DNA of 64,000 bases. Source: Cycloclasticus sp. (GTDB lineage Bacteria > Pseudomonadota > Gammaproteobacteria > Methylococcales > Cycloclasticaceae). Position 1 is the first letter of the stretch. Every line of letters begins with the position of its first letter. Made by a program: the position numbers and the translations under genes. Shown piece after piece: positions 1-64,000 of the stretch. Below the pieces are notes generated by a model. It was not told the DNA's origin and made no database searches. It saw nothing but the letters and a program-made list of their open reading frames with translations. The DNA is taken from assembly GCA_002700385.1 (NCBI GenBank), contig PADC01000011.1:157190-221189 (forward strand). The letters run 5' to 3'.

Positions 1-33
1 TGCAAAACAATTTAAATTTTAGCTTATGTTTTT

Positions 34-1296
34 ATGTCGATAAAAAATGCTTTTTACGCTCAATCAGGCGGTGTTACCGCTGTCATCAATGCTAGTGCTT
101 GTGGCTTAATAGAAACGGCGCGCCAACACAACGATAAAATTGCTCACGTTTATGCGGGGCGAAATGGCATTATTGGCGCGCTAACCGAAGACTTAATCGA
201 TACTAATGTAGAGTCGGCAGAAGATATCGCGGCACTGCGATATACCCCTTCCGGCGCATTCGGCTCGTGCCGCTACAAATTAAAAAGTTTTGAAGAAAAC
301 AGGGCTGAATATGAACGTCTAATTGCTGTTTTTAAAGCGCATAATATTGGCTATTTCTTTTACAATGGCGGGGGTGACTCTCAAGACACGACGCACAAAT
401 TATCCCAATTGAGTGAATCGTTGGGCCACGATCTTCGTTGTATCGGTATTCCTAAAACAGTCGACAATGATTTACCTTTAACTGACAACTGCCCTGGTTT
501 TGGTTCTGTTGCTAAGTATGTTGCTGTTTCTATTCGTGAAGCCGGGTTTGATGTCGCCTCAATGGCTCGCACCTCTACCAAAGTTTTTGTGCTGGAGGTG
601 ATGGGACGCCATGCAGGCTGGATTGCTGCGGCTGGCGGCTTAGCTGCTGAAAAAGAAGGTGATTCACCGCACATTATCTTGTTTCCTGAAAGAGTCTTTG
701 ATCAGGAAAAATTCTTGTCTAAAGTAGATGAAACCGTCAAAAAACATGGGTTCTGCTGCATTGTTGTATCCGAAGGTGTTAAAAATGCAGACGGTAAATT
801 TTTAGCTGAAGCGGGCACCCATGATGCCTTTGGACATGCTCAATTAGGTGGCGTTGCCCCCGTGGTCGCCGACATGATTAAAACTAAATTTGGCTACAAG
901 TACCACTGGGCTGTGGCTGACTATTTACAGCGGGCTGCACGCCATATCGCATCTAAAACCGATGTTGAGCAAGCTTATGCCATGGGCAAAGCGGCTGTTG
1001 AATTAGCCCTCGCAGGTAAAACGGCCGTCATGCCCACCATTGTTAGAACCAGCAATACTCCCTACCAATGGGATATTGGTTACGGAGAATTAAAAGACGT
1101 CGCCAACGTAGAACAAAAACTTCCAGCGCATTATATCCGTGAAGATGGTTTTGGGATTACCGCTGAATGTGAAGAATATCTACGGCCGCTGATTATGGGC
1201 GAAGACTACCCACCCTACGTCAACGGCTTACCTCATTATGTTCAGTTAAAAAACAAAGCCGTTGAAAAAATCTTGAACGAACCTTTCGACGTATAA
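34..1296 (+). CDS. pfp: PPi-dependent 6-phosphofructokinase
   Basis: Catalyses the reversible phosphorylation of fructose 6-phosphate using pyrophosphate, in the cytoplasm, so it can serve both glycolysis and gluconeogenesis. The 420-residue protein has the PFK fold motifs: a GGGDS phosphate loop at 112-116, PKTVDND at 140-146 and MGRHAGW at 190-196. The TVDND form (rather than TIDGD) and the Asp in GGGDS are the known markers of pyrophosphate rather than ATP use. The start ATG lies only 33 bases from the window edge and has no strong ribosome site. The BASS-type transporter follows after 6 bases. Family assignment is firm; physiological direction cannot be read from sequence. Confidence 0.94.
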   Translation: MSIKNAFYAQSGGVTAVINASACGLIETARQHNDKIAHVYAGRNGIIGALTEDLIDTNVESAEDIAALRYTPSGAFGSCRYKLKSFEENRAEYERLIAVFKAHNIGYFFYNGGGDSQDTTHKLSQLSESLGHDLRCIGIPKTVDNDLPLTDNCPGFGSVAKYVAVSIREAGFDVASMARTSTKVFVLEVMGRHAGWIAAAGGLAAEKEGDSPHIILFPERVFDQEKFLSKVDETVKKHGFCCIVVSEGVKNADGKFLAEAGTHDAFGHAQLGGVAPVVADMIKTKFGYKYHWAVADYLQRAARHIASKTDVEQAYAMGKAAVELALAGKTAVMPTIVRTSNTPYQWDIGYGELKDVANVEQKLPAHYIREDGFGITAECEEYLRPLIMGEDYPPYVNGLPHYVQLKNKAVEKILNEPFDV

Positions 1297-1302
1297 GCAG
1301 GC

Positions 1303-2253
1303 ATGGGGCCAATACTTCATTTTATTTCGCGTGGTATGGCGCCATTAACCCTTTTATGTGCATTGGTCGCATTTTACCAGCCCGCTATCTTTATCGTATT
1401 TAAGCCTTATTTTTTATGGCTTTTTGCTGCATCCATGTTTGCCCTGGGTGTCGTTCTGGAGCCTCTCGAACTTAAAACAACCCTGCAAACACCCAAGCCC
1501 ATTCTAATTGGTGTACTAAGCCAATATAGCCTTATGCCTCTACTGGGTGCATGCGCTGCCTGGTTTGCCGGCCTACCTCCTGAACTCGCCTTAGGTGTCA
1601 TTATTGTCGGTTGTGCCCCCGGTGCAATGGCCAGCAATGTCATTGTCTTTTTAGCTGGTGGCGCTGTCGCTTTTTCTGTCACCCTCACAACGATTGCCAC
1701 TTTCTTATCACCTGCCTTAACGCCGTTACTGGTCAAGTGGCTGGGGGGAGCCTATCTGCCCATTCCTTTTTGGCCGATGATGAAAACTATTTTATTAACC
1801 GTTCTATTGCCTTTAATGCTAGGTATGACCGCTCGACAAGTACTTGGTAAAAAGGCGGTTCCCTTAATTGAATTTGCGCCTACCATGGCCTCACTGGCAA
1901 TTATCATTATCTGCGCTTATGCCGTTGCGGCCAATCATGAACGTCTGAGTCATATTGATAGTTCACTGTTTTTAGTCATCATTGCCGTTAATGCCTTAGG
2001 TTATCTTTTAGGTTGGGCTGTCGCTCGACTCTCTCAATTTAGCCATCCTTACCGGTTGACCTTAGCCATTGAAATAGGCATGCAAAATGCGGGACTGGGT
2101 GTTGCGTTGGCTTTAAAACATTTTTCACCCGAGACGGCTTTGCCGGGAGCGCTATTTGCCGTTTGGTGTGTCTTAACCGGTGCAGGTGCCAGTGCCTGGC
2201 TTCGGCGCCAACATACCCACCGACAAAACTTACCGGCAAACGAAAGAACTTAG
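1303..2253 (+). CDS. Bile acid:sodium symporter (BASS) family transporter
   Basis: Predicted inner-membrane secondary transporter of 316 residues with about nine to ten hydrophobic segments. It carries family-typical stretches: an LEPLELK-like loop after the first helices, GCAPGAMASNV near residue 105 in the unwound helix region, and EIGMQNAGLG near residue 255. Family members move organic anions with sodium (bile acids in animals, 2-keto acids or pantothenate in plants and bacteria), so the substrate is unknown here. It starts 6 bases after the phosphofructokinase stop and is probably cotranscribed with it, which might hint at a carboxylate substrate, but that is only inference. Confidence 0.85.
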   Translation: MGPILHFISRGMAPLTLLCALVAFYQPAIFIVFKPYFLWLFAASMFALGVVLEPLELKTTLQTPKPILIGVLSQYSLMPLLGACAAWFAGLPPELALGVIIVGCAPGAMASNVIVFLAGGAVAFSVTLTTIATFLSPALTPLLVKWLGGAYLPIPFWPMMKTILLTVLLPLMLGMTARQVLGKKAVPLIEFAPTMASLAIIIICAYAVAANHERLSHIDSSLFLVIIAVNALGYLLGWAVARLSQFSHPYRLTLAIEIGMQNAGLGVALALKHFSPETALPGALFAVWCVLTGAGASAWLRRQHTHRQNLPANERT

Positions 2254-2299
2254 TATTAATATAGGTCTAGTTGTCTAACGACAACAACCTGGAGACACC

Positions 2300-2893
2300 A
2301 TGATTCACTGTATTAATAAACTTCAATCCATGCTTGATGGCACTCGATCAATTGATTTTTTAGCACCACTTGCGCTTAGGCTCTATCTCGCCCCCATTTT
2401 TTGGATGGCTGGATCTAAAAAATTAGCCTCCTTCGACAGTACCGTTGATTGGTTTGGCAATACCGACTATGGGCTCGGACTTCCTTTCCCTTATCTCATG
2501 GCTGGGTTAGCAACCTGGGTGGAAATCGTCGGTGCGCTTCTATTAGTGGCTGGCTTAGCTGTCAGATGGATATCAATTCCCTTAATGGTCACGATGGCGG
2601 TTGCTGCGGTGACGGTTCACATGAAAAATGGTTGGTTGGCCATTGCTGAGGGCGATGGTTTTTTTTCTAGTGAACGCACAGAAGGTGCGATTGAGCGTTT
2701 AAGCATCGCTAAAGATATTTTGCGTGAACACGGCAATTACAGTTGGTTGACAGAAAACGGGAGCTTTGTCATCTTGAACAACGGCATTGAATTTGCGGCT
2801 ACTTATTTCATTATGTTGCTGGCTTTGTTTTTTATTGGCGCAGGAAAATACCTGAGCTTAGACTTTTGGCTTGCAAAAAAATTTAGGCGTTAA
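2300..2893 (+). CDS. DoxX family membrane protein
   Basis: A 197-residue inner-membrane protein with about four hydrophobic helices. The N-terminal pattern LRLYLAPIFWMAGSKKL followed by a WFGN segment and a PFPYLMAGLATWVE helix is characteristic of the DoxX/SURF4-like family, whose members act in respiratory-chain-linked or redox-stress roles that are poorly defined. An insertion of about 50 polar residues (roughly 115-165) separates the last two helices and is longer than in minimal DoxX proteins. A CTGGAGA ribosome site sits just upstream of the ATG. It lies 46 bases behind the BASS transporter and 23 bases ahead of the glutamate-synthase-like gene, so one transcript is likely. Confidence 0.82.
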   Translation: MIHCINKLQSMLDGTRSIDFLAPLALRLYLAPIFWMAGSKKLASFDSTVDWFGNTDYGLGLPFPYLMAGLATWVEIVGALLLVAGLAVRWISIPLMVTMAVAAVTVHMKNGWLAIAEGDGFFSSERTEGAIERLSIAKDILREHGNYSWLTENGSFVILNNGIEFAATYFIMLLALFFIGAGKYLSLDFWLAKKFRR

Positions 2894-2916
2894 TCAAATA
2901 TAGGGAGTTTTTTTCA

Positions 2917-4458
2917 ATGGATTTTTCGTGGTATTTATCTAGAATCATCGAGCTGATCAGTGCGTTCTTTATACTGACCGCTGTCGCCTTATTGATTTAC
3001 TCGGTTATTATTTATATTAAAGATAGTCGACAAAAAAAATCCACTATTCTAAGAAACTACCCATTAATCGGGCGGTTTAGGTTTTTATTCGAAAAAGCGG
3101 GTGAGTTTTTCAGGCAATATTTCTTTGCCATGGACCGTGAAGAACTGCCCTTCAATCGTGCACAAAGAAGCTGGGTTTATCGTGCTGCAAAAGACCTCGA
3201 TTCTACCATTGCCTTTGGCTCAACCAAGGACCTAAGGCAAGCAGGGGCAATTATTTTTGTTAACTGTCCTTTCCCAAAACTGGACCACGAAAATGCGGCG
3301 TTGGGACCCATCATGATTGGCCCTTATTGTGATCAGCCTTATTCAACCTCCTCTGTTTTTAATATCTCCGGTATGAGTTTTGGTGCCATTTCTAAACCCG
3401 CCGTTCAGGCTCTTTCTCATGGCGCTAAAAAAGCGGGTTGTTGGTATAACACAGGTGAGGGCGGGTTATCGCCTTATCACCTTGAGGGAGGGTGCGACAT
3501 TGTTTATCAAATCGGTACCGCCAAATATGGTGTACGGGATGAATTCGGTCGTTTAAGCGACGTAAAACTCAAGGAAATCGCAAAGCACCAGCAAGTTAAA
3601 ATGTTTGAAATTAAACTAAGTCAGGGCGCAAAACCTGGAAAAGGTGGTATTTTGCCTGGCTTAAAAGTCACTCAAGAAATTGCAAATATCCGAGGAATCC
3701 CGGCTTTTGTCGATTCTATCAGCCCCAACCGTCACGCTGAAGTCAATTCACCCGCTGAATTATTAGACCTCATTCATCATATTCGCGTGGTGACTGGCAA
3801 GCCTGTGGGTTTTAAAACGGTCATCAGCTCTTGGGACTGGCTGGAAGAACTCTGCGAACTGATCCAGTCCCGAGGTGAGGAATCAGCGCCAGACTTTATA
3901 ACAATTGATGGAGGTGATGGGGGTTCAGGCGCTGCACCGATGTCACTCATGGATAATGTTGGACTTCCCCTCACAGAAGCCCTCCCGGCCGTTGAAAATG
4001 TGTTAATTGAATATGGCTTGCGAAAACGCATTCGCCTTATTGCTTCTGGAAAACGCATCAACCCAACAGAAGTTGCATGGGCTTTGTGTGCCGGTGCCGA
4101 CTTTATTACCTCTGCGCGGGGGTTTATGTTTGCTCTAGGCTGTATACAGGCACTTCAATGCAACAAAAATACTTGCCCAACCGGCATCACTACGCATGAT
4201 AAAGAACTTCAACGCGGTTTAGACCCAACTAACAAGGCGGATCGTGTGGCTAACTATCAAAAAAATTTGGTGAAGGAAATTTCAATAATCGCCCATTCAT
4301 GCGGCGTTTCCGGCCCTCGGCGCTTAAATCGGCACCATGCCCGCATTGTGATGTCTAACGGCCTCTCTACTCCATTAAATGAGCTACAACCTTACCCGGA
4401 CTCTTACTCAGGTGCTCATCATTCCCCGTCCTCAAATAGCACACTCGATAGAAACTAA
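2917..4458 (+). CDS. Membrane-anchored FMN-binding glutamate synthase family protein
   Basis: 513 residues: one N-terminal membrane helix (about 9-33), a basic linker, then a complete FMN-dependent glutamate-synthase-type TIM barrel. Visible signatures are [11 protein letters not shown] and [11 protein letters not shown] at the barrel start, [12 protein letters not shown] in the FMN phosphate region, and a CX5CX4C cluster ([12 protein letters not shown]) matching the 3Fe-4S site of GltB. It lacks the N-terminal glutaminase domain and has no GltD neighbour, so it is not classical glutamate synthase. The family is common but its reaction is not established. An AGGGAG-like ribosome site precedes the ATG. 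Its 3' end overlaps the convergent sirtuin gene by 27 bases. Confidence 0.86.
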
Positions 4459-5154
4459 CGCCTCTAAATAACGTGGAACCACATCGGTTGCAGAGCCGTA
4501 AATTTTTTCCTTGAATTCCGACTCAACCAAAGAAGGCGCCATGTTCAGTTCCACCGTGTGGGCGCCAGCCTGGTTTGCAATTTGAACAAACCCCGCGGCG
4601 GGATAAACATTCCCAGACGTGCCTATTGAGATAAATACATCGCATTGCTCTATCGCTTCGTAGATCTTATCCATTTGATAAGGCATCTCACCGAACCAAA
4701 CAATATCTGGACGTAACGTATGACTGAGTTGACAACATGCACACTGGTCATCCACGCCCAAATCAGCCCTTATTGCATACCTGTTGCCTGTCTTTTGACA
4801 ATAACTTTTCAACAACTCACCATGCATATGGATGATATTTTTGCTTCCTGCGCGTTCATGTAAATCATCAATATTTTGAGTGACCACCAAAACCGAAACA
4901 TGTTCATTTTGCTCCAGCTGCGAAATCGCAGTATGGGCTCGATTTGGCCTTACTTCATGACTTAATAAGTGTGCGCGGCGCCTATTGTAGAATCGATGCA
5001 CAAGGCTCGGATCACGCTCAAACGCTTCGGGGGTCGCTACGTCTTCTATTCGGTGGTTTTCCCAAAGCCCATCATTCGCTCTAAACGTTCTGATACCTGA
5101 TTCGGCCGACACACCCGCACCGGTTAAAATAACAATTGATTTAGTTTTTTCCAC
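4432..5154 (-). CDS. cobB: NAD-dependent protein deacylase (sirtuin, CobB-like)
   Basis: A 240-residue cytoplasmic sirtuin that would remove acyl groups from protein lysines using NAD. Motifs in order: [11 protein letters not shown] (11-21) binding NAD, TQNID (92-96), catalytic His in HMHGEL (His111), zinc cysteines at 119 and around 138-141 (CACC), and WFGEMP (153-158). Tyr56 and Arg59 in FYNRRR match the Tyr-x-x-Arg pair that lets class III sirtuins such as SIRT5 and CobB accept succinyl or malonyl lysine. It is the last gene of a three-gene operon and its start overlaps the previous gene by 14 bases. The fold is certain; substrate preference is inferred from the Tyr/Arg pair. Confidence 0.92.
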
Positions 5155-5986
5155 CCACTACCCCCTCATACCCTTCTTTGTACGTCTTAAAGATGAATGA
5201 ATAACCTGATGCACATAAGCGTGAATTATCTAATTGCTTATTTTGATTAACTTGATCGATGTTTGTTAAAACCTCGCACGGTTGTAATGACAACTTGTTA
5301 ACCAAGTAACTGGCCACCTCCCATTTTGGGGTCGGCGCACAATCTGTTGCAAGATAAATACGTTCAATTTGTTCTTGACCTATTTTCTTATTCAACAAAT
5401 GCTCAAGGACACCAACGCAATCATCCCGATGAATTCTGTTTGTGTAATACGGTGGATTTTTTTGGATTTTAGCGCCTTTTTTGAGCTGTTCTATAAAATA
5501 ATTTGACCGTCCGTAAATGCCAGAAAAACGAACAATGGTTGTCTGTTGGCTATACGATAAGAACTTATTCTCAGCATCCAGGAGCAGCTGACCTCTTTGC
5601 TCTTTTGGGTTGGCTGTTGTTTTCTCATTGACTTGTTCACCTTTACATTCCCCATACACCCGACTGGAAGAGACAAAAGTCACTGGCCGATCCAACCCTT
5701 GCCGCCGTAATGAGTTCAACAGGTTATCAACACCAACTTCAAAAACCGCTTGGTAAGCGTCAATACTGCGTCCACTTGGCGAAAGAATATACACCAGTTG
5801 ATCATAATCCAATGCTACAGCGTCCATTTCATCTGCATTCGTTACATCAGCCTGTATAAACTTAACGGGCGATAAACCAACAGGCTGCGTCCGCCTCAGC
5901 CCTGTTACCTCATGGCCTTTTCTTGATAAGTTTTTTGCCAAAGCGCCACCAATATCGCCACAGCCCATTATTAAAATACTGGCCAT
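5141..5986 (-). CDS. NAD(P)-binding epimerase/dehydratase-like protein (YeeZ type)
   Basis: 281 residues beginning with a Rossmann nucleotide-binding motif, [14 protein letters not shown] (4-17), typical of the extended short-chain dehydrogenase superfamily. A serine run VSSSRVYGE near residue 105 occupies the place of the catalytic Ser and Tyr; the usual YxxxK pair is not clear, as in YeeZ-like atypical members. Such proteins are often annotated as sugar-nucleotide epimerases but the substrate is unknown. It sits between a glycosyltransferase (2 bases upstream) and the sirtuin (14-base overlap), so all three should be translated from one mRNA. A role in modifying a sugar is suggested only by that neighbour. 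Confidence 0.78.
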
Positions 5987-5988
5987 TG

Positions 5989-7227
5989 TTACTCCGTTTG
6001 CTTATTTTTTTCTTCTATCCATAACGACATATATTTCGTACTTTTCATCCGATGATGCTTCAACATGCCGCCTTGAAAATTCTGCTGACGATGAGCGTTT
6101 AACTCTTCATAAATAGATAGCAACTTATCCATTAATGCCTGCGAAAAAACTGATGAAGAATAGCAATGATGCAAAATATCGACACCGTACGACTGACATG
6201 TATGCCAATGAGCTTTATCGCCATACAATGAAACAGCTGACTCAGCAATGTCCTGTGGTACCTCTGCTATATAACCATTCCAAGGCAAATTATCGTGCAT
6301 GCCTTCCGCCCCTATGGCTGTAGTAATGCTGGGTGTACCAAATTCCATCGCGTCTAATAATTTTCCTTTTAAGCCCGCCCCAAATCGTAACGGAGCTAAA
6401 CAAACCCTTGCTTTCTGCATAACCTCTTGTACCGCTATCGCCCTCCCCTTTATATGAAACCCGTCTTCCGGTTTATCTAGCTGGGTTGCTTTAGGCGGAG
6501 GATAAGCACCGTAAACAAACAGTTCTGCCTCAGGTAACTTCTGTTTGATGAGCGGCCATATTTGTTGCTTCAGGAATTGAACAGCATCCCAATTTGGCGC
6601 ATGTTTAAAATTTCCAATACTTATAAAACCTTTCCTTTGTTCATAACTTGGCCACGAATCAACTCGTTGCTGTATGTCTTTTTCCTGCACAACAAATGGA
6701 AAGTAAACCAACAGCGCCTCATCAATTTTATAAACCGTTTTCAGTAACTGCATCTCAACCTGAGAAATCACCAACGTTAAATCCGTGCGCAAAATACTGG
6801 CTATCTCCCTATAAGCCAGCTCATGGGTTAAATCTGATTGAGTAACCTGCCTACCTTGCTTTACTGCCAGCTGACGCGCCTGCCTCAAACAATGTAAATC
6901 AGAGGTTTCTAACACGGTCATTGCCTCTGGACACTGCTGCTCGACCCTCCAGGAGAACTGCTCTTCGATCATGAAGCGATCGAATAAAACAATATCGGGC
7001 GACAGGGCTCTAATAAAAGCATCAAAAGCACTATCATTAACTGCCACCGCTTGTTTTTTTATATTTAAGGCATCAAGTGGATAACAGTATTCTGACTCAG
7101 CAGCCGTGCAAGCGTAGGTAATCGACCAGGCTTGCTTGTGAAACAGTGACAGCAAATCAACCATTCGTCTACCAGCGGCAGAGGAGGTTGGCTCAGGCCA
7201 TAACGAGGCTATAATCAATATCTTCAT
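5989..7227 (-). CDS. Glycosyltransferase, GT-B fold (family 4-like)
   Basis: 412 residues. The N-terminus MKILIIASLWPEP followed by a small-residue loop SSAAGRR is the acceptor-domain start typical of GT-B enzymes. The C-terminal half has the donor-site pattern KLLDAMEFGTPSITTAIGAEG (about 310-330), with the nucleotide-sugar binding Glu region. It would transfer a sugar from an activated donor in the cytoplasm, perhaps to a surface glycan, but the acceptor and donor cannot be read. No membrane helix is evident. First gene of the operon with the epimerase-like and sirtuin genes, separated from EF-G2 by a strong terminator at about 7251-7280. Confidence 0.8.
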   Translation of the reverse strand: MKILIIASLWPEPTSSAAGRRMVDLLSLFHKQAWSITYACTAAESEYCYPLDALNIKKQAVAVNDSAFDAFIRALSPDIVLFDRFMIEEQFSWRVEQQCPEAMTVLETSDLHCLRQARQLAVKQGRQVTQSDLTHELAYREIASILRTDLTLVISQVEMQLLKTVYKIDEALLVYFPFVVQEKDIQQRVDSWPSYEQRKGFISIGNFKHAPNWDAVQFLKQQIWPLIKQKLPEAELFVYGAYPPPKATQLDKPEDGFHIKGRAIAVQEVMQKARVCLAPLRFGAGLKGKLLDAMEFGTPSITTAIGAEGMHDNLPWNGYIAEVPQDIAESAVSLYGDKAHWHTCQSYGVDILHHCYSSSVFSQALMDKLLSIYEELNAHRQQNFQGGMLKHHRMKSTKYMSLWIEEKNKQTE

Positions 7228-7250
7228 TGTTTTATTTTATCGTGTTGCAT

Positions 7251-7280
7251 AAAAAAGGGCCGGTAAAAACCAGCCCTTTT
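7251..7280 (-). terminator. Rho-independent terminator after EF-G2
   Basis: An AAAAGGGC...GCCCTTTT inverted repeat with an inner GGT/ACC pairing and an A-rich loop. On the minus strand it ends in a run of six T, the normal form of an intrinsic terminator, 20 bases after the EF-G2 stop. It separates EF-G2 from the glycosyltransferase operon. Confidence 0.85.
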
Positions 7281-7300
7281 AACTAACGAGTTATTAATAT

Positions 7301-9385
7301 TTATTTACTCTCTTCACGTTCTTTAGCTTCCTTAATCACTTCTTCAGCAACATTTTTAGGACACGGCATGTAGTGAACAAATTCCATAGAGAACTGGCCA
7401 CGACCTGATGTCATTGTACGAAGATCACCAATGTATCCAAACATTTCGCTTAGGGGTACTTCAGCTTTAATGCGAACACCCGTTGCGCCAGCGTCTTGAG
7501 ACTTGATCATGCCACGGCGACGGTTAAGGTCACCAATCACGTCACCGACGTGATCATCCGGTGTAAATACATCAACTTTCATGATCGGCTCCATCAATTG
7601 TGCACCCGCTTTAGGCATAGATTGACGGTAAGCCCCGTTTGCTGCCAATTCGAATGCAACTGCAGAAGAGTCAACTGCATGGAAAGCACCATCCATCAAC
7701 GTGACCTTAACATCCACACAAGGATACCCTGCTAAAACACCTTTGGCCATTTGCTTTTCAAAACCTTTTTCTACAGCAGGCCAGTATTCACGGGGTACGT
7801 TACCACCCGTTACTTTAGATTCAAAACTAAAGCCTTCGCCTGTTTCTGCCGGCTCAAGAATGTAATCAATCTTACCGAATTGACCCGAACCACCCGATTG
7901 TTTCTTATGCGTATAGCTGTCTTCTATACGCTTAGTAATTGTTTCGCGGTAGGCGACTTGTGGTTTACCAACGCTAACATCAACACCATGTGTACGCTTA
8001 AGGATATCAATTTTAATATCCAGGTGAAGCTCACCCATCCCTTTAAGAATGGTCTCACCACTGTCTTCGTCTGTTTCAACACGGAATGAAGGGTCTTCTT
8101 TGATCATTTTACCGATTGCAATACCCATTTTTTCGGAACCGCCCTTATCTTTTGGCGATACGGCAATAGAAATCACAGGATCAGGGAAAATCATTGGTTC
8201 TAGTGTTGCTGGGTTTTTAGGGTCACATAACGTATGACCTGTTTGCACATCTTTCATACCCACAACCGCAACAATATCACCCGCTACCGCACCTTCTAAT
8301 TCAATACGCTCATCCGCGTGCATTTCTACTAAACGGCCAATACGCTCTGTTTTACCGGTAAATGTATTTAAAACGGTATCACCTTTGTTCATCACACCGG
8401 AATAGATACGAATAAATGTTAAAGCACCAAAACGGTCATCCATAATTTTAAACGCCAAGGCGCGTAACGGACGATTTTCGTCAACGATGGCAAATTCACC
8501 GGTTTCCTTCCCTTCTTCATCCGTTTCTGGCTGGGGCTTAACTTCTGTTGGGTTTGGTAAGAAATCAACAACTGCATCCAGCACTAATTGAATACCTTTG
8601 TTTTTAAAGGCTGAACCACAATACGTTGGGAAGAAATCCATCGCAATGGTGCCTTTGCGGATACAACGCTTAATATCTTCTATCGATGGCTCTTCCCCTT
8701 CAAGGTACGCTTCCATCAAATCATCATCTTGCTCAACCGCGGTTTCAATCAATTTTTCACGGTACTCTTCAACTTTGTCAGCCATATCAGCCGGCGGTTC
8801 GCTAACTGTATAATTTTCTGGTTGCCCGGAATCATCCCAAACATAGGCTTTACGTGATAACAAATCTACAACACCCACAAAGTCATCTTCGATACCAATA
8901 GGCAGCACCATAACTAACGGATTTGCATCCAGCACATTTTCAACTTGGTCGACAACGCGGTAAAAATCCGCGCCCATACGATCCAGTTTATTAACAAAAA
9001 TAACTCGAGCCACCTCGGATTCGTTTGCATAACGCCAGTTTGTTTCTGATTGAGGCTCAACACCACCTGAACCACAAAACACACCAACACCCCCATCGAG
9101 TACTTTAAGTGAACGATACACCTCAATAGTGAAATCAACGTGGCCCGGCGTATCAATAATATTCATGCGGTGACCGTTCCACTCACATGATGTGGCAGCT
9201 GACTGAATAGTGATGCCACGTTCAGCTTCTTGCTCCATAAAGTCAGTGGTTGCTTCACCGTCGTGAACCTCGCCTGTTTTATGGATTTTACCGGTTAATT
9301 TTAAAATACGCTCTGTGGTGGTGGTTTTACCTGCATCCACGTGGGCGAAAATACCAATATTTCTATATTTGGATAAGTCAGTCAT
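7301..9385 (-). CDS. fusA2: Elongation factor G, EF-G2 type
   Basis: 694-residue translational GTPase promoting ribosomal translocation or recycling. GTPase motifs: AHVDAGKTT (G1, about 14-22), RGITI (G2), DTPGH (G3) and NKLD (G4), followed by the EF-G domains II-V. The N-terminal sequence, including [15 protein letters not shown] in the switch II to G4 region and [15 protein letters not shown], closely resembles the second EF-G of vibrios rather than the str-operon FusA. It stands alone with no rpsL, rpsG or tuf next to it, supporting a paralogue. A GST gene lies upstream on the same strand with a 133-base gap. Identification as EF-G is certain; the EF-G2 subtype is my reading from memory of the family. 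Confidence 0.9.
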
Positions 9386-9518
9386 AAGTCTACGAAAGTT
9401 AAGTTAATAAAATGTTATCCAAACAAAAAGCCAACGCTCTCGTTAAAAGATTATTCGTTTGAATGAACTCATTATTGTATCACTTAAATAAATCTGATGG
9501 ATACACTACGCTAAATTA

Positions 9519-10142
9519 TTAACCAACGGCTGCCTCTCGGCTGATCACTTTTGCAAAAGAAGGTCTCGCACTCATTCGATCTCGATAATCATCCAGCACT
9601 TGAGAGCCCGAGGCAACGCCAAAAGCATCCGCCCATCGCAGTGTATGTGCCAACAAAATATCAACCGCAGAAAACTGATCACCCAACGCAAATTTTTTGC
9701 CTGAAAGATTCTTCTCTAAGGCTTTGCAAGCTTTTAAAAATTCCCAACGCGCGACGTCAAGAATAGCCGGAACACGTTTATCTTCAGGAAAAACAAACGT
9801 ATGTTTACCAATCGTCCATAAGGGCTGCTCAAGCTCTGTCAAAATAAAAAAACACCCTTCATCGTATTTTGCTCTTTGCTGCGTTCCAGCAGGCGGGATC
9901 AAGCCTTGCGCAGGGTACTTGTCGCCTAAATAAGTCACTATTGCCGCAGACTCAGTCAAAACAAAGCCCTCATCATCAATCGCTGGGACTTTACCGTCAG
10001 CATGTATTTTTAAATAGTCTGCGGTTTGACCTTCTCCTTCTAGCAGCTCTATCTTAATGAACTCATAATCAATCCCTAATTCTTCTAGCATCCACACCAC
10101 ACGCGTACTTCTGGATCTAGGGTAACCGTATAATTTAATCAT
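9519..10142 (-). CDS. Glutathione S-transferase family protein
   Basis: 207 residues with an N-terminal thioredoxin-like GSH domain and an all-helical C-terminal domain. The start IKLYGYPRSRSTRVVW places a Ser/Arg cluster where the catalytic residue of bacterial GSTs lies, and KVPAIDDEGFVLTESAAI carries the cis-Pro and the Glu-Ser pair (ESA) that bind glutathione. The C-terminal LSGKKFALGDQFSAVDILL is the N-capping motif of the GST core. It would conjugate or reduce electrophiles in the cytoplasm; the substrate is unknown. An AAGGAGAA ribosome site precedes the ATG. Confidence 0.88.
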   Translation of the reverse strand: MIKLYGYPRSRSTRVVWMLEELGIDYEFIKIELLEGEGQTADYLKIHADGKVPAIDDEGFVLTESAAIVTYLGDKYPAQGLIPPAGTQQRAKYDEGCFFILTELEQPLWTIGKHTFVFPEDKRVPAILDVARWEFLKACKALEKNLSGKKFALGDQFSAVDILLAHTLRWADAFGVASGSQVLDDYRDRMSARPSFAKVISREAAVG

Positions 10143-10216
10143 CCGTCTTCTCCTTGTTGATTCTCTTCTCTTACCTCTTTTTTACACCACCATCACCAAA
10201 CGATAAGCAAATACAA

Positions 10217-10242
10217 AAAACCCCGGTTTAACCGGGGTTTTC
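10217..10242 (-). terminator. Rho-independent terminator of glnK-amtB
   Basis: A perfect palindrome AAAACCCCGGTT/AACCGGGGTTTT with T-runs on both sides, 16 bases after the amtB stop. It can work in both directions but there is only the minus-strand operon to serve. Confidence 0.92.
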
Positions 10243-10257
10243 AACGCGACTAGGAAC

Positions 10258-11556
10258 TTAAAGGTTATATCCCGTTTCTTCGTGCGAAACAACATCCAAC
10301 CCTTGTTGCTCTTCTTCTTCGTCGACCCTTAAGCCATTTGTTAATACACTAACCAATTTCAAAATGACATACGTTGCAACAGCCGTAAACGCTATCGTTG
10401 ATAAAACACCGGTCAATTGAACAGTAAACTGCTCGGCGATCGTCGAAAGGCCGTCGGCAAACCCATAGCCACTCAAGACACCCAATTGAGTTGAGGCGAA
10501 GACAGCGACAACCAAAGAACCTAATATTCCCCCAACCCCATGAACGGGAAAAACATCCAAAGAATCATCTATTTTTAGTCCCCTTTTAATGTATTGAGTC
10601 GCGCTAAAACAAACCAGCCCGGCTAACAACCCAATAATCAACGCGCCACCTGGCCCAACAAAACCTGAGGCAGGGGTGATGGTTCCCAGTCCTGCAACCA
10701 TGCCGGTAACCGCACCCAGAGCACTGGGCTTACCAAATTTCTTCCACTCAATGATCATCCATGTAAAAGCACCCATTGAGGCAGACATATGCGTCACGAT
10801 AATGGCCATTGCCGCATCACCGTTAGCGGCCAAAGCACTTCCGCCATTAAAACCAAACCAGCCAACCCACAGCATACCCGCCCCTGCAATGGTCATACTT
10901 AAGTTATGCGGCGGCATGGGTGTGGTAGGGAATCCTTTTCTAGGGCCGATAACAAGAGCAGCGACTAAAGCTGCCACACCCGCTGTGATATGCACAACAA
11001 TACCACCTGCAAAGTCATAAACACCCATCGAGCCTAACCAACCACCACCCCAAACCCAGTGAGTAACTGGCGCATAAACGATAATAAGCCAGATTGCGCT
11101 GAACAAAAGCATCGCAGAAAATTTCATTCTTTCTGCAAATGCTCCAACAACCAGAGCAGGCGTGATGACTGCAAATGTCATCTGAAACATGGCAAATAAA
11201 GATTCTGGAATATCCCCAGCTAACGATTCACGACTGATACCAGAGAACATCATCTTTGAAAAATCGCCAATCCAAGCATTTCCTTCACCAAAGGCCAAAC
11301 TATAACCCACAATAAACCACAGTATTGACGCCACACAGGTAATCGTAAAACACTGCATAAAGACGGACAAAACGTTCCTGCTGCGCACGAGTCCGGCATA
11401 GAACATAGACAGCCCCGGAATGGTCATAAAAAGCACCAAGGCTGTGGAGGTTAATATCCAAGCGGTGTTCGCTGCATTCAGTTCCTCAGCAAAGGCGATT
11501 CCGGGCACAACCAGCAGACTAAGAAGTAAGCCGTAATTCATTCTTCTTGCACTCAT
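10258..11556 (-). CDS. amtB: Ammonium transporter AmtB
   Basis: 432-residue inner-membrane channel for ammonium uptake. An N-terminal cleavable signal (MNYGLLLSLLVVPGIAFAEE, starting at residue 6) is followed by eleven membrane helices. Family landmarks: THWVWGGGWL with the first periplasmic tryptophans, YDFAGGIVVHITAG holding the conserved Asp and first pore His, and DVFPVHGVGGILG with the second pore His. The ATG directly abuts the glnK stop with no gap, so translation is coupled. As known for this pair, GlnK should block the channel when nitrogen is plentiful. A leftward terminator follows the gene. Confidence 0.95.
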   Translation of the reverse strand: MSARRMNYGLLLSLLVVPGIAFAEELNAANTAWILTSTALVLFMTIPGLSMFYAGLVRSRNVLSVFMQCFTITCVASILWFIVGYSLAFGEGNAWIGDFSKMMFSGISRESLAGDIPESLFAMFQMTFAVITPALVVGAFAERMKFSAMLLFSAIWLIIVYAPVTHWVWGGGWLGSMGVYDFAGGIVVHITAGVAALVAALVIGPRKGFPTTPMPPHNLSMTIAGAGMLWVGWFGFNGGSALAANGDAAMAIIVTHMSASMGAFTWMIIEWKKFGKPSALGAVTGMVAGLGTITPASGFVGPGGALIIGLLAGLVCFSATQYIKRGLKIDDSLDVFPVHGVGGILGSLVVAVFASTQLGVLSGYGFADGLSTIAEQFTVQLTGVLSTIAFTAVATYVILKLVSVLTNGLRVDEEEEQQGLDVVSHEETGYNL

Positions 11557-11952
<396 letters not shown>

Positions 11953-12035
11953 TCATCAACCTATTTTGGTGCATCCTTAACGGTTGCATCGGTCTATTTT
12001 AGGGAGCGTTAATCAAGCCCTCATGCACCCAATGC

Positions 12036-13235
12036 TCAAAAATGTCGCGCCAACTCAAATTGGACTATGTCATCATGACGCAAAGACGTTAATGGATCGA
12101 CAGACGAACCCGCCGAAATAATCCTCACTTCGGCACGAAGCACCCAAGAGGCTCCAAAACGTCGGCTGGCTTCTATGTTATAGAAACGGGCGTTGTTATT
12201 GACATCATTGATCACACCGAGCAGCACTTCACTGGAGGCGGCATCATTCATTGCTAATCGCCCACCCAGAAATAGATCATTATCAAAAGCAGTCGTTGCA
12301 TTCGAGCCGCGGTCATCATACAAATATTCTGCGATAACACCAACGTCTGCCGCGGAATCAAACACACCCACAAAGGTGTATTCAAAACCCAGTGTAAAAG
12401 CATTATAGGTGTCAGCCTGACCACTTCGGTGGATCAATTCAAATTTCCATAGCCATTCATCTAATGTCGCTTGAATGTCGATACCTGTTTGGTTGATGAT
12501 GTCGTAAAAAGGAAGCAAGGTCAGTCCTTGAGCTGTTGGTGTTGGAATAATGCGCGGCTCACGGCTTGTACCATAAAAATGAGAGACGCCAACATCCCAA
12601 TCATCAAAGGTTTGGCTCCATCGAATGGCATAGTCAACGTGTTTATTTTTTGCCGCTGATTGATAGATGGCATGATCGTCTATAGCAGGGTTTGACCGAA
12701 AGCGACCATCTTTCCCAGGAAAAGTTCGTTCTCTAAAGCCCGGCAACACAAAAAAATCAATAGCCCCCCAGTCCTTTAACAGCGTGAAGTTAATCATGGG
12801 TTGGCCCAATTTGTCTTCACCATCAATATTTTCCACCAGATCCGTCTGATTAATAATATCGACCAAATGTTGAGATTCAGCGACGCCCCAAAAGACTTTA
12901 CCAACACCTACGCGCAGCTCCCAATCATCGACTGCACGCATCCAAATTAATTCACGAATATCAACATGACTCCGTTTGGCATCGTGCTCATCCCAGCGTA
13001 TAAATGGAACAAACGTCAAACTGTCATCCTCCCAGCTATGATAAAACTCGGGCTCTGCAGAAAATGATGCGCTGCCACCCTCAAATTGCTCTGCATTTAA
13101 GGCGGATTGAGGGAAAAAGCTATATTCAGCTGCCAGATAACCCGACCATTCACCCGCCAAGGTTATTGAACACACCAACGACATGATGGACAGTAAAATA
13201 AGGCTTAATATGTTTTGGCTTTTTCTGGCATGCAT
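12036..13235 (-). CDS. Outer-membrane beta-barrel protein of unknown function
   Basis: About 399 residues with a signal peptide (hydrophobic stretch SLILLSIMSLVCSITLAG). The mature part alternates aromatic and polar residues in many short strands, and the chain ends in an aromatic (ELARHF), the usual BamA recognition signature of an outer-membrane barrel. I do not recognise a named porin family. A GTG start three codons upstream (13244) is possible; the ATG at 13235 follows an AGAG element. It is the most distal gene of the leftward monooxygenase-RND-LolA-like series, 22 bases after the LolA-like stop, so a role in moving a lipid or hydrocarbon-derived compound across the outer membrane is plausible but unproven. 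Confidence 0.72.
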   Translation of the reverse strand: MHARKSQNILSLILLSIMSLVCSITLAGEWSGYLAAEYSFFPQSALNAEQFEGGSASFSAEPEFYHSWEDDSLTFVPFIRWDEHDAKRSHVDIRELIWMRAVDDWELRVGVGKVFWGVAESQHLVDIINQTDLVENIDGEDKLGQPMINFTLLKDWGAIDFFVLPGFRERTFPGKDGRFRSNPAIDDHAIYQSAAKNKHVDYAIRWSQTFDDWDVGVSHFYGTSREPRIIPTPTAQGLTLLPFYDIINQTGIDIQATLDEWLWKFELIHRSGQADTYNAFTLGFEYTFVGVFDSAADVGVIAEYLYDDRGSNATTAFDNDLFLGGRLAMNDAASSEVLLGVINDVNNNARFYNIEASRRFGASWVLRAEVRIISAGSSVDPLTSLRHDDIVQFELARHF

Positions 13236-13257
13236 CGTTATCACTCTTTACTTCAGT

Positions 13258-14034
13258 CTATTTTGCCCTTTTTAAGCTGGCTTTACTAAAATCACGCTCA
13301 CTCAAGCCTGTCTGAAATTGATAATCCGAAAACTCCAATAGCGTTTCTTTTTTTGTTTGATGATTCACCATATTCATCGTAGCGGGACGCCAATATTTTC
13401 CTAAATACTGTTGATAACCCCCAGCAACCATGGTTTTGAGTAATACATTTTTTCGATCATAAAACTCGATTTTCAACGGCTGATAAATGCGCTTACTCAT
13501 CCAGATGACTGAACGTGTGTACCCAGAGTATTTGTAATTAGGTCGTGCTTCAAAAACAAAGGCTTCTTCACCCTCGATCACGTCATCCTTTAAATACAGG
13601 TAGTTATATTTTTCAACTTCACGAGAGGCCAGATCTTCAAAAGCAAATTCGCTCCCCATAAAAGGGCCGGATTTATTTTTTGATGAAATACGTTTAACAC
13701 GTTTTAACGCTGGCAGATAAAGCCATTGATCATCCGCTTCTAGAATATGCGTAAATGATAAAAAGGCCGTCCCCTTTACATCAGCAGGTTTATCGAAAAT
13801 AGTGAGCCCCTTGTCACCATCGCCTTGCACCTCAAGCGTTTTTGAGCGCATTTTTCTAATACTCGTATCACCGTTCGCATTTTTTAACGTCATCGTTAGC
13901 AAAGATGAAAGGTCACCAAACCCTGCATCACGCTTGTCCGCCTCTACCGCAATTTCCAACCCCTTTTCTTCCGCCGTTTGAGCCGTAACACCTAACGGCA
14001 ATAAACACATGATTATGAGAATTAATTTATTCAT
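13258..14034 (-). CDS. LolA-like outer-membrane lipoprotein-sorting protein
   Basis: 258 residues with a signal peptide (MNKLILIIMCLLPLGVTAQ). The mature chain has the pattern of the LolA-like periplasmic family found beside MMPL/RND exporters: a central WLYLPALKRVKRISS segment, GPFMGSEFAFEDLA, and late strands SVIWMSKRIYQPLKIEFYD. Members of this fold form half-barrels that bind acyl chains or lipids in the periplasm. Its ATG overlaps the stop of the upstream RND gene by 4 bases (ATGA), showing tight coupling to the exporter. It probably acts as a periplasmic carrier or partner of the pump; the cargo is unknown. It is distinct from housekeeping LolA. Confidence 0.82.
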   Translation of the reverse strand: MNKLILIIMCLLPLGVTAQTAEEKGLEIAVEADKRDAGFGDLSSLLTMTLKNANGDTSIRKMRSKTLEVQGDGDKGLTIFDKPADVKGTAFLSFTHILEADDQWLYLPALKRVKRISSKNKSGPFMGSEFAFEDLASREVEKYNYLYLKDDVIEGEEAFVFEARPNYKYSGYTRSVIWMSKRIYQPLKIEFYDRKNVLLKTMVAGGYQQYLGKYWRPATMNMVNHQTKKETLLEFSDYQFQTGLSERDFSKASLKRAK

Positions 14035-16328
14035 TTTTCACCCTTATCAAATTTAAGTAATAAAACTGGTAGCAATAGAAAATCGACAACCAACGCTAAA
14101 CAAATAATCCATGTGGTAAGCATGGCCATATCTGAATTCATTGTAAATGGCGATGTCATTAACACGCCAAACCCAACCATTAATACAATCGTACTCACTA
14201 TTAACGCCCTACCCACGTGGGTAAAGGCGTAAGTAATCGCTTGTTCAGCACTGTATCCTTTTTCACGCCTTGCTCTTAGGTATTTACTGAGGAAATGCAC
14301 GGTATCGTCCACTACGATGCCCAACGTCATGCTAACCACCACAGCCAACGCCATATTGACCTCAGCATATAACAAACCCCACAAGCCAAAACCAATCGTC
14401 AAGGGCACCAGATTTGGCACCAAGCTGATCAGCCCAACCTTCAATGAACTAAGCGCCAAAATCAGTATCATCGAGATGACGAACAAAGCCAAAATAGACC
14501 CATACAGCATCCCTTCAATATTTTTCTCTGGAATTTGCGCAAACATCATCAACGTTCCGGTGCCTTTCGTTTTCATGAATGCTGGCATATGCTCTGCATA
14601 CCATGATTGCACCCGTTTTTCAAAGTTTAGTAACTCTACATTACTGAGTTCAACCATTGTGGCAATTAACCGCGTTTCAGACTTGTCTACATTCACTTGA
14701 TTATTTAAATCGAGCCCATAGGGTAATGACATTTCGTACAACAAAAGATACTGCGCGGCTAATTCCCTGCTTGTCGGCAATGCATACCCGTCCTCTTCAT
14801 CGCCATGCATGTTTTTATTGAGTCGTTTTATCGTATCTGTTAACACGTAACTGTTAATGACTTCGGGCTGCGCTAAAAGCCATGAATTAAATGTCTCTAG
14901 ATGTTGAAGGTACTCAGGTTGACTAATCCCGCCCGGAGAACCCGCCGGTATTGCATACATTAATTGATACAGGCCACCTAAATTTTCTGTTGCAAAATCC
15001 GTATCTATTCTAAATTGCATTGATGTATCAAAATACTTCAAGAAACGCTCTTCAGGCTGATTAAAGGAGGCAAAATAGGCCGATGACAAAACCACACCGC
15101 CCATGGTAATTAATATGAAATTTTGCCTCTTAATTACAAAAGTGGCTATGGCTGATAGATAACTGACGCTATTTTGCCTTTCTTTTCGATGACGAACGGG
15201 TAAAAAGCTCATCAATGCAGGCAAAAAAGTTAGCGAAAAGCACATCGACGCAAAAACCCCCATGGCGACCAAGTTGCCTAAGTCATTAAACGGCGGCACT
15301 TCACTAAAGTTCATTCCTAAAAAGCCGACCATTGTCGTCAAACTGGTTAATATAATGGGCTGAACATTAACCCTCAAACTCTCTGTTAAAGCGAGTCGTT
15401 TAGTACTGTTCTGCTGCAGGCCGAATAAAAATGAAACCAACATATGCACACTGCTTGCAACCGCCAGCACCATTGTCATTTGTACAGATGACATTGAAGC
15501 CGGCGTTAAGGAAATACCTAAATACCCGCCTATTCCCATGGTTGTGATCACAGAAAAAATAATCACCAGCATCACGCCTACCACCGCACTGATACTGTTC
15601 AACAAGGCATAAAGCAAAACAAGCATGGCTAGAAAGCTCAATGGAACCAAGGTTGTCGAATCTCTTTCCCCTGCTTCTACAAACGCCTTATTTAAAAACG
15701 CAACCCCCGTAATATGGAAATCAATTTCGGGGTATTTAACCTTATATTGCCGAACCATCTCACGCGCATATCTCACAACAGAGTCAAGCTCGGCCTCTCT
15801 TTCCAAGCCTGGAAATTCGATGGTGATGTTGATGGCTGTTACTGCGCCATTACTTGACACCATGCGCTTTAATAGCAAGGGGTCGCTTAAGGCAATTTTT
15901 TTTATGCGCAGGATATCGCTGTCAGATAAGTTTGGGGCATCTTCATACAAATTTTCAACAATCAAATCATCGTCTTCTGCATACGTATTTTGAAAGTTTT
16001 GAATCGAATCAACACGTCTTGAATACGGCATTTGCCAAGATGACTCAGTCAACGCTTCGATCATAGCTAAAACAGCCGGTTGAAAAACATCGCCTTTTTT
16101 GGGCGCAACAAGAATGAACACATTATCCGACTTGGTATAGGTTGCCTCCAACGCATTAAAAGCTAATAAATCGGGGTTATCCTCGGTAAAGAAAACACGG
16201 TAGTCCGTGTCAAAACTCAAAAACTTTAGCCCATTGGCTGAGACAAGCACAATGATCACACTCAACACGATAAGAGGGATTCGGCATCTCATCACCCAAT
16301 CACTAAAATAGCGTTCAAAAAAGTGCAT
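14031..16328 (-). CDS. RND/MMPL superfamily exporter, copy A
   Basis: 765 residues with the twin-repeat layout of MMPL-type RND transporters: an N-terminal helix (about 17-35), a periplasmic domain to about 220, five to six helices, a hydrophilic link near LPVRHRKE, and a second copy of the same order. The second half ends with GIVVDDTVHFLSKYLRA, where the paired Asp residues are the proton-relay acids of the family. Such proteins export lipids or hopanoid-like molecules to the periplasm or outer membrane. It is a tandem paralogue of the gene at 16429-18726, exactly the same length, and overlaps the LolA-like gene by 4 bases. Confidence 0.88.
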   Translation of the reverse strand: MHFFERYFSDWVMRCRIPLIVLSVIIVLVSANGLKFLSFDTDYRVFFTEDNPDLLAFNALEATYTKSDNVFILVAPKKGDVFQPAVLAMIEALTESSWQMPYSRRVDSIQNFQNTYAEDDDLIVENLYEDAPNLSDSDILRIKKIALSDPLLLKRMVSSNGAVTAINITIEFPGLEREAELDSVVRYAREMVRQYKVKYPEIDFHITGVAFLNKAFVEAGERDSTTLVPLSFLAMLVLLYALLNSISAVVGVMLVIIFSVITTMGIGGYLGISLTPASMSSVQMTMVLAVASSVHMLVSFLFGLQQNSTKRLALTESLRVNVQPIILTSLTTMVGFLGMNFSEVPPFNDLGNLVAMGVFASMCFSLTFLPALMSFLPVRHRKERQNSVSYLSAIATFVIKRQNFILITMGGVVLSSAYFASFNQPEERFLKYFDTSMQFRIDTDFATENLGGLYQLMYAIPAGSPGGISQPEYLQHLETFNSWLLAQPEVINSYVLTDTIKRLNKNMHGDEEDGYALPTSRELAAQYLLLYEMSLPYGLDLNNQVNVDKSETRLIATMVELSNVELLNFEKRVQSWYAEHMPAFMKTKGTGTLMMFAQIPEKNIEGMLYGSILALFVISMILILALSSLKVGLISLVPNLVPLTIGFGLWGLLYAEVNMALAVVVSMTLGIVVDDTVHFLSKYLRARREKGYSAEQAITYAFTHVGRALIVSTIVLMVGFGVLMTSPFTMNSDMAMLTTWIICLALVVDFLLLPVLLLKFDKGEK

Positions 16329-16428
16329 GCAAATTCCTTAGGTCATTAGGGCGATAGTGTGGGCCGTTTGGCACAGAACATACTGTAACAAGAACCCAGG
16401 CTTAGAACGACTCACTACAAACAACTCC

Positions 16429-18726
16429 CTATGGCTTTTCTTTATCAAATTTAATCAACAAACCTGGTAAAAAAAGGAAGTTTGCCACTAAAGCGGCAAT
16501 AATGATCCAAACCGTCAAAATGGCCATGTCCGTTGTCATCGCAAAATGCGATGCCATCAAGGTACCAAAACCCGCAACTAACACCAATGTGCTGATGCTC
16601 AACGCTTTACCAACATGCGTAAAGGCATAGGTGATCGATTGCTCGGTGGTATACCCCTTTTCACGTTTAGCACGCAGGTATTTACTCAAAAAATGCACTG
16701 AATCATCGACGACAATACCCAGAGTCATGCTGACAACGACCGACAACCCCATATGAACCTCACCGCTCAAAACGCCCCATAATCCAAAACCAATAGCCGC
16801 CGGCAAAATATTTGTCATCAAGCTAAACAGCCCCATTTTAAAGGACCGAAGTGCAAACATTAAAATGGCAGAAATAATAATTAATGCCAACACCGAGCCC
16901 ACAATCATGCTGGTCGTATTGGTGTCAGCCAAATGAGAAAACATCATCAATGTTCCTGTTCCCGTGGTTTTCATTGAGGCAGGCGCGTTCTCTCGTAACC
17001 AGGCCTGAGCCCTGTCTTCAAGGGCCATTAATTCGTTATTCGTCATATCCTGTATGGTCACCACGACACGCGTGGCGGATTTATCAACATTCACTTGGTT
17101 ATTTAAATCCAAACCATACGGCAGCGACATTTCATACAACAGCATATACTGTGCGGCCAATTCACGACTTTCAGGCAATGTATACTTATCAGGGTCGTCG
17201 CCATGCATATTCTTATTTAACCGCCTCATGGTGTCGGTAAAAACAAATACACTGATAGTTTCAGGTTGCTCTCGATACCAGGTCGCAAACTTCTCCAGAT
17301 TTTGCAGATACTCCGGCTCACTAACGCCCCCGGCTGTTTCCGCTGGCATTGAATAGGTTAACTGGAATGTACCACCCATAATGTCCAGTGTCGCATCAGA
17401 ATCTATACGAAATTGAACGGTTTTATCAAAGTACGTTGTAAAGTGCTCTTCAGAGGTGTTGAGTGGAATGCCAACAGAAGAAATAACCGCTACAACACAC
17501 ATAACGATTAATAGTCGGCGATGATATTTTATGGAAAACAGTGACAGCTTTTCTAAATATTTAACCGAACCATCCTCACCCAGTTTTACCCTAACGGGTA
17601 AAAAGCTCATCATTGCCGGCAAAAAAGTTAATGACAGCACCATAGAAACAAAAACACCCACCGCCACCAGGTTACCAAGGTCTCTATACGGCGCAGACTC
17701 ATTAAAATTCATCCCCAAAAAGCCGATTATTGTGGTCACGCTCGTTAAAATAATTGGCAGCATATTAATGCGTAAGCTTTCTTTTAATGCATCCACTTTA
17801 GCGACGTTATGTTGCAAGTCAAAAATAAACGTCACCAGCATATGTACGCTATTCGCCACTGCTAAAACCATGATCATTTGACCTGATGAAACCGAGCCAG
17901 GTGTTAACAAGACACCTGCATAGCCCCCCAACCCGAAAGCGGTGGCTGTCGACATCAATATGATCAACGTCACGCCAAAGACTGCGCTGAGGCTTCTCAG
18001 CAAGAAAACTAAAAAAAGAACCATCACAAGAAAACTGATTGGAAACAGCGTGCTGCCATCACTCTGCCCCGATTCCACAAAGGCATTATTCATAAAGGCC
18101 ATACCCGTCACATAGAAGCGGACGTTCGGGTACTGTTCTTGATATTTTTTAACCAATTCACGTGAATACGCAACGACCTCGCGCAGCTCTCCTTGCGGGT
18201 CAACCTCCGGAAATTCGATCGTGACATTGACTGCTGTCGCTCGGCCATCTTTAGAAATCATTCTTTTAAATAACAACGGCTCAGTCAATGCAATCGACTT
18301 AATATATTCAATATCTTCTTCTGCTAACGATTCCGCATCAACATACAAATCCTCTACAATCAGATCATCTTCTTCTGCATAGGTGTTTTGATAATTTTGA
18401 ATCGAATCCACACGGCGTGAATGAGGAATTTGCCAAGCCTCTTCCGTTAATGCTTCTATCAGCGCTAAATATTCTGGTTGAAAAACATCACCATTCTCTG
18501 GCTCAACAAGAATAAACACATTATCAGACTTTGTATAAGTCGCCTCATTCTGATTAAACGCGATTAAGTGCGGGCTGTCTTCTCTAAAATAGACCCGATA
18601 ATCGGGTGTAAATCCAAGGTACTGGACACCAAATGACGATGCCGCCACCACAACTATACTGAGCACAATGATGGCCAAACGATAGCGCATGACCCATTCA
18701 CTGAACCGAGTTTCTAAACGATGCAT
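16429..18726 (-). CDS. RND/MMPL superfamily exporter, copy B
   Basis: 765 residues, colinear with copy A from the first helix to the C-terminal LLIKFDKEKP. The second periplasmic domain shares long near-identical stretches with copy A (LNKNMHGD, ELAAQY, LLYEMSLPYGLDLNNQVNVDKS), while the first periplasmic domain and several helices have drifted. GIVVDDSVHFLSKYLRAKREKG carries the Asp pair. It is separated from copy A by 100 bases and lies 68 bases after the XylM-like stop. The two copies may work as a heteromer or have split substrates. Cargo is not known; the adjacent hydroxylase suggests a hydrocarbon or lipid product. Confidence 0.88.
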   Translation of the reverse strand: MHRLETRFSEWVMRYRLAIIVLSIVVVAASSFGVQYLGFTPDYRVYFREDSPHLIAFNQNEATYTKSDNVFILVEPENGDVFQPEYLALIEALTEEAWQIPHSRRVDSIQNYQNTYAEEDDLIVEDLYVDAESLAEEDIEYIKSIALTEPLLFKRMISKDGRATAVNVTIEFPEVDPQGELREVVAYSRELVKKYQEQYPNVRFYVTGMAFMNNAFVESGQSDGSTLFPISFLVMVLFLVFLLRSLSAVFGVTLIILMSTATAFGLGGYAGVLLTPGSVSSGQMIMVLAVANSVHMLVTFIFDLQHNVAKVDALKESLRINMLPIILTSVTTIIGFLGMNFNESAPYRDLGNLVAVGVFVSMVLSLTFLPAMMSFLPVRVKLGEDGSVKYLEKLSLFSIKYHRRLLIVMCVVAVISSVGIPLNTSEEHFTTYFDKTVQFRIDSDATLDIMGGTFQLTYSMPAETAGGVSEPEYLQNLEKFATWYREQPETISVFVFTDTMRRLNKNMHGDDPDKYTLPESRELAAQYMLLYEMSLPYGLDLNNQVNVDKSATRVVVTIQDMTNNELMALEDRAQAWLRENAPASMKTTGTGTLMMFSHLADTNTTSMIVGSVLALIIISAILMFALRSFKMGLFSLMTNILPAAIGFGLWGVLSGEVHMGLSVVVSMTLGIVVDDSVHFLSKYLRAKREKGYTTEQSITYAFTHVGKALSISTLVLVAGFGTLMASHFAMTTDMAILTVWIIIAALVANFLFLPGLLIKFDKEKP

Positions 18727-18794
18727 TTACAACCTCTTATTTAATTCGTAAGTACTGACTGTTTAGCCGTACCCGTTACTTACCCTGCTACTTT

Positions 18795-19880
18795 TTACAC
18801 CCAACCCGCTTTAATATTAGCTTGCCGAGCTAACTCTTGTTCAGCTTCGTTTGCCATCTGTTCATCCCAAAGTGCTAACTGCGGTTTAACAATTTTACTT
18901 TCCCAGATGGGTGGCACAAACGCACAAACAAAGCACAACGCTATGCTCGGTAATTGTGGCGCATCAGGGAAGGGCTTTAAATCAGTATAATAACGCGTTG
19001 GTTTCAAATGGTGTTCCGAATGATTTGAAATTTCAAAAGAAAGAGAACGGCTTAACGGCTTTAATTGATTCCATGAATGCCGCGGTTCAATCGGTGCATC
19101 TATCTCCCGAATCAAACCATAATGCTGAGTATAATTAAAGCCACCTAATACCAGATAAAAGACAATCATTGTCAACACATACACGGGCAGCGCCTGGAGT
19201 CCTGCCACAGAAAACCAGACTGACAACCAAATAGTTATCAAAACAACCGATTGGAAAAACCGGCCCTGAGGTGACCATAACGATTTTTTATTCTTTCTCA
19301 ATCGCTCTTTCTCAATTTCAAACGAGTCCATCATTTGCCCCAATAATGACCTAAAAGCAAACGTGTATACCCATTCACCTCTTCGAGGGGTGTCACTGTC
19401 TTCAGACGTGGCTACTTTTAAGTGATGACCCTTAACGTGACCCAAATCATTCATGGGCAACAAAAATACCGTTAAGTATAAGGTGCAGTAAAAGCGATCA
19501 AACCCACCAAAACGATGCATTAGTTCATGTGCAGGGGGCAACCCACCCAACGCACTTAAAAAAGCTAACGACAAGATGCAACCGCTTATTTCAATAACAC
19601 TCATATCGGTGTTGTTTAGCAAATTTGCAAACATTAGCCACAAAGTCACAATTAAGGGAAATTGAAAATAAAGCACAATGTGCTGCAAACCACCCGATAC
19701 GACCGGGTGTAATTTTTCATCTCGAGGCAAGCCTACATCCAGCAACACCAACAAAATAAAACCAGCCGTACCGAGCCAAACCCAAAGCCCCTCTAGATAA
19801 AAACCCAATACCCCAATGAGCAGCATAAACGAACCTGCAAAATATCGTGGGGCCGCTAATTTTTTATTTGTTTCTGTCAT
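18795..19880 (-). CDS. XylM/AlkB-type membrane non-haem di-iron monooxygenase
   Basis: 361-residue integral membrane hydroxylase. All histidine clusters that bind the two irons are present: HELMH (118-122), GHVKGHH (147-153), the NYTQHYG signature (249-255) and NHSEHH (286-291). Length, the opening FYLEGLWVWLGTAG, the SFEISNHSEHH form and the C-terminal ANIKAGW match XylM/CymA-type xylene or cymene methyl hydroxylases better than the roughly 400-residue alkane hydroxylase AlkB. It would hydroxylate a terminal or benzylic methyl of a hydrophobic substrate. No ferredoxin reductase or rubredoxin gene is nearby. Start: a TTG five codons upstream extends the frame, but GGGAGA at 19888-19893 places translation at this ATG. 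First gene of the exporter locus. Confidence 0.88.
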   Translation of the reverse strand: MTETNKKLAAPRYFAGSFMLLIGVLGFYLEGLWVWLGTAGFILLVLLDVGLPRDEKLHPVVSGGLQHIVLYFQFPLIVTLWLMFANLLNNTDMSVIEISGCILSLAFLSALGGLPPAHELMHRFGGFDRFYCTLYLTVFLLPMNDLGHVKGHHLKVATSEDSDTPRRGEWVYTFAFRSLLGQMMDSFEIEKERLRKNKKSLWSPQGRFFQSVVLITIWLSVWFSVAGLQALPVYVLTMIVFYLVLGGFNYTQHYGLIREIDAPIEPRHSWNQLKPLSRSLSFEISNHSEHHLKPTRYYTDLKPFPDAPQLPSIALCFVCAFVPPIWESKIVKPQLALWDEQMANEAEQELARQANIKAGWV

Positions 19881-20149
19881 TTTATGTTCTCCCAATCCAA
19901 GCGTTGCGTATCAAATAGAATTTATATCATTTTATTCTAATGTAGTCTTGCCTAATATTGATGCATTCAACGAAACAGCCCGCTAAAGCTTAAACATAAA
20001 CAACGCTGGAAGATATTCGCTCAGATAAAGCCTCAGTTTAAAAAACTGTACTCGCTCTCGATCGAGCACCGCCTAGCTTAGGTTCAATCTGCCTAGGCTA
20101 ATCAAAAAAACACGATCATTTATGCACCTGAGCCAGATGCGATCATCAG

Positions 20150-20827
20150 CTACGAAGGTTCGTCTCGTGTCTTATCCGGTTCATCAATAGGCTCACTTGT
20201 TGTTTCATCCTGATCATTTGCATCATTCCCTTGCTCGGATGAAGCGTCAACATCTGCAAGAACCGACACCTCTTCCTCATCAGACACGACACTTAAATCT
20301 TTAGGTTCGGCTAATTCATCGAGCTCATCAATATCAAGCGATACTTCAATATCATCGTCGTCGACCCCCGTCGCTTCGGGCTCTTCTTCATCTGAAAATG
20401 CAATCTCATCAACTTCACTCGTATTTGAAACTACGGGCGAGGCAGTGGGTATCTCATTTTCTGTATGCAACATACTGATACGCATATGCTCGTCTGATAA
20501 TTCATAAACCGCTTCGGTAAAGAAAGCAATATCATCCCCCGAAGGGTTCATTTGTATCTCTACAAACCGCTTAACACAGTCAATTTCCGCTTCAACGAGT
20601 GCCTGCGCACTTTTTTCCGCTTGACTGGCATCGACACCTATTCCCTTATAAATATCAGTCAACTTTTCTTTTCTTTCCAACTGGTTACCGCTTAACTTCT
20701 TCAGCAAACTGCTGAGCTTATTTCTCGTTAACGCTCTTTTTTTATGTGTTTTTAACGCGAAAAAAATACCGGCTCCCAGCAATATAATAACGCTCTCAAT
20801 CAATATAATCAGAAGACCCTGTGTCAT
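20150..20827 (-). CDS. Acidic membrane-anchored protein of unknown function
   Basis: 225 residues: one N-terminal membrane helix (about 3-24), a basic and helical region (25-75) likely in the cytoplasm, then a strongly acidic, low-complexity tail from about 130 (DDDDIEV, DEEEV and similar runs rich in Asp, Glu, Ser and Thr) that should be disordered. I do not recognise a family. It lies 82 bases downstream of the vWA protein on the same strand, and both have a single membrane anchor, so the two may form a complex. The acid tail could bind a basic partner or metal. Function not assignable. Confidence 0.65.
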   Translation of the reverse strand: MTQGLLIILIESVIILLGAGIFFALKTHKKRALTRNKLSSLLKKLSGNQLERKEKLTDIYKGIGVDASQAEKSAQALVEAEIDCVKRFVEIQMNPSGDDIAFFTEAVYELSDEHMRISMLHTENEIPTASPVVSNTSEVDEIAFSDEEEPEATGVDDDDIEVSLDIDELDELAEPKDLSVVSDEEEVSVLADVDASSEQGNDANDQDETTSEPIDEPDKTRDEPS

Positions 20828-20909
20828 TTACATGCTCCTTTTTTTAACTGCCAAATCAGCACATTGACAGGGGTTTTTACACTCTTATGCACCGTCATCA
20901 TCCTAATAT

Positions 20910-22472
20910 TCAATTCGCTAACTTATTCATCAATGAGGCGTCTGCTTCTGCCTCCTTCTTTTTATAAAATTTAAACCCGAAAAAGCCTGCCCCAGCGAAC
21001 AACACATTGATAATCAATACGGTTACACTGATCATCAACCAATTAGAGTCTTCCTGTGGTGATTCTTCTTCGGGTGGAAGCCCTTTACCACCAACCACTA
21101 TCTCAGATAAATCTGGGCATTGAAAAATATTATCTTCAGTAACCCCTTCTTCCGGTAAAACAATACCCGCTTCAGCCAACACTTTGCTGAACACAGGTTT
21201 AATTTCCACATACTCTACTTTTGGCTTTTGATTGACATAAAACGAGAAAGCCTCAATGCGTTCAAAAGTATTCGCTTTAGCCTTTACCACCATTTCATAC
21301 GGACCAACCTGTAAATTTTTGCCAATATCTACAAAGAAATATCCGCCTGTAATCATGTCTTGCTCCATTGGGATAATGTCCTTATCACCACGTTGATTTG
21401 TAATTTCAACCGTCGCTTCTATCACGCTCAGCACATTACTGTTTCGTATGAGCTTTCCCTTATCGGTCATCAACATTTTAATTCTGGTATTAGATCCAGA
21501 GAAAATTTCTGCCGGCATGTCTTCTACCGCCATCTGCAAATTCGTCGTAATAAAAATTTCGTTATCAGGATCATCAGGGGCAATCAAACGCCATGTGCCT
21601 TCCATCGGGTTCGTTACCGTTACGATGTCGTATTTTTTTTCTCTATGCCAACTGACGCCCGCCCTTTGACTACTTCGCCCGAAGTCCAAACCTTCAGGGT
21701 CATCAAGCTGTGTAGAGCCAAACCCTTTTTTTCTAAAAACAACTGCCGTAAACTGCCTGACAGTTTCATCGATGGTAAATTTATTAGCGATTAATGGAAT
21801 GCTGTTTTTATCTACCAAGCGCTTATTCACTCTAAGTAACGTGCGCTCAAGTTGCTCTGATGTTTTTACTACATCAAACCAACCTAACGTTTCAGTCGAC
21901 ATTTTATCTAGAAAATCCACATCCGCATCTTCTGAAAACCCTATCGTATGGACACTCACCCCAACTGATTTTAAACGAGCTATTTGATGATTTAACACTC
22001 GATCCTTTGACGCAAGATTCGCCTTGTTCGTTTTACCCGACGTAATTTTGCCATCGGTTAGAAGCACAATATGACGTCGTGCGCTATCATCTTTTTCCAC
22101 CCAATCTAATGATCCAACGGCGAGCGCTCTTTCAATATCAGCTGTCTTACCGGTTGAATGAATCCTGTCTAAATTTTTGAGTGCTTGCGTTTTCCAGGAA
22201 ATACCCGATTTGCCTGTTTTAATCACCTCGATCGTACTTTCATCAAACATCCAGATGCCTGCATTTGCATTATTGGGCAAGAGATTGACAAACAATTTAA
22301 GGGCGGCCACCCTATGATTATTCGGGTCACTTATTTTCATTCTTTCTGACACATCAACCAGCACACGGACATCCAAATGTTTATTTTTATTAAAATCTGC
22401 CGCCTGTGCAAACGAAGCGGCCAACACCAAAAACAAAAGACAAATAACAGGTAAATGCTTTATTTTATTCAT
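20910..22472 (-). CDS. Secreted/membrane vWA-domain protein with degenerate MIDAS
   Basis: About 520 residues: signal peptide (MNKIKHLPVICLLFLVLAAS), a von Willebrand A domain (about 33-220), a beta-rich middle, and a C-terminal membrane helix (about 485-507) with a short basic cytoplasmic tail. The metal site reads DVSERM where DxSxS is expected, so the second Ser is replaced by Arg, while TGKTAD and LLTDGK supply the other metal-site loops. The domain then leads into an extracytoplasmic part with Ig-like strands. A GTG nine codons upstream (22499) would lengthen it, but the signal peptide begins at this ATG. Neighbour of the acidic protein. Role unknown; vWA proteins often mediate protein assembly. 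Confidence 0.75.
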   Translation of the reverse strand: MNKIKHLPVICLLFLVLAASFAQAADFNKNKHLDVRVLVDVSERMKISDPNNHRVAALKLFVNLLPNNANAGIWMFDESTIEVIKTGKSGISWKTQALKNLDRIHSTGKTADIERALAVGSLDWVEKDDSARRHIVLLTDGKITSGKTNKANLASKDRVLNHQIARLKSVGVSVHTIGFSEDADVDFLDKMSTETLGWFDVVKTSEQLERTLLRVNKRLVDKNSIPLIANKFTIDETVRQFTAVVFRKKGFGSTQLDDPEGLDFGRSSQRAGVSWHREKKYDIVTVTNPMEGTWRLIAPDDPDNEIFITTNLQMAVEDMPAEIFSGSNTRIKMLMTDKGKLIRNSNVLSVIEATVEITNQRGDKDIIPMEQDMITGGYFFVDIGKNLQVGPYEMVVKAKANTFERIEAFSFYVNQKPKVEYVEIKPVFSKVLAEAGIVLPEEGVTEDNIFQCPDLSEIVVGGKGLPPEEESPQEDSNWLMISVTVLIINVLFAGAGFFGFKFYKKKEAEADASLMNKLAN

Positions 22473-22611
22473 GAATCTATCAAGTGCTCTTTCAAGCACG
22501 AAGGAAGTTGATAAGGTCTATAAATCTTATATCGGCTATAGTCCAAATAACTTAAATATTAAGAAAAAAACGGTATAAAGAATCGAATAAATCAGGCAAA
22601 AAAATGAAAAA

Positions 22612-22652
22612 GAACGGGGCCGCCATTAGGCAATAGCGGCTTGACGGGAGCC
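22612..22652 (-). terminator. Probable terminator of the tkt-gap-pgk operon
   Basis: On the minus strand a GCCGC/GCGGC stem-loop (with inner ATT/AAT pairing) is extended by an imperfect GAACCGG/CCCGTTC outer stem and followed by CTTTTTCATTTTTTTG. The T-tract is interrupted, so termination may be partial. Confidence 0.55.
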
Positions 22653-22658
22653 GGTTCT

Positions 22659-23834
22659 TTAGGCGTTACGCTCTACTAAAACGCTGACTGCTGGCAGAGT
22701 TTTACCTTCTAAAAATTCCAGAAACGCCCCGCCGCCCGTCGAAATATAGGACACCTCTTTGGCTATATGGTATTTGTCTACAGCCGCTAACGTATCACCA
22801 CCTCCAGCAATAGAAAACCCGCTGCTGGCGGCAATCGCTTGCGATAATGTTTTTGTGCCACCCGCGAACTGATCAAACTCAAACACGCCAAGCGGGCCAT
22901 TCCACACGATCGTGCCGGCTGCTTTAACAATGTCTGCATATTGCATCGCTGTTTGGGGCCCTACATCTAAAATTAAATCGTCAGCTTCGACCTCTTGCAC
23001 GGATTTAACAACCGCATCTGCCGTTTCAGAAAACGCCTTACCACAAACAACATCAACGGGCACGGGAATACTGGCCCCATTCTTTTCTGCTTTTGCCATT
23101 AACGCGTTAGCTTCCTTTATTAAATCAGGTTCATACAACGATTTCCCGACCGAAAAACCCTTCGCGGCGATAAATGTATTGGCTATTCCGCCCCCTACAA
23201 TTAATTGATCAACTTTATCCAGCATTGAATCTAATACGGTCAATTTTGTCGACACCTTGGCGCCCCCCACTATCGCCAACATTGGTTTCGCTGGCTCAAA
23301 CAGAGCTTTCCCTAAAGCCTCTAACTCTGCGGCAAGCAGCGGACCCGCACAGGCAATCGGGGCATATTTTGCCACGCCGTGTGTGGATGCTTGCGCACGA
23401 TGAGCTGTCCCAAAGGCATCCATGACAAAAACATCGCACAAGGCTGCCATTTTTTTTGCTAACGATGCATCATCTGCTTTTTCGCCCACATTAAAACGTA
23501 CGTTTTCACACAGAATAATATCGCCCGCTTCACCATTAACACCGTCAATCCAGTCTTTTTCTAGACGCACAGGGTGGTCCAATAGTGCAGATAAATGCTC
23601 GGCCACTGGTTGTAAACTGAATGCCTCATCATATTGCCCTTCAATTGGCCGCCCTATGTGCGACATGAGCATCACCATGGCGCCCGCTTCATGCGCGTGC
23701 TGAATGGTCGGCAAGCTGGCTCGAATTCGCGCATCACTCCCTACTTTTCCATCTTTGATAGGGACATTCAAATCTTCTCTTATCAATACACGCTGCCCTG
23801 ATAAGTCTACATCTTTCATTTGGGTCATTTTCAT
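22659..23834 (-). CDS. pgk: Phosphoglycerate kinase
   Basis: 391 residues; transfers phosphate between 1,3-bisphosphoglycerate and ADP in glycolysis and gluconeogenesis. Clear motifs: LIREDLNVP near the start, SHIGRP for substrate binding, CENVRFN, and GGGDTLAA in the nucleotide site near the end. The longest frame begins at 23849, but the bases coding its second to fourth codons are GGAGAGG (23841-23847), a strong Shine-Dalgarno site placed 6 bases before the ATG at 23834, so that ATG is the start. The family alignment agrees. Cotranscribed with gap and tkt upstream. Confidence 0.95.
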
Positions 23835-23840
23835 TTGGAA

Positions 23841-23847
23841 CCTCTCC
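23841..23847 (-). promoter_or_regulatory. Ribosome binding site deciding the pgk start
   Basis: Minus-strand GGAGAGG lies 6 bases before the pgk ATG at 23834 and inside a longer in-frame extension starting at 23849. It lies 7 bases ahead of the gap stop codon. Confidence 0.85.
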
Positions 23848-23853
23848 ATGGTT

Positions 23854-24849
23854 TTAACAAGACATCATCGCTTCTGCGGTATCTAGCATACGATTTGAAA
23901 AACCCCATTCATTATCAAACCATGCCACCACTTTAACTAAATGCCCCTGTTTAACTTTTGTTTGTGTTGAATCGAAAATACACGAAGCGGCATCATTAAG
24001 AACACGACCTGAAGCGAACGGTTCATCGTTGTATTTAAGTATTCCTGTTGTACTCAAGTTCGCTGCTTTTTTCATCAACGCATTAACGTCTGATGCCGTC
24101 GTTTGTTTTTTACTCGTGAAGGTCATATCAAGCAGTGCCACATTCAGGGTCGATAACCGGACGGAAGTACCGTCTATTCGCCCCTCCAACTCTGGCAAGA
24201 TCAGCCCGATTGAATTGGGCGAAAAGGTTTGAGTTGGAATAAGCGGCCCACCCGAGTTTGAGTGTTCAATTACCCCCTCAGCCACTTGATCTTTATTGTA
24301 GGCATGCAACGTTGTGCTCAAGCCGCTCAAAATCCCCAGATGATCATTCAGCACCTTGGCCATTTGCGCCAAACAATTCATCGTGCATGAACCATTCGAC
24401 ACCACCTTATGGTCTGCTCGCAATACTTGATGGTTTACCCCATACACAATGGTGGCATCAACCTTATCATCAGAAAGCGTTGATATTAAAACTTTTTTTG
24501 CGCCGGCAAGGTAATGCATATAGGCCTGTTCAGCTTGCCGAAAATGGCCTGTACATTCTAGTACGACGTCAACATCTAATGCTTTCCAAGGTAATTTAAC
24601 CGGGTTCTTTTGCGATAAGTAACGGACTTCATCAGCTCCAATCTTTAAAACGCCCTCACCAGCAACAACATCAAAGTCAAATGACGCCTTAGCCTCATCC
24701 CTTGTTAACCGTTCAACCGATGTTTCTATCGATTCTAATTCATTAATCGCGACCAACGTTATCTGTTTATTGCGATTGGAGTTGTACAAGGCTTTAAGCA
24801 CATCACGCCCAATTCGACCAAACCCATTAATGGCGATCCGAATACCCAT
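23854..24849 (-). CDS. gap: Divergent glyceraldehyde-3-phosphate / erythrose-4-phosphate dehydrogenase
   Basis: 331 residues with NAD-binding INGFGRIGR (7-15), active-site Cys155 (SNGSCTMNC) and catalytic His182. Several stretches look like Epd: AINELE (35-40), [16 protein letters not shown] (86-101) and [13 protein letters not shown] near the C-terminus. Unusually, the loop after the catalytic His reads VIEHSNSGG, not the normal DLRRAR type, and the inorganic-phosphate site is PTQTFSP instead of a TSTGAA form. Arg231 is kept. Located between transketolase and pgk, where gammaproteobacteria often carry epd. Either triose- or erythrose-phosphate could be the substrate; the operon needs a GAPDH step, but Epd for vitamin B6 is equally possible. 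Confidence 0.82.
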
Positions 24850-24860
24850 TTCAGCGAAAC

Positions 24861-26864
24861 TTATAGACTATTTTTGACAGCTTCGACCAGCTTTTCCGTC
24901 GTAATACCAAAGTATTCAAACAGCTCTTTTGCCGGTGCCGATTCACCAAAACGATCAATTCCTATCACCTCTCCCTGCAAACCAACATATTTATACCAAA
25001 GACTTGTTGACCCGGCTTCAATAGCCACTCTCGCTGTCACTGAAACAGGCAGAACAGACTCTCGATAAGCATCATCTTGCTGATCGAAAACCTCAGTACT
25101 TGGCATGGAGATAACCCGAACTGGAATCCCTTCAGCCGATAATATTTGCGCTGCCGCTGTTGCTAACTCAACTTCTGAGCCGGTCGCTATTAAAAGAGCC
25201 TTTGGTTCGGCATCGCAGTCTTTCAGTATATAACCACCTTTTGAAATGAGCTCAACTTGCTCCACAGAACGAGGTTGATGCTGAACATTCTGGCGTGTAA
25301 AAATCAGCGCAGACGGTGTGGTTTCATTTTCTATCGCGCACTTCCATGCAACGGCCGACTCAACTGCATCGCATGGGCGCCACACGTCTAAATTCGGTAT
25401 CAAACGCAAGCTTGAAACATGCTCAATCGACTGGTGAGTTGGGCCATCTTCACCTAGCCCTATCGAATCGTGCGTGTAAACAAAAATGTTTCTCAGTTTC
25501 ATCAAGGACGCCATACGCACCGCATTGCGCGCGTAGTCAGAAAAGGTTAGAAAAGTTGCACCATAAGGGATGAACCCCCCGTGTAAGGCGATACCATTTT
25601 GAATCGCACTCATACCAAACTCTCGAACCCCATAGTGCAGGTAATTTCCATTTGCACTTTGCCCATCAACATCGACACAACCCACCCACTCGGTTAAATT
25701 TGAACCGGTTAAATCGGCAGACCCCCCTAAAAATTCGGGCAGCAATGGGCCATAAGCGTTTAACGCATTCAACGATGCTTTTCTAGAGGCAATGGTTTCA
25801 GCTTTCTGTTGTGTCGCCTGTATAAACGCTGATGATTTTTCAGCCCACTCTTCACTGAGCTCACCCGACAACCGGCGAAGTAATTCATCGGCCAATGCCG
25901 GGTATTCGATCACATACGCCTCTAATCTTTCTTCCCACTTTGATTCAGCCCGTTCGCCTTTATCAGTCGCATCCCAAGCCGCTTTAATGTCTTGCGGAAT
26001 CTCAAACGCCGGGGCACTCCAGCTCAAAGCTTCACGTGTCGCTGCAATTTCATCTGCGCCCAGTGGGGCACCGTGGACATGATGCGTCCCTTCTTTATTA
26101 GGGGCACCTGAGCCAATCACTGTTTTACAACAAATCAGTGTCGGCTTATCGGTTTCTTTCTGTGCCTGTTGAATGGCTTGTTTAATATCGTCTGCATTGT
26201 GCCCATCAACATCGCGAACCACATGCCAGCCATATGATTCAAAACGCGCAGGCGTGTCATCGGTAAACCACCCTTCAACTTCACCATCGATAGAAATGCC
26301 GTTATCGTCCCAAAAAGCAATCAACTTACCTAAGCCTAAGGTTCCTGCATAAGAGCAAGCCTCGTGTGAAATACCTTCCATCAAGCAACCATCGCCCATG
26401 AAAGCATAGGTATAGTGATCAATAACGTCAAAACCCGGCTGATTAAACTGAGCTGCCAGAACCTTTTCTGCGATTGCCATGCCCACTGCATTGGTAATGC
26501 CTTGACCGAGTGGGCCAGTGGTTGTTTCAACACCCGGCGCATAACCGTATTCAGGATGACCCGGTGTTTTAGAGTGAAGTTGTCGAAAATTTTTAATGTC
26601 CTCTATGTCTAAATCATAGCCCGACAAATGCAATAAAGAATATAACAACATCGAACCGTGACCATTCGATAACACAAAGCGATCGCGGTTCACCCAATGG
26701 GGGTTTGCAGGGTTATGGGATAAAAAATCATTCCATAACACTTCAGCAATATCCGCCATACCCATCGGCGCGCCGGGGTGACCTGAATTAGCTTGTTGAA
26801 CAGCGTCCATACTCAAAACGCGAATGGCATTAGCAAGAATCTTGCGTGAAGGTGTTTTACTCAT
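24861..26864 (-). CDS. tkt: Transketolase
   Basis: 667 residues; moves two-carbon units between sugar phosphates in the pentose phosphate pathway with thiamine diphosphate. N-terminal half: [19 protein letters not shown] and the ThDP-binding GDGCLMEG motif (GDG...). Middle: [10 protein letters not shown] and [15 protein letters not shown], the pyrimidine-domain substrate loop. C-terminal: [14 protein letters not shown]. The longest frame starts at 26921, but the family begins at MSKTPSRK, so the ATG at 26864 is used. No strong Shine-Dalgarno site is visible at either. First gene of tkt-gap-pgk; the 270 bases upstream hold no gene I can support. Confidence 0.95.
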
Positions 26865-27134
26865 GTTTATTGTTTTAACTGTTTGAAATTTAAACGCTCT
26901 GCGTTTTCGAGTGAACCGCATATTTTACACGGATTAAACGTTGCGGTCATCCGTTACGGTACCTCCATGGTTTATTTTTTGGCACCCTCAACCGATTACT
27001 TTTCAAGCCTTTTTAATCTGTCTATCAGTGTCAATGGGTCACCGTCATCATGGCAAACAGCTGAACAACCATCTCCCTCGGTACTCATCATTGACTGGCC
27101 TCATGGGCTTCCCGATCCGCTCAGGCAAAAAACC

Positions 27135-27692
27135 TTATGCTGAACGCCATTTAATAGAGCACCCCATGCTGGGCACTTGCTCAACAGGCCCCTTACCTGT
27201 TTTAGCCACCTCCAGCATTGCTTCCACTAACTCTCTTTTTGCATCACCGATATGTTGCTTCATGCCCGTTTCATCGAGTCGCCCACGGTACTGCAACGCC
27301 ATCTGCTTGTTGTAGCCAAAAAAATCCGGCGTACAAATCGCGCCATAGGCTTTCGCAATCTCCTGCGTTTCGTCTATTAAATATGGGAAATTGTAGTTAA
27401 GGTCTTTAGCAACTCGCTGCATATTCCTATACGAGTCTTCAGGATAATCATCGGGGTCATTCGACATAATGGCAACAACACCAATAGCGTTTTTCTTTAA
27501 CACGGCGACATCTTCTATCAAACGTTGCTGAATGGCTTTGACATAAGGGCAGTGATTACAAATAAACATCACCAGCAAACCATTTTTATCCGCACATTCA
27601 TCACGCGCCCAATACCGTCCATCCACACCCTGCAAGTTAAAATCTGGCGCGTCTAAACCAACGTCGCAACTGGGCGTATGCATCAGTGTCAT
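27135..27692 (-). CDS. Thioredoxin-family peroxiredoxin-like protein
   Basis: 185 residues of the AhpC/TSA-like PRX-like group. Substrate region DFNLQGVDGRYW is followed by FICNHCPYVKAI (about 44-55), where CNHC is a CXXC-type redox centre ahead of a helix. It ends with a GxxAKxxYGAxxTPDFF-like stretch containing the cis-Pro (CTPDFF). No signal peptide, so cytoplasmic. Family members are thiol oxidoreductases or peroxidases of undefined target. It follows ubiB by 8 bases on the same strand and is probably the tail of the ubiE-ubiJ-ubiB transcript. Confidence 0.8.
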   Translation of the reverse strand: MTLMHTPSCDVGLDAPDFNLQGVDGRYWARDECADKNGLLVMFICNHCPYVKAIQQRLIEDVAVLKKNAIGVVAIMSNDPDDYPEDSYRNMQRVAKDLNYNFPYLIDETQEIAKAYGAICTPDFFGYNKQMALQYRGRLDETGMKQHIGDAKRELVEAMLEVAKTGKGPVEQVPSMGCSIKWRSA

Positions 27693-27700
27693 CTGGTTAT

Positions 27701-29347
27701 TTATTCCATCGCGTTAAATAACAACAACCCACCTAAACCTCCGAGTACCCATGTAACAACTGGGGCATCGCCTAACATAAGGGGAGAGAACCCATCTAAA
27801 CCTAAAATAACTGCTGCCGAAATAATCAGGCTGCCACCGCAAATAGCATAGATATTTTTACGATGATTCTTAGCCATTTGTTGCTTAATTTCTTCTAACT
27901 GCTGAGATGTCCACTTAAGTTCCAAATCACCATTTGCTACATCACTTAAAACCTTATAAGCCATCTCGGGCAGTTCGGGCAGTTTCTCACCCATGATAGG
28001 CAAGTGTTCTTTGAGCTTATTAAAGGTCGCTTTAGGGCCCATTCGGTTTTTGTACCACGTTTCTAAATACGGTTTAGCCGTTTGCCATAAATCCAAATCA
28101 GGGTATAGCTGACGCCCTAGGCCTTCTATATTTAGCAGCGTTTTTTGCAGTAAAACTAACTGAGGTTGCACTTCCATATCAAACCGGCGAGCGGTTTGAA
28201 AGAGCCGCAGTAATAAATTTCCATAGGAAATTTCTTTGAGTGGCTTCTCAAAAATCGGCTCACAGACCGCACGAATAGCGCTTTCAAACTCATCGACTCG
28301 GGTTTCCTTGGGCACCCAACCTGATTCGATGTGTAACTGCGCCACTCGACGGTAATCTCGCTGAAAAAATGCCAGAAAATTTTCTGCCAAATAACGCTGA
28401 TCAGCCACTGTCACACTACCCATAATGCCAAAATCTACCGCAATATATTGACCGCTTTCTGAGGCAAAAATATTCCCCGGGTGCATATCGGCATGAAAAA
28501 AGTTATCGCGAAAAACTTGCGCAAAAAATATTTCAACACCTCGCTCAGCTAACAATTTAAGGTCAACACCTTGTTCTTTTAGCTCGTCAATCCGCCCAAT
28601 CGGTGTGCCATAAATACGCTCCATTACCATCACACCTTGACGGGTATAGTCCCAGTAAACCTCAGGCACATACAATTGATCTGAATCTTCAAAATTTCGC
28701 CTTAACTGTGAGGCATTCGCTGCTTCACGCACTAAGTCCAGCTCATCATGAATGGTGTGATCAAATTCTTTAACCACTTCTAGCGGTTTTAGTCTCTTAG
28801 CTTCATCCCAGTATTTATTTGCCAGCTCTGCCAAGGTATAAAGTAAGGCCACATCCGAATGAATAATTTTTGCGATACCGGGTCGCAGCACTTTCACCAC
28901 AACATCTTCTCCAGTACGCAATGTAGCGGTATGCACTTGCGCTACGGAAGCCGATGCAAGCGGACTTGGCGAAAAGTCAGAAAACACGTCCTCAATAGGA
29001 ACCGCTAATGACTTTTCAATAATTTGGCGCGCCAAATCTTCTGCAAAAGGCGGTACGTTATCTTGAAGTTGGGACAGTTCTTCACCAATATCAGGCGGCA
29101 ATAAATCTTGCCGTGTGGACAGTATTTGGCCAAACTTTACAAAAATAGGGCCTAAATCCTCTAAGGCTCGACGAATTCGTTCTCCTCGCGGGCCTTTTCG
29201 CTTTCCCATCCAATAACTGGGTGACAAAAAAGTAAAAAAGCGCAACGGTCTAAACAAGTGCATTGCAAAAACAAATTCATCTAAACCATAGCGTAATAAC
29301 ACACGTTGAATGCGAATAAGCCGAAAAGCCGTCGTGAGGTTTATCAC
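27701..29347 (-). CDS. ubiB: Ubiquinone biosynthesis atypical kinase UbiB
   Basis: 548-residue ABC1/ADCK-type atypical kinase needed for ubiquinone biosynthesis. Motifs: [16 protein letters not shown] (KxGQ signature near residue 70), [13 protein letters not shown] (Ala-rich nucleotide loop), [10 protein letters not shown] and the metal-binding DFGIMG. Two C-terminal membrane helices (about 498-545) anchor it to the inner membrane, as in E. coli UbiB. Its ATG overlaps the ubiJ stop by 4 bases. Order ubiE-ubiJ-ubiB is the standard gammaproteobacterial one. Confidence 0.95.
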
Positions 29348-29988
29348 GTTACATCCTTTGTTTCTTCATGTTCCAGGTTCTTTTGGCTCACCACGTATCG
29401 TTGAATTTTTGCTTCCAATCTATCTACCGACAAACGCAATTCATCGATGCTTCTTTTAAATTTATTCACTTCAAATCTGGAAGGCAACATGCGTTGTTCT
29501 TCACGAAAATACTCAGATACATTTAAACCGTTTGTCTTGGTTGTTTCCTGCACCCAAACCGATAGGTCGCGAACCACATTCCCAAGTTGATTCGCTACAA
29601 CATCACCCGTGATTGTGGATAGCGGCTCCTCCCAATCCACTTCTATATTCTCAAGAAATGTTTGAAATTGACTACCCAGCTCGGTATCACCTTGTATGAC
29701 CACATCGCCTGAAAAAAGACTCGACGTCGATGACTCACTTAAACCCATGACCGCCAACGCCCATGGCGAGCCTGAAATCGTTGTGTCAACCTCGCTTTCA
29801 AATACATCTCGAATGTCCAAACCATCCGCCGTTATAACGATGAACAGGCTAAAATCAAGCTGTTGAAAATGTAACGCCACGACTTTGCCTTGCATTTTTT
29901 CAAGCTGCTTGGGCACTTCTGGGTCGTAATCTAAATAGCGATTGATCGCTATTTGAAGTGGTTTAATGAAGGGCGTGACTAATGACAC
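29344..29988 (-). CDS. ubiJ: Ubiquinone biosynthesis accessory factor UbiJ
   Basis: 214-residue SCP2-domain protein. With UbiK it holds the hydrophobic quinone precursors for the Ubi metabolon. The N-terminal half (about 15-115) has the SCP2 strand pattern including [13 protein letters not shown] and GDVVIQGD; the last 50 residues form a charged coiled coil ([14 protein letters not shown]). Diagnosed mainly by its invariant position between ubiE (5 bases upstream) and ubiB (4-base overlap). Confidence 0.88.
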
Positions 29989-29993
29989 AATAA

Positions 29994-30740
29994 TTAGAGC
30001 TTATAACCCGTATGAACAGCGACGATTCCGCCGGTTAAATTATTGACTTGGCAACGCTCAAAACCTGCCTCTTCCATCATATTTTTTAAAGTCGACTGGT
30101 CTGGATGCATCCGAATGGACTCGGCTAAATACTGATAGCTGTCTCCATCTTTCGCTACGAATTCACCAATTTTTGGCAGCAATTTAAAGGAGTACACATC
30201 ATACACTTTATCCAAAACAGGGTTCACCGGTTTTGAAAACTCCAAAATAAGCAAACGACCGCCCGGCTTTAACACATCAAACATAGAGCGCAAGGCCGCT
30301 TCCTTGTCGGTAACGTTTCTTAACCCGAACCCGATGCAAACTCGGTCAAATTGATTCGACGCATAGGGCAAGCTCTCAGCATTAGCCAGGTTATAGGTTA
30401 TGTTGTTTATATACCCTTTGTCGATCATCCGATCTCGACCCACACGCAACATCGCTTCATTAATATCAGCTAAAACGACGTTACCTGTTTTACCAACACG
30501 TTTTGCAAACAAGGCCGATAGATCACCCGTCCCACCAGCCAAATCAAGCACAAGATGCCCCGGCTTTACATTCGCTATTTCAACAGTAAACCGCTTCCAT
30601 AACCGGTGGATACCCATCGACATCAAGTCGTTCATGATGTCGTAAGAAGGTGCAACTGAATCAAAAACCTCCCGGACTTTTCCAACTTTTTCTTCAACCG
30701 GAACATCCTTAAAGCCAAAATGTGTTGTTTTATCCACCAT
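29994..30740 (-). CDS. ubiE: Ubiquinone/menaquinone methyltransferase UbiE
   Basis: 248-residue SAM-dependent C-methyltransferase acting on the prenylated benzoquinone ring. [11 protein letters not shown] at the start, [18 protein letters not shown] (about 33-50), the SAM motif [12 protein letters not shown] and GFGLRNVTD, a late family signature, are all present. No signal peptide. The start is the ATG preceded by AACCTCTA/TAGAGGTT-like Shine-Dalgarno (TAGAGGTTAGTA). Opens the ubiE-J-B block, 33 bases after the DUF971 gene. Confidence 0.95.
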
Positions 30741-30773
30741 TACTAACCTCTATACCGTTATAAACCGGCTCAA

Positions 30774-31133
30774 TTAAGACACCTTCTTGCGCTGATGCCC
30801 TGCCTCTTCAAGCCTATTTAAATAGTCTTGCCAGTTCTCATCTTTTTTTTCAGCCAGTTCTATTAAAAAAGGCCAGGCATATAAGCCGGTATCGTGTTCA
30901 TCGCTAAAGACCAGTCGAACGGCATAATTTCCAACGGGTTCTATTGCAACAATATTGACGTCTTCTTTACCAACCTGCAACACTTCTTGTCCAGGGCCAT
31001 GCCCACGCACTTCAGCCGAAGGTGAAAAAACGCGCAGATATTCACAACTCAGGTCTACTGTTCTTCCATCATCAAAACTCAACGACAATATACGGCGTTT
31101 TTGATCCAACGCTAAATCTGTGATAGCAACCAT
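30774..31133 (-). CDS. DUF971 / GBBH-like N-terminal domain protein
   Basis: 119 residues forming one DUF971 domain (the N-terminal metal-binding-like domain of gamma-butyrobetaine hydroxylase). Recognisable pieces: RILSLSFDDGRTVDLSCEYLRVFSPSAE at the start (shown here only as family pattern, residues about 15-42) and VRLVFSDEHDTGLYAW near residue 75. Free-standing copies are widespread in proteobacteria and sit next to hslU or ubiE, and some are linked to Fe-S/Mrp proteins; the role is unsettled. 7 bases after hslU. Confidence 0.86.
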   Translation of the reverse strand: MVAITDLALDQKRRILSLSFDDGRTVDLSCEYLRVFSPSAEVRGHGPGQEVLQVGKEDVNIVAIEPVGNYAVRLVFSDEHDTGLYAWPFLIELAEKKDENWQDYLNRLEEAGHQRKKVS

Positions 31134-31140
31134 GTTTTAC

Positions 31141-32466
31141 CTATAAAATATAGCGAGATAAGTCTTCATCTGCGGCCAACTCACCTATATGCGCATCAAC
31201 ATACGCGGCGTCAACCACCTCATCTAAAGCTGAGCCAGCAGGCGCTTTAAATGAAATCTCATCCAGTAAACGTTCCAGGATTGTATGCAAACGACGCGCA
31301 CCAATATTTTCCGTGCCTTCATTAACTTGCCACGCCATTTCTGCAATACGTGAAATCCCATCGTCTGTAAATTGTAAATTAACATCTTCAGTTTTTAACA
31401 AGGCTGTGTATTGCTCCGTCAGCGAAGCATCAGGCTCTGTTAAAATGCGTACAAAATCAGCCGCGACCAAAGCATCCAGCTCAACACGAATAGGAAAACG
31501 GCCTTGCAATTCAGGAATAAGATCAGAAGGTTTTGACAAATGAAAAGCACCGGATGCAATGAATAATATATGGTCCGTTTTAACCGGGCCATATTTCGTT
31601 GTGACGGTACTCCCTTCTACCAAAGGCAACAAATCACGCTGAACGCCATCGCGAGATACTTCAGCACCGCCACTCTCACCACGTTTACAAACTTTATCCA
31701 ACTCATCCAGGAAAACTATACCTGTCTGTTCAAGGTTTTCTATCGCCTTTTGTTTTAAATCGTCTTCATTAATCAGCTTCCCGGCCTCTTCTTCTGTCAT
31801 CACCACTAACGCTTGCTTGATGGCCATTTTTTGCTTTTTCTTTTTTTTATCGCCCGACATATTCTGGAACATGCCTTGAAGTTGACTGGTCATCTCTTCC
31901 ATACCAGGAGGCGCCATTATTTCCACGCCCATGCTCGGCGTGCTGATTTCTACTTCAATTTCTTTATCATCCAAATCCCCTTCACGGATTTTTTTGCGGA
32001 ATTTTTGCCGCGTCGAGTCACCAGACGTATCGCTCATATCAGACCTTTCTGCACGCGGCAATAAAATATCAAGCACTCTTTCTTCAGCGGCATCCTCAGC
32101 TCTTCGCTTCACTTTTTCAGCCTCAATTTCGCGCGTCATCTTAACGGCAATATCGGCTAAATCGCGAACGATAGATTCAACATCACGGCCTACATAACCC
32201 ACTTCTGTGAATTTAGTGGCCTCAACTTTTATAAACGGCGCCTTGGCCAAGGTTGCTAAGCGACGGGCTATTTCTGTTTTACCGACACCTGTTGGGCCGA
32301 TCATTAGAATATTTTTTGGTGTTATTTCACTGCGCAAATGATCAGGCACCTGCGAACGTCTCCAGCGGTTTCTTAGCGCAATGGCAACGGCTCTTTTAGC
32401 AGCATTTTGTCCCACAATATGCTTATCAAGTTCGTGTACAATTTCTTTTGGTGTCATTTGGCTCAT
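31141..32466 (-). CDS. hslU: HslU, ATPase subunit of the HslVU protease
   Basis: 441-residue AAA+ unfoldase that feeds substrates to HslV. Order: [16 protein letters not shown], Walker [10 protein letters not shown] (about 57-65), the inserted I-domain (about 110-245, charged, with GDKKKKKQK), Walker [10 protein letters not shown], sensor motif GRFPIRVEL and the C-terminal IL tail (SRYIL) that docks into HslV. It begins 1 base after the hslV stop, the usual hslVU operon. Confidence 0.97.
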
Positions 32467-32467
32467 A

Positions 32468-33016
32468 TTATTTTTTTTCCTCAGCCGTTAACTCTTCAAT
32501 CGTTTGATTATGGTTCGTATAAATACAAATATCACCGGCTATATTGAGTGACTTTTCAACAATATCACGTGCACTTAATTCTGTATTTTCTAATAAAGCT
32601 TTCGCCGCTGATTGCGCAAATGGACCACCGGAGCCAATCGCGATAAGGTCTTGCTCTGGTTGAATGACGTCACCATTACCTGAAATAATTAATGAATCTT
32701 TGCTGTCTGCAATGGCCAATAGCGCTTCTAATTTACGAAGCATACGATCTGTACGCCAGTCCTTAGCCATCTCAACGGCAGCTCGAGTTAAATGACCTCT
32801 GTGCTTGTCAAGCATTCCCTCAAATCGTTCAAATAAGGTAAATGCATCAGCGGTTGCACCTGCAAAACCTGCAATCACGTCCCCACTCGCCAACTTACGC
32901 ACTTTTCTAGCATTACCTTTCATCACGGTGTTACCCAACGTTACTTGCCCATCGCCACCAATCACCACGCTATTACCACGTCGCACAGAAACGATTGTTG
33001 TTCCTCTAAAATCCAC
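32468..33016 (-). CDS. hslV: HslV, peptidase subunit of the HslVU protease
   Basis: 182-residue proteasome-beta-type peptidase. After removal of the MDFRG propeptide, Thr6 (TTIVSVRRG) becomes the catalytic N-terminal threonine. [14 protein letters not shown] and [18 protein letters not shown] follow as in the family. The start is GTG (33016) with GAGAG ahead. First gene of a leftward run that continues through hslU, DUF971 and the ubi genes. I found no convincing heat-shock sigma-32 promoter in the 204 bases upstream. Confidence 0.97.
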
Positions 33017-33220
33017 GGTTGTCTCTCACTTTAACTGTTGACCGTCCATTTTACACAATATTTCGGCTTTGCACTCAACGCGCCCTGTGTTTTGTTGAAC
33101 ACAATAAAATGACATTCTCAAGATTAAACGACTGCCGCCTCTTGTGGATAAGGCGTGTTTAGCCGCTATTCATCTTAGTTGTGATATTCTTGCTTCGATA
33201 ACTAACCGGGAGTAACTACC

Positions 33221-33883
33221 GTGGATGAATTAAACCAGATTTCTCAAACTCTTGCGCTGAGCATGGGAGCGGCTTGGGGCAGCGGCATTAATTTATACGC
33301 AACACTCCTGATGCTCGGTTATCTGGCCCACACGGGTAATATAGATTTACCGCCTGACCTTCTGATAGTGGCCGACCCCTTGGTAATGACCGCTGCCGGG
33401 CTAATGTATGCGGTTGAGTTTTTTGCCGACAAAGTCCCCGGTGTTGATACCGGTTGGGATACTCTACATACGTTTGTACGCATTCCAGCGGGCGCCATGT
33501 TAGCAGCCGGCGCCATTGGTGACATTGGTCCTGCCGCTGAAATTGCTGCCGCCCTTGTTGGCGGTGGTTTAGCGGGCGCAACCCACGCCACCAAGGCAGG
33601 CAGTCGCGCGCTTATCAATACATCGCCAGAGCCCTTTACAAACTGGACTGCGTCTATCATGGAGGATATTGCTGTCTTTATGGGTGTTTGGGCATCAATT
33701 CAACACCCGACTTTCTTTATAATCGGCCTGGTACTATTTATCCTATTGATGATTTGGGCCTTGCCTAAATTATGGCGTGGCATCAAACGCGTATTCAGGT
33801 TCCTTGGTAAAATATTTGGCTGGTCAACGGATGATGACATTCTCAACACACCCTCTGATGGTAAATTACCCAAGCCCGACTAA
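33221..33883 (+). CDS. DUF4126 membrane protein
   Basis: 220 residues, mainly hydrophobic. The pattern GSGINLYATLLMLG at the start, FADKVPGVDTGWDTLHTFVRIPAGA in the middle (residues about 67-92) and GLAGATHATKAGSR are hallmarks of DUF4126 proteins. Small-residue-rich helices (AGAIGDIGPAAEIAAALVGGGLAG) and a final helix followed by a basic stretch suggest four to six membrane segments. Function unknown. Start is GTG at 33221 with CGGGAG 7 bases before it. Divergent from hslV and convergent with xerC. Confidence 0.82.
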   Translation: MDELNQISQTLALSMGAAWGSGINLYATLLMLGYLAHTGNIDLPPDLLIVADPLVMTAAGLMYAVEFFADKVPGVDTGWDTLHTFVRIPAGAMLAAGAIGDIGPAAEIAAALVGGGLAGATHATKAGSRALINTSPEPFTNWTASIMEDIAVFMGVWASIQHPTFFIIGLVLFILLMIWALPKLWRGIKRVFRFLGKIFGWSTDDDILNTPSDGKLPKPD

Positions 33884-33891
33884 ACAGTACT

Positions 33892-34800
33892 CTATTTCTT
33901 TTTCTGCTTTGCTCTAGGGTGTGCTTGATCATACACCGCAGCTAAATGCTGAAAATCCAGGTGTGTATAGACCTGAGTTGTACTGATATTGCTATGACCT
34001 AACAGCTCTTGAACCGCTCTCAAATCCTGGCTTGACTCCAGCATGTGGCTTGCGAACGAGTGCCTCAGCATATGCGGATATAACCGCCCTTGAATGCCTT
34101 GGCGTTTTCGCCAACGCTCCAACCGTGATTGAATGCTTCTAGTCGTTAAACGCGAACCTGTTTTGCCAATAAACATAGCCATTTCAGCCGTTTTGATAAG
34201 CCGTTCTCGCTCACTTAACCATCGCCTGATGGCGATGATCGCCTTACCGCCCAATGGCAGCAAACGAGATTTTTGCCCTTTACCGCTCACCACATGCACC
34301 GTACGCTCTGCCAAATCAATATCCATTAAGTTTACATTGGCTAATTCACTGACCCGCAAACCCGATGAATACAACAATTCCCACATGGCCACATCACGGA
34401 TTTCTAAGGCATCCTTAGGTTCAGCTTCCAACAACCCACTCACCTGATCCACATCTAACACCTTGGGTAAGGTTTTAGCCGCTTTTGGCGCCTGAATACC
34501 TGTTGCCGGATTATGCCGTAATTGCTTCTTGCTAATTAAGTAACTGAAAAAACGTCGACACGCCGATAATTCACGTTGCAGACTTCGGCTAGCCAAACCC
34601 TCTCGGTGCCGATCTGAAACAAAGCGGCGAATATGATGACTGTTCAGTTCAGACCAGTCGTTAAAACCTTGTTGATCACAAAAATTCACTAAGCAGCATA
34701 AATCCCGTTCATACGCTTTTATTGTGTTTGAAGAAAGCCGGCGCTCAACGTTAAGAACGCTTAAAAACTGCTGACAACTATCAACAGCCGCCTGATCCAT
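33892..34800 (-). CDS. xerC: Tyrosine recombinase XerC
   Basis: 302-residue site-specific recombinase that, with XerD, resolves chromosome dimers at dif. N-terminal core-binding SAM-like domain (about 5-90), then the catalytic domain with Arg in SSGLRVSEL, Lys in SGKGQKSR, HMLRHSFASHML (His-x-x-Arg), GHSNISTTQVYTH with the second His and the nucleophile Tyr. Gene order lysA-dapF-DUF484-xerC is the conserved chromosomal context of XerC and separates it from phage or plasmid integrases. Confidence 0.95.
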   Translation of the reverse strand: MDQAAVDSCQQFLSVLNVERRLSSNTIKAYERDLCCLVNFCDQQGFNDWSELNSHHIRRFVSDRHREGLASRSLQRELSACRRFFSYLISKKQLRHNPATGIQAPKAAKTLPKVLDVDQVSGLLEAEPKDALEIRDVAMWELLYSSGLRVSELANVNLMDIDLAERTVHVVSGKGQKSRLLPLGGKAIIAIRRWLSERERLIKTAEMAMFIGKTGSRLTTRSIQSRLERWRKRQGIQGRLYPHMLRHSFASHMLESSQDLRAVQELLGHSNISTTQVYTHLDFQHLAAVYDQAHPRAKQKKK

Positions 34801-34802
34801 CG

Positions 34803-35507
34803 CTAGACTTGACTACCTTGCAATGACTCCAGCCTTTTTGCCACCAACTCACCAAGGTGAGCAAGAAATAAAGTGCCCATGGTTGGGTGAAAACGCTCGC
34901 TGTTTTTACTGCCAATAGCTAGCAAACCGTCTTGTTGCGCAACTTTAAGAGGAATCAACGCGGCTGATTTGACATGATCCGCCTGCTCATCAAACAAGGC
35001 CTCTGCTTGTGTCTGCGTCGGCAAACCACATTTGATTGCTTGAGACTCTATCACCCGCTTAAAATCTTCTATCTGGGGGGCATTTTCATCCCACAAAACT
35101 TGACTAATAGGGAATTCGTCCTTATCTCCGGTCTTTATGAGACGGATAGCAAAAAAATCTGCCCCAAAACACTCACGTAAGGTATCGTCCAACGTAGCAA
35201 ACACTTCTTCAACACAACGTGCATCAATCAATGCTGTTGTTAGCTGTTGCATTCGGCTAAATAGGGCATCATTTTCACGCGCAATGGCCAACAGACCTTC
35301 TAATTGCTTTTGTAATTTTTCATTTTTATCGCGTAATAAAGCCAGCTGGCGCATTGTCAAGGACACCACCCCACCACCCGGCTCCAACACCTGAACATCG
35401 TTGAGTAGCTCAGGGTATTGGTTAAAAAAATCAGGACTCGCCAACAAGTATTCTTGGACTTGTTCCGCGGATAAGTCTGTTTTTGATATTTTTTGTTGCT
35501 CACTCAT
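34803..35507 (-). CDS. DUF484 family protein
   Basis: 234 residues of the DUF484 family, a GAF-like cytoplasmic domain protein of unknown function found between dapF and xerC in gammaproteobacteria. It opens with QEYLLASPDFFNQYPELL, a family marker, then a coiled-coil (RDKNEKLQKQLEGLLAIARENDALF, about 58-82) and a GAF-like C-terminal half. It overlaps dapF by 4 bases and precedes xerC by 2, so it is translationally coupled. Confidence 0.9.
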   Translation of the reverse strand: MSEQQKISKTDLSAEQVQEYLLASPDFFNQYPELLNDVQVLEPGGGVVSLTMRQLALLRDKNEKLQKQLEGLLAIARENDALFSRMQQLTTALIDARCVEEVFATLDDTLRECFGADFFAIRLIKTGDKDEFPISQVLWDENAPQIEDFKRVIESQAIKCGLPTQTQAEALFDEQADHVKSAALIPLKVAQQDGLLAIGSKNSERFHPTMGTLFLAHLGELVAKRLESLQGSQV

Positions 35508-36328
35508 ACGTCAATCATACCATCAAACACCAATGTCGCCGGGCCTGTCATCATGACCGACGTACCTTCACCCTGCCAATCTATCATCAACTCCCCACCC
35601 GGCAAGGTCACCGATGCAGGCGTCTTCAACAACCCTAACAAGACGGCGGTAACAACAGCAGCACATGCACCGCTTCCACATGCCAAGGTTTCACCTGCAC
35701 CACGCTCATAAACTCGCAACGCCAGGCTTGAGTCACTGGTTATTTCGCTAAAACCAATATTGGCCCTCTCAGGAAAAACAGCATGTCTTTCCAAAGCAGC
35801 GCCCACGATCTCAACTTCAGCCGTTTGCACATCATCAACCAGAATCACCGCATGCGGATTGCCCATAGAGACTGCTGAGAATTTAACATGACGACCCGCC
35901 ACCTCAACGGTATATTGCAACTGTTGTTGATCGGCCAATAGGGGAATTTTTGGTGGCGCTAATTGCGGGACACCCATATCGACCGTTACGTGTTGTTCAT
36001 TGATATTTAATATCATTTCACCCGCCCGGGTTTCCACACGAATTGATGACTTATCAGTCAATCCTTTTCGTGTAACAAACAGGGCAAAACAGCGTGCGCC
36101 GTTTCCGCACTGAGACACTTCAGTGCCATCGGCGTTGAAAATAACATATCGAAAATCCGCATCACCTTTGGCTGATTCCACCAAAAGCAATTGATCAAAA
36201 CCAATGCCGTAATGACGATCCGCGAGTGATTTAATTTGCTCTGTCTTTAAATTAACCGCCTGATTGATCGCATCGATGACGACAAAATCATTGCCCAGAC
36301 CTTGCATTTTGCTGAAGTTAATTAACAC
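35504..36328 (-). CDS. dapF: Diaminopimelate epimerase
   Basis: 274 residues; interconverts LL- and meso-diaminopimelate in the lysine and peptidoglycan pathway. The two catalytic cysteines are in QCGNGARCFA (first) and ACGSGACAA (second), and MQGLGNDFVVID opens the chain as in all family members. Overlaps lysA (7 bases) and DUF484 (4 bases), consistent with one operon making and consuming meso-DAP. Confidence 0.96.
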   Translation of the reverse strand: MLINFSKMQGLGNDFVVIDAINQAVNLKTEQIKSLADRHYGIGFDQLLLVESAKGDADFRYVIFNADGTEVSQCGNGARCFALFVTRKGLTDKSSIRVETRAGEMILNINEQHVTVDMGVPQLAPPKIPLLADQQQLQYTVEVAGRHVKFSAVSMGNPHAVILVDDVQTAEVEIVGAALERHAVFPERANIGFSEITSDSSLALRVYERGAGETLACGSGACAAVVTAVLLGLLKTPASVTLPGGELMIDWQGEGTSVMMTGPATLVFDGMIDV

Positions 36329-37593
36329 CCCATTTCCTCGGCCTCTATAGGTAACAAGGTTTCATTTTGCCAAAGACTGTCTACATCTTGGCGTTTGCCA
36401 ATTAAATGAACGTCTTGACCATCCACCATCACCTCGGCAACATGCGGCCTTGAATTGTAATTAGAGCTCATCGTAAAGCCATACGCTCCTGCAGACAGGA
36501 TGGCCAACAAATCCCCTTCCGCAATTGCAAGCGCTCGATCTTTACCTAAAAAATCACCCGTTTCACAGACTGGACCCACGACATCGTACGGCTCTTTTTC
36601 AACCGTTGAAGTCATATCAACCGGCACAATATTTTGCCATGCTTGATATAACGAGGGTCGCATAAGATCATTCATTGCCGCATCAACAATGGCAAAACGC
36701 CTGTCTTCTGTAGGCTTGATGTATTCAACTTTTGTCACCAAAATTCCCGCGTTGCCAGCAATCGCACGACCAGGCTCCAAGATCATTTCATACGGTAAAT
36801 TTCCGAGTTTTTGGTACAACGCGTCCACATAATCTGACGGCAACGGGGGCTGCTCATCACGGTAACAAATGCCTAAACCTCCACCAAGGTCTAGGTGTTG
36901 AATCGAGATACCAACCTTTTTCAGTCGATCTAATAAACTTAATACACGATCTAACGCATCAACAAACGGAGCAACATCGGTTAATTGAGAACCGATATGA
37001 CAATCTAGCCCGACAATCTTAAGGTGCGGCAAACTGTGAGCTCGTTGGTATTGCTGAAAAGCTGTCTCAATATCTAAACCAAATTTATTTTCTTTTAAAC
37101 CCGTCGAAATGTAGGGGTGCGTTTGAGCGTCGACATCGGGGTTAACACGAATCGAAACATTAGCCACCAGACCCATGTCACCAGCAATCTGATTGATACG
37201 ATCCAGTTCTGCTGACACTTCGACATTAAAACAACGTATACCCACTTCCAATGCACGGCGTATTTCATCATGCCGTTTACCAACGCCTGAAAAAACAATT
37301 TTTTCAGCTTCGCCACCTGCTTTAAGAACACGCTCCAATTCACCGACAGAGACGATATCAAAACCAGACCCTAAACGTGCCAACACGTTGAGTACGGCGA
37401 TATTTGAATTAGCTTTAACGGCATAACAAATTAAATGTGGACGCCCTTTAAAGGCGTGATCAAAGGCTTTCCAATGGCGCTCCAACGTCGCCCTGGAATA
37501 AACATACGTCGGCGTAGAAAATTGTTCTACAATCGAATTAACAGGTACTTCTTCCGCAAAAAGCTGATTATTGCGGTACTGAAAATGGTTCAT
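36322..37593 (-). CDS. lysA: Diaminopimelate decarboxylase
   Basis: 423-residue PLP enzyme converting meso-diaminopimelate to lysine. The PLP lysine lies in CYAVKANSN (about 57-65), with the family landmarks LDLGGGLG, EPGRAIAGN and VCETGDFLG (active-site Cys) later. It starts immediately after the lptM stop and overlaps dapF by 7 bases. The order lptM-lysA-dapF matches Pseudomonas and enterics. Confidence 0.96.
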   Translation of the reverse strand: MNHFQYRNNQLFAEEVPVNSIVEQFSTPTYVYSRATLERHWKAFDHAFKGRPHLICYAVKANSNIAVLNVLARLGSGFDIVSVGELERVLKAGGEAEKIVFSGVGKRHDEIRRALEVGIRCFNVEVSAELDRINQIAGDMGLVANVSIRVNPDVDAQTHPYISTGLKENKFGLDIETAFQQYQRAHSLPHLKIVGLDCHIGSQLTDVAPFVDALDRVLSLLDRLKKVGISIQHLDLGGGLGICYRDEQPPLPSDYVDALYQKLGNLPYEMILEPGRAIAGNAGILVTKVEYIKPTEDRRFAIVDAAMNDLMRPSLYQAWQNIVPVDMTSTVEKEPYDVVGPVCETGDFLGKDRALAIAEGDLLAILSAGAYGFTMSSNYNSRPHVAEVMVDGQDVHLIGKRQDVDSLWQNETLLPIEAEEMGC

Positions 37594-37713
37594 CTACAAT
37601 CCTAATTGCTGTGTCGCTTGTTCGCTTGGCATGAATAACGGTCCTTTCTGACCACAGCCTGCCGATATCGCGAACAACCCTAAAATTAATACTACTTGTA
37701 ATAAACGCGTCAT
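37594..37713 (-). CDS. lptM: LptM, small lipoprotein chaperone of the LPS translocon
   Basis: A 39-residue lipoprotein. A basic N-terminus and hydrophobic stretch lead to the lipobox ISAGC with lipidated Cys20, followed at once by GQKGPLFMP, which is the family signature of LptM (YifL), whose Cys-GlnLysGlyProLeu segment mimics LPS binding and helps LptD fold with LptE in the outer membrane. The stop directly touches the lysA ATG (37593), as in other gammaproteobacteria. It is too short for usual gene-length cutoffs. Start and stop were checked base by base. Confidence 0.92.
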   Translation of the reverse strand: MTRLLQVVLILGLFAISAGCGQKGPLFMPSEQATQQLGL

Positions 37714-37811
37714 CGTAACAACCTTAATATTATTTCAACAGTCGGCAGTATAAACCTTTGGCCTTTTTTGGCATACTCTAATCCTTTAATACAACTGACT
37801 GATTAACCACT

Positions 37812-38483
37812 ATGCTAGCTACTCGACTCCCCGCCATTATTTCGAACCCAAACACGCCTATACGTTGTTGTGTCATCTGGCTACATGGCCTGGGTGCCAG
37901 CGGTAATGACTTTGCTCCAATTATTCCAGAATTAGGCATTCAAGATGAACTCGGTATTCGCTTTATCTTTCCTCATGCGCCCAGTATCCCTGTGTCCATT
38001 AACGGCGGTGCGGTCATGCCTGCTTGGTACGACATCACCGAAATGGACTTAATGAAGCGCGCCGATCATTCAGGTATTGTTCACTCCAGCAATACCATTA
38101 CAGAAATGATTCATGATGAAATGGCGACAGGTATCGACCCCTCTAAAATCGTTATCGCTGGCTTTTCGCAAGGAGGCGTTATTGCCCTGGATGCCGGCAT
38201 CCGCTTTCCAAAAACGTTAGCCGGTGTTATGGCGCTTTCAACTTACATTCCTATGCAAGATACATTGCCAACCGCTGAACAAAGCGGTCACGCTAAGATT
38301 CCAATTTTCTATGGGCATGGTGATTTTGATCCTGTGATACCGATTGAACAAGCAGACGCATCACGCCGTTTTCTTGAAGCGTCAGGCTATTGTGTTGACT
38401 GGCATGCTTACCCGATGGAACATTCCGTTTGCCCACAAGAAATTCGTCATATTAAGGATTGGTTAACCTCCGTGCTGTCCTGA
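37812..38483 (+). CDS. Carboxylesterase/phospholipase, alpha/beta hydrolase
   Basis: 223 residues, cytoplasmic. The oxyanion-hole segment WLHGLGASGNDF (about 24-35), nucleophile elbow GFSQGG (Ser in the middle), Asp in HGDFDPVIP and His in MEHSVCP complete the catalytic triad. Resembles Pseudomonas-type carboxylesterases and acyl-protein thioesterase; natural substrate unknown. Starts in its own transcription unit, divergent from the lptM operon; the 98 bases between carry both promoters. Confidence 0.9.
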   Translation: MLATRLPAIISNPNTPIRCCVIWLHGLGASGNDFAPIIPELGIQDELGIRFIFPHAPSIPVSINGGAVMPAWYDITEMDLMKRADHSGIVHSSNTITEMIHDEMATGIDPSKIVIAGFSQGGVIALDAGIRFPKTLAGVMALSTYIPMQDTLPTAEQSGHAKIPIFYGHGDFDPVIPIEQADASRRFLEASGYCVDWHAYPMEHSVCPQEIRHIKDWLTSVLS

Positions 38484-38630
38484 CAAGCACTAACTTTTTA
38501 TCAAAAAAACCCTTCGATAGCAGCGCAAAACCAATAATGACGGAGACCATCATTCACCCATTTCATTTGAACATCGCCGCACTTTCAAACAAAACCCTAA
38601 TATGATTTCCCTGTTTAAGGCGTTCTTTTA

Positions 38631-38860
38631 CTGGCATATACCGATGTGATTAGCCCAAGACCCTCTACAATTGAAGCCTTACCACAAGTGCTAACATTCG
38701 CCGACCAGACAAGCCCAGATGTTTACACAACCAAGCCAACGCTAACAAGTCTGATGATAGCGTCCTGGAGTCTTTCAAAAAATCCTTAAGTAACAGTGAC
38801 GGCCCAACATTAATAAACATGTTTTTGCCAAGAAACGCATGATTGGTTCACCATTCACCC
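38631..38860 (+). pseudogene. Decayed phosphoethanolamine transferase (EptC/CptA-like) remnant
   Basis: Two in-frame fragments of a sulfatase-fold lipid A/core phosphoethanolamine transferase. Bases 38631-38765 give LAYTDVISPRPSTIEALPQV and TSPDVYTTKPTLTSLM, matching the conserved region after the catalytic Thr. A frameshift then leads to SVLESFKKSLSNSDGPT (38759-38809), which corresponds to the segment just before the conserved HLxGTH motif, with about 50 residues missing in between. No start, no metal-site residues and several stops remain. Recognition is from memory of the family. It is followed by a decayed dgkA, a common partner. Confidence 0.7.
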
Positions 38861-38894
38861 CATAGAAAATGATTGATTTTGTTTCCATCTCCCA

Positions 38895-39175
38895 CAAACA
38901 AGAACTCACACTCAATTAACCGTTAAACAACAAACTCTCATAGGAAACCACCTTAGCCTTTTATATCAGCGAAATACCGACTGAAAGAGCCCTGCTTATC
39001 GGTCGTTTGCTACTTCTCCTTATACTGGAGTTAATAATTCCACAGTCGAAGCAACGGAAGACAGAATCGGGGCGAATCCCACGAGTTATCTGAAAGGGCT
39101 AAAGATATAGGTTCGGCTGCCGTATTATTCGGCAGCTTATTGGTTGCTTTAACCTGGCTTTTAATTCTACTTTAA
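38895..39175 (+). pseudogene. dgkA: Decayed diacylglycerol kinase (dgkA) remnant
   Basis: Successive fragments in three frames spell out DgkA: TLAFYISEIPTERALLIGRL then LLLLLILEL (38944-39033), NSTVEATEDRIG after a 1-base loss (39036-39071; E. coli has NSAIEAVVDRIG), and HELSERAKDIGSAAVL with a final hydrophobic helix after another shift (39080-39172; E. coli HELSGRAKDMGSAAVL). The terminal stop TAA at 39173-39175 is intact. The N-terminal amphipathic part is not visible except a weak RQEL-like match near 38899. At least two frameshifts and an internal stop make it nonfunctional. DgkA recycles diacylglycerol produced by phosphoethanolamine transferases, so joint decay makes sense. Confidence 0.8.
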
Positions 39176-39177
39176 AT

Positions 39178-39192
39178 ACAATAATCTATTGT
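39178..39192. promoter_or_regulatory. Palindrome in the oxyR promoter
   Basis: ACAATAATCTATTGT is a perfect 6-base inverted repeat with a 3-base centre, 32 bases before the oxyR ATG. The right arm contains AATCTAT, fitting part of the OxyR half site (6 of 10 consensus positions), so autoregulation is possible but not established. Confidence 0.4.
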
Positions 39193-39223
39193 TAACTCGC
39201 CTTCTTCACTCAACATACAAACC

Positions 39224-40105
39224 ATGAACCTTCGGGATTTAAAATACATTGTTGCTGTCGCAGAAACAAAAAGCTTTGTTAAGGCGGCCGAACAATGCTT
39301 TGTTAGCCAACCCACGTTGAGCATGCAAATTAAAAAGCTCGAAAATTCATTAAATATTAAAATTTTTGAACGTAACAACAAACATGTTTTAGTCACCGAG
39401 ATAGGCAAGCAGGTTATTGAAACGGCAAAGCGTATCTTGCAAGATGCTGAACACATCAGCATTTTAGCAAAACATGAACAAGACCCTTTCGCCGGTGATT
39501 TTACATTAGGCGCATTTCCTACCATCGCCCCTTATATTCTTCCCAAACTAATTCCACTTATTAAAAAAAAGCTTCCTAACCTGCGTTTAATCTTAGTAGA
39601 AGAAAAAACTGACATCTTGCTCCATAAACTAAAAACGGGGCTCATCGATGCAGCACTACTGGCCGGCCCTGTCCATGATGAAAGCTTGATCGCAGAAAAA
39701 TTATTTGATGACGAATTTAAACTCGCTGTGGCAACGAACCATCCGTTAGCCGAACGAACCACCATTAATCCGGATGAATTAACCAATCAACCCTTGCTTT
39801 TATTAGACGAAGGGCACTGTCTAAGAGATCAGGCCTTAAAGTTTTGCCAGCTCAGCGGTATAGATGAAGAACAAAATGTAAGGGCCACCAGCCTTGAAAC
39901 ATTGAGACAAATGGTCATTGCTGGCACAGGCATCACGTTTATGCCTACGATTGCGGTTCAAAACAATGATGACAATATTCGCTACATACCTTTTGAAGAA
40001 CCTAAACCGAAACGCACTATTTATTTAGTCAGCCGACAAACAAACCCACGCACTGAACTTATAAAACAGCTCAAAAGCCTTTGTGTTAACAACAATCAAT
40101 CATAG
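39224..40105 (+). CDS. oxyR: Hydrogen-peroxide sensor/regulator OxyR
   Basis: 293-residue LysR-type regulator. Helix-turn-helix at about 18-37 (SFVKAAEQCFVSQPTLSMQI). The redox domain keeps both sensing cysteines at the E. coli numbers, Cys199 and Cys208, within GHCLRDQALKFC, so it forms the peroxide-induced disulfide. Length matches the family. It lies directly upstream of a Prx5 gene and an excellent OxyR binding site that overlaps its own stop codon, so the peroxiredoxin is almost certainly its target. Confidence 0.96.
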   Translation: MNLRDLKYIVAVAETKSFVKAAEQCFVSQPTLSMQIKKLENSLNIKIFERNNKHVLVTEIGKQVIETAKRILQDAEHISILAKHEQDPFAGDFTLGAFPTIAPYILPKLIPLIKKKLPNLRLILVEEKTDILLHKLKTGLIDAALLAGPVHDESLIAEKLFDDEFKLAVATNHPLAERTTINPDELTNQPLLLLDEGHCLRDQALKFCQLSGIDEEQNVRATSLETLRQMVIAGTGITFMPTIAVQNNDDNIRYIPFEEPKPKRTIYLVSRQTNPRTELIKQLKSLCVNNNQS

Positions 40106-40138
40106 ATAATATCTATTAAATTAATAATAACAATTGAT
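40102..40138 (+). promoter_or_regulatory. OxyR binding site upstream of the peroxiredoxin
   Basis: Bases 40102-40116, ATAGATAATATCTAT, match the OxyR element ATAGnTnnnAnCTAT at all ten defined positions. After the canonical 7-base spacer, 40124-40138 holds a weaker second element (6 of 10). The pair is the tetramer-size site of OxyR and ends right at the predicted -35 box. Its first four bases overlap the oxyR stop codon. Confidence 0.85.
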
Positions 40139-40167
40139 TTTACCTGGTCACCCATCGAGACTAAACT
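40139..40167 (+). promoter_or_regulatory. Predicted sigma-70 promoter of the Prx5 gene
   Basis: TTTACC (40139-40144) as -35, 17-base spacer, TAAACT (40162-40167) as -10; each fits 4 of 6 consensus bases. Such weak boxes beside an OxyR site are normal for activated promoters. The ATG lies 47 bases further on. Confidence 0.6.
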
Positions 40168-40214
40168 ATCACCTGTAGCGATAAACCAACCATTTAAACC
40201 AATAGGAGATATCT

Positions 40215-40730
40215 ATGACACAGTTAGTCCCTCAGTGCACATTCAAAACACGCGTAAGAGATACCAGCATCGAAGGTGACAACCCTTTTCGCTGGCAAGA
40301 CCTCACAACAGATGACATCTTTGCTGGTAAAAAAATTGTTCTTTTTGCTTTACCCGGTGCCTTCACACCCACTTGTTCAAGCACCCACCTACCAGGCTTT
40401 GAAGCCAAGTATGCAGAGTTAAAAGCAAAAGGTGTTGACGAAGTTTACTGCTTAAGCGTGAATGACGCCTTTACCATGTACCAATGGAGTAAAAACCTTG
40501 GCATTAAAAACGTGAAAATGCTACCCGATGGCAATGGTGAGTTCACACGTTTAATGAACATGCTGGTTAAAAAAGAGAACTTGGGCTTCGGTGAGCGTTC
40601 CTGGCGCTACGCTATGATTGTTGATGATGGAGAGATCACTGCTTTATTCAGTGAACCAGGAAAAGAAGACAACTGCGCAGATGACCCTTTTACCTGCAGT
40701 GATGTTGATACTGTTCTTAAGCAACTTTAA
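40215..40730 (+). CDS. Peroxiredoxin, Prx5 type
   Basis: 171-residue thiol peroxidase. The peroxidatic Cys54 is in PGAFTPTCSSTH, the Prx5 form of the PxxxTxxC motif, and the Arg in ERSWRYAMI completes the active site. No glutaredoxin domain is fused. Reduces hydrogen peroxide and alkyl peroxides in the cytoplasm. AGGAG ribosome site before the ATG. Placed 109 bases after oxyR and preceded by an OxyR box, so peroxide-induced. A strong terminator follows. Confidence 0.93.
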   Translation: MTQLVPQCTFKTRVRDTSIEGDNPFRWQDLTTDDIFAGKKIVLFALPGAFTPTCSSTHLPGFEAKYAELKAKGVDEVYCLSVNDAFTMYQWSKNLGIKNVKMLPDGNGEFTRLMNMLVKKENLGFGERSWRYAMIVDDGEITALFSEPGKEDNCADDPFTCSDVDTVLKQL

Positions 40731-40745
40731 ATTAAGCCATACAAA

Positions 40746-40770
40746 CCCCCAGCCTTTTTAAAGGCTGGGG
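40746..40770. terminator. Bidirectional terminator between prx and cyaA
   Basis: CCCCAGCCTTT/AAAGGCTGGGG perfect stem between the ends of two convergent genes. T-rich sequence follows on the plus strand only weakly (ATTCATTCCTTT), so plus-strand termination may depend mainly on the stem. Confidence 0.75.
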
Positions 40771-40806
40771 ATTCATTCCTTTCGTCGTCGTTAATACCTT
40801 AAAGCC

Positions 40807-43647
40807 TTAAACGTTTAGCTTTTTCTCTATGCGTTGCTTGTAATTTAGATAATGAACCATTTGCAGCGCATCATCACTGCTTGCCCCGAGTTCATAATAC
40901 GGAACATCGATATCAGTAATATATATTGGGTACTTTTCTGCAGATTTTCGTGCCTGCACGATAAACCGCGATACACTGCTATACAGTTGATCGCCCTGCT
41001 CAAGGCTTGAGAACACCTGGTCGTTGCAATAAATATAAGTCCCTTTGGTTTGTTCATCATAAACCACCCGAACATTTATCATATCCGGTTCTATCATATC
41101 GGACACGAACACTTGCTTATACCCCCAGTGTTGACCCACCTTCTCCAATTTATAACACACTATTTCCGCATCAAAAACGGTACTACTTAATTGCTCAGCG
41201 CCCAGCCCTCGGCGATGAAAAACATTATCAATTAATACCCGGTACGATTGCAATAATGACGTTTCGTACACAAATGTCTGCTCGTCAAAAAACATCGAAC
41301 CGTTCTCATCTAAAATATAAACTTGCGCCTTATTATCACCGAGTTGACTGTAATAAAGGTTTGTATGACCGGCCTTATGATGTCTATAAATAACAGGCAG
41401 CAAGCCTTTTGGATCAATTTTATTATCAAAATACACTGGACTAAAAACCGGCTGAGGCCGTGCTAGCTCTTCAAGTAAATGATTTTCCGCTACGTCTGTG
41501 GCTGTCATTTTGCCATCGTTAACCTGCATAATATAAAATGCGCGAGCCAACTGAATAACAAAACGTGGTGATGACCCAGTCGCATATTGTCTAAAAACAA
41601 TCGCCACTTCTTTAAACAACTCTTGTATTCGCTTAGCGACACTCATCGCTCTGGGTGAGTTATAACTAGCACTGACCAAACGTGGAAGCACTTGTGCAGG
41701 ACCGAGCGTTTTATGGTCAAAAATATCACAAAAACATTTCATCAAACCGGCTGCTGACTCGTATTTACCAAAAATGACTTCGTTCCACGAATTGCGTAGC
41801 AGCATGTCTACCGTATACACCAAGTTCCGCCGCTGAGAGCCAAAACTTAAAGCATCTGACCGCTCACTGGTTAGGTTCACCCCTTTTTCAGTGAAACTAC
41901 TCATTGAATCTAAGCCCGAATTAATCACCAACAGGACATCTGTCACCACTGACTCGCAACAATACGCCTCCAAGTGAACCGGTTTTTTTGGTAATGCATC
42001 AAAAAACGACTCAATGGAGCGCAGTGTCTGCGCGACTTCACGTGAGTTTATCTGGCTTTCTCCTGGATTTAGTGCAACCTTTGTTCTGCTACCGACTACG
42101 CCATTATCAACACTCCAAGCTAACAAACCAATTAAGCTAGGGGCCTGTCGTATAAATTGCTCATCGCACCCCTCTCCCAGCCTATTTAACAGCCAGCTTG
42201 TTTGTGTATTTTTCACTACCTGCGTTAATACCACTTTAGCTTCGGGGCGTAACAAGCTGTGCTTGATCGTAGAGCGCTCTAATTTACTAGGGCGTTTTTC
42301 AAACGTCGCATTAAGCTTTCTTCCCAACAGCAGGAACTCCTCATTATCACGCCTCGATTTTTCGACTCTTTGTTTTGCAAACTTAACCAACAGGCGATAA
42401 CTGTATGTCAGCTCATGGGTTAAACGCTGTTTTTCTTGTTGCGCTTGGGAAATATTCCAGCCCTTATTGTCCAATGAGTGCTTGATATAATCAGGCAATG
42501 GCTGGCATTTAGCCAGCATGTCACTAAAAACATGTTGCCGCCAATCCGGCGTAGCTGTAACACGCGCATGCTCATTAAGCTTGCTGAAAAAACAATACCG
42601 CATTAAGTTCAAACGCTCAGGCTGATTTTTGCTGATGAAATAAGCCTCCAACACATCATATAAAATAAGGTAGCCATCAAACTTATTCGCATCCGATTCG
42701 CCATCATAAACCCGTTGTTTCATCAACGAGGCAGACCAATAACAATGAGGATACTGATCAACATAAGCTTCCATTAACATCAACTTGAGTAACGATTTAT
42801 ACGGCGAATCGATGGCTTTATATAAATGCCAGAATGAAGCGCCCAAAAACTCTTCCGCAGGCACATGCTCCAGCCCACCAAAGTCAATTACATCCTGCTG
42901 ATCAATAAAACGTTGCGTTAATAAATTTTTAACAAATGCCTGGTAATTATTTTCTGCCTCAGGCGGCACTAACCACCAAACGGGGTAACGACCGGCAACA
43001 TATAAAGCTGTACGATAAAACTCCTCTAGCAACAAATGGTGCTGGGTTCCTCCACTGCTTTCAGATGAGAGCGGCGTGGGCACACCTTGCTTGAACTGCT
43101 CGGCATCGATTAAGAAAAAGTGCACTTCTAAACCCAAGGTGGCCGCCCAACGTTCAATATCATGAACTTTTTTCTGTAACAGGGTCAATTTCTCCGCTGA
43201 TAACCCGGGGGCATGGCAAAGCCAAAAATCCATATCACTGCCTTTAGCATACGCAATACTGCCTGCACTGCCCATGATAAAAAGAGCATGAATACCAAAA
43301 ATACGTTTTGCTCGCTTGCTATAAGTAAAGCCATTGCTTATTTTTTTAGCCTTATTGATCGACAATTTACTGGGGGTGTAGTCAGCAAGACCAGCAGGCG
43401 TTTTACTTGAAATATACCCAGGTAAAACCGGGTGGTTGACGTGAAAAAGTAACGGTAAAATTTCAAGAAAAATTTTCTGACGGGGTGTCAGCGCCTCCAT
43501 CGCGCGTTGCATTTTCAATTTATGAAGATTTAAGAATCGCTGCTTAACCAGCCTAATCTCTTTCTTACTGATCTCACCACCGGGCCCAATAATCTCAACC
43601 TTTTTTAGGTCTCCAGATCGCGTGGATTTTCTTGCAAACTCAACCAT
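40807..43647 (-). CDS. cyaA: Class I adenylate cyclase
   Basis: 946-residue cytoplasmic adenylate cyclase making cAMP. The class I nucleotidyltransferase signature GSAGSIAYAKGSDMDFW is at 126-142, with the metal-binding Asp pair SDMD, then VHFFLIDAEQF. It is about 100 residues longer than the E. coli enzyme, mostly in the C-terminal regulatory half. Class I enzymes are confined to gammaproteobacteria. It follows a degenerate GGDEF gene by 3 bases on the same strand. cAMP suggests a Crp-like network exists elsewhere in the genome. Confidence 0.94.
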   Translation of the reverse strand: MVEFARKSTRSGDLKKVEIIGPGGEISKKEIRLVKQRFLNLHKLKMQRAMEALTPRQKIFLEILPLLFHVNHPVLPGYISSKTPAGLADYTPSKLSINKAKKISNGFTYSKRAKRIFGIHALFIMGSAGSIAYAKGSDMDFWLCHAPGLSAEKLTLLQKKVHDIERWAATLGLEVHFFLIDAEQFKQGVPTPLSSESSGGTQHHLLLEEFYRTALYVAGRYPVWWLVPPEAENNYQAFVKNLLTQRFIDQQDVIDFGGLEHVPAEEFLGASFWHLYKAIDSPYKSLLKLMLMEAYVDQYPHCYWSASLMKQRVYDGESDANKFDGYLILYDVLEAYFISKNQPERLNLMRYCFFSKLNEHARVTATPDWRQHVFSDMLAKCQPLPDYIKHSLDNKGWNISQAQQEKQRLTHELTYSYRLLVKFAKQRVEKSRRDNEEFLLLGRKLNATFEKRPSKLERSTIKHSLLRPEAKVVLTQVVKNTQTSWLLNRLGEGCDEQFIRQAPSLIGLLAWSVDNGVVGSRTKVALNPGESQINSREVAQTLRSIESFFDALPKKPVHLEAYCCESVVTDVLLVINSGLDSMSSFTEKGVNLTSERSDALSFGSQRRNLVYTVDMLLRNSWNEVIFGKYESAAGLMKCFCDIFDHKTLGPAQVLPRLVSASYNSPRAMSVAKRIQELFKEVAIVFRQYATGSSPRFVIQLARAFYIMQVNDGKMTATDVAENHLLEELARPQPVFSPVYFDNKIDPKGLLPVIYRHHKAGHTNLYYSQLGDNKAQVYILDENGSMFFDEQTFVYETSLLQSYRVLIDNVFHRRGLGAEQLSSTVFDAEIVCYKLEKVGQHWGYKQVFVSDMIEPDMINVRVVYDEQTKGTYIYCNDQVFSSLEQGDQLYSSVSRFIVQARKSAEKYPIYITDIDVPYYELGASSDDALQMVHYLNYKQRIEKKLNV

Positions 43648-43650
43648 TCG

Positions 43651-44454
43651 CTACAGTATCATTGCCAAATCAATATCTTGACGAATGTTTTGTAGCATTT
43701 TTTTTGTCGTATCGCCCTTAGACCACTCCGTCATTCCAACTGAAAAGGATAATGGCCGCCCATCACCTTTTGAGAACAAAGACAAATGCGCTTCTTCATT
43801 AAACTTTTTTAACAGGGTCGCAGCTGATTGATAATCAGTTTCAGGCAAAATAACTAAAAATGTTTGTCGATCCAACATGCCAATTTGATCGGCCCAACGT
43901 AACTGGTCTTTAAGAAAAAAAGCAATGCGTTTAATACTTCGTGAAAATAACTCTGTTTCCATGCGTTCAGGAAACTCATAATGAACCCTTAGTAAGGACA
44001 GTGGATTATCATACCGACGGCTACGACTAATCTGGCTACCCAACATTTCGACAATCACATCGTAACTCATCATGCCGGTCACGGGATCTTTCGTGTTCAA
44101 ATCTGATAAATCGTGCTGCAAACGCCGACATTCATTACCGATAACAACAAGATCACTGCAATCGTGAAAAAAATAAATATCGTATTCCGCGGTTTTAATA
44201 TGCTCCCGCTTTAACCAGGTTTCATGGGCTTTTTGATGGCTCACCAAAAAGGGGTTATCTGTCCCCAATAACAAGCTAGAGAAGCGATCATCTTTTGAAA
44301 GAACACAGCCGACCAAATCACTTTCTCTCAAGGCCAGCAATGATAAAAGGTACGGGTTTACCCATTGAATGCGTTGGTCGTCCAAAACCAGCACACCAAA
44401 ATCAGCGACCTCAAGCGCTTGCTGTCCCCAACCCCCTGATAATGAATCAACCAT
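43651..44454 (-). CDS. PAS-like / degenerate GGDEF protein
   Basis: 267 residues: an N-terminal PAS-like segment (about 10-105), a short coil, then a GGDEF-fold domain starting at DPVTGMMSYDVI (the DxLTGLxNR position, about 123). Where GGDEF should stand, near 195, it reads DRQTFLVILPE, so the catalytic Gly-Gly-Asp-Glu residues are lost though the surrounding strand is kept. It is probably not a diguanylate cyclase; perhaps it senses a ligand or partners another enzyme. Its stop is 3 bases from the cyaA start, so the two are made together. Confidence 0.78.
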   Translation of the reverse strand: MVDSLSGGWGQQALEVADFGVLVLDDQRIQWVNPYLLSLLALRESDLVGCVLSKDDRFSSLLLGTDNPFLVSHQKAHETWLKREHIKTAEYDIYFFHDCSDLVVIGNECRRLQHDLSDLNTKDPVTGMMSYDVIVEMLGSQISRSRRYDNPLSLLRVHYEFPERMETELFSRSIKRIAFFLKDQLRWADQIGMLDRQTFLVILPETDYQSAATLLKKFNEEAHLSLFSKGDGRPLSFSVGMTEWSKGDTTKKMLQNIRQDIDLAMIL

Positions 44455-44529
44455 AAATTAGCAATGTGTTACTGATACGTAGTGATCTAAGTATTGCTGA
44501 TTTTAAAAAAATTGTTGGATTTTTTCTGT

Positions 44530-45927
44530 CTATCGCAGTGTTTTTAAATAGGTTTTTGCATCGGCAACCGCTTGGCGCACTTGATTCGGCGCTGTACCAC
44601 CAATATGATCCCGAGCAGCAACGGAGCCTTCTAACGTCAACACGGTAAACACATCGTCGGTAATATCCTGCGAAAAGCCTTGTAATTCCTCAAGCGATAA
44701 GTCTGACAAATCGCGATTTGTTTCTGTCCCTAAACGAACGGCTAAGCCCACAATTTCATGTGCATCCCTGAACGGAATACCTTTACCCACCAAATAGTCC
44801 GCAAGGTCGGTTGCTGTTGAAAACCCTTGTTTAGCCGCCTTCAGCATTGAGTCTTTTACCGGCTGAATATTTGGCACCATATCGGCAAAGGCACGCAATG
44901 AACCCAGCACTGTATCAACGGTATCGAACAGCGGTTCTTTGTCTTCCTGGTTATCCTTGTTATAGGCTAACGGCTGAGATTTCATCAACGTTAATAAAGA
45001 CATCAGGTGCCCATTAACTCGCCCGACTTTCCCTCGAACCAGCTCGGGCACATCCGGGTTTTTCTTTTGCGGCATAATAGAAGAGCCTGTACAAAAGGCA
45101 TCCGGCAATTGAATAAAGTTAAATTGCGCGCTGGTCCACAGTACGATTTCTTCTGAGAAACGTGACAAATGTGTCATCAATAATGACGAAGCGGCACAGA
45201 ATTCAATCGCAAAATCGCGATCGCTCACGCCATCTAGCGAATTAGCAGACGGACGAGAAAAGCCCAATATTTCCGCGGTCATTAGGCGATCTATGGGGTA
45301 ACTTGTTCCTGCTAAAGCGGCGGAGCCTAATGGCATAACATTGACCCGTTTTGCACAATCTGCAAAACGCTCTGCATCGCGCTTTAACATTTCAAACCAG
45401 GCCATTAAGTGATGCCCAAACGTAACCGGTTGCGCCACTTGTAAGTGTGTAAAGCCCGGCATAATCACCTCAGCATTTTGCTCTGCCAAGCCAACCAACC
45501 CTTCTTGCAAACGCACTAATTCGGATTGAATTAAACCCAGCTGATCACGTAAAAACAAACGAATATCTGTGGCTACCTGATCATTACGTGATCGACCAGT
45601 ATGCAACTTCTTACCCGCCATCCCGATGCGTTCAGTTAATGCCGCTTCAATATTCATATGCACATCTTCAAGCGCTATCGACCAATCAAACTCGCCTTTT
45701 TTGATACAAGTCAAAATATCGGCCAAGCCGTCTTCAATTTGCTGACATTCTTGTTGCGTCAACACACCGACTTGAGTAAGCATTTTTGCATGAGCAACAG
45801 ACCCTTCGATATCATAAGGTGCCAGACGTTGGTCAAAATTAACTGAGGCAGTGAATGCCTGAACAAAGGCGTCCGTGCTTTCAGTGAAGCGACCGCCCCA
45901 CAATTTATTTTGTTTATCTTGTGACAT
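44530..45927 (-). CDS. argH: Argininosuccinate lyase
   Basis: 465 residues; splits argininosuccinate into arginine and fumarate, the last step of arginine synthesis. LWGGRFTE at the start, [11 protein letters not shown] near residue 114, and the superfamily signature [12 protein letters not shown] near residue 281 with its flexible active-site loop are present. Monocistronic by appearance and divergent from algZ, an arrangement also seen in Pseudomonas. Confidence 0.97.
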
Positions 45928-46018
45928 GTTTTACAGACTAAAGTGAATTTTGACCTAGTATATCACTTAAGATTGGCTTAATTTAGGGCAAAACAAAACA
46001 CAAGCCCGCACATTGAAC

Positions 46019-47074
46019 ATGGATAAACGTTCTTTAACAGACCCCACCCCTTTCTTGCCCGATTTATGTCGCGCGAAGAACGTCCTGTATCTCGCTCTTG
46101 TGTCTCAGTTACTGGCCATTCTCCTTGCCCTGAATACCAGTTTTATTGCCGGCGATTTTTGGATTTCTTTGAGCTTGAATGCTTTGTTTATTTTATGGGT
46201 TGCCTTTACATGTGCTGGCATCTTCTGCCTGTTTAAACAACAGATAAATCATTTTTCAACAACCCTTGCCAGCCTGAGCATGCTGCTAACTATCAACCTG
46301 TCGACACTGTTGATGACTTGGGTCACCTCTTCGTTATTGCCGGCGCTGGATTTATTGATCGCTCCTCCTTCCGGCCAGATAAGCCTCTACTTAAGAAACG
46401 TCGGCATCAGCAGTATCTTCAGCATCATCTTACTGCGTTTTTTATATATCCAGTTCCAATGGCAAAAACAAACAAAGGCCGAAGCAGAGGCTCAGCTCGA
46501 TGCATTACAAGCCCTTATTCGCCCACATTTTCTCTTTAACAGCTTAAACACCATTGCTAGCTTAACACGCAGCAACCCACCTTTAGCGGAGTCTCTTACT
46601 GAAGACTTATCGGAATTATTTAGGGCCAATATGCAAACCTCACAACGGCTTATTCCATTTAAACAAGAACTCGATTTAATCCGCCAATATTTAAATATTG
46701 AACAAAACCGTTTAGGCAGTCGGCTCACTATTCACTTAGATCTTTCGACAATACCCGACGATGCACTTATTCCACCCCTAAGCCTTCAACCGCTTATTGA
46801 AAACGCTGTATATCACGGTATTGAACCAGCCGCTGAAGGAGGCGTGCTAAGCCTTACGGGCAAGATTAAAAAAAACACCGTCTATTTACTGATAAAAAAC
46901 CCTATCTGTAACGATTCAACACCCAATTCTCGCCCTGGAAACAACATGGCCATCAATAATGTACGTTTTCGAATGGAGCAGTGTTTCCCCGACCAAAGCA
47001 AACTGTTAATCAGTTCCAGCGGTTTGGAGTTTCAAACTCAATTGGTGTTTCCCTACCATAACAATCAACCATGA
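46019..47074 (+). CDS. algZ: AlgZ/LytS-like sensor histidine kinase
   Basis: 351 residues: four to five membrane helices (about 20-150) without an obvious sensor domain, then a histidine-kinase core of the LytS/AlgZ type. The phospho-His is in LIRPHFLFNSLN, and PLSLQPLIENAVYHG is the ATP-binding N box; the usual F and G boxes are reduced, as in AlgZ. A TTG two codons upstream (46013) is possible, but the ATG at 46019 is taken. Its ATGA overlap with the response regulator couples the two. Confidence 0.88.
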   Translation: MDKRSLTDPTPFLPDLCRAKNVLYLALVSQLLAILLALNTSFIAGDFWISLSLNALFILWVAFTCAGIFCLFKQQINHFSTTLASLSMLLTINLSTLLMTWVTSSLLPALDLLIAPPSGQISLYLRNVGISSIFSIILLRFLYIQFQWQKQTKAEAEAQLDALQALIRPHFLFNSLNTIASLTRSNPPLAESLTEDLSELFRANMQTSQRLIPFKQELDLIRQYLNIEQNRLGSRLTIHLDLSTIPDDALIPPLSLQPLIENAVYHGIEPAAEGGVLSLTGKIKKNTVYLLIKNPICNDSTPNSRPGNNMAINNVRFRMEQCFPDQSKLLISSSGLEFQTQLVFPYHNNQP

Positions 47075-47814
47075 AAATACTCATCGCAGACGACGAACCA
47101 CTCGCAAGACAGCGTTTAAAAAGGTTGGTAGAAGAAAACAACCCTCACCATGTTATCCACGCAGATGCCAGCAATGGGCTGGAAGCCCTTAACCAATGTA
47201 TTGAGTTACAACCTGATCTAGTGCTTTTAGATATCCGTATGCCAATCATGGATGGCCTGCAAACCGCTAATGAAATTAGTAAGGCAAAATTGAACACACG
47301 CATCGTCTTTGTGACCGCCTATGACAAATATGCGCTTGAAGCTTTTGAAAAAAATGCCCTTGATTATTTGCTCAAGCCAGTAAAACCAACACGATTAGCC
47401 CAAGCCATTGAAAAAGCGGCCCAATTCAACAACCAACCCCAAGCGATAGAGCACGCTACTCGCTCACTATCACAGCCTCGGCAACAGTTGTGTGCTCATA
47501 CACACAAAGGGTTAACGGTGCTCAACATCCAAGATATTTTGTTTTTTAAGGCCGATAACAAATATGTCTCGGCCACGACAACGAGCCATTCTGTTTTATT
47601 AGAAGATTCACTCAAAGCCTTGGAAAAAGAATTTACCCCCCTGTTCTTCCGCATTCACCGTAACGCCTTGGTTAACACAAAAGCCATCCAGTCAATTCAC
47701 AAAACATCATCAGGTCAATTCGAATTGAAACTAAAGGGCTGTGACGAATTATTAACCATCAGCAGGCGACATCAAGCTGAATTAAACCGTTTTCTCCGGC
47801 AGAAGCACGAATGA
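47071..47814 (+). CDS. algR: AlgR/LytTR response regulator
   Basis: 247 residues. Receiver domain (1-120) with Asp7, Asp8, the phosphorylated Asp54 (VLLDIRMP) and Lys in YLLKPVKP. C-terminal LytTR DNA-binding domain (about 150-245) containing FFKADNKYVSA and FFRIHRNALVN. Overlaps algZ by 4 bases. In Pseudomonas the same pair sits upstream of hemCDXY and controls alginate and virulence; here no alginate genes are in view, so its targets are unknown. Confidence 0.93.
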   Translation: MKILIADDEPLARQRLKRLVEENNPHHVIHADASNGLEALNQCIELQPDLVLLDIRMPIMDGLQTANEISKAKLNTRIVFVTAYDKYALEAFEKNALDYLLKPVKPTRLAQAIEKAAQFNNQPQAIEHATRSLSQPRQQLCAHTHKGLTVLNIQDILFFKADNKYVSATTTSHSVLLEDSLKALEKEFTPLFFRIHRNALVNTKAIQSIHKTSSGQFELKLKGCDELLTISRRHQAELNRFLRQKHE

Positions 47815-47835
47815 AGCAAAAACAGTCTCACTGAC

Positions 47836-47844
47836 TGGTATAAT
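47836..47844 (+). promoter_or_regulatory. Extended -10 promoter for hemC
   Basis: TGGTATAAT (TGn plus a perfect TATAAT) ends 32 bases before the hemC ATG, with no good -35 box, the hallmark of extended -10 promoters. It lies just past the algR stop, so hemC can be transcribed apart from algZR. Confidence 0.6.
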
Positions 47845-47876
47845 CTGAAGAATTTTATAACACCTTATTGCCCTCT

Positions 47877-48806
47877 ATGCCGTTGATTAAAATCGCAACA
47901 CGCCGGAGCCCTTTAGCACTTTGGCAAGCTGAACACGTCGCCAAATTATTAAAAGCCTCACACCCTTCCATTGATATTGAATTAGTGAAAATGATCACCC
48001 AAGGCGATAAAATTTTAGATACTCCTTTAGCAAAAATTGGCGGCAAAGGTCTTTTTGTTAAAGAACTTGAACAAGGCATGCTCAAGGGGGATGCTGACAT
48101 TGCCGTTCACTCAATGAAAGACGTTCCCGCCCAGCTACCAGACGGGCTGGAAATTGGCGCCATTCTTTCTCGCGAAGACCCCAGAGACGCCTTTGTTTCA
48201 AACACTTATCGACATATTGAGGACTTACCTCACGGTGCGGTCGTTGGCACATCCAGCCTCAGACGTCAGTGCCAACTGCTTGAAATGCGGCCCGACTTAC
48301 ACATCAAAACATTGCGGGGAAATGTTAACACCCGTTTACAGAAATTAGATGATGGTGATTACGATGCCATTATTCTTGCCGCTGCTGGCCTTATTCGTCT
48401 TGGCTTCGAATCACGAATAAAAACAGCCTTGCCCATGAACACCATGCTCGCCGCTATTGGTCAAGGTGCAATCGGCATTGAGTGTCGAGAAAGCGACCAG
48501 ACAACAAAGGCTTTAATAGACTGTCTACACGATGAGCCAACGGCCACTCGCGTTCGAGCAGAACGTGCCATGAACATTACCTTGGAAGGCGGCTGTCAGG
48601 CACCTATCGCAGGTCATGCACGAATCAAAGACAATAAACTATGTTTGCATGGTTTAGTCGCTGAACCCGATGGCAGCGTAATGATTACTGAGCAACTTGA
48701 AGGCCCCACTGAACAAGCTGAGCACATTGGCATTACAGTCGCTAACCGCTTATTAGCTGGCGGCGCGAAAGACATTTTAGATAAACTCTACCACCATGCC
48801 GAATAA
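47877..48806 (+). CDS. hemC: Hydroxymethylbilane synthase (porphobilinogen deaminase)
   Basis: 309 residues; joins four porphobilinogens into hydroxymethylbilane. [16 protein letters not shown] opens the chain, SSLRRQCQL and LRGNVNTRL bind the cofactor, and the dipyrromethane-anchoring Cys is in [12 protein letters not shown] three codons upstream (47868) is in frame, but the ATG here matches the family. Overlaps hemD by 11 bases. Confidence 0.96.
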
Positions 48807-49542
48807 TGCAAAAACTGTTTTAATTACTCGGCCTGAGCATCAATCTGCAAACTTAGGCGCAATGTTATCGGCTGAAGGCTTTTCACCTGTTTTTTATCCA
48901 ACCATTGACATTCAGCCCATTGATCTTTCTCCTTCAGCGCTTAAAAAACTACAGCGCTGTGCCGACTATGATTATCTCATTTTTGTCAGCACAAATGCTG
49001 TTATACAGGCTGATAACCTAGTTAAAAACCAGTGGACATTAACCGATAACACGGTTGTTGCCATTGGACCAAAAACTGCTGAAGCACTCAAAAAAGTTGG
49101 CCTAAAACCAACCATTGTTTGCGACAAACCTTTTAATTCTGAACGTTTATTAAATCAGCTACCAGACACACTCAAACAAACAACCTGCCTCATTATCAAA
49201 GGTCAAGCCGGTCGGACTTTATTAGCTGAGCAGCTGCGACAGCGAGGAATGAGCGTAGAGAGTATTGATGTGTACAAACGGGCACAGCCATCCGCCCAAC
49301 CCAGATTAGATATCGAACCGCCAACATTTATCACCCTTACAAGTCAACTCGCTCTGGATAACCTATTCCAGATGCTATTACCGGAAATGGCGCACATTAA
49401 GCATCAATCCATCTTTGTTGTCTTTAGTCAGCGCATCGCACAGCACGCCAAAAACCTTGGATGCCAACAGATCATCATCAGCCATGAAGCAAGCGATTCC
49501 GGCTTGGTTTCCGCCATCATGCAAACATCGACACACGAATAA
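48796..49542 (+). CDS. hemD: Uroporphyrinogen-III synthase
   Basis: 248 residues; closes and inverts ring D of hydroxymethylbilane. Fold recognised from [33 protein letters not shown] and [12 protein letters not shown], despite the low conservation usual for HemD. Overlaps hemC by 11 bases in a different frame and precedes hemX. Position makes it secure. Confidence 0.9.
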
Positions 49543-49659
49543 TTTTAAGACATAACCCGCCTTTCAAGGCTATACTAAAAGCCTTATTCTAAACTTACTG
49601 CACTCAAACCAGGTTCGTTTATAGAATGGCCTAGTTTCTATAACCTACGGATATACGTT

Positions 49660-50913
49660 ATGTCAGACGCATCAAAACAGGAAGCCGAAAACAAAGATAA
49701 AACGAGTTCAACACCGGCCCATAAAGAACCCAAAAAAACGGCCGTAAAAAAAACAACGACGCGTCAACCCCAAAAAAAATCAGGCACTGCCGTTGGGTGG
49801 GTGGCCATTCTTTTGGTTCTTGCCGCAACGGGGCTGGGGTACTTTGCCTATACGCAACTCACTCAACAAATCAATCGGCTATCAACCCATAGTGAACAGG
49901 TTAAACAGGGGACTTCATCCCTCTCTACTGAACTCCAATCAGCAACCAAACAACTGGACGCTGAACTCACCTCATTAACAAAGAACTTAGACCACTACCA
50001 ACAATCGTCGAGCGATAAAATCGATTTATTACAAAAACAAATTGGCAAAAACAGACGCCAATGGCTCATTGCCGAAGCAGAATATTTGGCCAGCTTTGCT
50101 AATACTCGTCTGCAATTAGCGGGTGACCTAGAAACTGCCCTAGTTGCTTTAAAGGCCGCAGATCAGCGACTTAAAGACAATGGTAGTCCCTTGGTTTTCC
50201 CTATCCGCGAACAAATCGCTAAAGAAATCAATTCGTTAAAAAATACGGAAACGCCCGATATCGTCGGCCTTTCATCTCAACTTCTGGCTTTAGAAAATGC
50301 TGTTTCAACGATGGGCATTTCTGAGCCGCACGCTGGCACAGCTCAAGCGCCTGAAATTGGCCAAGGTGACCCTTCACCCATCCCTGAAAGTATCGAACAA
50401 ACACTAAACGATGCTTGGGAGAATTTTAGTAAATTAATTGTTGTTCGACGAAGTGACAAACCAATGGCCGCACTCATGACGCCCGAACGCATTGAACTGA
50501 TTAGAAAAAATTTAGCGCTCAAATTAGAAGCCGCAAGACTTGCTTTAATTAACCAGCACCAGACGTTGTTTACTGAAAGCATTGCTATTTCTAAAACCTG
50601 GTTAAGTGACTATTTTGACCGCAACAACCCCTCTGTAAAAACCGCAATTGACGAGCTTTCTCAACTTGAAAACACGGTTATTAAAACGGAACTCCCTTCC
50701 ATCGCCTTATCCTTACAAATGTTACGTGACTTGCCTCTGCTGACTATTTCAGAGCAAGACTCTCCAGCGACAGAAACCGACCCGCTGATCACCGAAAACC
50801 CTAACGCCTCAATAATTAAGAAGGAGCTAAACTCAGCCCCCATCACACTGCCCGTCGAGCCAGAAAACACTACGACAGCCCCTGAAGCTGACACCAACGA
50901 AACTGACATTTAG
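49660..50913 (+). CDS. hemX: HemX-like membrane protein of the heme operon
   Basis: 417 residues: a long basic and Pro/Lys-rich cytoplasmic tail (1-45), one membrane helix (about 46-66), and a large periplasmic helical part with an initial coiled coil (about 70-130). WLIAEAEYLASFANTRLQLAGD is the region typical of HemX. Once called a uroporphyrinogen methyltransferase, the family lacks that domain and probably supports heme-enzyme assembly. C-terminal 60 residues are acidic and low in complexity. It lies between hemD and hemY, 8 bases before hemY. Confidence 0.88.
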   Translation: MSDASKQEAENKDKTSSTPAHKEPKKTAVKKTTTRQPQKKSGTAVGWVAILLVLAATGLGYFAYTQLTQQINRLSTHSEQVKQGTSSLSTELQSATKQLDAELTSLTKNLDHYQQSSSDKIDLLQKQIGKNRRQWLIAEAEYLASFANTRLQLAGDLETALVALKAADQRLKDNGSPLVFPIREQIAKEINSLKNTETPDIVGLSSQLLALENAVSTMGISEPHAGTAQAPEIGQGDPSPIPESIEQTLNDAWENFSKLIVVRRSDKPMAALMTPERIELIRKNLALKLEAARLALINQHQTLFTESIAISKTWLSDYFDRNNPSVKTAIDELSQLENTVIKTELPSIALSLQMLRDLPLLTISEQDSPATETDPLITENPNASIIKKELNSAPITLPVEPENTTTAPEADTNETDI

Positions 50914-50921
50914 GCAACACG

Positions 50922-52130
50922 ATGAAACTAATTTTCCTGATCATACTTGCACTGATTATTGCCAGCGGGCTGGCCTATCAAGTCCACCTTGAACCCGGTT
51001 ACGCCCTTTTAACATACGGTCAATTGTCTATTGAAACCTCTCTTGCGGTTCTTCTGTTTATTACCTTAATCAGTTTCTTTGGATTTTACTTTTTCTTAAG
51101 AACACTCCTCACTGTTAAACGCACACCAAAAACGATCGGCCAGTGGAATCAAAAGCGTAAGCTAACAAGGTCAAAAAAAGAGCTCAACAAGGGACTTATT
51201 GATTCCGCTGAGGGTCATTGGCAACGTTCTGAAAAACTATTAATCAAACATGCCCAACAAAGCGAAACACCGCTATTAAATTACCTCAGTGCTGCCCATG
51301 CTGCTCAATCACAAGACGCTTTTCAACGGCGCGATGATTATTTATTTAAAGCAGGTGAAGCTTTACCTGATCAACTTCATGCCATTCAATTAACCCGTGC
51401 CAAACTGCAATTAGCTGCGGGGCAGCTTGAACAGGCTCTGGCCACGTTACAACAACTCAAAGCGGCAACACCTAACCACCCTATCGTCTTAACGCTTTTA
51501 ATGAAAACCTACCAACAGTTAAATGAATGGGACGCTTTATACAACTTATTACCCGCACTCAAAAGCAACCGAAAAATATCTCGAGACGAATGGCAAAGTG
51601 TTAAGAAGCACACGTTAATTCAACTGTTAAAAACGCCAAACAGTTCTTCTCAGCATGAGCTTGACCACGTTTGGGCATCACTCGACAAAAAACAAACAAC
51701 CCACCCGGATTTCCTCATCCCTTATGCAACCCAACTCATCAACAGTGGAAAAACCGATGTCGCAGAAACCTGTTTAATAAAAGGACTTAATGCCCAATCA
51801 AACGCCGATTTATTAGCCCTTTACATGACGCTAAATATACCCGCTGATAAAAAACAGCAGCAGCTGGAAAAATGGCAACGAAAACAAACAACTGACCCAA
51901 CCTTACTCAATGCCCTTGCTCAGCTTTGCATGGAACAAGAAAAATGGGCGCCTGCAAAACAATATTTGGAAGAGAGCCTTTCACTTCAACCCAGCGGCCT
52001 CACCTATTTACTATTGGGTCAAACCCATGAACACATTGAAGGCACAAGTGAAAAAGCCAATACCTATTACAAAAAAGGGCTTGAACTCAGTCTCAATGCA
52101 ACATCCCTCAACGCAACACAAAATAGCTAA
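50922..52130 (+). CDS. hemY: HemY, TPR membrane protein of the heme operon
   Basis: 402 residues: two N-terminal membrane helices (about 1-20 and 40-65) forming the HemY_N domain, where [13 protein letters not shown] is characteristic, then TPR repeats through the rest (for example [19 protein letters not shown] and [19 protein letters not shown]). Thought to scaffold late heme or envelope steps; not the Bacillus-type protoporphyrinogen oxidase also called HemY. Its last four bases overlap the convergent ubiD end. Confidence 0.9.
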
Positions 52131-53593
52131 TCAAGTTCCAAGCTGGACCATAAGTCGTCTATTTTTTTCTTAATGGACGACTCCATCACGATGGGCTTGC
52201 CCCACTCTCGCTCGGTTTCTCCCTGCCATTTGTTTGTCGCATCTAAGCCCATTTTTGAACCTAAACCAGAAACCGGTGAAGCAAAATCCAAATAATCGAT
52301 GGGGGTATTGTTAATCAGCGTTGTATCTCTGGTAGGATCGACGCGCGTCGTCATTGCCCAAATCACGGATTCCCAGTCACGGATGTTGACGTCTTCATCG
52401 GTCACAATAATAAATTTCGTGTACATAAACTGTCTAAGAAATGACCAAATACCAAACATAATCCGTTTTGCATGCCCAGGGTATTGTTTTTTTATGCTAA
52501 CAACCGCCATCCGATAAGAACAACCTTCTGGAGGCAGATAGAAATCTTGAATTTCAGGAAATTGCTTCTTAAGAATCGGTACAAACACCTCATTTAATGA
52601 GACACCCAATATTGCAGGCTCATCCGGCGGTTTTCCGGTATACGTTGAATGATAAATAGGTTCTTTGCGATGCGTTATCCGCTCAACGGTAAAAACAGGG
52701 AAACGCTCAACTTCATTGTAATAGCCGGTATGATCACCAAACGGCCCCTCATCAGCCATTTCATCAGGGTAAATGTACCCCTCCAGGATAATTTCTGCGC
52801 TGGCAGGCACTTGCAAATCGTGTGTTAGACAATTCGCTATGTCTGTTTTAGCGCCGCGTAATAAGCCCGAAAAAGCGTACTCTGATAAGGCATCGGGCAC
52901 GGGTGTTACCGCTGCTAATATCGTGGCCGGGTCTGCACCTAAGGCAACAGCGATGGGAAAAGGCTCTCCCGGGTGTGTTTCTTGCCATGTTTTATAATCA
53001 AGGGCTCCTCCGCGATGCGCTAACCAACGCATGATCACCTGATTACGACCAATCACCTGTTGACGATAAATCCCTAGATTTTGCCGTTTTGAAGAAGGCC
53101 CTTTTGTCACCACCAACGGCCATGTGATCAAGGGCCCTGCATCACCCGGCCAACACGTCTGAATGGGAAATGCAGATAAATCAACAGCGTCGCCTTCTAT
53201 CAACACTTGCTGACAAACCGGTTTTTTAGTGACCTTTGGCGCCATATTCAGCACTTGCTTATACACAGGCAGCTTATCCCATGCATCCTTGACGCCTTCT
53301 GGTGGCTCAGGTTCTTTCAAGGCAGCCAGGACGTTCCCAACATCGCGTAACGCCCCTACCGACTCTTGCCCCATCCCCAGCGCCACTCGCCGAGGCGTAC
53401 CAAATAGATTCGTCAACACCGGTGTTGAATAGCCTTTTGGATTTTCAAACAGGATCGCAGGGCCATTTTGCCGTAGAACCCGATCGCAGATTTCTGTCAT
53501 CTCGAGATGAGGGTCAACTTCTTGAGTTACTCGTTTTAACTCGCCTAATGTCTCAAGTTTTGAGATAAAATCACGTAAATCCTTATAATCCAT
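52127..53593 (-). CDS. ubiD: UbiD, 3-polyprenyl-4-hydroxybenzoate decarboxylase
   Basis: 488 residues; decarboxylates the octaprenyl-hydroxybenzoate intermediate of ubiquinone synthesis using prenylated FMN made by UbiX (not in this window). [17 protein letters not shown] opens as in UbiD; the prFMN and metal site is marked by [19 protein letters not shown] (residues about 172-190), and [11 protein letters not shown] holds the catalytic Glu. Length agrees with the family. Monocistronic, convergent with hemY. Confidence 0.95.
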
Positions 53594-53656
53594 TGTTATT
53601 TTAAAATAGTCGTTTTCTTAATGATTATAAAGTAACACCGAAGCAAAAACTAAGAT

Positions 53657-53887
53657 ATGAAATACGACATTCTTCTTGATACGAAGGGCCTAAACTGCCC
53701 ATTACCCTTACTAAGGCTTAAACAACAATTACAAAAATCCGGCCAGGGAGACGTTATAAAAATAGTCGCTACGGATCCCGCAGCTCATCTTGATATCGGT
53801 GTTTTTATTGATAAGTCGGACCACGAGATGCTTTTGCATGAACGTGATGACGATCTGCAGTATTTTTACATTAAAGTTTCTCAATGA
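53657..53887 (+). CDS. TusA/SirA-family sulfur carrier-like protein
   Basis: 76 residues with the single-domain alpha/beta fold of TusA. The sulfur-accepting Cys14 is in GLNCPLPLLRLKQQL, the CPxP motif. The family delivers sulfur to tRNA thiolation, molybdenum cofactor or sulfur-oxidation enzymes; no Tus or Dsr genes are near, so the partner is unknown. It runs out from the ubiD start region (divergent) and ends at a strong terminator. Confidence 0.88.
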   Translation: MKYDILLDTKGLNCPLPLLRLKQQLQKSGQGDVIKIVATDPAAHLDIGVFIDKSDHEMLLHERDDDLQYFYIKVSQ

Positions 53888-53906
53888 TTCACCCGTGCCT
53901 GAATAC

Positions 53907-53936
53907 AAAAAAGGCGTTCAAATGAACGCCTTTTTT
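53907..53936. terminator. Bidirectional Rho-independent terminator
   Basis: AAAAAAGGCGTTCA/TGAACGCCTTTTTT, a perfect stem with a 2-base AA centre and a T-run on each strand, 20 bases after the TusA-like stop. It may also serve any leftward transcript from the SH3 gene. Confidence 0.92.
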
Positions 53937-54083
53937 AACGACCGTGCTAGCCGCTATTCGCCTGTACCGTAATCTAAGCGCAACTCTAAAAACTTCTCAG
54001 ACTACTTCATGCTTTCAACAACCGTTGGTGCTTTTATCTAGATTGTGATTTATGTATTCTATATTAAATAACGGTAATATCTT

Positions 54084-54716
54084 TTAACGCCATAATCTAA
54101 AGCCTCCATGCCTTTTTAAGTAGCGGGTCTCTTGAATCTTCATCCCAACGTACACGCTCACCAACGCGACAACAAGAAGTGCAAATAAAAACACCAGCCA
54201 AATAAGCCCATCACTGTCTTTTGCTCCTTTTTTCGAGACCTTTTGAGTTGAAACCTCTACCGCTGTAGACGGTTTAATTTGCTGTTGAAGTTGCCAGGTC
54301 TCCTCTCTTGCTTTAGCCCGTTCTGCCTGTAATTTAGCTTCAGCTTTTTCCTTTTCCTCCGCCGCTACCGTCTTTGCAGGTTGTTTTAAACCCGCCAAGG
54401 CGGCCTCTGCACGGTCGAGCTTTTCTTGAAGTTGTCGATATTTGCTCTGTAGCGACAGCAACCTTACCTTTGCGGGTTTCTGTTCAGAGATAAAACGCTT
54501 CTCAACCCAGCCCGTTTTTCCATCGACCAGCTGCACCTTAACGAATCCTCTAGCCTCCCCTATGAGTTCTATTGGTGTACCACTCGGAAGCAATTCAATG
54601 GGTTGCTGAGTATTATTTGGCTTAACATACATACCTGCCAATAATTTATCCGTGATATGTGCAGCATTCACCGTAACCGGCAAAAAAAGCAATAAAAATA
54701 AAAATCGCTTCAACAT
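54084..54716 (-). CDS. SH3-domain and membrane-anchor protein (YgiM-like)
   Basis: 210 residues: signal peptide (MLKRFLFLLLFLPVTVNA), a bacterial SH3 domain (about 25-80, with GEARGFVKVQLVDGKTGWV), a charged coiled coil (about 85-145) and a C-terminal membrane helix (about 168-190) with a basic tail that ends in Arg. This matches the SH3-plus-anchor family of gammaproteobacteria. It may bind the cell wall from the inner membrane. It follows prlC by 1 base, so is coexpressed with it. Confidence 0.86.
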   Translation of the reverse strand: MLKRFLFLLLFLPVTVNAAHITDKLLAGMYVKPNNTQQPIELLPSGTPIELIGEARGFVKVQLVDGKTGWVEKRFISEQKPAKVRLLSLQSKYRQLQEKLDRAEAALAGLKQPAKTVAAEEKEKAEAKLQAERAKAREETWQLQQQIKPSTAVEVSTQKVSKKGAKDSDGLIWLVFLFALLVVALVSVYVGMKIQETRYLKRHGGFRLWR

Positions 54717-54717
54717 G

Positions 54718-56757
54718 TTAAGCGGCTATACCGGAATGCCTCAATAAAGCATCTATGGTCGGTTTTCGCCCCCTAAACGCAGTAAATAATTCAACCGCGT
54801 CATCACTGCCACCTTTCTCTAAAATATTGTGCAAAAAGGAACGCCCCGTTGTTTCATCAAACACACCGTTCTCTTCAAACAATGAAAAGGCATCACTGGA
54901 TAGAACCTCTGCCCATTTATAACTGTAATAACCCGCTGCATAACCCCCCGCAAATATATGGGAAAAACTATTCGGAAAACGGTTAAAGTCAGGCGTTTTA
55001 ACAACACTGACAGCCGCTCTGACTTGTTCTAACACATTATAAATTTGTGATACTTTGGTGGTAGGGTCATACTCCAAGTGGATACGAAAATCAAACATTG
55101 AAAACTCTATCTGCCTCACCATTTGCATGCCCGACTGAAAGTTTTTTGCCGCCAACATTTTTTCAAACATATCCTGTGGTAGCGCCTCACCCGTTTGATA
55201 ATGACCGGAAATGAGCGGCATCACTTCCGCTTGCCAGCACCAATTTTCCATAAATTGGCTGGGCAGCTCTACGGCATCCCACTCAACCCCATGAATACCT
55301 GATACGCTTAGGTAATCGACTTGTGTCAGCATATGATGCAAACCATGGCCAAATTCATGAAACAAGGTCTCCACCTCACCATGCGTTAGCAAAGAGGGAT
55401 CATCACCTATTGGCGGGGTAAAGTTACACGTTAGATAAGCAACTGGCGTTTGCACGCCCTGTTTCTTTTTAAAACGGGTTGCGCACTCATCCATCCAGGC
55501 ACCTCCCCGTTTGTGTGGCCGAGCAAAAAGGTCTATAAAAAAACGCCCCCTGAGCACGCCATGTTCATCCGTAATAGAAAAAAACTGGACATCTTGATGC
55601 CAGGTATCAACATCCTTTATTTCAGAAATTGTAAGGCCGTACAACTTTTCTACAACTTGAAACATGCCCTTCAGCACACGGTTCACAGGAAAATACGGTT
55701 TCACTTGTTCCTGCGAAAATTGATATCGTTGTTCACGCAATTTTTCTGAGTAATAAGCAACATCCCAAGACTCCAAATCGCCCTCATGCCCTTGTTCACG
55801 GGCAAAATCACATAAAGAAGCAACATCTTTTTTCGCCATCGGCAAAGAGCGACTCGCCAACTGATTTAAGAAATCAAGCACATCCTCTGGCTTTTCCGCC
55901 ATTTTAGTGGCCAATGATAAATGCGCATAACTGTCATATCCTAGGAGTTGCGCCTGCTCATGCCTTAAAGCAAGAATCTCGTCCATTATTTGAGCATTAT
56001 CCCAGCTCTCATTGCCCGTTCCCTGGTCAGATGCTCTGGTCACAAACGCATGATGAATGTCATAACGTAGCTGACGGTTATCTGCATAAGTCATTACCGC
56101 TATGTAACAAGGGAACTCCAGAGTCAGCATCCAGCCTTCTTTGTCTTTTTGTTGCGCTGTTTGACGAAGCAAATCCCTTGACGATTCGGGCAGCCCAGCC
56201 AACTCCTTTTCATCGACAACTAACTGAGTCCAATCATTGGTCGCGTCCATCAAGTTTTCTTCAAATTGATTGGTTAAGGATGACAATTGTTGAGATATAT
56301 CCATATATCGCTGTTTTTTATCACTTGGTAACGCCACTCCCGACAATTCAAAATCACGCAATGCATTATCAATAATCTTTTTTTGCGCCACACTAAAAGA
56401 CGCGTACTCAGGCCCATCTTTTATTGAACGATAGGCTAAATACAATGCCTTATTTTGCCCAAGCTCCGTTGAATACTCGCTGAGCTTGGGCAAACAATTT
56501 GAGTACGCTGTTCGCCATTCTTCATTATTCATCACCGAATTTAAATGACTAACCGGAGACCAGACACGACTTAAATGATCATCCATTAATTCAATCGGGT
56601 GCACTAAATTTTGCCAACTGTATACCGATTGCTCGCTCAATAAAGAGGCTATTTGTTTCTTATTTTGCTCTAAAACGTTATCGATTGCCGGCTCAATATC
56701 AGCGGGCTTTATTTCACTAAATTGAGGTAATTCATGGTTTTCTAGAAGAGGGTTCAT
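54718..56757 (-). CDS. prlC: Oligopeptidase A (M3 metallopeptidase)
   Basis: 679-residue cytoplasmic zinc endopeptidase degrading short peptides and signal peptides. The zinc motif HEFGH is in LFHEFGHGLHHML, with the third zinc ligand Glu in GVEWDAVELPSQF. E. coli PrlC is about the same length. A frame starting at 56796 adds 13 residues, but the family begins near MNPLLENHELPQF, so the ATG at 56757 is used; neither has a strong ribosome site. Cotranscribed with the SH3 protein. Confidence 0.94.
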   Translation of the reverse strand: MNPLLENHELPQFSEIKPADIEPAIDNVLEQNKKQIASLLSEQSVYSWQNLVHPIELMDDHLSRVWSPVSHLNSVMNNEEWRTAYSNCLPKLSEYSTELGQNKALYLAYRSIKDGPEYASFSVAQKKIIDNALRDFELSGVALPSDKKQRYMDISQQLSSLTNQFEENLMDATNDWTQLVVDEKELAGLPESSRDLLRQTAQQKDKEGWMLTLEFPCYIAVMTYADNRQLRYDIHHAFVTRASDQGTGNESWDNAQIMDEILALRHEQAQLLGYDSYAHLSLATKMAEKPEDVLDFLNQLASRSLPMAKKDVASLCDFAREQGHEGDLESWDVAYYSEKLREQRYQFSQEQVKPYFPVNRVLKGMFQVVEKLYGLTISEIKDVDTWHQDVQFFSITDEHGVLRGRFFIDLFARPHKRGGAWMDECATRFKKKQGVQTPVAYLTCNFTPPIGDDPSLLTHGEVETLFHEFGHGLHHMLTQVDYLSVSGIHGVEWDAVELPSQFMENWCWQAEVMPLISGHYQTGEALPQDMFEKMLAAKNFQSGMQMVRQIEFSMFDFRIHLEYDPTTKVSQIYNVLEQVRAAVSVVKTPDFNRFPNSFSHIFAGGYAAGYYSYKWAEVLSSDAFSLFEENGVFDETTGRSFLHNILEKGGSDDAVELFTAFRGRKPTIDALLRHSGIAA

Positions 56758-56796
56758 CGTATTTTTATGTATTTGAAAATCAACATATTTTCGCAT

Positions 56797-57219
56797 GCTT
56801 CTTAATGGCTTCCAAGTCTCAACGTTTTTTTATCCGGCCGCCACAACCTGCCTCATTCTCAACCGAACGGGCTATCTGTAGAATTTTGCAACTCAAATTT
56901 TAGGTTGGAATAACAATGAAAATAACCAAATATGTTCTATTAATTCTTGGTTTTTTGCTTTGATGATTCTCCCACTGCCGCCACCCTTTTGTTAAACAAA
57001 TCGGTGATACAACGTGGCTGATTTGGAAAGCATTCATCCAAATGCCGCACAAAAATGCCCGCACAATATTCAAAAGATCAAGGACAGCAATGGACACAGC
57101 CAACCGTTATCGCAGAGATAACTCAGGCATCGGACCACCCATTACGCACTCAGTGGCGTGCTATCGAACAAAACCCTTACAAAAATCGCTGGCTTACTCA
57201 CCAACTGAGCCTGAACGTA
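56797..57219. other. Intergenic stretch with a possible 15-residue leader
   Basis: 423 bases between two leftward genes. Plus-strand ATG at 56916, with GGTTGGAA seven bases ahead, gives a hydrophobic MKITKYVLLILGFLL then stop (56961). Downstream, frames continue with protein-like but unrecognised text (for example near 57055-57234) that runs into the opposite-strand GIDE gene. It could be a relic of a lost gene. No RNA gene or terminator seen. Confidence 0.35.
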
Positions 57220-58155
57220 TTAAAAGCGAATATTAAATGCCCAAATGGCCGCGACGCCACTAGCAAAAAAGCACAGCAATGCGGCATACGATTTATATTG
57301 AAATCGTCTGATCAAGGCCACTTGATCTTGGGTAGAAATTAAAAATGGCTGACGGCTATTCATCGGTTTTTCAATTAAATGATCAACACCTGCATCGCTT
57401 TGCCTGAGTGTTTCTTCGTGTAATTGAGTCTTGGCGATCAGTACAGCTTTTTCCCATTCATCTGAATCTATCGTCCCGTCTCTATTTTCGTCAAATCGAT
57501 TTAACAACATTTGTGGATTACTTTTCCAGCGAGTCAAAATAGCTGCCAACGATTCATTTTGCGTCGGTAAATCCATTTCTCTAAAGGATTTAAAATCGCC
57601 AAGGACATATAAATCATCTTCTTCATGAATACGCTTTTCGCTATAACGATACCGTTTACCAAACGCCAACGCCCCGGAACCAAAGCCTCTTGGGCCGGCG
57701 GTAGGAAAAGGCGTGCTGCCATACCAGGTATCCGCTACTGAATGAATGACTTCTGCATCATCTGGGTCAATAATGGCCTTACCGGTTTTGCCTTGTAAAC
57801 AAAAGACACCGTCACTCACTCCAGTTTCATAAGTTCTCCATCGTGTTCGACTACGCCCTCGAACATACTGCGATTGTTTTTCCTCAACTTTATACCAGTA
57901 CCAAACACATTGTAATTTCGTTAAAGGTGCAACAATCGGCTCACCCGGCAACAGTTTAGCGGCTCCTTCAAATTCATTATAGCCTTGTGATGCTGACCTA
58001 ATACGGGCCGTTGGCGTGTCCTGCATAAGGCGATAACGCCATAAAAATCGAAAGAAAAAATACAAGCCCACCGCTGATACAAGGCATAAGGCAACAAAAT
58101 AGAACCAAAATTCATCTTCGGGTAGCCGTTGTATGGCATAAGGCAAATCTGTCAT
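57220..58155 (-). CDS. GIDE-domain membrane protein with EF-hand
   Basis: 311 residues: an N-terminal membrane helix (about 15-38), a GIDE-like beta domain (about 45-200) as in mitochondrial MULAN/MAPL-type E3 ligases but without a RING finger, a perfect EF-hand loop at 222-233 (D-x-N-x-D-G-T-I-D-x-x-E), and a final membrane helix (about 288-308). The EF-hand implies calcium binding. It is encoded immediately after LemA (1-base overlap), a known bacterial association whose function is unclear. I place it in the inner membrane. Confidence 0.8.
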   Translation of the reverse strand: MTDLPYAIQRLPEDEFWFYFVALCLVSAVGLYFFFRFLWRYRLMQDTPTARIRSASQGYNEFEGAAKLLPGEPIVAPLTKLQCVWYWYKVEEKQSQYVRGRSRTRWRTYETGVSDGVFCLQGKTGKAIIDPDDAEVIHSVADTWYGSTPFPTAGPRGFGSGALAFGKRYRYSEKRIHEEDDLYVLGDFKSFREMDLPTQNESLAAILTRWKSNPQMLLNRFDENRDGTIDSDEWEKAVLIAKTQLHEETLRQSDAGVDHLIEKPMNSRQPFLISTQDQVALIRRFQYKSYAALLCFFASGVAAIWAFNIRF

Positions 58156-58727
58156 TATTCAAATAATTTTTTTACACTGACATCTGCCAAATCAGCCTCT
58201 TCAAATTCCAGCAAATCAAACGGTTTAAAGTGAAACAATTTTGCAATGAATACATCGGGAAATTGTTCAATTCGCACATTATTTAAGTTCACACTTTCGT
58301 TATAAAATTCACGTCGATCTGCAATATTATTTTCTAACTGACTGATTCGTTTTTGCAGCTCTTTGAATGACTCATTCGCTTTTAAGTCGGGATACGCTTC
58401 CGCAACGGCAAATAAGTTCATCAACCCTTGACGCATTTGAGTTTCAGCTCGACCAAGAGCAGAAACATCTGATTGACCCAAGGCATTGGATACCCCCGAA
58501 CGTGCCTGCATCACCTTTTCCAGCGTACCTTGTTCATGCTTCATATATTGCTGACATGTTTCAACCAATTTTGGCAATTCATCATGCCGTTGCTTGAGTA
58601 ACACATCAATATTTGACCAGGCCTTAGAGACGCCATGCTTCAAACTCACCATGCCGTTATACAGCGCGATTCCATAGCCTGTTAATACGACTATAATAGC
58701 TAAAGTGATAAACCCTGCTACACTCAT
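58155..58727 (-). CDS. lemA: LemA family protein
   Basis: 190 residues: one N-terminal membrane helix (about 5-27), then a helical coiled-coil bundle outside or inside the membrane. VSKAWSNIDVLLKQRHDELPKLV and AYPDLKANESFKELQ are the classic LemA stretches. Bacterial LemA has no settled function. Its stop overlaps the GIDE start by 1 base, so they should act together. ATTATTCTCC/GGAGAATAAT ribosome site upstream. Confidence 0.92.
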   Translation of the reverse strand: MSVAGFITLAIIVVLTGYGIALYNGMVSLKHGVSKAWSNIDVLLKQRHDELPKLVETCQQYMKHEQGTLEKVMQARSGVSNALGQSDVSALGRAETQMRQGLMNLFAVAEAYPDLKANESFKELQKRISQLENNIADRREFYNESVNLNNVRIEQFPDVFIAKLFHFKPFDLLEFEEADLADVSVKKLFE

Positions 58728-58779
58728 ATTATTCTCCTTTTAACAATTCCTCAGCAAAGTATAGAACAGGACAGTATCG

Positions 58780-59331
58780 ATGCACGTTAAATCTTTTGAG
58801 TCAACAACCCCTCTCATGGATGAATCTACTTTTATACATGAAACTGCCGTTGTCATTGGCAATGTTGAATTGGGCGTAGATGTTTCTATTTGGCCATTAG
58901 CCGTTGTTAGAGGCGATATTCACCGTATTAAAATTGGCTCTCGGTCCAATATTCAAGACGGTAGCGTCGTCCATGTCACGCATGCCAGTGATTTTAATCC
59001 CGGCGGCTATCCTGTCTCCATCGGAGAAGATGTCACTGTCGGGCACAATGTCACCTTACACGGTTGCACCATTGGCAATCAGTGCCTAGTCGGGATGGGC
59101 GCGATAGTCATGGACGGTGCTGTCATTCAAGACCAGGTCATTATCGGCGCAGGGAGCTTAGTTCCTCCGGGCAAGATGCTAGAAAGTGGCTATTTATATG
59201 TAGGATCTCCAGTCAAAAAAGCCCGGCCAATCAATGAAAAAGAGGCGCAATTTTTAACCTATTCACCACAAAATTACGTTCGCTTAAAAAACAAATACCT
59301 TCTTGAACAAACATTATCCTTGCCGGAATAA
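58780..59331 (+). CDS. Gamma-class carbonic anhydrase-like hexapeptide protein (YrdA type)
   Basis: 183 residues with a left-handed beta helix of hexapeptide repeats (I-G-x-x-x-N and relatives, about 25-145). The zinc His ligands align to VVHVTH, VGHNVTLHG, with the His near 68-93. A C-terminal helix follows. Catalytic activity of YrdA-type members varies, so I call it carbonic anhydrase-like. Divergent from lemA, just ahead of the EAL-HDOD gene with a 5-base gap. Confidence 0.84.
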   Translation: MHVKSFESTTPLMDESTFIHETAVVIGNVELGVDVSIWPLAVVRGDIHRIKIGSRSNIQDGSVVHVTHASDFNPGGYPVSIGEDVTVGHNVTLHGCTIGNQCLVGMGAIVMDGAVIQDQVIIGAGSLVPPGKMLESGYLYVGSPVKKARPINEKEAQFLTYSPQNYVRLKNKYLLEQTLSLPE

Positions 59332-59336
59332 TTTTA

Positions 59337-60512
59337 ATGCAACCCTTTGCTTTTGCTCGTCAGCCTATTTTAGACACGTCACTTCAACTATATGCCTTCG
59401 AATTTTTATATCGGCCGGCCAATGATGTGACACATAACGAACACTCCATTACTCACGAAGTCCTCGCCTCATCAATTCTAGATTTGGGCCTGAATCAAGC
59501 CAGTAATAACACCCTGGCCTTTATTAACATGTCTTATGACGACTTAATGGCTGCCCATGTTGAGGCTTTACCCTCAGAGAAAATCATTTTAGAACTGCTT
59601 GAAGACATACAACCAGACTCAGCATTGATCACCCGTGTCAGCACCCTAAAAAAACAGGGTTTTAAATTTGCATTAGATGATTTTGTTTACAGCTCAGACT
59701 GGGATCCCTTAATAGAGCTTGCGGACATCATTAAATTTGATTTAACAATGACCACGCTTGAAGAAAATCAGGCCCTTATCAAAAAACTATCCAACAAAAA
59801 CATTCTGTTCCTCGCTGAAAAAATTGAGACTTATGACGAGTACGAAACCTACAAAGGCATTGGCTGCACACTGTTTCAAGGTTTTTTCTTTAGCAAACCC
59901 GAAACAATCAAAGGCTCTTCATTAAATGCCAACACCGTAGTAAAAACAAAACTTTTATCCAGCATCCATCAAGATGATATCTCATTTGAGAGGCTAGAAG
60001 AAATTATCCAGGAAGACCCAAACCTGACCTTTTTGTTATTAAAGTACTTAAATTCAGCCCATTTTTCTTTTTCCAACCCTATCCATTCGATTAAACAGGC
60101 TATTGTTATTCTTGGCGTCAACGATTTCAAAAAATGGGTTACGTTACTGACCTTACGCAACATCTCTTCAAAACCTGATGAACTGCTTCGATTAGCCTTA
60201 GTCAGAGCACGACAAGCTGAGTTGTTTGCAAAAGGAGCATACCTAACCAATAGCAACAGCTATTTTCTCAGCGGCGTTTTATCCGTTTTCGATGCCATGC
60301 TTGATACGCCCTTAGAGAGCATCATCAAATCGATGTCTCTTGATCCGGAGATCAGTCAAGCTCTGTTGACTCATGAAGGCGAAATGGGGCATGCCCTTAA
60401 GGAAATCATTCAATACGAAGCAACCGGTGAATATTGTTCCGAAAGCCTTCCAAATAATTACCCAGCTGCGTGCCAATGGGCGGACCAGATATTGGCATCC
60501 TTAAAGGCTTGA
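59337..60512 (+). CDS. EAL-HDOD signalling protein
   Basis: 391 residues. EAL-like domain (about 1-200): the signature EAL is EFL (22-24), while ALDDF, KFD and QGFF remain and AEGVET is altered to AEKIET, so phosphodiesterase activity is doubtful. C-terminal HDOD domain (about 205-385) with SSIHQDDISFERLEEIIQED-like helices and NPIHSIKQAIVILG. This EAL-HDOD pairing (as in Vibrio CdgJ and YuxH) affects motility. It begins 5 bases after the carbonic-anhydrase-like gene and ends at a terminator lying inside aroE. Confidence 0.85.
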   Translation: MQPFAFARQPILDTSLQLYAFEFLYRPANDVTHNEHSITHEVLASSILDLGLNQASNNTLAFINMSYDDLMAAHVEALPSEKIILELLEDIQPDSALITRVSTLKKQGFKFALDDFVYSSDWDPLIELADIIKFDLTMTTLEENQALIKKLSNKNILFLAEKIETYDEYETYKGIGCTLFQGFFFSKPETIKGSSLNANTVVKTKLLSSIHQDDISFERLEEIIQEDPNLTFLLLKYLNSAHFSFSNPIHSIKQAIVILGVNDFKKWVTLLTLRNISSKPDELLRLALVRARQAELFAKGAYLTNSNSYFLSGVLSVFDAMLDTPLESIIKSMSLDPEISQALLTHEGEMGHALKEIIQYEATGEYCSESLPNNYPAACQWADQILASLKA

Positions 60513-60537
60513 TTGATATTATATGTCCATTTAAATC

Positions 60538-60572
60538 CAGCTAACCGCTCTTATCAGTTAGCTGTTTTTTTT
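60538..60572 (+). terminator. Rho-independent terminator of the EAL-HDOD gene
   Basis: CAGCTAAC/GTTAGCTG 8-base stem, 11-base loop, followed by eight T on the plus strand. Most of it lies within the last codons of the convergent aroE gene, so its sequence is shared by both. Confidence 0.88.
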
Positions 60573-61379
60573 GCTTCAGTCGTGCAAGTACTGTTTGACT
60601 ATTCGGCATCACCCCACGCCAAAGATAAAAGGCATGCGCTGCCTGTTCTACCAACATGCCCAACCCATCCTTAATCAGTCGGGCTTTTTGCTGCTGTGCC
60701 CAAAGCATAAAGGCGGTGGGTTCCTGGCTATAAGCCAAGTCATAGCACAGTGCCCCTTCGGCCAGCAGTTGATCCGCCAGCGGAGGCAGTTGGCCAGTCA
60801 AACTTGCAGAGGTTGCATTCAACACTATGTCAAACTGATGCTCATGCAAACTTTCATAGCTACCAGCCTGAACAACGCCAATGGGCGCAAACAGTTCTTC
60901 CATTGCTTTTGCCTTTGCTACTGTCCTGTTCGCCAAATAAAACGCTAAGGGTTTTTCTTTTAACAAAGGCCCTATAATGCCACGTGATGCACCCCCAGCT
61001 CCAAGCACAAGAACACGCTTTCCCTCTATGTCGACGCCAAGATTAACGCGGAGATCGGTTAATAAGCCAATGCCATCAGTATTATCGCCCAATAAAGAAC
61101 CATCATCTTGACGCTTGATCGTATTAACGGCCCCACTAAATTTTGCTCTTTCCGTTAAAAGATCAACTTTTTCATAAGCTAACTCTTTTAAAGGAACCGT
61201 ACAATTGAGGCCTTTCCCACCTTCTTTAAAAAAGACGTCTACTGCCGCATCAAAATTTTCTGGCCTGACTTCTTCTGCTTCATACCTTATCTGCTGACCT
61301 GTTTGCTTGGCAAATTGCTGATGAATGAAGGGAGACTTACTGTGACTAATAGGAAAGCCAAATACCGCGTATCGATCCA

Positions 61380-61380
<1 letters not shown>
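60541..61380 (-). CDS. aroE: Shikimate dehydrogenase
   Basis: 279 residues; reduces 3-dehydroshikimate with NADPH. FGFPISHSKSPFIHQQFA opens the chain with shikimate-binding Ser residues, VPLKE holds the catalytic Lys, and the nucleotide loop is LVLGAGGASRG near residue 130. A longer frame begins at 61404, but the ATG at 61380 overlaps the hemB stop as TAATG and agrees with the family start. Translationally coupled to hemB. Confidence 0.94.
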
Positions 61381-62972
<1,592 letters not shown>

Positions 62973-63638
62973 ATGAATAAAATAAATGGACTTTTAAACG
63001 CTGGACTTTTAGCTCTTTTGGCCTGCCTGTCGGCACAGGCAAGTGCTAATGACCTGAATGCGCCTCAACAAGTTATTAAAGAAACGTCAGACTTAGTTTA
63101 TAAGGTTGTGCAAAATGATAAAAGCAAACTGGATGACCGCAATTATGTTTTTGAACTCGTCAATGAAATCCTGGAACCTCGCGTCGATTTAGACAAAGTC
63201 TCCAAACTTGTGTTGGGCAAATACTGGCGCACAGCAAACGATGAACAAAAAGTTCAATTTCAAAAGGAATTTAAAGGCCTACTTGTTAATACTTACGCGA
63301 CTGCTTTCAAAGAGTTTGATGAATGGACGATTCATTTCATCCCCATGCCATTTGACTCAACAGAGAAACGCCTGATTGTTAAAACTGAAATTATACAACC
63401 CTCTCGTCCGCCGGTTGCGGTTGACTATCGAATGGCCTTAAATGAAACAGGTGAATGGAAGGCTTACGACGTTATCATTGAAGGCATTAGTATGGTAACA
63501 AATTACAAAGCGAGCTTTTCTAAAACCATCAAAGCAGCCGGTAGTCTGGATAAGGTTATTCAACAATTAGCCGAAAAAAACAAGCTCTCAGAAACATCAA
63601 GCCAGCTCGCCCTTGATAAGGCTAATAAAAACTCTTAG
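62973..63638 (+). CDS. mlaC: MlaC-like phospholipid-binding ABC transporter protein
   Basis: 221 residues with a signal peptide (MNKINGLLNAGLLALLACLS, cleavage after ASA). The mature chain has the MlaC/Ttg2D fold: FELVNEILEPRVDLDKVSKLVLGKYWR (residues about 50-76), a FKGLLVNTYATAF helix and VDYRMALN. MlaC shuttles phospholipids between the outer-membrane lipoprotein complex and the MlaFEDB transporter. Here no mlaF, E, D or B gene is adjacent; hemF follows convergently. AGGATATG gives a ribosome site. Confidence 0.88.
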   Translation: MNKINGLLNAGLLALLACLSAQASANDLNAPQQVIKETSDLVYKVVQNDKSKLDDRNYVFELVNEILEPRVDLDKVSKLVLGKYWRTANDEQKVQFQKEFKGLLVNTYATAFKEFDEWTIHFIPMPFDSTEKRLIVKTEIIQPSRPPVAVDYRMALNETGEWKAYDVIIEGISMVTNYKASFSKTIKAAGSLDKVIQQLAEKNKLSETSSQLALDKANKNS

Positions 63639-63653
63639 CGCTGATTGGCCTGC

Positions 63654-64000
<347 letters not shown>

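Follow-up and report, generated by a model that had tools for sequence, protein, structure and literature searches.

A hydroxylase gene ahead of an RND–LolA–barrel transport operon in Cycloclasticus: a candidate pairing of hydrocarbon oxidation with envelope transport

The passage of hydrocarbons and their oxidised products across the Gram-negative envelope is poorly understood. Here we describe a locus that, at a probability we put at roughly 0.5, pairs hydrocarbon oxidation with a proton-driven route carrying hydrophobic molecules from the inner to the outer membrane, likely in the outward direction. It lies in the window, the whole stretch of 64,000 nucleotides that we analysed, which comes from a Cycloclasticus, an oil-degrading marine genus. 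A membrane hydroxylase gene would be the first gene ahead of an envelope-transport operon, and we give about even odds that this pairing represents a general envelope module specialised for catabolism.

All five genes are on the minus strand. The AlkB/XylM-type membrane hydroxylase (18795–19880, 361 aa when read from an ATG at 19880, the ORF tool placing the start at a TTG at 19895) is followed after 68 bp by RND1 (16429–18726, 765 aa) and after a further 100 bp by RND2 (14031–16328, 765 aa), both HAE3-like RND transporters. The gene for a LolA-like periplasmic protein (13258–14034, 258 aa) overlaps RND2 by 4 bp, and 13 bp separate it from that for an outer-membrane beta-barrel (12036–13244, 402 aa, GTG start, terminal residue F). 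The coordinates thus confirm the run of five leftward genes with short gaps, and the 4-base overlap, that an earlier note had read at this locus; Pfam, PDB matches and the barrel model likewise uphold its gene identities. A terminator-like hairpin (20048–20069, minus strand), identified by consensus match only, is located between an upstream 225-aa gene and the hydroxylase; the scan returned 16 such sites, whereas shuffled sequence averaged 9.6 (sd 3.3). The promoter scan was uninformative (18 sites versus 19.0 by chance). No sigma-54 site was found before glnK, the two one-mismatch matches in the window lying elsewhere (chance mean 5.9).

The hydroxylase matches the FA_desaturase family (PF00487, E 2.5e-26), and its best PDB relatives are the alkane 1-monooxygenases 8sbb and 8f6t (E about 5e-37). 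It contains all of the histidine motifs (HELMH, HVKGHH, QHYG and NHSEHH) that are invariant across 13 aligned AlkB/XylM-family proteins, and by family and motifs together it belongs to AlkB/XylM. The label 'XylM-like' given to it earlier is correct, the protein being 38–41% identical to plasmid proteins named XylM. In a tree of 36 chosen rows, with no desaturase included, its clade has as sister group (100/99) genes of MAGs from Immundisolibacteraceae, Rhodocyclaceae and Rugosibacter, and the named XylM proteins group elsewhere, the support at the deeper fork being only 85/79; the tree does not take in all 40 family matches, which were sorted into lineages partly by identity. As judged from its sequence, the hydroxylase is predicted probably to oxidise hydrocarbons. 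XylM of the TOL plasmid pWW0 is 38% identical to it and has the same histidine motifs, but sits in a separate clade. The pWW0 xylM gene adjoins that of a 2Fe-2S protein, which we take to be XylA, and has a gene for an 'outer membrane protein transport protein' nearby; no RND or LolA gene was found within the 9 kb examined around it. At the Cycloclasticus locus no XylA-type reductase gene adjoins the hydroxylase, and a Pfam scan of nine window genes detected none for an electron donor. An unlinked candidate XylA-type ferredoxin reductase is encoded elsewhere in the same genome (G000:C3:439190–440257), 80% identical to a reductase of another genus genome (G006) that adjoins a different XylM-type gene.

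The two RND transporters are 60% identical to each other. Both match MMPL (PF03176; E 2e-33 for RND1 and 3.4e-29 for RND2) and contain an acidic (Asp) pair in TM10. Their best NCBIfam match is TIGR00921 HAE3 (E 2.6e-45 and 4e-50, respectively), nearly full-length, though at 154.7 and 170.6 bits below its curated cut-off of 351.9. The LolA-like protein has an N-terminal hydrophobic, signal-like segment by hydropathy and matches PF17131 (E 4.8e-63, 212.6 bits, passing the gathering cut-off of 30), with only a partial match to DUF1329 (E 2.5e-10); its closest PDB relative is 3bk5 (E 1.4e-95). At another locus (L113), an RND and a LolA domain are fused as one 1069-aa ORF; this fusion and the 4-base overlap support an RND–LolA partnership at the level of gene structure. 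Since the linker of the fused model (residues 779–823) has a pLDDT under 50, we make no claim as to docking. The barrel matches no Pfam family; its predicted model is a large beta-barrel (mean pLDDT 78.6, residues 122–141 under 50) with AlgE and porins as best PDB fold matches. It ends in Phe, and its assignment draws also on an alignment of 21 relatives; profile comparison with DUF1302 gave a 69-column match (E 0.017, probability 2.7%). Taken together, the set is predicted probably to move greasy molecules between the two membranes.

We then considered how firmly hydroxylase and transport genes are linked in the genus. The LolA-like gene is present in 13 of 18 genomes, while the hydroxylase is accessory (8/18); all eight genomes bearing it also carry the LolA-like gene. 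A same-strand RND gene lies downstream of the hydroxylase in 7/7 testable copies, one RND being truncated (G043:C12); two further hydroxylase copies, which stop 174 and 377 bp short of a contig end, are outside this count, and a 2-kb locus of G013 (L130) was left out of the analysis. This linkage favours the functional connection proposed earlier. In four of the seven linked copies, however, the hydroxylase and the RND are separated by catabolic genes, most of them encoded on the other strand, which leaves the window-type arrangement as the only one that could yield a shared transcript. The intervening block varies in composition and includes Rieske oxygenases, a BphC-like extradiol dioxygenase, an alpha/beta hydrolase, ring-hydroxylating dioxygenase genes and a TetR regulator. 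Close RND1 orthologues (81–83%) occur in the genus only in hydroxylase-bearing genomes, in five of eight versus none of the five other LolA-bearing genomes, a count that is uncorrected for kinship and includes G065, which is 58% complete and whose contig starts inside the RND gene.

The principal competing explanation, possible if doubtful, is that the module is a general exporter of envelope lipids (or of lipoprotein-like cargo), functionally unrelated to a hydroxylase that landed at a spot where accessory genes collect. The distribution of the module speaks for it. Within the genus, five of the 13 LolA-bearing genomes have the transport module and no hydroxylase (among them G065, 58%, and G068, 73% complete); two of the five, G027 and G035, have no AlkB/XylM-family member at E<=1e-10. 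Other genes can stand upstream of the RND, such as the GGDEF-EAL and MauG-type genes of G023. In the class, 112 of 274 sampled genomes have a LolA match. We examined 20 stretches from 20 of these 112; RND, LolA and barrel occur together in 10/19 (LolA 50–67% identical; L114, with a LolA only 30% identical, is excluded from the 19), and none of the 20 has a hydroxylase near the module. The carrier's closest PDB relative, 3bk5, comes from Vibrio parahaemolyticus (PMC13103446). By gene content, then, RND–LolA–barrel is a general envelope module present without the hydroxylase in many bacteria. Apart from the module's own three components, a TetR family alone is both recurrent and adjacent in the class-level stretches; three other recurrent clusters of 3–4 members lie further from the modules.

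None of ten named non-Cycloclasticus loci with a hydroxylase relative (L038–L047) has a window-type RND, LolA or barrel. At one of them (L044), DUF1302–DUF1329 genes lie 6.7 kb from the hydroxylase relative. The search for the five-gene order that the earlier note had called for therefore returned RND linkage within the genus and no window-type module at these ten loci. Since the module occurs without the hydroxylase and the combination is absent from the ten named loci and 20 class-level stretches examined, the five genes are in part not conserved together, which that note had named as evidence against its 'one system'; a strict, inseparable five-gene system is ruled out by gene distribution.

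What argues against an unrelated exporter, beyond the RND1 distribution, is that the pairing recurs. In a second AlkB/XylM-family lineage, an AmeABCD-type set of RND, LolA-fold and barrel genes lies nearby in only 5–6 of 11 copies, an opposite-strand hydrolase gene separating the hydroxylase from AmeD. The second-lineage hydroxylase of this genome lies near a complete DUF1302–DUF1329–YCF48–RND set and a ring-hydroxylating dioxygenase. A third lineage is directly behind a DUF1329 gene in 4/4 copies, with the remainder of an AmeABCD-type set visible in three. Because these two other lineages adjoin such sets, a chance neighbourhood is unlikely as the full account; the chance of three of five lineages being so placed is roughly 7e-4 assuming independence, an assumption that catabolic clustering breaks. 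A bolder and rather improbable proposal is an oxidise-and-shuttle unit: a hydrocarbon dissolved in the membrane would be oxidised and, never quitting the membrane phase, handed to a dedicated carrier, the coupling having evolved at least three times in the genus with different transport sets. The repeated pairing in one hydrocarbon-degrading genus provides a natural series (the module with and without a hydroxylase, and a single hydroxylase lineage whose neighbouring transport sets differ) for probing the module's cargo and direction.

In the pairing that we favour, the target of the hydroxylase would be a hydrocarbon residing in the inner membrane, oxidised at a methyl, alkyl or ring carbon. 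Electrons for the reaction would presumably come from a XylA-type ferredoxin reductase encoded elsewhere, for which the C3 gene is the candidate. The RND pair, driven by the proton motive force, would lift a hydrophobic molecule, be it excess hydrocarbon, an oxidised intermediate or a lipid, from the inner membrane; the LolA-fold carrier would take it from the RND, and the barrel would receive it at the outer membrane. The reverse route, with the barrel taking up hydrocarbon and the LolA-like protein ferrying it inward to the hydroxylase, is quite unlikely. Characterised RND pumps extrude, which counts against import. In Thalassolituus, an MMPL/LolA-like protein (TOL_3187) and the adjacent porin (TOL_3188) are raised on C28 alkane, the former 42-fold and the latter found only on C28, and the authors propose that long alkanes pass through the porin (PMC6304351); those of a benzene-degrader study consider it impossible to say in which direction transport runs (PMC13101534). 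However, loss of ameABCD lowered monoterpene tolerance and made CCCP-treated cells accumulate more Nile Red (PMC6394551). We favour the outward direction, for tolerance or homeostasis, since in the literature examined functional evidence on a comparable set came only from AmeABCD and points outward. That the hydroxylase instead tailors an envelope lipid, which the RND–LolA–barrel set then exports, fits its PF00487 superfamily and the lipid-linked cargo proposed for an aryl polyene RND and LolA-like set (PMC8253772), but is very improbable given its alkane monooxygenase PDB relatives, its grouping with XylM-type proteins (in a tree without any desaturase) and the ring-oxidation and ring-cleavage genes flanking its relatives.

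The paired arrangement has close precedents. AmeABCD of Castellaniella defragrans likewise combines an HAE3-type RND with a LolA-superfamily periplasmic protein and an outer-membrane protein within a hydrocarbon catabolic island, but has a DUF1302 outer-membrane protein, a DUF1329 carrier and AmeC, of the PSII assembly-factor type; the part of PMC6394551 available mentions no AlkB/XylM gene alongside. RND1 and RND2 are only 14–17% identical to the AmeD-type RNDs of Cycloclasticus (Castellaniella AmeD itself being outside the comparison), and AmeABCD is therefore an analogy; this identity, the PF17131 rather than DUF1329 carrier and the absence of any YCF48-type protein from the scan of nine window genes rule out membership. 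Thalassolituus oleivorans TOL_3187 carries an MMPL and a LolA-like domain on a single chain, like the fused ORF at L113, and the next gene, TOL_3188, encodes a porin without conserved domains, likened here by description rather than sequence; no adjacent hydroxylase is mentioned in the part of PMC6304351 available. In the benzene degrader ORM2a, the 'Nanopod' cluster comprises porin-like, DUF1329, YCF48-related and MMPL genes that are expressed as the hydrocarbon is degraded, but in a methanogenic culture and with DUF1329 rather than PF17131, and no AlkB/XylM gene is among those listed in the available part of PMC13101534. Aryl polyene ApeL–ApeM–ApeN pairs a LolA-like chaperone with an RND transporter, as here, but belongs to a biosynthetic cluster; its third part is LolB-like, and no barrel is listed (PMC8253772). 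In the Lol pathway, lipoproteins pass from LolCDE to LolB, whereas the LolA-like gene of the window has an RND as partner. The suggestion that no described system has this order thus holds for the exact order in the literature searched, though near parallels are described in PMC6394551, PMC13101534 and PMC6304351; since comparable pairings are already known, the locus looks like a variant rather than a fresh kind of system.

The five genes at 12036-19880, which the earlier note had read as one system that oxidises a hydrophobic molecule and moves the product, or the substrate, through the envelope, were recovered by ORF calling as claimed in a Cycloclasticus assembly (G000) of 2.52 Mb in 13 contigs; they share the leftward orientation and are spaced by 68, 100, -4 and 13 bp. 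A Pfam scan assigned FA_desaturase to the hydroxylase (18795..19880), MMPL to both RND proteins (RND1, 16429..18726; RND2, 14031..16328) and LolA_like to the fourth protein (13258..14034), and found no family for the barrel (12036..13244). The hydroxylase resembles alkane 1-monooxygenase structures in a PDB comparison (E about 5e-37) and is 38-41% identical to plasmid proteins named XylM; the LolA-like protein matches PDB 3bk5 (E 1.4e-95). The predicted barrel structure (mean pLDDT 78.6, pTM 0.73) resembles AlgE and porins, with query-normalised TM-scores of 0.41-0.60 among the best 50 matches listed; the model thus describes a large outer-membrane barrel, and its fold matches imply no function. 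The barrel gene is followed after 83 bp by glnK-amtB (10258-12035), an order kept in those genus stretches long enough to reach it; a scan of the region ahead of glnK gave no sigma-54 consensus.

The link between hydroxylase and exporter was assessed in relatives of the window hydroxylase (at least 65% identity), of which the 18 sampled genus genomes hold nine copies in eight genomes. Seven copies have enough contig downstream to be informative, the other two stopping 174 and 377 bp short of contig ends, and in 7/7 a same-strand RND gene lies downstream, the shortest distance being the 68 bp of the window and the longest 6.9 kb. The two genes are direct neighbours in the window and in G019, and are separated by a single TetR gene in G031. 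The remaining four copies (G006, G043:C12, G047 and G056) have a gene block in between, mostly on the opposite strand and with TetR last, which contains a BphC-like gene and a hydrolase gene in all four cases, along with further Rieske and ring-hydroxylating genes whose number varies; G047 yielded no full-length alpha subunit. Searches of the window genome for the block's alpha subunit (E<=1e-100), BphC-like protein (E<=1e-60) and TetR (E<=1e-10) gave nothing at those thresholds. At G043:C12 the downstream RND is a 168-aa fragment, and a complete module of RND, LolA-like and barrel genes lies on another contig of that genome. The aromatic block is present twice in G043, each time incompletely (stretches L123 and L119, from G043:C12 and G043:C20), one copy being followed by the truncated RND and the other by RND1-RND2-LolA-barrel. 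Upstream of the RND in G023 lies a short TetR-like piece (stretch L116, 11890-12024, minus strand; 44% over about 52 residues), perhaps a remnant in a genome without a full TetR gene.

Across the genus sample, LolA-like and RND genes (the latter counted at E<=1e-50) each occur in 13/18 genomes; the barrel is present in 15/18, in some of them cut by a contig end, and 14/18 have an AlkB/XylM-family member. All eight hydroxylase-bearing genomes possess the LolA-like gene, and close RND1 orthologues (81-83%) occur, besides G000, in G031, G062, G019 and G043, all with the hydroxylase. The LolA-like gene also occurs without a window-type hydroxylase in five genomes: G023, G027 and G035 (99-100% complete), G065 (58%) and G068 (73%); G027 and G035 have no AlkB/XylM-family member at E<=1e-10. 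In the class sample LolA was matched (E<=1e-20) in 112/274 genomes, and no hydroxylase was found in the neighbourhoods (5.9-20 kb) examined for 20 such genomes (0/20). In the 19 stretches whose LolA is 50-67% identical, RND adjoins LolA in 14, the barrel does so in 15 and both do in 10; a TetR gene occurs in six of the 19. The missing RND of L097 is explained by a contig end, and none was found in L101, L103, L106 or L111 though the stretch continues. No RND, LolA or barrel of the window type was seen at ten named loci outside the genus that carry hydroxylase relatives (L038-L047; 43-47% identical); at one of them, from Rugosibacter (L044), genes of the DUF1302 and DUF1329 families lie 6.7 kb upstream.

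A partnership between RND and LolA-like proteins is supported by the 4-base overlap of their genes and by a class genome (G287, stretch L113) in which both form a single 1069-aa ORF, followed by the barrel. This fusion is a single case and may be a sequencing error; between its two domains a hydrophobic stretch persists whose end is signal-like, and the structural model, with a low-confidence linker, says nothing on docking. The Asp pair in TM10, which acts in the proton relay of RND pumps, is retained in RND1 and RND2. An odd domain pairing was seen in L114 (G317:C5:38000-56000), where a 921-aa ORF (8360-11125, minus strand), possibly an assembly error, joins response-regulator receiver domains to a C-terminal LolA_like domain. 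On the 23.9-kb Pseudoalteromonas rhizosphaerae plasmid NZ_CP118497.1 (L158), MMPL and LolA-like genes lie beside the gamma-mobile-trio genes gmtY and gmtX, suggesting that mobile elements may carry the transport pair.

In a 36-row hydroxylase tree the window protein falls in a clade of 8 rows (100/100), whose sister group (100/99) consists of genes from Immundisolibacteraceae, Rhodocyclaceae and Rugosibacter MAGs; named XylM proteins group apart, and long branches elsewhere leave the deep order unsure. PMC9535955 describes numerous copies of xylX in Immundisolibacter cernigliae and Rugosibacter aromaticivorans, together with an alkB cluster that includes Immundisolibacter and Cycloclasticus. 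PMC12510462 reports an AlkB gene, its peptides undetected, in a Cycloclasticus blooming on n-pentane; this may or may not be the window gene. No reductase gene is present at the window locus. A XylA-type ferredoxin-reductase gene elsewhere in the genome (L131, G000:C3:439190-440257) is 80% identical to the reductase adjoining a XylM-type gene in G006; its neighbour gene is common to both genomes (91%), and the XylM-type hydroxylase between them in G006 is absent in G000. We infer that this reductase serves the window hydroxylase.

Other hydroxylase lineages also lie beside transport genes. A second hydroxylase of G000 (G000:C6:308942-309946) is near a ring-hydroxylating dioxygenase and a group of RND, YCF48-type, DUF1329 and DUF1302 genes that together form an AmeABCD-type set, as known from Castellaniella defragrans (PMC6394551), with an opposite-strand hydrolase gene between hydroxylase and RND. 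Such a set is nearby in 5/11 genus copies of this lineage (G000, G019, G023, G031 and G053); in G006 a LolA-RND-barrel set of the window type stands instead, about 6 kb off on the hydroxylase's other side. Neither set was found near five copies (G043, G050:C45, G056, G062 and G068, the last two on short contigs) or near a divergent copy on the 6.5-kb contig G050:C41. In the third lineage all copies (4/4) stand immediately behind a DUF1329 gene, with YCF48-type, RND and DUF1302 genes visible in three, the fourth being cut by a contig end. Around the remaining 15 family hits, the stretches covered, which in some cases were short, gave no homologue of RND, LolA or barrel at E<=1e-8; a XylA-type reductase adjoins eight of these hits. 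A rough binomial chance of linkage in three of five lineages is 7e-4, assuming four transport loci of 27 kb and independence, a figure not to be leaned on because catabolic genes cluster. A third RND of G000 (L049, G000:C6:350000-360330) is accompanied by genes for a DUF1329 protein, a PQQ-type dehydrogenase and a 651-aa protein that matches no Pfam family, with ring-hydroxylating dioxygenase-like genes near.

Searches of open-licence papers brought up, in the text available, no description of an AlkB/XylM gene collinear with RND, LolA and barrel genes. PMC13101534 cites poorer growth of Delftia on phenanthrene once a DUF1329 gene is lost; the term DUF1329 is absent from the accessible text of the source cited (PMC3958437). 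PMC3110197 lists DUF1302 and DUF1329 proteins among nanopod components. Collectively, the window locus consists of known parts in a meaningful and partly conserved order, and is a variant of the RND, LolA-fold and barrel theme of hydrocarbon islands, its module being analogous to AmeABCD.
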